This document shows, piece after piece, positions 1 through 24,597 of a DNA stretch of 24,597 nucleotides. The stretch comes from a virus. Under the pieces are notes generated by a model that ran no database searches, had not been told where the DNA came from, and was given only the letters and a program-made list of their open reading frames with translations. Where the stretch lies: positions 1 through 24,597 of IMG/VR virus record IMGVR_UViG_3300032288_000435. One strand, written 5' to 3'. Both the position numbers and the translations under genes were made by a program. Numbering within the stretch: position 1 is the stretch's first letter; the number at the start of each line of letters is the position of its first letter.

Positions 1-59
1 CCCGCGTGGCCCGCTCGTATGGGCCAAGCGCCGTAGCAACTGGCTGGATGGGAGCGTAA
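1..59 (+). CDS. 3' end of an upstream gene (possibly large terminase), partial
   Basis: In the frame beginning at base 3 the sequence reads as the last 18 codons of a protein, ending GWMGA and a TAA stop at 57-59 that directly abuts the ATG at 60. The start lies outside the window. Position just before the portal region is where P22-like phages place the large terminase, so a terminase C-terminus is the natural guess, but 18 residues are too few to recognise a family. A second frame, starting at base 2, is also open until about base 66, so the frame choice rests on the neat stop/start junction. Confidence 0.4.
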   Translation, partial: RVARSYGPSAVATGWMGA

Positions 60-320
60 ATGGCTAAAAAAGGCGTATCGCTAAGCGTTGGACGCGGTGA
101 GAAGCTGCCCGTCAGCAAGGGCGCGGGGCTGACCGCCAAGGGCCGCGAAAAATACAATCGCGAGACTGGCTCAAACCTCAAGGCGCCCGCCCCCAACCCC
201 AAGACCAAGGCCGACGCAGGGCGTAAAGCCTCGTTTTGCGCAAGAATGGAGGGCGTCGTCAAGCACGCCAAAGGCGACGCGGAGCGCGCCAAAGCATCAC
301 TCAAACGTTGGAAGTGCTAA
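60..320 (+). CDS. Small basic phage protein, DUF6321-like
   Basis: This is an 86-aa lysine/arginine-rich protein. It has a central motif GLTAKGREKYNRETGSNLKA (residues about 28-47), then a proline-rich KAPAPNPKTKADAGR stretch and a C-terminal part with SFCARM, KHAKGD and a closing RWKC. This pattern is recalled from a family of small phage proteins catalogued as DUF6321; the family name is from memory and its function is unknown to me. It opens a run of four tiny genes between the putative terminase end and the portal gene, starting right at the upstream stop codon. High positive charge suggests nucleic acid binding, but that is inference only. No signal peptide or membrane segment is seen. 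Confidence 0.75.
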   Translation: MAKKGVSLSVGRGEKLPVSKGAGLTAKGREKYNRETGSNLKAPAPNPKTKADAGRKASFCARMEGVVKHAKGDAERAKASLKRWKC

Positions 321-322
321 CC

Positions 323-478
323 ATGGCTACAAAACCCGGTCTCTATAGTAACATCGCAGCCAAACGCGAACGTATTGCAGCAGGCTCTGGCGAGAAGATG
401 CGCAAGCCAGGCACCAAGGGCGCACCGACGGCCAAAGCGTTCAAGGAATCGGCCAAGACGGCCAAGAAAGGCAAGTGA
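323..478 (+). CDS. Very small basic protein, function unknown
   Basis: The frame is also open upstream, but the ATG at 323, just after the previous stop at 320, gives a 51-aa product beginning MATKPGLYSNIAAKRERIAAG. It continues with SGEKMRKPGTKGAPTAKAF and ends in a lysine-rich tail. Similar short proteins with the IAAKRERIAAGSGEKMR pattern are familiar from tailed-phage genomes near the portal, but I know of no function. The neighbouring genes share the small size and strong positive charge, so they may act together. The upstream ATG at 236 would overlap the preceding gene by 85 bp and is not preferred. Confidence 0.65.
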   Translation: MATKPGLYSNIAAKRERIAAGSGEKMRKPGTKGAPTAKAFKESAKTAKKGK

Positions 479-480
479 CC

Positions 481-633
481 ATGCCACTCGTAAAAAGCAC
501 CAGCAAAGAGGCGTTCCGCAAGAACGTGAAGGCGGAAGTCAACGCCGGCAAACCTGTCAAGCAGGCCGTGGCCATCGCGTATAGTGTGAAGCGTGCGGCA
601 GCGCACAAAACCCCCTCGAAAGGCAAGAAATGA
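481..633 (+). CDS. 50-aa basic protein, function unknown
   Basis: The ATG at 481 follows the previous stop by two bases and reads MPLVKSTSKEAFRKNVKAEV, then NAGKPVKQAVAIAYSVKRAA, ending PSKGKK at a TGA (631-633). It is short enough for most gene finders to drop. The pattern KSxSKEAFRKNV..E...GKPVKQAVAIAYSVKR is one I recognise from many phage and plasmid genomes as a conserved small protein of unknown role. Its stop overlaps the ATG of the next gene (ATGA, 630-633), which supports real translation. Predicted content is mostly helical and basic. Confidence 0.7.
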   Translation: MPLVKSTSKEAFRKNVKAEVNAGKPVKQAVAIAYSVKRAAAHKTPSKGKK

Positions 634-815
634 GCAAGCACCTCGAACCCATCAGCAAACTGAACGCCCGCGAGCCCAAGATTTCTGGCGGCGGCATGCC
701 CGACCGCAACAAAGAAACGTATTCCAAGATGCCCGGCATGGGTTGCCACGGCAGCATCCCCAGCGGAAACAACGTCAAGGCGACCGTTTCCAAAGTTCTG
801 AACAAGATCAAGTAA
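630..815 (+). CDS. Small phage protein, function unknown
   Basis: A 61-aa protein, MSKHLEPISKLNAREPKISG..., starting in a 4-bp ATGA overlap with the preceding 50-aa gene and ending one base before the portal ATG. It contains a glycine-rich middle (SGGGMPDRNKETYSKMPGMG, residues about 19-38) and a basic C-terminus. No known domain is recognised. It is the last of the tiny genes leading into the portal gene. Tight spacing with translated neighbours on both sides is the main reason to accept it. Confidence 0.65.
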   Translation: MSKHLEPISKLNAREPKISGGGMPDRNKETYSKMPGMGCHGSIPSGNNVKATVSKVLNKIK

Positions 816-816
816 T

Positions 817-3009
817 ATGGCAACAGACTACACCGGCATCAACGCCGCAGCCGCAGTTGCTGTCGGTGGGTCGGCCAGAGACAAGAGCGACGCAGACATC
901 CTGGCACTCGCGCGCTCGCGCATGACTATGGCCATCTCGGCCACGTCCGAGAGCCGCGAAGATGAGCTGGATGACCTGCGTTTCATGGCAGGCTCGCCCG
1001 ACAACCAGTGGCAGTGGCCCGCCGACGTGCTGGCCACCCGTGGTGCGGTGCAGGGTCAGACGATCAACGCCCGCCCCTGCCTGACGATCAACAAGCTGCC
1101 GCAGCACGTTCGCCAAGTGACAAACGACCAGCGCCAGAACCGCCCCTCGGCCAAGGTGATCCCAGCTGACGACAACGCGGACGTTCAGGTGGCAGAGGTG
1201 TTTGACGGCATGATCCGTCACATCGAGTACATCAGCGACGCCGACGTGGCCTACGACACCGCCTGCGAAAACCAGGTGACGTACGGCGAAGGCTATATCC
1301 GCATCCTGACCGAGTACTGCGACGACAACACCTTTAACCAAGACCTGAAGATCGGACGCATCCGCAACAGCTTCAGCGTCTACATGGACCCGTTGATCCA
1401 AGACCCGTGCGGGGCCGACGCGCAGTGGTGCTTTGTGACGGAAGACATCACGCACCGCGAGTACGAAGAACGTTTCCCCAACGCCACGCCCATCTCGACG
1501 ATGGAGACGTTGGGTGTGGGCGATCAAGGCATTAGCCAGTGGATCAACGAGAACACGGTCCGCATCGCCGACTACTATTACTACGAAAACACCAAGCGCA
1601 CGCTGCACCTGTACCCGGGCAACATGACCGCGTTTGCTGGCACGCAGGAAGATAAAGACCTGAAAGCCCTGTACGGCACGCCGCTCAGGAAGCGCGAGGT
1701 CGACGTCAAGCAGGTCAAGTGGTGCAAGATCAACGGCTACGACATCCTCGAGAGCACCGACTGGGCGGGCAAGTTCATCCCCGTCGTGCGTGTGATCGGC
1801 AATGAGTTCGAGGTCGATGGTCGCATCTTTATTAGCGGTTTGGTACGAAATGCCAAAGACGCGCAACGAATGTACAACTATTGGGTTAGCCAAGAGGCAG
1901 AAATGCTGGCTTTGGCGCCCAAAGCGCCCTTTATTGGCTACGGCGGCCAGTTTGAGGGCTACGAAATGCAGTGGAAAACCGCCAATACGACCAACTGGCC
2001 GTATTTGGAGGTCAATCCAGACGTTACAGACGGCGCTGGCAACGTTTTGCCGCTGCCCCAGCGTGCACCCCCGCCCTTGCCTCAAACGGGGCTCATACAG
2101 GCCAAAATGGGCGCTGCTGACGACATCAAGGCCTCAACGGGCCAGTACGACTCAAGCCTCGGGGCCACAAGCAACGAGCGCTCGGGCCGCGCGATCATGG
2201 CACGCGAGCGTCAGGCCGACACCGGCACGTACCACTTCGTGGACAACCTAGCCCGTGCGGTTCGTCACATTGGGCGCCAGCTGGTCGACCTGATCCCCAA
2301 GATTTACGATACCCAGCGCATTGCCCGCATCATTGGTGTGGACGGCGAGGCCAGCATGGCCAAGATCGACCCGACCCAGCCGATGCCCGTGCGTGAGATT
2401 CGCGACGAGCGCGGCATCGTCATTGAGAAGGTCTACAACCCCGGCGTGGGCAAGTACGACGTGATCGTGACGACCGGCCCGAGCTACCTGACCAAGCGTC
2501 AGGAAGCCATGGACGCGATGAGCCAGATTCTGCAAGGCAACCCGGCTTTGTGGAGCGCAGCCGGCGACCTGTTCGTCAAGAACATGGATTGGCCAGGCGC
2601 TGACGAGCTGGCAGCCCGTCTGAAGAAGATGATTGACCCCAAACTGCTGGAAGATCAAGACGATCCAGCACTGCAAGCGGCCAACCAGCAGATTCAAGCC
2701 ATGGCCGCCGAGATGGAGCAGATGTACAACATGCTCCAGAACGTCCAGAGCTCGATGGAGTCGCGTGACCTGATGATTAAGAGCTTCGAGGCTCAGGTCA
2801 AGGCGTACGACGCCGAAACCAAGCGTATCAGCGCGGTGCAGGCCAGCATGTCGCCAGAGCAGATTCAAGACATCGTCATGGGCACAATCCACGCCGCCAT
2901 CGACACGGGCGACTTGGTGCCAGGCGAAGGGGCGCTGCGCGCACCGATGATGCCTGAGCCCATGGAGGCGCCCGGCGCACCAGAACAACCTGAAGGAATG
3001 ATGCAATGA
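817..3009 (+). CDS. Portal protein, P22-like
   Basis: The 730-aa product is close in length to the phage P22 portal (725 aa). It carries features of the P22-type portal family: an N-terminal DELDDLRFMAG segment (residues about 47-57), a TINKLPQHVRQVTNDQRQNR stretch near residue 90, and a central ISGLVRNAKDAQRMYNYWVS block near residue 339 followed by APKAPFIG. A long, glutamine- and methionine-rich helical/coiled C-terminus (about 611-675) resembles the barrel region of such portals. Portals form the dodecameric ring at one capsid vertex through which DNA is packaged and ejected. It follows the tiny basic genes and ends in an ATGA overlap with the Dps-like gene. Codon use changes for roughly 250 bases around 1815-2060, noted separately. 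Confidence 0.92.
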   Translation: MATDYTGINAAAAVAVGGSARDKSDADILALARSRMTMAISATSESREDELDDLRFMAGSPDNQWQWPADVLATRGAVQGQTINARPCLTINKLPQHVRQVTNDQRQNRPSAKVIPADDNADVQVAEVFDGMIRHIEYISDADVAYDTACENQVTYGEGYIRILTEYCDDNTFNQDLKIGRIRNSFSVYMDPLIQDPCGADAQWCFVTEDITHREYEERFPNATPISTMETLGVGDQGISQWINENTVRIADYYYYENTKRTLHLYPGNMTAFAGTQEDKDLKALYGTPLRKREVDVKQVKWCKINGYDILESTDWAGKFIPVVRVIGNEFEVDGRIFISGLVRNAKDAQRMYNYWVSQEAEMLALAPKAPFIGYGGQFEGYEMQWKTANTTNWPYLEVNPDVTDGAGNVLPLPQRAPPPLPQTGLIQAKMGAADDIKASTGQYDSSLGATSNERSGRAIMARERQADTGTYHFVDNLARAVRHIGRQLVDLIPKIYDTQRIARIIGVDGEASMAKIDPTQPMPVREIRDERGIVIEKVYNPGVGKYDVIVTTGPSYLTKRQEAMDAMSQILQGNPALWSAAGDLFVKNMDWPGADELAARLKKMIDPKLLEDQDDPALQAANQQIQAMAAEMEQMYNMLQNVQSSMESRDLMIKSFEAQVKAYDAETKRISAVQASMSPEQIQDIVMGTIHAAIDTGDLVPGEGALRAPMMPEPMEAPGAPEQPEGMMQ

Positions 3010-3371
3010 GCAAGGCCGCCGATTTCATAGGCATACTGTTTCTAGCTCGCGATGTGGCCCACTCGGTCCACCTGAACACGCGCAGTTTTAGCAAGCATAC
3101 GGCACTCAACATTTTCTACGACCGCATCATCGATGTGGCTGACGATTTTGCTGAAACCTACCAAGGCACGCATGGACTTATTGGCCCAATTACGCTACAG
3201 TCTGCCAAGAAAACATCAAACATCATTGAGTTTTTGGAAGACTCCCTCGCGCAAGTTCAGGCGATGCGTTACGAAGTGTGCGACAAAGACGATACGTCGT
3301 TGCAACAGTTGATTGACAACATTGTTGAAGTCTATCGGCGCACGTTGTACAAACTCAAATTTTTGGCATAA
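3006..3371 (+). CDS. Dps/ferritin-like small protein (candidate ferroxidase)
   Basis: This 121-aa, mostly helical protein starts in an ATGA overlap with the portal stop. Residues H19, H31, D46 and E50 are spaced H-x11-H-x14-D-x3-E, identical to ferroxidase ligands H31/H43/D58/E62 of Listeria Dps and H51/H63/D78/E82 of E. coli Dps. The Phe three residues before the second His and the YD pair seven and eight residues after it also match Listeria Dps. The fifth Dps ligand (Asp, second His +4) is Asn35 here. Dps proteins oxidise and store iron and can bind DNA. At 121 aa it is shorter than Dps (about 150-170 aa). I recall viral relatives under DUF5856, without certainty. The ferritin-like fold is inference from spacing; activity is unproven. 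Confidence 0.6.
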   Translation: MSKAADFIGILFLARDVAHSVHLNTRSFSKHTALNIFYDRIIDVADDFAETYQGTHGLIGPITLQSAKKTSNIIEFLEDSLAQVQAMRYEVCDKDDTSLQQLIDNIVEVYRRTLYKLKFLA

Positions 3372-3380
3372 GGAGCCATC

Positions 3381-3647
3381 ATGGCACTCTACAAACAAGG
3401 TAGCGCAGACTCACAGATTAAAATTGGTGGCGGCAAGCTGTACGGCGTGTTCATCTCCAGCACCTCGAGCGGCACGTTTGCGTTGTATGACACGGCCACG
3501 GCCAGCACCAGCGATCCCAAGATTGTCAGCACCGTGACGGTCAGTGCTGGCACCCAGTACGTCAGCTTCCCCGCAGGCTTGTGGTTTAGCAACGGTCTGT
3601 ACATTGACGTTGCCAACACCATCGAATACACCGTCGCCTACGAATAA
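3381..3647 (+). CDS. Small beta-rich protein preceding the tailspike
   Basis: This 88-aa protein is rich in Ser, Thr, Gly, Val and Tyr with alternating hydrophobic residues, as in an all-beta fold. It starts MALYKQGSADSQIKIGGGKL and ends in NTIEYTVAYE. The start is supported by an AAGGAG ribosome site at 3370-3375. It lies 9 bp upstream of the tailspike gene. No family is recognised. It could be a small decoration or adaptor protein of the virion, or an accessory to the adhesins, based on position and composition only. Confidence 0.7.
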   Translation: MALYKQGSADSQIKIGGGKLYGVFISSTSSGTFALYDTATASTSDPKIVSTVTVSAGTQYVSFPAGLWFSNGLYIDVANTIEYTVAYE

Positions 3648-3656
3648 GGACACGCC

Positions 3657-6125
3657 ATGGCTGTCAACCTTTCCCCAGTGGGCGGCGTTGCAGCCCAGTT
3701 CTTTACAAACACCGGCGCCGTCCTGACTGGCGGCAAGCTGTACACCTACGCGGCTGGCACGACCACGCCTGCGGTCACATACACAACTGCAAATGCGGGT
3801 ACATTTTGGACCAACCCGATTGTGTTGGACGCCGCAGGGCGCGTGCCTAACAGCGGCGAAATTTGGCTGACTGACGGCGTCATTTACAAGTTCGTGCTAA
3901 AAGACAGCAACGAAGTATTGATTGCCACTTACGATAACATCACCGGCATCAATTCCAACGCTGTTGCGTACACGAACCAACAAGAAATTGTTACGGCCAC
4001 AGCGGGCCAAACAGTGTTTGATCTGTCAATTAGCTACGCGCCCGGCACCAACAGTTTGTCGGTGTTTGTGGACGGCGTAAACCAGTACGGCCCAGGCGCT
4101 CAATACGCGTACACTGAGACCGACACCAACACGGTGACGTTCAATAACGGGCTGCATGTTGGCGCTGAAGTTAAATTCACCACAACTCAACAACAAGGCG
4201 CCGGCGCCGTAGATTCGTCTCAAGTAACATATGACCCTCCGTTTACTGATTCAGTAGCAACTAACGTTGAAGCCAAATTGGCACAAACTGTCAGCGTCAA
4301 AGATTTTGGAGCTGTTGGTGACGGTGTGGCGGATGATTTTTTGGCTATCAACCGCGCAACCAAATATGTAGCGGATCAAGGCGGCGGCACTGTTTTTTAT
4401 CCGCCTGGCACATACCGCATCACTCGCGCCATTCGGTTAGATAACTTCGACGTTGACACAAACACATACAACGGTCAAACGCGTGAAAACATTGTTCACG
4501 CCGGCGCAGGCAGAGATTCAACAATTATTTTGGCCGATGGTTTTTACGCGAGCATTTTTACTTCTTTTCCAGAGCCATTCATTGCGTCAGGTAGCGTGTC
4601 TCCTAGCCCAACGCCTGGTAACGTAATGGCCAGCAATGTTGTCATCAAAGACATGACTTTGGATTGCAACTACGACAATGTAGTTGACGGCGGAGCTGCG
4701 TATGGCCCGTATTACGCCACCTCGCCTCAAGCAACAGCGGGGTGGCCCAATGGCTATGTTGGGATTTCATATTGGGCGGCTGATAACTATCAGTACCCGA
4801 TCATGTTTTACTATTCAGAAGGCTTGCAGGTTACAAATTGCCGGATTAAAAACTCTTGGTACAACGGCGTTGAGGTTTATGCAAGCGCTCGCGTCCAAAT
4901 CAACGACAACTTTGTTGAAAATTGCGGCGACAAAGCAAACTTTTTGGGTTATTACGCGGGTTTGCAATTTGACCAGCGGTCTAACACAATCAGCGCAACA
5001 GACAACATCATTCAAAACTGCGGTAATGGAGTGATGTCTGTTAGCGGCGCTGGCGCTACATCTGCCGTTCTTGACGTTGTTGTTGCTGACAACGTGTTCT
5101 ATAACATTGGCCCTGGCAACGGTGTTTACGCAACTGATTTTGTCAGTAATTGGACTGTATCAAACAATATTTTTGACACTCTTGAAAATCGCGGCATTGT
5201 GTTTGATGCAAATCAACTGGGTTGGCCTGCGACAAAACTGCCAAAAAATTGCTCTGTTACCAACAACATAATCAATGAGTTTATGTTGAGTAACAATAGC
5301 GGCGCGGCGATTTATATGCTTGGCCATGACCATTTGATTGCTAATAACAACATTATGCAAACAAACAATGGCGTTACGGCTAACGTCATGGGCATTCAAG
5401 TTTCTGATTCAAGCGTTACTGTTGGCACAAATGAGTCAAAAGGCGTAAGCATTGTTGGAAACATCATTCAAGGTAAATTCCCAAGTAACACTGCGTCTAT
5501 CGGTTTGATCTATGTTGACGCAGACAACACGCTTGTTTCTGGCAACACTTTAAAATCTACCGCATCCGCCGCACAAACTGCTATTACTTTGTTTGCTGAC
5601 AACACCGTCGTAACAGGTAACAACGTTGTTGGAACCTATGCTCAGACAAATAGAGCAATCTATGCGTATGCAGGATCGTCCAATATGTTTATTGCCGACA
5701 ATCGGTTTGGCCCGGTTACGGCGTTCCATACAACTGTTGCAAGTGGATCAATTAGCGGCGCAAACAATGTAGATTTTTCAGGCTTATCGACGGTTGTTGA
5801 TATCGACAATCGAGGAAATTACGTTTCGGCAAGCGACGCGTTTAGCCCTGACATACCTGGCGTGTACAGTTTTGAAGCTGTTTTACGGGTTACAGCTGCG
5901 TCTGCTACCGCTGTTCAGGGAACAATCGAGTCTAATGGCGTAACAGTCATAGCCTCTGGTGTTCAAACGGCTAGTGCAGGCGCCACGGTAACGGTTACTT
6001 TGTCAGGCTTTGCGACGTTGGGCGCTTCTGATCTAGTCAGGTTGAAAGCTAACGTAACGACCGGAAGTTATGTAATCGAGTCTTTCACCAGCCTTAGCGC
6101 TAAATTTGTGCGACAAACCACTTAA
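3657..6125 (+). CDS. Tailspike with virion-anchor and beta-helix (pectate-lyase-like) domains
   Basis: The product is 822 aa. Residues 1-100 (MAVNLSPVGG, then GKLYTYAAGTTTP, WTNPIVLDAAGR, IYKFVLKDS) match the pattern of an N-terminal head- or tail-binding domain of podovirus spikes. Residues about 109-175 (QTVFDLSISYAPGTNSLSVF and VDGVNQYG) form a small beta module common in tail fibres. From about 213 the text SVKDFGAVGDGVADDFLAIN begins a right-handed beta-helix of the pectate-lyase-3 superfamily, with many NNxI/VxxN rungs to about 720. The C-terminal 85 residues look like a beta-sandwich, perhaps for trimerisation or sugar binding. The role is receptor binding, possibly with polysaccharide-degrading activity; catalytic residues cannot be named. 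Codon use is AT-richer than in the flanking capsid genes, which suggests exchange. Confidence 0.88.
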   Translation: MAVNLSPVGGVAAQFFTNTGAVLTGGKLYTYAAGTTTPAVTYTTANAGTFWTNPIVLDAAGRVPNSGEIWLTDGVIYKFVLKDSNEVLIATYDNITGINSNAVAYTNQQEIVTATAGQTVFDLSISYAPGTNSLSVFVDGVNQYGPGAQYAYTETDTNTVTFNNGLHVGAEVKFTTTQQQGAGAVDSSQVTYDPPFTDSVATNVEAKLAQTVSVKDFGAVGDGVADDFLAINRATKYVADQGGGTVFYPPGTYRITRAIRLDNFDVDTNTYNGQTRENIVHAGAGRDSTIILADGFYASIFTSFPEPFIASGSVSPSPTPGNVMASNVVIKDMTLDCNYDNVVDGGAAYGPYYATSPQATAGWPNGYVGISYWAADNYQYPIMFYYSEGLQVTNCRIKNSWYNGVEVYASARVQINDNFVENCGDKANFLGYYAGLQFDQRSNTISATDNIIQNCGNGVMSVSGAGATSAVLDVVVADNVFYNIGPGNGVYATDFVSNWTVSNNIFDTLENRGIVFDANQLGWPATKLPKNCSVTNNIINEFMLSNNSGAAIYMLGHDHLIANNNIMQTNNGVTANVMGIQVSDSSVTVGTNESKGVSIVGNIIQGKFPSNTASIGLIYVDADNTLVSGNTLKSTASAAQTAITLFADNTVVTGNNVVGTYAQTNRAIYAYAGSSNMFIADNRFGPVTAFHTTVASGSISGANNVDFSGLSTVVDIDNRGNYVSASDAFSPDIPGVYSFEAVLRVTAASATAVQGTIESNGVTVIASGVQTASAGATVTVTLSGFATLGASDLVRLKANVTTGSYVIESFTSLSAKFVRQTT

Positions 6126-6128
6126 CAC

Positions 6129-7349
6129 ATGGCCAACTCAAAAATCTCTGCCCTCACCTCCGCAACGACACCGTTGGCGGGGACAGAGACTTTGCCTGTT
6201 GTTCAAAGTAGCACAACCAAACAAGTCAGCGTTGCCAATCTGACCGCAGGCCGTGCGGTTAGCGCCGATAGTTTGACATTGACCGGATCGCCGTTGGCTG
6301 CAACCAGTGGTGGCACGGGTCAATCATCTTACGCTGTAGGTGATTTGTTGTACGCCAGCACGACCACTGCACTGTCAAAATTGGCCGATGTTGCGACCGG
6401 CAACGCGTTGATTTCTGGGGGTGTTGGTGTTGCGCCTTCCTGGGGGAAAATTGGCCTTACGACGCATGTTTCAGGTACGCTGCCAATTGCCAACGGTGGC
6501 ACAGCGCAAACTAGTTTTACGGCCAACTACATTCATTACGGTTCATTCAGCACCAGTTCAAACCTTCAGTTTGATGGAACCAATTTTGGTGTTGGCGGCG
6601 CGCCTAACGCTTTTGCTGGCGGTTTTTCAGGCATACAGGCAAAAACATTTGCCATGTGGTCGGGCGGCGGCGTAGGGGGGCAGCTATCCGTCAACCTCTA
6701 TTACAACGGTTCGAATCGCGTTTACATTAACAACGGCGTTGCATCGGAATATCAGCAATCTGGTGGTGGGCACTATTGGAGCACGGCAGCATCAGGAACT
6801 GCCGGTGGTACTGTAAGCCTTACGCAACAAATGTCGTTGGACACCAGTGGAAATCAAACTTTAAACATAGGAAATTGGGTTCAAGGCACAGCCGCCAAAG
6901 GCATCAACTTTACCGCCAACTCTGCCGCAGCGGGTAAGACCAGCCAGTTGCTGAACTGGTATGAGGAAGGCACTTGGACGCCTACTCTTACACCAAGCAC
7001 AAGCGGAAGCATTACGTTAACCTCTCCAACAAACTCAATGCGTTACACCCGCGTTGGACGGTTAGTGACGTTGACAGGGCTTATAGATGTAGCGTCAGTG
7101 TCGTCTCCAGTGGGCGACTTACGTCTAACCGGCATTCCTTTTAATGTTGGCGGTTCTGGCGCAGGTTCTGTCAGTGTGTACGGCCTTGGCACCACCAGCA
7201 CGGCCACTGCTTACCAAGTGCTTGTTGACAGTGGAAATACAACAACGGTTTTTATTCGCGGGTACAACGCAGGTGGCCAAGTGGCCACAGTTGCAAACAA
7301 TGTGCAAAGCGGGTCAGGGTTTTATTTGACAATTCAATACATTGTCTAA
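6129..7349 (+). CDS. Tail fibre protein with repeat-like GGTG/GGTA segments
   Basis: This 406-aa protein lies 3 bp after the tailspike stop. The N-terminus is MANSKISALTSATTPLAGTE then LPVVQSSTTKQVSVANLTAG, typical of phage fibre N-terminal segments. Two related modules follow: SGGTGQSSYAVGDLLYAS near residue 60 and PIANGGTAQTSFTANYI near residue 120, the glycine/threonine repeats seen in collagen-free phage fibres. The C-terminal 130 residues begin EEGTWTPTLTP and contain MRYTRVGRLVTLTG, a C-terminal domain common in fibres and spikes of many phages. It is probably a trimeric adhesin. No chaperone or self-cleaving domain is evident. It has the same AT-richer composition as its neighbours. 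Confidence 0.82.
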   Translation: MANSKISALTSATTPLAGTETLPVVQSSTTKQVSVANLTAGRAVSADSLTLTGSPLAATSGGTGQSSYAVGDLLYASTTTALSKLADVATGNALISGGVGVAPSWGKIGLTTHVSGTLPIANGGTAQTSFTANYIHYGSFSTSSNLQFDGTNFGVGGAPNAFAGGFSGIQAKTFAMWSGGGVGGQLSVNLYYNGSNRVYINNGVASEYQQSGGGHYWSTAASGTAGGTVSLTQQMSLDTSGNQTLNIGNWVQGTAAKGINFTANSAAAGKTSQLLNWYEEGTWTPTLTPSTSGSITLTSPTNSMRYTRVGRLVTLTGLIDVASVSSPVGDLRLTGIPFNVGGSGAGSVSVYGLGTTSTATAYQVLVDSGNTTTVFIRGYNAGGQVATVANNVQSGSGFYLTIQYIV

Positions 7350-7359
7350 AGGAATAGCA

Positions 7360-8655
7360 ATGAGTTTAACAAAAGCCACTTACAACATGATCGACGGCGC
7401 GCCCGTCAACGTTTTGGATTACGGCGCTGATTTAACGGGAGCGTCAAATAGCGCCGCAGCTTTTGCTGCCGCGTTTGCTGTTTCAACAACGGTGTATGTT
7501 CCTGCTGGAACGTACTTAGTTAATTCGGCGATTCAGATTCCGTCTTCTGGTACGCTTTTTGGCGAAAGCAAAACAAACACAATCATAAAAGCTGGTACAG
7601 CCGCGCAAAATGTCCTTGCTTTACCGCAGAGCAACTACAACGTCAGAATTAGACGACTGAGCATAAATTGCAATTCTTTGGCTTCTCAAGGCATTGTTTC
7701 TTCGTCCACTACAAACGGCGAAGCGGCGCACCTGTTGATTGAAGATGTTGCCGTATACGACAGCATTGGTAAAAACATCAATCTGAAATACATGACGTAT
7801 GCGGTTTTGCGCGATGTATATTCAAGCAACATTGCTGCAAATGGCTTGGCGTATGGTTTGTATATGGAGAATTGCAACAACTGTGAAATTCACGGAGGTT
7901 TGTACTACAACAACAAACTTGGTTCGGCGTATTTGCTAAATAGCGCGACAAACTTATTTCTTGGCGCGCGTTTTTACAATGACTCAACAGTCACCACACC
8001 AAACTTAATGTCTGTGGAAAATTCATTTGGCAATGACATTGTGAATTGCACTTTTGAGCCGCAAGGAAGTGCCAACGTTACAACAAACATTAGTGTTGTG
8101 GGAACGACTGGCGCGTTTAACTGCACTGACAATAGCTTTATAAACTGTGCGTTTTTGGGTTTAGCAAATACGTCCACTTATGTCATAGCAATTGGAACTG
8201 CTGGCAACGCATATAAAACAAAAATTGAAAATTGCAAGTTTATAAAGCCCACGTCTACGTCGTCTATTTTGCTCACAAACCAAACAAATACTTTGATAAT
8301 GGACTGTGTTGATTTGGTGACTTACGACACGCCAACGTACGCGGATGTCAGCATCACCAACAACAGCGGTAATGCCTATTCCGTACGAACGATTGTCAAT
8401 GGCGCAAACAGTACCTATCCGTTAACAGATAACGTAGGCTCCATAGGTAACGCATCTTTAAAGTGGGCGGGTGTTTATGCTACAACCAGCTATGTTGGTG
8501 CGTCTTCTACCCCAATTACCGCCGGTTCTGGCACACCCGAGGGTGCAGTAACTGCGCCTGTAGGTTCTTTATTTTTAAGAACCAACGGCGGTGCTAACAC
8601 TACGCTGTACGTTAAAGAATCCGGTAGTGGCAACACTGGCTGGATCGCTAAATAA
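7360..8655 (+). CDS. Second beta-helix tailspike without anchor domain
   Basis: The ATG at 7360 is chosen over an in-frame TTG at 7342 because AAAGGA at 7348-7353 sits 6 bp upstream of it. The 431-aa product begins MSLTKATYNMIDGAPVNVLD and passes straight into YGADLTGASNSAAAFAAA, the pectate-lyase-3 type entry to a right-handed beta-helix. Rungs such as NNCEIHGG, ENSFGNDIVNC and IENCKF continue to about residue 330. The C-terminal part has a DNVGSIGNASLKWAGVYA motif and ends SGNTGWIAK, both seen at fibre tips. It lacks the roughly 100-residue anchor of the first spike, so it may attach through another adhesin. Depolymerase activity is possible but not shown. Confidence 0.83.
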   Translation: MSLTKATYNMIDGAPVNVLDYGADLTGASNSAAAFAAAFAVSTTVYVPAGTYLVNSAIQIPSSGTLFGESKTNTIIKAGTAAQNVLALPQSNYNVRIRRLSINCNSLASQGIVSSSTTNGEAAHLLIEDVAVYDSIGKNINLKYMTYAVLRDVYSSNIAANGLAYGLYMENCNNCEIHGGLYYNNKLGSAYLLNSATNLFLGARFYNDSTVTTPNLMSVENSFGNDIVNCTFEPQGSANVTTNISVVGTTGAFNCTDNSFINCAFLGLANTSTYVIAIGTAGNAYKTKIENCKFIKPTSTSSILLTNQTNTLIMDCVDLVTYDTPTYADVSITNNSGNAYSVRTIVNGANSTYPLTDNVGSIGNASLKWAGVYATTSYVGASSTPITAGSGTPEGAVTAPVGSLFLRTNGGANTTLYVKESGSGNTGWIAK

Positions 8656-8661
8656 ATCATC

Positions 8662-8689
8662 TTGACACCGGCGCAAGTCGGTGTAAGAT
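8662..8689 (+). promoter_or_regulatory. Sigma70-like promoter ahead of scaffold/coat genes, with hairpin in the spacer
   Basis: A perfect TTGACA -35 box (8662-8667) is followed after 16 bp by TAAGAT (8684-8689), which matches TATAAT at 4 of 6 positions. Overlapping them, bases 8665-8684 form an 8-bp inverted repeat (ACACCGGC / GTCGGTGT, one G-T pair) closing a GCAA loop. The element lies between the second spike and the scaffold gene. It would give a separate start for the abundant scaffold and coat proteins. It is inferred from sequence only. Confidence 0.6.
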
Positions 8690-8736
8690 AAAAAACTGTA
8701 CTGGCCCAGTTGACCAGGGTTTCTACGGAAACAAAA

Positions 8737-9540
8737 ATGACTGAAGAAGTCCAACAAGCCCTAGCGGAAGTAGACTCCGCGCCAGCACAGGACGTGACGG
8801 CCACGCCTGAGGTTGCAGAAAACGCGCCGGAAGTAGCTGAGAACCAAGGCGACAGTAAGCCCGTAGAGAAAGTCTACACCCAGGCTGAAATCGACGCGAT
8901 GATCGGCAAACGCCTCGCAAGAGAGCAGCGAAAGTGGGAACGAGAGCAAGCAGCCAAGCAGGCTGAGATGCAAACGCTGAACGCAGCACCGGCGCAAGCC
9001 CCTGCCGCAGACCAGTTTGAAAGCCCTGAAGCCTACGCGCAAGCGCTGGCCCTTCAGAAAGCCGAAGAACTGATCGCTCAACGTGAAGCAGCTAAGCAGC
9101 AGGCCGCTATTCTTGAGAGCTATCACGACCGCGAAGAAAAGGCCCGGGACAAATACGACGACTTTGACCAAGTCGCCTATAACCCCAACCTTCCAATCAC
9201 GAACGTAATGGCTCAGTCGATCCAAGCCTCAGACGTAGGCCCCGAGGTAGCGTATTACCTAGGTGCAAACCCTAAGGAAGCGGAACGAATTTCTCGCATG
9301 AGCCCGATTTTGCAGGCAAAAGAGATTGGGAAGATTGAGGCCAAAGTGGCCGCAGCCCCACCAGTCCAACGTACAACCAGCGCGCCTTCACCAATTTCTC
9401 CGGTGTCTGCACGCTCTAGCGGAAGCCCCGCGTATGACACGACTGATCCTCGTTCAACGAAGACCATGACTGACTCGCAGTGGATTGAAGCCGAGCGCGC
9501 ACGCCAGATCAAGAAGTTGCAGGCGCAGATGAACCGTTAA
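8737..9540 (+). CDS. Capsid scaffolding protein
   Basis: The ATG at 8737 gives a 267-aa, charged, helical protein beginning MTEEVQQALAEVDSAPAQDV; an upstream in-frame TTG at 8710 has no good ribosome site. The first 50 residues are acidic and Pro/Ala-rich. Residues about 48-130 are Gln/Glu/Ala/Lys-rich and helix-forming (GKRLAREQRKWEREQAAKQ). A Ser/Pro linker near 215-235 leads to a basic C-terminal helix (QWIEAERARQIKKLQAQMNR), resembling the coat-binding end of P22-type scaffolds. Scaffolds direct procapsid assembly and leave before or during packaging. The location directly upstream of the coat gene supports the call. No protease motif was seen. Confidence 0.85.
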   Translation: MTEEVQQALAEVDSAPAQDVTATPEVAENAPEVAENQGDSKPVEKVYTQAEIDAMIGKRLAREQRKWEREQAAKQAEMQTLNAAPAQAPAADQFESPEAYAQALALQKAEELIAQREAAKQQAAILESYHDREEKARDKYDDFDQVAYNPNLPITNVMAQSIQASDVGPEVAYYLGANPKEAERISRMSPILQAKEIGKIEAKVAAAPPVQRTTSAPSPISPVSARSSGSPAYDTTDPRSTKTMTDSQWIEAERARQIKKLQAQMNR

Positions 9541-9544
9541 CTTT

Positions 9545-9551
9545 GAAAGGA
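9545..9551 (+). promoter_or_regulatory. Ribosome binding site setting the GTG start of the coat gene
   Basis: GAAAGGA lies 7 bp before the GTG at 9559. No ATG is present in this frame near the N-terminus of the conserved coat sequence before residue 10, so this site fixes the unusual start codon. Confidence 0.7.
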
Positions 9552-9558
9552 CCTCATT

Positions 9559-10758
9559 GTGTCTAATAGCATCTTAACCATTGACATGATTACCCGGAAG
9601 GCTCTCGAAATCCTCGAGAACAACCTGGTACTCACCCGTAACGTGAACCGTCAGTACGACGACAGCTTCGCTGTTGAAGGTGCCAAGATTGGTTCGACCC
9701 TGCGTATCCGCCTGCCGGACCGCGCTCTGGTGACCGACGGTGCCGCCCTGCAAGTTCAGGACGACAACGAACAGTTCACCACCCTGACCGTCGCTTCGCA
9801 AAAGCACATCGGCGTAAACTTCACCTCTGCTGAATTGACCATGCAATTGGACGATTTTGCTGAGCGTGTGTTGAAGCCTCGTATCAGCCAGCTGGCCTCC
9901 AGCATCGATGCTGACGTTGCTAACGCCTACAAAACCATCGGTAACTCCGTTGGCACGCCTGGCACCACGCCCAGCACTTCTTTGGTTCTGTTGCAAGCTC
10001 AGCAGAAACTGAACGAAAACGCTGCCGTGATGTCTCCCCGTTACGCCACTGTGAACCCCGCTGCTAACGCCGGCTTGGTTGAAGGCATGAAAGGCCTGTT
10101 CAACCCGACCGACACCATCAGCAAGCAGTTCAAGAACGGCATGATGGGCATGGGCGTGTTGGGTTTCGACGAAGTCAATATGTCTCAGTCGATCAAGCAG
10201 CACACCACTGGCACCCGCGCTGCCACCGGCGCTACCGTTGGTGCAACCGTGACCTCTGAAGGCGCTTCTACGCTGACGCTGACGGTTGGCTCTGGTGAAA
10301 CCATCGCCGTTGGTGACGTGTTCACCATTGCCGACTGCTACGCTGTGAACCCGCAGACCCGTGAATCCACTGGTTCGCTGTTCCAGTTCGTGGCTTTGGC
10401 ATCTTCGACCGTTACCACGACCGCTACCGTGACCGTTGCCCCGATCTACTCGGCCAGCAACGCTCTGGCTACCGTGAACGCTCTGCCCGTTAGCGGCAAG
10501 GCTGTCGTGTTCGTCGGCGCTGCTTCTAGCCAGTACGCTCAGAACTTGGTGTATCACAAGGATGCGATCACGTTCGCTACCGCTGACCTGTTGCTGCCCC
10601 AGGGCGTTGACATGGCAGCCCGTGCCGTTCACAACGGCATCAGCTTGCGTGTGGTCCGCCAGTACGATATCAACAACGACCGCATGCCCTGCCGTATCGA
10701 CGTTCTGTATGGCTACAGCACAATCCGTCCGCAGATGGGTTGCCGCATTTGGGGCTAA
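9559..10758 (+). CDS. Major capsid (coat) protein, P22-type
   Basis: This 399-aa protein is of the P22 coat family (430 aa in P22). It begins at GTG, reading MSNSILTIDMITRKALEILE, followed by NNLVLTRNVNRQYDDSFA and IGSTLRIRLPDR, the P22-type coat N-terminal pattern. A central part (about 215-310) rich in Thr/Val/Gly probably forms the inserted beta domain. The end contains HNGISLRVVRQYDINNDRMP and a DVLYGYSTIRPQMGCRIWG-type close, also typical. It forms the HK97-fold icosahedral shell. It follows the scaffold by 18 bp and is followed by a C(UUCG)G hairpin. Codons are strongly biased to C- and G-ending forms, consistent with high expression. Confidence 0.93.
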   Translation: MSNSILTIDMITRKALEILENNLVLTRNVNRQYDDSFAVEGAKIGSTLRIRLPDRALVTDGAALQVQDDNEQFTTLTVASQKHIGVNFTSAELTMQLDDFAERVLKPRISQLASSIDADVANAYKTIGNSVGTPGTTPSTSLVLLQAQQKLNENAAVMSPRYATVNPAANAGLVEGMKGLFNPTDTISKQFKNGMMGMGVLGFDEVNMSQSIKQHTTGTRAATGATVGATVTSEGASTLTLTVGSGETIAVGDVFTIADCYAVNPQTRESTGSLFQFVALASSTVTTTATVTVAPIYSASNALATVNALPVSGKAVVFVGAASSQYAQNLVYHKDAITFATADLLLPQGVDMAARAVHNGISLRVVRQYDINNDRMPCRIDVLYGYSTIRPQMGCRIWG

Positions 10759-10765
10759 TCTTGAC

Positions 10766-10779
10766 GCCCCTTCGGGGGC
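10766..10779 (+). terminator. GC-rich C(UUCG)G hairpin after the coat gene
   Basis: GCCCC (10766-10770), loop TTCG (10771-10774) and GGGGC (10775-10779) form a 5-bp stem with an extra-stable tetraloop eight bases after the coat stop. The following bases are only moderately T-rich (TTCAATTCGTT). It may terminate weakly or protect the coat mRNA 3' end. Confidence 0.6.
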
Positions 10780-10812
10780 TTCAATTCGTTACATCTTTGA
10801 AAGGAAATTATC

Positions 10813-11241
10813 ATGGCTCTCCCTAATGGCGCAGGTGGTTACCAAGTCGGTGACGGCAACCTTGGCGAAATCAGTTTTTCCAATACCAGCACTCCCGTTG
10901 CGCTGACCGGCGCGTCTGTCACCATCACTGCGGCTAATCTGGCCGCTGGTGTTTGCACGATGGACTCGGGCGGCACGGACGCAGGAACCTACGTGTTCCC
11001 TACTGGCGCGTTGCTTGACGCAGCGTTCCCCAGCCTTAAGGTTGGTTCGACGTTTGATTGCTCGTTCATCAACATTGGTGACAACGCAGCAAACGACGTA
11101 ACTTTCACTGCTGGCACGGGCAACACCTTGGTTGGTAACGACGTGATTCAGGACGCGCTGACCAAAACCAGCAATACTTCTGGCACGTTCCGTTTCCGCA
11201 AGACCGGCGACGCAGCGTACACGATTTATCGCGTGTCCTAA
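10813..11241 (+). CDS. Candidate capsid decoration or other virion protein
   Basis: This 142-aa protein begins MALPNGAGGYQVGDGNLGEI and is rich in Thr, Gly, Ala and Val, with many short beta-like strands (PVALTGASVTITAANLAAG, TFDCSFINIGDNAANDVTF, GTFRFRKTGDAAYTIYRVS). GAAAGGA about 7 bp upstream repeats the coat gene's ribosome site. It sits alone between two hairpins, directly after the coat gene, where many phages encode capsid decoration proteins. I do not recognise a named family. The C-terminal FRFRKTGDAAYTIYRV segment resembles beta domains seen in virion-surface proteins. The role as decoration protein is inferred from place and composition. Confidence 0.7.
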   Translation: MALPNGAGGYQVGDGNLGEISFSNTSTPVALTGASVTITAANLAAGVCTMDSGGTDAGTYVFPTGALLDAAFPSLKVGSTFDCSFINIGDNAANDVTFTAGTGNTLVGNDVIQDALTKTSNTSGTFRFRKTGDAAYTIYRVS

Positions 11242-11250
11242 AAACCAAGA

Positions 11251-11272
11251 GGGGGCTTTGGCCCCCGCTTTT
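11251..11272 (+). terminator. Rho-independent terminator
   Basis: GGGGGC (11251-11256), loop TTTG and GCCCCC (11261-11266) make a 6-bp GC stem, followed by GCTTTT (11267-11272). It lies ten bases after the stop of the 142-aa gene. Confidence 0.75.
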
Positions 11273-11283
11273 AAGGAACTATC

Positions 11284-11520
11284 ATGGCAAACAATCAACC
11301 AATCGGCGTCGCGTACTCCGATCCTTTGCTGACCAGCGAAACTCTTACGCTTGTTCCTGTCGCTTCGTTGCCCACAGCATCGACGGCTATCGCAGGAATG
11401 CGTATGGCGGTCAATAACTCCAACGCTGCCTATTCTGGCAATGCTGGGGCTACTGTCGCCGGCGGTGGCTCCAACATCGTGCCCGTTTTCTGCAACGGCA
11501 CGAACTGGGTTATCGGCTAA
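11284..11520 (+). CDS. Small virion-type protein resembling a fibre tip domain
   Basis: This 78-aa protein starts MANNQPIGVAYSDPLLTSET and has AGGAAC upstream as ribosome site. Residues about 30-78 (ASLPTASTAIAGMRMAVNNS, then ATVAGGGSNIVPVFCNGTNW and VIG) look like the short domain that often closes phage fibres, where a GTNW motif is near the end; the 588-aa protein at 13916 ends with a related SDGTNW pattern. Here it stands alone, bounded by terminators, after the coat and decoration candidates. It may be a small head fibre or decoration protein. The function is inferred; no named family is certain. Confidence 0.65.
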   Translation: MANNQPIGVAYSDPLLTSETLTLVPVASLPTASTAIAGMRMAVNNSNAAYSGNAGATVAGGGSNIVPVFCNGTNWVIG

Positions 11521-11524
11521 ATCC

Positions 11525-11545
11525 AAGGCCCCTTCGGGGGCCTTT
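11525..11545 (+). terminator. C(UUCG)G terminator hairpin
   Basis: AAGGCCCC (about 11525-11532), loop TTCG (11533-11536) and GGGGCCTT (11537-11544) form an eight-pair stem followed by TCT. It starts five bases after the stop of the 78-aa gene and ends seven bases before the next ATG. Confidence 0.75.
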
Positions 11546-11551
11546 CTAACT

Positions 11552-11767
11552 ATGCCTATCATCTACATGACCCACCCCACCCACGGCGCCAAAGTGGCGA
11601 CGATGGACGCTGAAGCCGAATATGATGAACAAAACGGCTGGACACGATACAATCCCGACACGCCTTCGGTCGATGTCGAAGAAGCGGCTCCGGTGAACGC
11701 ACTGGAAGTTAAGCGTAGGGGGCGACGCCCAGCTGTTGCACCCATGGAAGAAGCTACGACCGAATAA
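11552..11767 (+). CDS. Small conserved phage protein, function unknown
   Basis: The ATG at 11552 gives 71 aa: MPIIYMTHPTHGAKVATMDA, then EAEYDEQNGWTRYNP, and a C-terminal part with KRRGRRP. The MxHPxHGxKVA...EAE..E.NGW.RY pattern is familiar from small proteins lying between coat and neck genes of tailed phages, with no known role. The frame runs far upstream, but an earlier start would overlap the 78-aa gene and its terminator. No strong ribosome site is seen. An internal ATG at 11567 is possible. Nine bases separate it from the gp4-like gene. Confidence 0.65.
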   Translation: MPIIYMTHPTHGAKVATMDAEAEYDEQNGWTRYNPDTPSVDVEEAAPVNALEVKRRGRRPAVAPMEEATTE

Positions 11768-11776
11768 GGAGCGCAC

Positions 11777-12493
11777 ATGGCGACCTACACCGCTGGCGAA
11801 CAAATTAACCGGGCCTTGCGGTTGCTAGGCGTCTTGGCTGAGGGTGAAACGCCTTCGGCAGCCACGTCGCAAGACGCCTTGATGGCGATGAACCAGATGA
11901 TCGACAGCTGGAACACCGAGCGACTGTCGGTGTTCAGCACGCAAGACCAAGTATTTTTATGGCCTGTGGGCGAAATTTCCCGCACCCTTGGCCCTACTGG
12001 CGACTTTGTGGGCAACCGCCCCGTCTACTTTGACGACGCCACCTACTACCGCGACCCGAGCACCAACGTGTCGTTCGGTATCAAATTCATCAATCAGCAG
12101 CAGTACGACGGCATTGCGGTCAAGACCGTGACGTCTACCTACCCGCAGGTGATCTTTGTGAACATGACGTTTCCCGACGTCACCATGTTCATTTACCCGC
12201 GCCCGACCCGGCTTCTGGAGTGGCACTTCATCAGCGTCCAAGAGCTAGACAAGCCCGCCGACTTGTCGACGGTGCTGTACTACCCGCCCGGCTACCTGCG
12301 CGCATTCACCTACAACCTGGCCATGGAGATCGCGCCTGAGTTTGGCATCGAGCCTAGCCCCCAGGTGCAGCGCATCGCCATGACGTCCAAGCGCGACCTC
12401 AAGCGCGTGAACAATCCTGACGACATCATGTCGCTGCCCTACGCCATCGTGGCCACACGCCAGCGCTTCAACATCTACGCCGGTAACTACTGA
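11777..12493 (+). CDS. Head-tail adaptor, P22 gp4-like
   Basis: This 238-aa protein begins MATYTAGEQINRALRLLGVL and AEGETPSAATSQDALMAMNQ, followed by MIDSWNTERL. This is the characteristic N-terminal helical pattern of the P22 gp4 (tail accessory) family. Later segments LLEWHFISVQELDKPADLST and YYPPGYLRAFTYNLAMEIAP also fit, as does the C-terminal RDLKRVNN region. In P22, gp4 binds beneath the portal and starts tail assembly, helping hold packaged DNA; P22 gp4 is about 166 aa, so this version is longer. The ribosome site AAGGAG precedes the ATG, and the stop overlaps the next ATG (TGATG). Its gp10-like neighbour supports the call. Confidence 0.85.
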   Translation: MATYTAGEQINRALRLLGVLAEGETPSAATSQDALMAMNQMIDSWNTERLSVFSTQDQVFLWPVGEISRTLGPTGDFVGNRPVYFDDATYYRDPSTNVSFGIKFINQQQYDGIAVKTVTSTYPQVIFVNMTFPDVTMFIYPRPTRLLEWHFISVQELDKPADLSTVLYYPPGYLRAFTYNLAMEIAPEFGIEPSPQVQRIAMTSKRDLKRVNNPDDIMSLPYAIVATRQRFNIYAGNY

Positions 12494-13923
12494 TGAAGAC
12501 GCCGATCCTGGGTTCGACCTACGTTGCCCGCAGCGTCAACGCGGCGGACGCTCGGATGGTCAACATCTTCCCCGAGGTCGTTCCCGAGGGCGGCCAAGAG
12601 CCTGCGTTTTTGCAGCGCGCCCCAGGCCTCAGTCTGTTGGCTACGCTCGGCGACGGCCCTGTGCGCGGTTTGTGGACGTTTGGCAGCTACGGCTACGCCG
12701 TGAGCGGCACCACGTTGTACAAGATCAATTCCAGTTGGGTGGCCACGGCCAAGGGCACGGTGACGGGCACGGGCCCGGTCAGCATGTCCGACAACGGCAC
12801 GCAGCTCTTTATCGCGGCCAACGGGCCCAGCTACATCTACAACGCAACCACAGACGTGTTTGCACAGATCACCGACCCGGACTTCCCCGGCGCTGTCACA
12901 GTGGGGTACTTGGATGGATACTTCGTCTTTAATGAGCCGAATAGCCAGAAAATCTGGGTTACTCAACTCCTTGATGGCCTGTCTGTTGATCCGCTCGACT
13001 TCGCCTCGGCCGAGGGCTCGCCTGACGGATTGGTTTCGCTGATCGTTGACCACCGCGAAGCGTGGCTCTTTGGCACGAACTCGGTTGAGGTCTGGTACGA
13101 CGCGGGCTTGGCCGACTTTCCGCTCCAACGCATCCAAGGCGCGTTTAACGAAATCGGCTGTATCGCCCCCTACTCGGTGGCCAAGCTGGATAACGGCATT
13201 TTCTGGCTGGGCGCCGACGCCCGGGGTCGAGGTATCGTCTACCGCGCCAACGGCTACACAGGTGTTAGGGTTTCTACTCATGCGGTTGAGTGGCACATTC
13301 AAGACTACGCCAACATGGCGGACGCCGTGGCCTACACCTATCAGCAGGACGGCCACAGCTTTTACGTGCTGAATTTCCCCAGCGCCAACACGACGTGGGT
13401 CTACGACGTCGCTACCAACGCTTGGCATGAGCGCGCCGGATTCGTTGCGGGCGAATTTACCCGTCACCGCAGCAACTGCCAGATGTCGTTCAACAACGAA
13501 ATCGTTGTGGGCGACTTTGAAAACGGCAACATCTACGCGTTTGATCTGGACGTCTACGCCGACAACGGCAGCATCCAAAAGTGGTTGCGCTCATGGCGTG
13601 CGCTGCCCACTGGCCAGAACAACCTGAAGCGCACATCGCAACACACCTTGCAGCTCAACTGCGAGACGGGCGTTGGCATCAACTTGGGCCAAGGCAGCGA
13701 CCCGCAGGTCATGCTGCGTTGGTCGGACGACGGCGGCCACACATGGTCCAGCGAACATTGGTCCAACATGGGCAAGATCGGCGAATACTACCGCCGCGTG
13801 TTCTGGCGTAAGCTGGGCATGACCATGAAGTTGCGCGACCGCGTCTACGAAGTGTCGGGTACCGATCCAGTCAAGATCGCCATCATGGGCGCCGAGCTGA
13901 TTGTGAGCGGCACCAATGCCTGA
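12493..13923 (+). CDS. Packaged-DNA stabilisation protein, P22 gp10-like
   Basis: The 476-aa length equals the P22 gp10 class (472 aa). The N-terminus (TYVARSVNAADARMVNIFPE and FLQRAPGLSLLATLG) is typical of this family. Repeated beta segments follow, including DGLVSLIVDHREAWLFGTNS and VEVWYDAGLADFPLQRIQGA, and a WLGADARGRGIVYRANGYTG stretch typical of the gp10-type beta-propeller-like fold. The C-terminus has RWSDDGGHTWS and YYRRVFWRKLG. The protein forms the hexameric hub below gp4 to which spikes attach in P22. It begins within the gp4-like stop and overlaps the next gene by 8 bp. Confidence 0.88.
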   Translation: MKTPILGSTYVARSVNAADARMVNIFPEVVPEGGQEPAFLQRAPGLSLLATLGDGPVRGLWTFGSYGYAVSGTTLYKINSSWVATAKGTVTGTGPVSMSDNGTQLFIAANGPSYIYNATTDVFAQITDPDFPGAVTVGYLDGYFVFNEPNSQKIWVTQLLDGLSVDPLDFASAEGSPDGLVSLIVDHREAWLFGTNSVEVWYDAGLADFPLQRIQGAFNEIGCIAPYSVAKLDNGIFWLGADARGRGIVYRANGYTGVRVSTHAVEWHIQDYANMADAVAYTYQQDGHSFYVLNFPSANTTWVYDVATNAWHERAGFVAGEFTRHRSNCQMSFNNEIVVGDFENGNIYAFDLDVYADNGSIQKWLRSWRALPTGQNNLKRTSQHTLQLNCETGVGINLGQGSDPQVMLRWSDDGGHTWSSEHWSNMGKIGEYYRRVFWRKLGMTMKLRDRVYEVSGTDPVKIAIMGAELIVSGTNA

Positions 13924-15682
13924 ATTTATCAACGCCACTAACATCACGCCCCCGCGTGTCCCGCTGATCGACCAGCGCACGGGGCTGATTTCGCGTGAGT
14001 GGTATCGGTTTTTCCTCAACCTGTTCAATCTGACGGGCGGCGGTACAAACCAAACCTCATTGGTTGACTTGCAGCTTGGGCCCCCGCCCGTAGTGGGCGA
14101 AGACATCGGCGGCATTGTCATCGACATTGAGGCGCTCAAGCAACAGCCGACGCAAGAGTCGGCGCTGGAACAGATTGCCGAGATTAACAAGCAACTTGAA
14201 GCCTTGGCGTCGTCGCCAGACCCCGGCATTCAAGAGGTGGTGGCGCAGGTCCAGAAGCAGATTCAAACGTTGGAGATGACACCGCGCCCTGAACTGGGCA
14301 GCATGGCCCCGCTTCAGCAAGACAACGTGCCTTGGCTGACGTTCAACACCGCGCCATCACCCGTGCCTACGGCTGTGGGCAGCATGTACTGGGACGGCGG
14401 CTCTACGCTGGGCATTCAAGCCACCGCAAACGTGCTCATCAAAGTCGGTGAGTCTGAGTACGTCTACGTTAAAGCCTCGTCGGCCATCACCAAAGGCCAG
14501 CTTTGCTATCACACGGGTGCTGTGGGTGCTTCGGGCGTTATTACTGCCGCGCCTACACCGCTGGGGCTGACCGACCCTAACCAAATTGTTGGCGTGGCCG
14601 CTGAGACCATTGCGCTCAACGGGTTTGGCCTGATTCAGATCAGCGGCGACTTGCGTGGCTTCAACACAACAGGCAGCAGCGTCGGTGAGACATGGGCTGA
14701 CGGTGACCCGTTGTACTACAACCCAAATTTTGTTGGGTCGATGACTAAGGTCAAGCCGACTGCGCCCAGCATCAAATCGTACATCGGCGAGGTCATCAAC
14801 GCCGCCTCGGCTGGCTCCGGTTCCATGCACATCCGCATCGTGCCAGGCTCTGTGCTGGGCGGCACGGACAGCAACGTGCAGTTTGGCACGCTGGCCAATA
14901 GCGACCTGATTCAATACGACAGCACGCTTCAGTATTGGAAAAACGTCGCGCCGTCGTCGATAGTCATTGGCACGGCCACCAACATAGCCGGAGGCGCTGC
15001 TGGGTCAGTACCGTATCAGTCCGCCCCCAGCACCACGACGTTTTTGCCCATTGGCACCGCATTGCAAGTGCTCAAGGTCAACTCAGGCGCCACCGCGCCG
15101 GAATGGGTCAGCGGCGCAGCCCTGACGAAAACTGACGACACCAACGTCACGCTAACGCTGGGCGGCACGCCGACCACGTCGCTGCTGGCTGCCACGTCCC
15201 TGACGCTTGGCTGGACGGGCCAACTGGCCGTCAGCCGGGGCGGCACAGGCGTGTCAACAGCTACGGCCAATTACGTTTTTGCCGGTCCAACCACGGGCAG
15301 CGCCGCCGCGCCCACCTTCCGCGCCTTGGTCGCTGCTGACATTCCGACGTTGCCGTACCAGCCCACGGCAGCGCCCGTCACCTACACGGCCAACTTTTCC
15401 GTGGCCACCACGGACGTCTGGATCATCAACAACAAGTCGGGGTCGTCTTGCACGGCCACGCTCCCAACGGCGTCCAGCTACTCTGGGCGCGTATTGCGTT
15501 TTCAGAATTACCAGGCGCAAACGCTGGTGTCAGCGTCGAGTAATGTGGTGCCCGTGGCCGGGGGCGCCGCGAGCACGTCTATCCTGTTGGCCAGCGCCGG
15601 CGATCAGTGCACCTTGGTTTCTGACGGCACAAACTGGATAATGACGCAATACATCCCGAACAACGCCCTACTTTTGGAGTAA
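13916..15682 (+). CDS. Tail needle/fibre candidate with coiled coil and fibre-like tip
   Basis: This 588-aa protein occupies the position of P22 gene 26 (tail needle), directly after the gp10-like gene with an 8-bp overlap. Residues 1-40 (PPRVPLIDQRTGLISREWYR, FFLNLF) form a short conserved-looking head. Residues about 68-120 are heptad-like coiled coil. Residues about 180-310 make a beta domain (YVYVKASSAITKGQLCYHTG, IVGVAAETIALNGFGLIQIS). Toward the C-terminus a fibre-type SRGGTGVSTATANYVFAG segment (near 440) and a closing SDGTNW tip domain appear. It could plug the tail or be another fibre. P22's needle is about 233 aa, so this one is much longer. Needle identity is inference from order and architecture. 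Confidence 0.65.
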   Translation: MPEFINATNITPPRVPLIDQRTGLISREWYRFFLNLFNLTGGGTNQTSLVDLQLGPPPVVGEDIGGIVIDIEALKQQPTQESALEQIAEINKQLEALASSPDPGIQEVVAQVQKQIQTLEMTPRPELGSMAPLQQDNVPWLTFNTAPSPVPTAVGSMYWDGGSTLGIQATANVLIKVGESEYVYVKASSAITKGQLCYHTGAVGASGVITAAPTPLGLTDPNQIVGVAAETIALNGFGLIQISGDLRGFNTTGSSVGETWADGDPLYYNPNFVGSMTKVKPTAPSIKSYIGEVINAASAGSGSMHIRIVPGSVLGGTDSNVQFGTLANSDLIQYDSTLQYWKNVAPSSIVIGTATNIAGGAAGSVPYQSAPSTTTFLPIGTALQVLKVNSGATAPEWVSGAALTKTDDTNVTLTLGGTPTTSLLAATSLTLGWTGQLAVSRGGTGVSTATANYVFAGPTTGSAAAPTFRALVAADIPTLPYQPTAAPVTYTANFSVATTDVWIINNKSGSSCTATLPTASSYSGRVLRFQNYQAQTLVSASSNVVPVAGGAASTSILLASAGDQCTLVSDGTNWIMTQYIPNNALLLE

Positions 15683-15686
15683 TAAC

Positions 15687-16025
15687 ATGACTGTCTACGT
15701 AAAAGTGCTGATCCCGGCCAAGATTGCCGAAGCCACCCAGACGACCCAATACACGGCGTCGGGCGTGACCACAATCATCGACAAGTTCACCGCGACCAAC
15801 TACAGCGCGGCTGCAGCGACCATCAGCGTGAACTTGGTGACGGCTGCCGACACGGCGGGCAATCAAAACTTGATTACCAAGACCAAGACGCTCCAGCCGG
15901 CTGAGGTCTATACTTTTCCTGAGATTGTCGGCCAGGTCTTGGCACCGAGCGGCTTCATCTCTACAATCGCAGGGACAGCATCATCCATTAACATCCGCGC
16001 CAGCGGTCGCGAGGTGACACAATGA
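15687..16025 (+). CDS. Small beta-rich structural protein candidate
   Basis: This 112-aa protein starts MTVYVKVLIPAKIAEATQTT after a short 4-bp gap and ends in ATGA overlap with the next gene. Alternating Thr/Val/Ala segments (YTASGVTTIIDKFTATNYSA, AAATISVNLVTAADTAG, INIRASGREVTQ) suggest an immunoglobulin-like or jelly-roll beta fold. The pattern IIDKFTATN..S..A.TISVNLV resembles small tail or head proteins seen beside fibres. There is no confident family assignment. It could accompany the needle/fibre candidate. Confidence 0.65.
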   Translation: MTVYVKVLIPAKIAEATQTTQYTASGVTTIIDKFTATNYSAAAATISVNLVTAADTAGNQNLITKTKTLQPAEVYTFPEIVGQVLAPSGFISTIAGTASSINIRASGREVTQ

Positions 16026-17137
16026 GCCTTTGGACAGACATTCGCGACTCTTTACAGACCGCAGCAGTTGTAGCCGGCAACTATTTTTTTCCGGGCTCTA
16101 GCGTCATCACATCTAAGTTGGTCAGCGAAGGTTCGCAAGAGCAACTTAACTCGTCGCTAGGTAAATTTGCGCAGCTTGCTTCTGGCGGCTCCGCCTTTTT
16201 GGAAGGCGGCCCAGGACTTAGCAACTACGGCGCAGCGTATGACAAAGCCGTCAGCGCGCTAAATCTTACGCCTTCGTCTGGTTTGACAGGCCAGCAAGCG
16301 CTTGATGCGTTCAACTCCGGCAAAATTAGCGCCGATGAATTTGCAGCACTGGCCGCCGGCGATTCCGCAGGCGGTGGCGGGTTACTGGCCGCAATCACAA
16401 ACGCCGGCGGTGGCGCTGCTACTGGGGCTTTGTCTAAATATTTGATACCTGCTGCAATGTTGACTAGCGCAGTAACTGGTGCAGGGGCGGCGAAAAGCGC
16501 CGCTCAAACGCAAGCTGATGCTGCGCGTGAAGCTAACGCGTTGGGGTACCAAATTTATCAAGAGCAAAAAGGTTTGCAAGAGCCTTTCCGCAAAGCAGGT
16601 ATTGATGCGCAAAACAAATTGCTAACGTATCTTGGATTGCCAGGCGGTACAGAGGGCGCCGACTTTGGCAAATACGCGCGCGACTTCGGTATGTCTGACT
16701 TTACTGCCGACCCTGGTTACGCATTCCGTATGAGCGAAGGCCTTAAAGGTCTTGAGCGTAGCGCAGCCGCACGTGGTGGTTTGTTGTCGGGCACTGGCCT
16801 GAAAAACATTCAGCGCTTTGGGCAAGACCTAGCGTCGCAAGAATACGGCAGTGCTTACAACCGCTATCAAACTAATCGACTCAATCAACTGGCGCCGTTG
16901 GGCAGTCTAATGGCATCTGGCCAAAGCGCAGCAGCCAACGTAGGTTCTGCGGCAGGTCAGTACGGTGCTACCGCCGGCGCAAACATTACTGGCGCAGGCG
17001 CAGCTCAAGCTGCGGGTCAAGTTGGCCAAGCGAACGCGCTGACCAATGCGTTAGGGTCTTATCTGAACTATTCATCAAACCAAGATTTGGTCAACGCACT
17101 GACCCGCCGCTCGGCCTACGGCAACCCGACCTCGTAA
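16022..17137 (+). CDS. DNA ejection/transfer protein candidate (P22 gp7/gp20-like position)
   Basis: This 371-aa protein starts at the ATGA overlap at 16022. Residues about 137-160 (LSKYLIPAAMLTSAVTGAGA) are a hydrophobic, glycine/alanine-rich helix that could enter a membrane. Residues about 160-205 form an alanine/glutamine-rich helix. Residues 229-282 (DPGYAFRMSEGLKGLERSAA, LSGTGLKNIQRFGQDLASQE) are a pattern widely annotated as phage DNA transfer or internal virion protein. The remaining C-terminus is Ala/Gly/Gln-rich. P22 ejects gp7, gp20 and gp16 to help its DNA cross the envelope, and this gene begins the equivalent block. Codons are AT-richer than those of the gene at 18532. Confidence 0.75.
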   Translation: MSLWTDIRDSLQTAAVVAGNYFFPGSSVITSKLVSEGSQEQLNSSLGKFAQLASGGSAFLEGGPGLSNYGAAYDKAVSALNLTPSSGLTGQQALDAFNSGKISADEFAALAAGDSAGGGGLLAAITNAGGGAATGALSKYLIPAAMLTSAVTGAGAAKSAAQTQADAAREANALGYQIYQEQKGLQEPFRKAGIDAQNKLLTYLGLPGGTEGADFGKYARDFGMSDFTADPGYAFRMSEGLKGLERSAAARGGLLSGTGLKNIQRFGQDLASQEYGSAYNRYQTNRLNQLAPLGSLMASGQSAAANVGSAAGQYGATAGANITGAGAAQAAGQVGQANALTNALGSYLNYSSNQDLVNALTRRSAYGNPTS

Positions 17138-17146
17138 GGAGCGAAT

Positions 17147-18532
17147 ATGCCTATTGATCCAAATATTGCCCTTCAGGTTCGCCCGCTTGAAGTCCCCAAC
17201 CAGCTTGGGCAGTTGGCGCAAGTGTCGCAAATTCAAGCGGCGCAACGCCAAGGCGAAGTTGCACAGATGCAGCTTGAGCAGTTGAAGCAAGACCGCGACG
17301 AAATGGTTAAGTTGCAACAGGAATTGGTTGCTAAAGGTGGCAGTCCTGACTTACGCACTTTAGCTGCATCGTTGTTGAAGTCGCCTAAACACGTTGCGCA
17401 GGGTATTGAACTGCTGCAAAAGTTGGACGAGCAGGACAAATACGAAGGTGTGCTGAAAAAACTGTACGGCGGTGGCGCTGCTGCCGCGCCGATGGCGCCT
17501 GCTGCACCTGGCGCACTAGGTTCTGGTACGTTCGGCGCTATGCCCGCGCCCGCTGCTGCGAATGCGTTGGCGCCCGCCCCCGCAACGCCTGCGGCGCCAA
17601 CAAACGCGTTGATAAACCAACCTAATTCAGCCGTTGATTTGGAAGCCAAGATTGCGGCGTTGGCGCCGTTTGCGTCGCGTCCTGGTGTTAAAGAACAAAT
17701 TGCCGGATTTCAAGCGCAGCTTACTGAGTTGCGCAAGCCGGTTGTCGCGCCCGCCGGTTCGACTATCTATGGCGCAGGCGGGAATGTTGTTGCTAACGTG
17801 CCCGCGCAGCCGACCGAATTGCAACGTAATTACCAATACGCCAAGAGCCAAGGGTTTCCCGGCAGCATTTTTGATTACGAACGCGAAATCAAATTGGCCA
17901 CTCGCACGCCTGCACCGCCGTCTGCGCCGGTCGCTGTGGTTGATGAGACTGGCAAAACACGCTACGTCAGCCGCGAGGAAGCTATCGGCAAAGGCATGAC
18001 GCCCGCCTCTGCGTTTGAAGGCATCACGCCCAAAGAAATCCAAAAGCGCGAAGCCGCGCTGCCGGCAGCAACGTCGGCTGTCAAAGGATTCGAGTCCAAG
18101 TCTGATTCGTTTATCAAAGACCTTATCGCTTTGCGTGACCATCCGGGCCTGTCTGAAATCACGGGTTTTGCCGCAGGTCGTTTGCCCGGCATTACAGACG
18201 CAGGTCGTGCTGCGCAAGCGCTGTACGACAAAGTGGTCGCCAAGGGTGGCTTCCAGGCCCTGCAAGACCTGCGTGACGCATCCAAGACTGGCGGTGCGCT
18301 GGGTAACGTGTCTAACCAAGAAGGTAAACAGCTTACCGCGTCGTTTGCTGCCATCGATCGCCGCCAAAATGCTGATGATGTAAAGGCTGCGCTTGACGCC
18401 GCAATCGCTGACGTTCAAGGCGCGCGCACTCGCATGCGTGAGGCGTATGACGACACGTATAAATATAAGACTGAGCGCCGCGGCGGCGCTGGTCCAGCCG
18501 CATCTGCACCTGATCCGTTGGGGATTCGATAA
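17147..18532 (+). CDS. Internal virion/ejection protein candidate
   Basis: The 461-aa product has a helical, Gln/Leu-rich N-terminus (QLAQVSQIQAAQRQGEVAQM, residues about 21-40, then coiled coil to about 65). A low-complexity Ala/Pro linker spans about 105-160, and a mostly helical C-terminal half follows with SFIKDLIALRDHPGLSEITG near 320 and QALQDLRDASKTGGALGNVS near 365. That last block occurs in proteins annotated as phage DNA transfer or structural proteins. The ATG has an AAGGAG ribosome site 6 bp upstream. Order between two other ejection-like genes supports an internal virion role. The stop overlaps the next start (TAATG). Confidence 0.68.
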   Translation: MPIDPNIALQVRPLEVPNQLGQLAQVSQIQAAQRQGEVAQMQLEQLKQDRDEMVKLQQELVAKGGSPDLRTLAASLLKSPKHVAQGIELLQKLDEQDKYEGVLKKLYGGGAAAAPMAPAAPGALGSGTFGAMPAPAAANALAPAPATPAAPTNALINQPNSAVDLEAKIAALAPFASRPGVKEQIAGFQAQLTELRKPVVAPAGSTIYGAGGNVVANVPAQPTELQRNYQYAKSQGFPGSIFDYEREIKLATRTPAPPSAPVAVVDETGKTRYVSREEAIGKGMTPASAFEGITPKEIQKREAALPAATSAVKGFESKSDSFIKDLIALRDHPGLSEITGFAAGRLPGITDAGRAAQALYDKVVAKGGFQALQDLRDASKTGGALGNVSNQEGKQLTASFAAIDRRQNADDVKAALDAAIADVQGARTRMREAYDDTYKYKTERRGGAGPAASAPDPLGIR

Positions 18533-20982
18533 TGGCAACACTCGCTGAAGTCCGCGCGCAATACCCCCAGTATTCCGATATGTCGGATACGGCGTTGGCT
18601 GACGCGCTGTACAAAAAGTTCTACTCAGATTTGCCCCGTGCAGATTTTGACGTCAAGATCGGATTAAAAACTGGCCCGGTCAAGACCGGCGCCGACCTGA
18701 TCCCTGGCCAATCTGTACAGGCGCCGCCCGCGCAGATCATTGGTCCGCGTAAAGGCCAAGGCGGTATGCTAGGCGAGACGCTGGGCGGCCTGATTGAAAC
18801 ACCCATTGCAGTGGGCGCTAGTTTGTTGAGCGGCCCCGTCACATATTTGTCCGGCGCTCTTGGGCCTGAAGCACAACGCAAAGTCGCTGGCGCTATTCAG
18901 TACGAGCCACGCACGCAGATGGCCCAGCAGACACTGGAAGCCATCGGCCAAGCAGCCGAAGCGGCCAAGCTGCCGCCGTACATGCCGGCCAGCAATCTGG
19001 CCCGTACCGTGCCTTCTGCTGCTCGAACAGTCGGCAGAGCGCTGGGTGAAGAAGGCGCTTTGGTGCGCGAGTCTGTCGCCGCGCCGCTGGCCGCCCGCGC
19101 CGAGCGAGTGCAACAGCAACGCATCCGTGAAAGCCAGATCAACGCACCGCGCATCGACGCGGCCAAGGACGCACTGGAGCTGGGCATCGCCCTTGATCCG
19201 GCGGTGTCTAACCCGACTAAGGGCAACATTCTCAAGTCGCGCGTCGTGGGCACTGGCAACCTGGACGCCAAGCTGGCCGAGCAAAACCTGCCCAAGTACA
19301 CCTCCGCCGCCAAGCGCGACATGGGGCTGCCTGACACGGTGAAGCTCGACGCCAACGGCTTTGAGCAGGCCCGCAGCGCACCGGAGATCAGCAAGCCATA
19401 CGAAACCGTGCGCGGTATGAAGTCGCTGGCGCCTGATGACGCCACGTACACGCAGCTGGACGCGTTGCGCGTGACGCCGCTGGTGGGCGATACTGGCCAA
19501 GCCGCTGCGGCCAATGCGCTGCTCGACGCGGTAAAGCAACAGCTGAGCGCAGGCGTTGATGGCCGCACGCTGGTTGACAGCATTCGCCAGCGCCGCCGTG
19601 AAGCCCAGGCTATCTACAACCAGCAGTCCAAGGGCGTCAACCCGCCGTCACCGGAAGCGCTGGCCAAAGCCGACATGAACATGGGTGTGGCAAACGTTCT
19701 CGAAGGCATGATCGAGAACAACATCACGAACAACCCGACGCTGCTGGGTGATTTTCGCAACGCCCGCGCGGCCATGGCCAAGACGTACGACTACGAGCGC
19801 GCCACAAACTTCGCTACCGGCAACATCGATCCGCAGATCATCGCCAAGATGGCCGAAGAAGGCAAGCCGATGTCTGGCCTGCTGGCCAAGATCGGTAACG
19901 TCGCGGCCAACTTCCCCGAGGTGTCTCGCGTTAACGTAACCGGCAAGACGCAGTGGGGCGAGAAGATCACGCGCTCGAGCCCTGGCGGCACGGTGGGCGC
20001 CCTTGCTGGCGCGCCGTTTGGTCTGCTGGGTTCTATCGCTGGCGGCGTTGTCGGCGCTGTGGGCGGCAACATCCTCACCGCTGCCGAAGCACGCCGCATG
20101 GCCACGCCTGGCTATCAGGCCAAGTACGCAGTGCCCAAGGACTACCGTCCGCCGGTCAACAACCTGCGCCCGGCAGAAATCAACTACGGCCCGAACCAGC
20201 TGGTGCCGTATGACTTTGCGCAGTCTGTGCTGACGCCTGAGCAGGCGCCCTACCAGCCGAACTTTGTTTTCGGTCGCGGTACGCCTGACGTTCGCACGGG
20301 CATGCCTGAGACGGCGCCGTTGCTTGGTGCGCCATCGCCTGAAGGCACCATCAACGCCCTGCGCGCTGAGGACGTACGCCGCGCGGGCGTGTCCCGCGCC
20401 TTAGGTCAGGAGGCTGAGGCCCGCGCTGCGGCTGCCGAGGCCGCTGCACGCCGCCCGGCCACACGCGAGGTCATCCTTGACTTTGACCCAGTTACGGGCC
20501 GCTACCGCGAAGCCAGCCAGGGCATCAAAGGCGCCACGCCCGAGACGTTCCAGCGTCTGTCGGCGCTAGACGACGCGGCAAAGAAGGTCACCGAGGGTAG
20601 GCTGTTCGATTTAACGGCAACCGAGAAGGTTGCCTGGGACAAGGCCACGGTGGACATCAAACAGTTGGGCGAAGGTTTTGCCAAGCTCGACGACAAAGCC
20701 ATTGCTCAAAAAATGATGGACCGCAAGTGGGTCGAGGGCGCCATTACCAAGGCACGTCAGCAAGAGCAGGCGTTTGCCGACATCGCCGCCCGCGCGCAAA
20801 ACGAGCGCATGCGCCAGGAGGCCCTGGCCAAGCGCGAACAGATGATGGACCTGCTCGACACCCTCGAAGCCCAATACGCCAAGCCGCGCCCGACCTCTGG
20901 CGGCGGCCAAGGCCCCAAGACCCGTGCTGCCATCCGCAACCAGCTGGTCGGCGGCGAAAAGAAAAACAACCTTGCCCCGTGA
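18532..20982 (+). CDS. Large ejection/internal virion protein candidate
   Basis: The 816-aa product begins MATLAEVRAQYPQYSDMSDT and ALADALYKKFYSDL, an N-terminal motif found in many large phage internal proteins. The body is long, helical and rich in Ala, Arg and Gln, and includes YETVRGMKSLAPDDATYTQL near 300. Residues about 485-513 (VGALAGAPFGLLGSIAGGVV, then GAVGG) are a hydrophobic glycine-zipper-like stretch that could insert into membrane. The end is a basic coiled region (about 735-800). In P22 the third ejection protein is gp16 (609 aa); this one is longer. It was assigned by position, size and the membrane-active-looking segment; no lysozyme or protease motif was found. Confidence 0.68.
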   Translation: MATLAEVRAQYPQYSDMSDTALADALYKKFYSDLPRADFDVKIGLKTGPVKTGADLIPGQSVQAPPAQIIGPRKGQGGMLGETLGGLIETPIAVGASLLSGPVTYLSGALGPEAQRKVAGAIQYEPRTQMAQQTLEAIGQAAEAAKLPPYMPASNLARTVPSAARTVGRALGEEGALVRESVAAPLAARAERVQQQRIRESQINAPRIDAAKDALELGIALDPAVSNPTKGNILKSRVVGTGNLDAKLAEQNLPKYTSAAKRDMGLPDTVKLDANGFEQARSAPEISKPYETVRGMKSLAPDDATYTQLDALRVTPLVGDTGQAAAANALLDAVKQQLSAGVDGRTLVDSIRQRRREAQAIYNQQSKGVNPPSPEALAKADMNMGVANVLEGMIENNITNNPTLLGDFRNARAAMAKTYDYERATNFATGNIDPQIIAKMAEEGKPMSGLLAKIGNVAANFPEVSRVNVTGKTQWGEKITRSSPGGTVGALAGAPFGLLGSIAGGVVGAVGGNILTAAEARRMATPGYQAKYAVPKDYRPPVNNLRPAEINYGPNQLVPYDFAQSVLTPEQAPYQPNFVFGRGTPDVRTGMPETAPLLGAPSPEGTINALRAEDVRRAGVSRALGQEAEARAAAAEAAARRPATREVILDFDPVTGRYREASQGIKGATPETFQRLSALDDAAKKVTEGRLFDLTATEKVAWDKATVDIKQLGEGFAKLDDKAIAQKMMDRKWVEGAITKARQQEQAFADIAARAQNERMRQEALAKREQMMDLLDTLEAQYAKPRPTSGGGQGPKTRAAIRNQLVGGEKKNNLAP

Positions 20983-20985
20983 ACC

Positions 20986-21207
20986 ATGGACTACCAAGTA
21001 CTTTTCAACATCGCCGTGGCGGTGGCTGGCTTCTTCGGTGGTTGGACATTGAACCGCATCTACATGGCTATTGATCGCTTGGACAACGACGTGCGTGCGT
21101 TGCCAACCCACTATGTCGCCCGCGATGACTATCGCAACGACATGAAAGACGTCCGAGAAATGCTCGGGCGTATCTTCGACAAACTAGACGGAAAGGCCGA
21201 CCGATGA
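20986..21207 (+). CDS. Small membrane protein with cytoplasmic helix, lysis-associated
   Basis: The 73-aa product has one hydrophobic segment at residues about 5-23 (VLFNIAVAVAGFFGGWTLNR) followed by a charged helical tail (DVREMLGRIFDKLDGKADR). This one-pass layout with a coiled tail is common in small phage proteins that lie beside holins and endolysins. It overlaps the holin candidate by ATGA (21204-21207). It may be a holin-like or antiholin-type protein, or a spanin-like helper; its exact role is not clear. Its start lies 3 bp after the ejection protein stop and lacks a strong ribosome site, so it may be translationally coupled. Confidence 0.7.
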   Translation: MDYQVLFNIAVAVAGFFGGWTLNRIYMAIDRLDNDVRALPTHYVARDDYRNDMKDVREMLGRIFDKLDGKADR

Positions 21208-21371
21208 AACCCTACATCCTTGCCCGACTGAAAGAAGCCTCCACCTGGCGCGGCATCATCCTGCTGCTGACCGCCGTGGGTGTGCCCGTGGCCCCGGCCA
21301 TGGCCGACGCCATCATCTCTGTGGGCCTGGCAGTCGCCGGCCTCATCGGCGTCGCTGCGCCTGACGCATGA
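21204..21371 (+). CDS. Holin candidate (55 aa)
   Basis: The ATG at 21204 overlaps the preceding stop and the TGA (21369-21371) overlaps the endolysin ATG, giving a tight three-gene lysis cassette. The sequence starts MKPYILARLKEASTWRGIIL, then LLTAVGVPVAPAMADAIISV and GLAVAGLIGVAAPDA. Two hydrophobic segments (about 17-30 and 35-51) follow a basic N-terminus, fitting a small class II-type holin. Similar proteins with the EPSTWRG...GV.V.P...D pattern occur next to phage lysozymes. Holins form membrane lesions that release the endolysin. It is too short for common length cut-offs. Confidence 0.75.
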   Translation: MKPYILARLKEASTWRGIILLLTAVGVPVAPAMADAIISVGLAVAGLIGVAAPDA

Positions 21372-21844
21372 ACTTCGACACAGCTTTTGAAAAGCTGGTC
21401 GGGTTCGAGGGCGATTACAGCAACGACAAAGATGATCCCGGCGGTGCGACCCGTTATGGCATTACTGAGCAAGTTGCCCGAGAGAACGGATACAGCGGGT
21501 CCATGCGCGAGCTGCCCCTTGACTTTGCCAAGGCTGTTTACAAGCGCAAGTACTGGGACGCCATCCAAGCGGATTCGCTGCCTTCAGCAGTGCGATACGC
21601 GGTCTTTGACAGCGCGGTCAACTCAGGCGTTGGTCAAGCCACCCGCTGGCTCCAGCGGGCGCTAGGCGTCAAGGACGATGGAGTGATCGGGCCTCGAACC
21701 CTGGCGGCAGCCGCTCAAGCAACGCCCGACGGGCTTCTGCGCCGGTTCCTTGGGCAGCGGCTGGTGTTCCTGACGACGCTGCCAAACTGGCCGACGTTTG
21801 CGAAGGGCTGGGCGCGTCGAGTGGGCGACCTTCTGATGTCCTGA
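21368..21844 (+). CDS. Endolysin, glycoside hydrolase family 108 muramidase
   Basis: The 158-aa enzyme carries the GH108 signature at residues 10-33: LVGFEGDYSND then DPGGATRYGIT. E14 in the FEGDYSND motif is the expected catalytic glutamate. The middle has YWDAIQADSLP and the C-terminal half (about 77-116: FDSAVNSGVGQATRWLQRAL, GVIGPRT) is the companion peptidoglycan-binding domain type usually paired with GH108. It cleaves the glycan strands of the cell wall at the end of infection. There is no signal peptide, so export would rely on the upstream holin. Length is normal. The last 176 bp are overlapped on the opposite strand by another gene. Confidence 0.92.
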   Translation: MNFDTAFEKLVGFEGDYSNDKDDPGGATRYGITEQVARENGYSGSMRELPLDFAKAVYKRKYWDAIQADSLPSAVRYAVFDSAVNSGVGQATRWLQRALGVKDDGVIGPRTLAAAAQATPDGLLRRFLGQRLVFLTTLPNWPTFAKGWARRVGDLLMS

Positions 21845-22001
21845 GCACGGCGCGGTACGCCGCCAACGCGTCCTTCAGCTCGCACTGCAACTGCTGGATG
21901 CGGTCGTCTTGCTCCTGCATCTTAACGTAGGCGTCGTGGGCGAACTTTGCCAGGTTGTCAGGGCTCCAAGTCTCAAACTGTGGCATGGTCATCTTAATCA
22001 T
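21669..22001 (-). CDS. Coiled-coil protein with C-terminal part antisense to the endolysin
   Basis: On the minus strand, an ATG at 22001 (overlapping the preceding gene's stop by 8 bp) begins MIKMTMPQFETWSPDNLAKF. The ATG at 21986 is an alternative start. Residues 10-51 (AHDAYVKMQEQDDRIQQLQC, ELKDALAAYRAVL) are a charged coiled coil, similar to small helical proteins seen in many phage early operons. From residue about 53 the reading frame runs antisense through the endolysin coding region, with low-complexity Ser/Ala/Pro content (SPSQTSASLAASSGTPAAAQ). The N-terminal part looks genuine; whether the tail is conserved or just open by chance is unknown. No function is recognised. It ends the leftward operon. 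Confidence 0.6.
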   Translation of the reverse strand: MIKMTMPQFETWSPDNLAKFAHDAYVKMQEQDDRIQQLQCELKDALAAYRAVLRTSEGRPLDAPSPSQTSASLAASSGTPAAAQGTGAEARRALLERLPPGFEARSLHRP

Positions 22002-22182
22002 TTCGTTCTTGCTTGCTGGGTGCGTCGCACTCGGCGCGGGCTCGCTTGGTGCGCTTGACGACGACGCGTTCCTCGGTGGTGAAACAGTGCTCGTTGGCGC
22101 AACAGCGCCGGCGATAGACGTAAGTGCCTCGGCTGCGCGTCTCTTTCACGTCAGTCCATGCACCGCAATCAGGGCATTTCAT
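21994..22182 (-). CDS. Stand-alone zinc ribbon protein, NrdR-like
   Basis: The start at 22182 (ATGA overlap with the upstream gene's stop) gives 62 aa: MKCPDCGAWTDVKETRSRGT, then YVYRRRCCANEHCFTTEERV. This matches the zinc-ribbon head of the transcriptional regulator NrdR (CPxCG...V..SR....RRR..C...FTTxER). It lacks the ATP-cone domain that completes NrdR (about 150 aa). Likely metal ligands are C3 and C6 plus Cys/His from the CCANEHC segment. NrdR represses ribonucleotide reductase genes; a lone ribbon could bind nucleic acid, but DNA-binding specificity is not known here. The C-terminus is basic (VVVKRTKRARAE). An upstream extension to 22293 is open but unlike any known start. Confidence 0.72.
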   Translation of the reverse strand: MKCPDCGAWTDVKETRSRGTYVYRRRCCANEHCFTTEERVVVKRTKRARAECDAPSKQERND

Positions 22183-22370
22183 TCCTCGCCTCTGATGTAG
22201 CGTCCCAGCCGATAGATCGACGCCTCGTAGCGGTCGCACATGGCGCTGGCGTACTCTTTGGCTGACTGCGCCTCCAGCAGCTTGCGCTTGCACTCCTCGT
22301 ACTCACGCACGGCCAGCACCTCAGCGCTTGGGGGTTGGAACAACTCACGGATTTGACTAAGAAATTTCAT
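22179..22370 (-). CDS. Small helical protein, function unknown
   Basis: This 63-aa protein (MKFLSQIRELFQPPSAEVLA, then VREYEECKRKLLEAQSAKEY) starts in an ATGA overlap with the gene before it and its TGA overlaps the zinc-ribbon ATG, so it is translated in chain with both. It is charged and helical with EYEECKRKLLEAQ as a likely amphipathic coil. No family is recognised. It is one of three small helical genes behind the helicase in the leftward operon. Confidence 0.7.
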   Translation of the reverse strand: MKFLSQIRELFQPPSAEVLAVREYEECKRKLLEAQSAKEYASAMCDRYEASIYRLGRYIRGEE

Positions 22371-22549
22371 TTGACTGCCTCCTGTAAAAGTTCGATACGT
22401 TCTCTGGCCGTGCGCAGCGCCGTGTAGCGCTGGTGCAGCCGCTCAAGAAAGGTCACCCGACGTGCGCCAGCGCGCTCGGCGTTGAGTAGGTCAAGCACCT
22501 GCTGCTCGGTGAGCAGATTTAGCTTCTTGTTTAGCTCTCTCCAATTCAT
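22367..22549 (-). CDS. Small helical protein, function unknown
   Basis: The ATG at 22549 is preferred to 22567 because GGAG (22557-22560) lies 7 bp upstream of it. The 60-aa product begins MNWRELNKKLNLLTEQQVLD and continues LLNAERAGARRVTFLERLHQ. It is Leu/Glu/Arg-rich and helical. The LNLLTEQQVLDLLNAERAG.R segment resembles small proteins I have seen in phage early operons, without known function. It overlaps the preceding coiled-coil gene by 59 bp and ends in an ATGA overlap with the following gene. Confidence 0.7.
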   Translation of the reverse strand: MNWRELNKKLNLLTEQQVLDLLNAERAGARRVTFLERLHQRYTALRTARERIELLQEAVK

Positions 22550-22676
22550 TTCGTCGCTCCAGGTCAATGAGTTGATTGGTCAGGCGCAGCATTATTCGCT
22601 CCGCCTGGTTGTATTGCCGCACCGCAATGCGCAGTTGCGCCTTCGTGGAGCGTATCCGGTCCTTGATCGTGTTCAT
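22491..22676 (-). CDS. Small basic coiled-coil protein, function unknown
   Basis: This 61-aa protein (MNTIKDRIRSTKAQLRIAVR, then QYNQAERIMLRLTNQLIDLE, RRNELERAKQEAK) starts in an ATGA overlap with the helicase stop. It has a continuous heptad-like helix of Leu/Ile and many Arg/Lys/Glu residues, suggesting a coiled-coil oligomer or partner protein. Its 3' end overlaps the next gene by 59 bp in another frame, unusually large for this operon. No family is recognised. Because it directly follows the helicase, it may be a helicase partner, but that is speculation. Confidence 0.6.
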   Translation of the reverse strand: MNTIKDRIRSTKAQLRIAVRQYNQAERIMLRLTNQLIDLERRNELERAKQEAKSAHRAAGA

Positions 22677-23965
22677 TTCAGACTCTCCATGGCTATGTCA
22701 GATAGCGTTCGTTTGTCTTGCAGCGCAGCGAAAATGCGCTCGTCCACGGTGCCCTTGGTCAACAAGACGTAGCACCAGACGTCGTGTCGCTGGCCGCTGC
22801 GGTGCAGTCGACCGATCGATTGCTCGTACAGCTCGAGGCTCCATGGCAGGCTGAGCCAGACAAGATGACATCCGCCGTGCTGGAGGTTGAGCCCGTGGCC
22901 GGCTGACTTGGGGTGCAGACATAGTAGGCGTACACGTCCGGCATTCCACTCGTCAATGCTCTCAACTGTTCTGGCGTCAGGGAAACGTCGCTTGAGTTCA
23001 TTCAGTTCCTCAATGTAGTTGTAGAAGACGATCGTGTTGGCGTGCTGGTTCTCGTCCAGCAGGTCGGCCAGCGCGTCGAACTTGTGCGACGACAACTGCA
23101 TGGCGCCTTGGTCGGTGTAGATGAAGCCGCTGGCCAACTGCTGGAGCTTTTGCGTGACGACGGCGGCGTTTTGGGCGATGGCCGCCAAGTCGTCGCCGAA
23201 CTGCACCACAAAGTCTTTTTTCATGGTGTTGTAGTCGGTCATCTCCATCTCGCATTCCACCGGCACCGTGTGCAGGGGCGGCAGTTTGTCCTTGTACTCG
23301 CCAGGCTCCAGCACGAAGGTGGCCGGCTTGATGCGCGCCATCACCTTCTCGAGCGACCCTTGCATCGGCTCCCACTCGGTGTGCGTCCCACGCACGCGCT
23401 GCCAAAAGTACTGCTGCTGAAAGGCCCCCTTGCTGCGGCCCAGCAGGCGCTGGTCGATGATCTTGCACTGACCGAACACGTCCTCGAGGCCGTTGCTGGT
23501 GAAGCTGCCGGTCAGGCCCCAGCGCACCTGGAACTGGTCGATGACTTTGTTGAGCGCCTTGAAGCGTTGGCCACTCGGGTTTTTGAGCCGCGTCAACTCG
23601 TCGAACACGATGCCAGTCACATGCGATAGATCATGCTCGGCAAGCCATTGCAAGTTATCGTAGTTGGTCACCACAATGTCAGCGCCAGAATAAAGCGCGG
23701 TCAATCGATTCGTTGGCGTTCCCACAGCCACGGCAAGTTCTAGCTTAGGCGCCCACTTGGCCGCCTCGATGGGCCATACGCTCACGCAGACGCGCTTGGG
23801 CGCCAGCACCAGCCAGCACGGGACATGGCCCTCACGCACCATGTCTCGCATGGCCGTCAACGTGATCGCAGTCTTGCCGGCACCGACTGGCGCCAGCACC
23901 ATGGCGCGGTCGTGCTCGAACAGGAAGTCAGCTGCGGCTTCTTGATACGGCCTTAACGAAAGCAT
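22673..23965 (-). CDS. SNF2-type DNA helicase/ATPase
   Basis: The ATG at 23965 is used; an in-frame TTG just upstream is less likely. The 430-aa product has superfamily 2 motifs in order: a Q-motif-like LRPYQ (4-8), Walker A APVGAGKT (25-32), motif II FDELTRLKN (121-129, DELT rather than DEAH), motif III LTGSF (151-155), motif V SAGHGLNLQ (354-362) and motif VI QSIGRLHRSGQ (382-392). This is typical of compact phage SNF2-like helicases. Such proteins use ATP to translocate on DNA and act in replication or recombination. It overlaps the VRR-NUC gene by 38 bp. Helicase activity is inferred; SNF2 proteins often only translocate. Confidence 0.9.
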   Translation of the reverse strand: MLSLRPYQEAAADFLFEHDRAMVLAPVGAGKTAITLTAMRDMVREGHVPCWLVLAPKRVCVSVWPIEAAKWAPKLELAVAVGTPTNRLTALYSGADIVVTNYDNLQWLAEHDLSHVTGIVFDELTRLKNPSGQRFKALNKVIDQFQVRWGLTGSFTSNGLEDVFGQCKIIDQRLLGRSKGAFQQQYFWQRVRGTHTEWEPMQGSLEKVMARIKPATFVLEPGEYKDKLPPLHTVPVECEMEMTDYNTMKKDFVVQFGDDLAAIAQNAAVVTQKLQQLASGFIYTDQGAMQLSSHKFDALADLLDENQHANTIVFYNYIEELNELKRRFPDARTVESIDEWNAGRVRLLCLHPKSAGHGLNLQHGGCHLVWLSLPWSLELYEQSIGRLHRSGQRHDVWCYVLLTKGTVDERIFAALQDKRTLSDIAMESLK

Positions 23966-24215
23966 CAACTTCTTCCTTGGACTTTAATACTATGTAGTTC
24001 TGCCCCAGGCGTTGCATGTCGCGAGCGAACACTTCTTGCAGTGGGGACAGCACGCCGTGCGCGGTCTTGAGTTCAACGAAGACGACGCCGCCTTCGGGCA
24101 GCACGACGATGCGGTCGGCCACGCCCCGGTGCGCAGGGCTCACAAACTTGTAAGCGATGCCGCCGATCTCTTTCACCTTCTTGACCAGGTACGCCTCGAT
24201 GGCTGCTTCTTTCAT
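23928..24215 (-). CDS. VRR-NUC domain nuclease
   Basis: The ATG at 24215 is fixed by an AAAGGAG ribosome site 8 bp upstream (24224-24230); an open frame upstream to 24269 lacks one. The 95-aa product is a whole VRR-NUC domain: helix EAAIEAYLVKKVKEIGGIAY (3-22), KFVSPAHRGVADRIVVLPEG (23-42) with D34, then VVFVELK (44-50) giving E48 and K50, and LSPLQ (56-60). These make the PD-(D/E)XK metal site. VRR-NUC proteins cut branched DNA; phage versions are short and stand-alone. It is the first gene of the leftward operon, just upstream of the helicase, which suggests joint work in replication or recombination. Confidence 0.88.
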   Translation of the reverse strand: MKEAAIEAYLVKKVKEIGGIAYKFVSPAHRGVADRIVVLPEGGVVFVELKTAHGVLSPLQEVFARDMQRLGQNYIVLKSKEEVDAFVKAVSRSRS

Positions 24216-24241
24216 TGCTGTATCTCCTTTTCTCCGGCGCG

Positions 24242-24269
24242 AGTATACACGTAAAAAAGTTTTGCACAA
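24242..24269 (-). promoter_or_regulatory. Leftward promoter for the nuclease/helicase operon
   Basis: On the minus strand TTGTGC (24264-24269) and TATACT (24242-24247, 5 of 6 to consensus) are separated by 16 bp. The -10 box lies 26 bp before the VRR-NUC start codon. The -35 box matches consensus at only three positions. The two boxes overlap the rightward promoter's -35. Confidence 0.55.
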
Positions 24270-24278
24270 GTCTTTTTT
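24253..24278. promoter_or_regulatory. 26-bp imperfect inverted repeat, operator candidate
   Basis: AAAAAAG (24253-24259) and CTTTTTT (24272-24278) flank a TTG..CAA core (24262-24269), giving 10 of 13 matched positions per arm. It covers the -35 boxes of both divergent promoters, where a dimeric regulator could block both. The regulator is not identified in this window. Confidence 0.45.
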
Positions 24279-24290
24279 CTGTGTTATGCT
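24262..24290 (+). promoter_or_regulatory. Rightward promoter with extended -10
   Basis: TTGCAC (24262-24267) and TATGCT (24285-24290) are 17 bp apart, and TGT directly before the -10 box fits an extended -10 element. Its -35 overlaps the leftward -35 at 24264-24267. It would drive the DUF2800-like gene. Confidence 0.55.
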
Positions 24291-24305
24291 GGAGGCTCAT
24301 CAACT

Positions 24306-24312
24306 AAAGGAG
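24306..24312 (+). promoter_or_regulatory. Ribosome binding site setting a GTG start
   Basis: AAAGGAG lies 6 bp before the GTG at 24319, which begins the conserved EHSNIVGGSTAKR sequence; no ATG precedes it in frame. Confidence 0.7.
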
Positions 24313-24318
24313 AGTAGA

Positions 24319-24597
24319 GTGGAACATTCAAATATCGTCGGCGGCTCGACCGCCAAGCGCGTCATCAACTGCCCCGGCTCAGTGGTGCTGGTGCAGAAGA
24401 TGCCGCCCCAAGGCAGTAGCAAGTATGCTGACGAAGGTACGCTCTTGCACGACACCATCGCTGACGTGCTGCACCACCTCAAAGAGCCCGAGGACTACCT
24501 GGGCCGCACCTACAACGATCAAGTCTTGACGCAAGAGCTGATTGATGAGAAGCTGCGCGTAGCGTTGAGCCTGCTCGACGAAGTAGACCCTAACCAA
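24319..24597 (+). CDS. DUF2800/RecB-like nuclease family protein, N-terminal part
   Basis: The GTG at 24319 opens a frame that stays open to the window edge, so only the first 93 residues are seen. They read MEHSNIVGGSTAKRVINCPG, then SVVLVQKMPPQGSSKYADEG and TLLHDTIADVLHHL. The C-P-G-S, 'YADEGTxxH' and following helix match the start of DUF2800-type proteins, related to the Cas4/RecB PD-(D/E)XK nucleases; the catalytic part would lie beyond the edge. Such phage proteins are linked with recombination or single-strand annealing, which would fit the helicase and VRR-NUC genes across the divergent promoter. The start is confirmed by the ribosome site and by family-like N-terminal sequence. Confidence 0.78.
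   Translation, partial: MEHSNIVGGSTAKRVINCPGSVVLVQKMPPQGSSKYADEGTLLHDTIADVLHHLKEPEDYLGRTYNDQVLTQELIDEKLRVALSLLDEVDPNQ

Follow-up and report, generated by a model that had tools for sequence, protein, structure and literature searches.

The bacterial protein Dps serves in iron storage and in the protection of DNA; a short BC helix connects its helices B and C and is packed where the two subunits of a dimer meet. True Dps genes are also known in phages, namely in Lactobacillus phages and in the gut 'Gratiaviridae' (PMC8008677, PMC6669764). Two other phage proteins are the closest described relatives of the gene reported here. The first is gp217 of Sajous1 (Kuttervirus), identical to orf108 of CBA120, which was detected with 10 spectra in CsCl-purified virions together with its neighbours gp214-216, and for which Phyre2 returned a ferritin model with a confidence of 96.7. 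The authors proposed a 'ferrojan-horse' role while noting possible contamination at low counts, and Sajous1 infection of mutants showed no dependence on TonB or FeoB (PMC10892097); in the passages of that article consulted here, no link of gp217 to the Pfam family DUF5856, to rI.-1 or to the Dps ligand set was found. The second is T4 rI.-1, the over-expression of which slightly delayed the collapse of lysis inhibition (Golec 2010, cited from the review PMC6832632), and whose role has been termed 'undefined' (PMC6832632). In the open-licence literature we found no paper naming DUF5856 and none tying rI.-1 to Dps. That is, what is already known is that a Kuttervirus member has been modelled as a 'ferritin' and seen in virions, and that the PHROG and RefSeq labels of the family echo Dps.

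The window, i.e. the whole stretch of 24,597 nt analysed here (IMG/VR virus record IMGVR_UViG_3300032288_000435), contains a further member of this family. A first-pass annotation of the sequence had described it as a Dps-like protein with a ferroxidase-spaced site, coupled to the portal gene.

Gene arrangement and family membership

The Dps-like gene (3006..3371, + strand) encodes a protein of 121 aa and follows a portal protein gene (817..3009, + strand; PHROG 156 portal, E = 4.8e-126), the product of which is, on sequence grounds, a P22-type portal protein. As read from the sequence, the ATG of the Dps-like gene (3006-3008) overlaps the portal stop codon TGA (3007-3009) in an ATGA arrangement, which bears out the earlier description of an ORF starting within the portal stop codon. 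Since the window also encodes a scaffold, a major head protein, a head-tail adaptor, head closure and DNA ejection proteins, and an endolysin (18 kb from the Dps-like gene), it belongs to a P22-like podovirus, whose sole near relative among phage records is DSL-LC05. Directly after the Dps-like gene lies an ORF of 88 aa (3381-3647), which has a match in the loci of 37 of 80 close relatives and for which a PHROG search gave no match.

Pfam returned one match only for the Dps-like protein, DUF5856 (PF19174; E = 3.6e-19, 70 bits against a gathering cut-off of 34.6), and PHROG returned one clear match, to PHROG 858 (E = 6.5e-25). All 45 members of the family alignment likewise match DUF5856, a family for which NCBIfam holds no model. 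T4 rI.-1, which is 27% identical to the window protein and has an N-terminal extension, can be aligned with it end to end, with H19, H22, H31, D46, E50, G54 and Y115 as common invariant residues, and the Kuttervirus protein (Sajous1 gp217/CBA120 orf108) is 32% identical. By these sequence comparisons, the window protein is a member of the widespread phage family of T4 rI.-1 (MobD.6). Searches of phage-record proteins retrieved 643 records with the window protein as query and 1,438 with the CBA120 member. The first-pass view that a Dps fold is unexpected in a phage was therefore overstated: the family occurs in more than 1,400 phage records, and one of its members had already been modelled as a ferritin and detected in virions (PMC10892097).

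When 84,980 species genomes of bacteria and archaea were scanned, only five close relatives were recovered, each with an adjoining portal gene, although more remote ones would escape such a scan; one family alignment (A3) scanned against genomes found no relative. Recent gain from a bacterial Dps is supported neither by this small number nor by the position of the window protein, which is nearer to its phage homologues than to any Dps.

The name given to the family in PHROG and RefSeq is 'starvation-inducible transcriptional regulator'. Nothing was found in support of the regulator label, which probably echoes 'DNA protection during starvation', i.e. the name of Dps, and the evidence on the family speaks for an iron protein rather than a regulator. 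In an RB43-like record (locus 5001-5373) the matched stretch of the rI.-1 homologue is interrupted by in-frame stops, and the public gene model of RB43 RI.-1 covers just 77 aa, so that this copy of the gene is either broken or mis-sequenced.

Predicted fold and kinship with Dps

The AlphaFold2 (AF2) model of the window protein, built with 45 related phage sequences, is a four-helix bundle (pLDDT 95.2, pTM 0.89) with predicted helices at residues 3-24, 28-56, 73-91 and 97-119. When the model was compared with the PDB by Foldseek, the top 50 matches were almost all Dps, including P. aeruginosa Dps, MrgA, E. coli Dps and A. tumefaciens Dps, with probabilities near 1.00 and TM-scores of up to 0.78. 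The corresponding E-values were modest (best 0.018), and weight is therefore placed on the consistency of the matches and on the sequence tests. A second model, that of an RB49-type rI.-1 relative (pLDDT 89.9), showed the same fold and again matched mostly Dps.

At the profile level, a search with the family profile reached HP-NAP at E = 1.2e-5, plus a series of further Dps chains. Designed helical PDB proteins that appeared in the same search were set aside as helix-composition matches, lying mainly in the C-terminal half. Alignment by hhalign with 16 Dps proteins from bacterial genomes extended over 111 columns (probability 91, E = 1.1e-6), with the ligand residues paired. In the reverse direction, 4 of the 16 bacterial Dps matched DUF5856 (best E 0.024) and 6 of the 16 matched PHROG 858 (best 3.8e-4), which came second after the true phage-Dps family, PHROG 3636. 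The latter is matched by all 16 bacterial Dps (best 4.9e-40), whereas the window protein reaches it only at E = 0.74. Neither the window protein nor the family members matched Pfam Ferritin (PF00210) by hmmscan, and the kinship with Dps is visible solely by family-profile, profile-profile and structure comparison. Homology to Dps and a Dps-like fold are nevertheless considered almost certain, and the helical, Dps-like protein of the first-pass annotation is upheld by the monomer model with its fold search, by the profile searches against Dps and DUF5856, and by hhalign. Foldseek against a viral library also retrieved similar predicted folds from Pithovirus LCPAC404, Fadolivirus and crAss-like phages ('Putative DpsA'), so that large DNA viruses may commonly encode small proteins of the Dps type.

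Like Dps and HP-NAP (PF00210), the window protein combines a four-helix bundle, here a predicted one, with two His and an Asp-x3-Glu in register, but it is some 25-45 residues shorter. Three residues are missing from the loop that precedes the second His, and the fifth ligand of Dps, an Asp or Glu four residues after the second His, is replaced by N35. Furthermore, the AF2 model shows no helix at residues 57-72, i.e. no BC helix, and Lys-rich tails (not universal among Dps at either the N- or the C-terminus) are absent, with two residues preceding helix 1 and two following helix 4. Given these absences and a net charge of -3, DNA binding in the manner of E. coli Dps would not be expected, and the dimer geometry may differ as well.

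Conservation and assignment of the ferroxidase-type residues

The first-pass annotation had read H19-x11-H31-x14-D46-x3-E50 as the exact spacing of the Dps ferroxidase ligands. The motif is indeed present in the protein; among 200,000 shuffled versions of the window protein it occurs in 0.03%, and it was found in no other reading frame of at least 50 residues in the window. That it is not due to chance is indicated by its conservation, which was counted over 36 family sequences of less than 80% identity, T4 included. His31 (codon 3096..3098; all codons given here are on the + strand), Asp46 (3141..3143) and Glu50 (3153..3155), which align with the second ferroxidase His, the Asp and the Glu of Dps, are invariant (36/36, 100%), and His19 (3060..3062) is found in 33/36 (92%). 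His22 (3069..3071), one helical turn after His19, is equally invariant (36/36) and aligns with the first ferroxidase His of Dps, the His of the 'HW' motif. In a 15-member alignment extending from the window protein to T4, the invariant columns are H19, H22, H31, D46, E50, G54, Y115 and L117. The invariance of H22, H31, D46 and E50 in such diverse members, T4 among them, suits a working metal site. The YD pair pointed out in the first-pass annotation is present as Y38-D39, and Y38 is conserved in 33 of the 36 sequences, but D39 is variable across the family. Asn35 (3108..3110) does stand where Dps has its fifth ligand (Asp/Glu), as had been noticed, and this ligand is lost family-wide, the residue being mostly Gly, or else Asn.

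The part of the earlier assignment that did not hold is the identity of the first ligand. Both profile alignments pair H22 with the 'HW' His and place a 3-residue gap in the loop, so that H19 is rejected as the first Dps ligand and the Dps-like distance between H19 and H31 becomes a coincidence, caused by the 3-residue deletion relative to Dps. H19 corresponds to an extra His that HP-NAP (the first His of 'HNFHW') and many Dps carry three residues before the ligand. Relatives without H19 (L115, L123 and L228) keep H22 and, like Dps, have a Trp after it; where the loop carries a 3-residue insertion (RB49 type, L229), the distance from H22 to H31 is exactly 12, again as in Dps. Comparison of the two models indicates that the insertion extends the A-B loop from 3 to 6 residues, H22 remaining in the last turn of helix A. 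The conclusion of a conserved, ferroxidase-type ligand set survives this shift by one helical turn, and H19 may help at the site. Of the two outcomes that the first-pass annotation had named as contradicting it, a different fold or a lack of conservation of these residues in homologues, both were checked and neither was obtained. Metal binding at H22/H31/D46/E50 is judged likely, and iron oxidation as the biochemical function is given about an even chance.

Gene neighbourhoods and possible roles

The coupling to the portal gene proposed in the first-pass annotation holds for this lineage. The ATGA overlap is kept in 79 of 80 close relatives from IMG/VR, and the portal gene, visible in 78 of them, is the immediate upstream neighbour in 75. 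In Rhizorhabdus histidinilytica UM2, a prophage-like region (NZ_FUYM01000001, 2821-9771) has the gene order portal/Dps-like/scaffold/major head protein with the same ATGA overlap, and an integrase gene about 26 kb away; this isolate is a culturable source of the arrangement. In other phages, however, the gene is found in lysis or non-virion contexts, and a portal-tied role in all phages can be rejected. That is, in T-even and related phages it adjoins rI, a neighbourhood that is absent from the window (portal upstream, 88-aa ORF downstream) and that is not a defining trait of the family outside T-even phages. In Caulobacter phage GB2A it overlaps an endolysin gene, in cta1H496 it lies beside endonuclease and GroES genes, in Kuttervirus it is flanked by genes for a large virion protein and a primase, and in many related phages it is far from the head genes. 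A GroES-like co-chaperonin gene was observed near the Dps-like gene in two otherwise differing phages (L083:7592-10394 and L084:4989-6098). As no single partner fits all of these neighbourhoods, a self-contained chemistry would explain them better.

The lysis contexts could suggest that the protein regulates when lysis occurs, a role proposed for T4 rI.-1, given the location of the latter in the rI lysis-inhibition operon, the delay caused by its over-expression, and the endolysin overlap in GB2A. The T4 effect is slight, though, and the role 'undefined' (PMC6832632), RaK2 has a family gene without RI and T holin (PMC3622015), and the window gene adjoins the portal gene and is distant from the endolysin gene; we regard this explanation as very improbable. 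The location within a head/tail block, coupled to the portal gene, could instead indicate a virion component, i.e. a Dps-like particle or subunit at the portal/tail vertex or inside the head, possibly metal-bearing in the 'ferrojan horse' sense, and the spectra of Sajous1 gp217 are in line with this. Yet those low counts may reflect contamination, the TonB and FeoB mutants were infected as usual (PMC10892097), and the gene is away from head genes in T4, GB2A and relatives of the cta1H496 type; we consider such a component unlikely. A third explanation, which we consider improbable, takes the loss of the fifth ligand, of the BC helix and of the tails, together with the portal coupling, to mean that the fold was kept for its shape, with structural Zn or Fe and no redox role, e.g. 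as a portal assembly factor or a protein-binding scaffold. Against it, four ligands of catalytic type are invariant across differing neighbourhoods, which fits a shared chemistry better than a portal-specific job, and relatives without a nearby portal gene would need another partner.

The reading we prefer, and consider somewhat probable when set against these three rivals, is that of a minimal, tail-less Dps-type mini-ferritin that handles iron; this weighting concerns iron handling as such and not each of the steps that follow. The four-helix monomers would probably pair as those of Dps do, in which case the metal site would lie at the two-fold interface, between H22 and H31 of one subunit, with H19 near by, and D46 and E50 of the next. 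Such a site would most likely bind Fe(II) and would probably oxidise it, so that reactive iron would be withdrawn in the late phase of infection; the harm done by Fenton chemistry to phage DNA and to parts of the virion would thereby be limited while heads are built and filled. Translation coupled to that of the portal protein would keep expression with the late genes and in step with head assembly. A role in protection from iron-driven damage during infection is put forward tentatively. The presence of the protein in the virion of the window phage is rather doubtful, and it seems highly unlikely that it is a mini-ferritin of the virion, produced in concert with the 12-fold portal and delivered with its metal to the next host. 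Were this the case, the window protein, Kuttervirus gp217 and T4 rI.-1 together would make iron handling a general and overlooked function among tailed phages, with more than 1,400 sequenced examples.

Because the window protein and T4 rI.-1 belong to one Dps-like family, the family as a whole probably binds iron. T4 rI.-1 is a protein of undefined role whose gene adjoins that of a classic lysis regulator, and Pfam still lists the family under 'unknown function'; a minimal Dps with an invariant set of metal-site residues offers a concrete and cheap test for a gene that more than 1,400 phage records contain. Iron handling by the family would account for the single published 'ferritin' from virions of Vi01-like phages, and would connect phage development with iron and oxidative stress.
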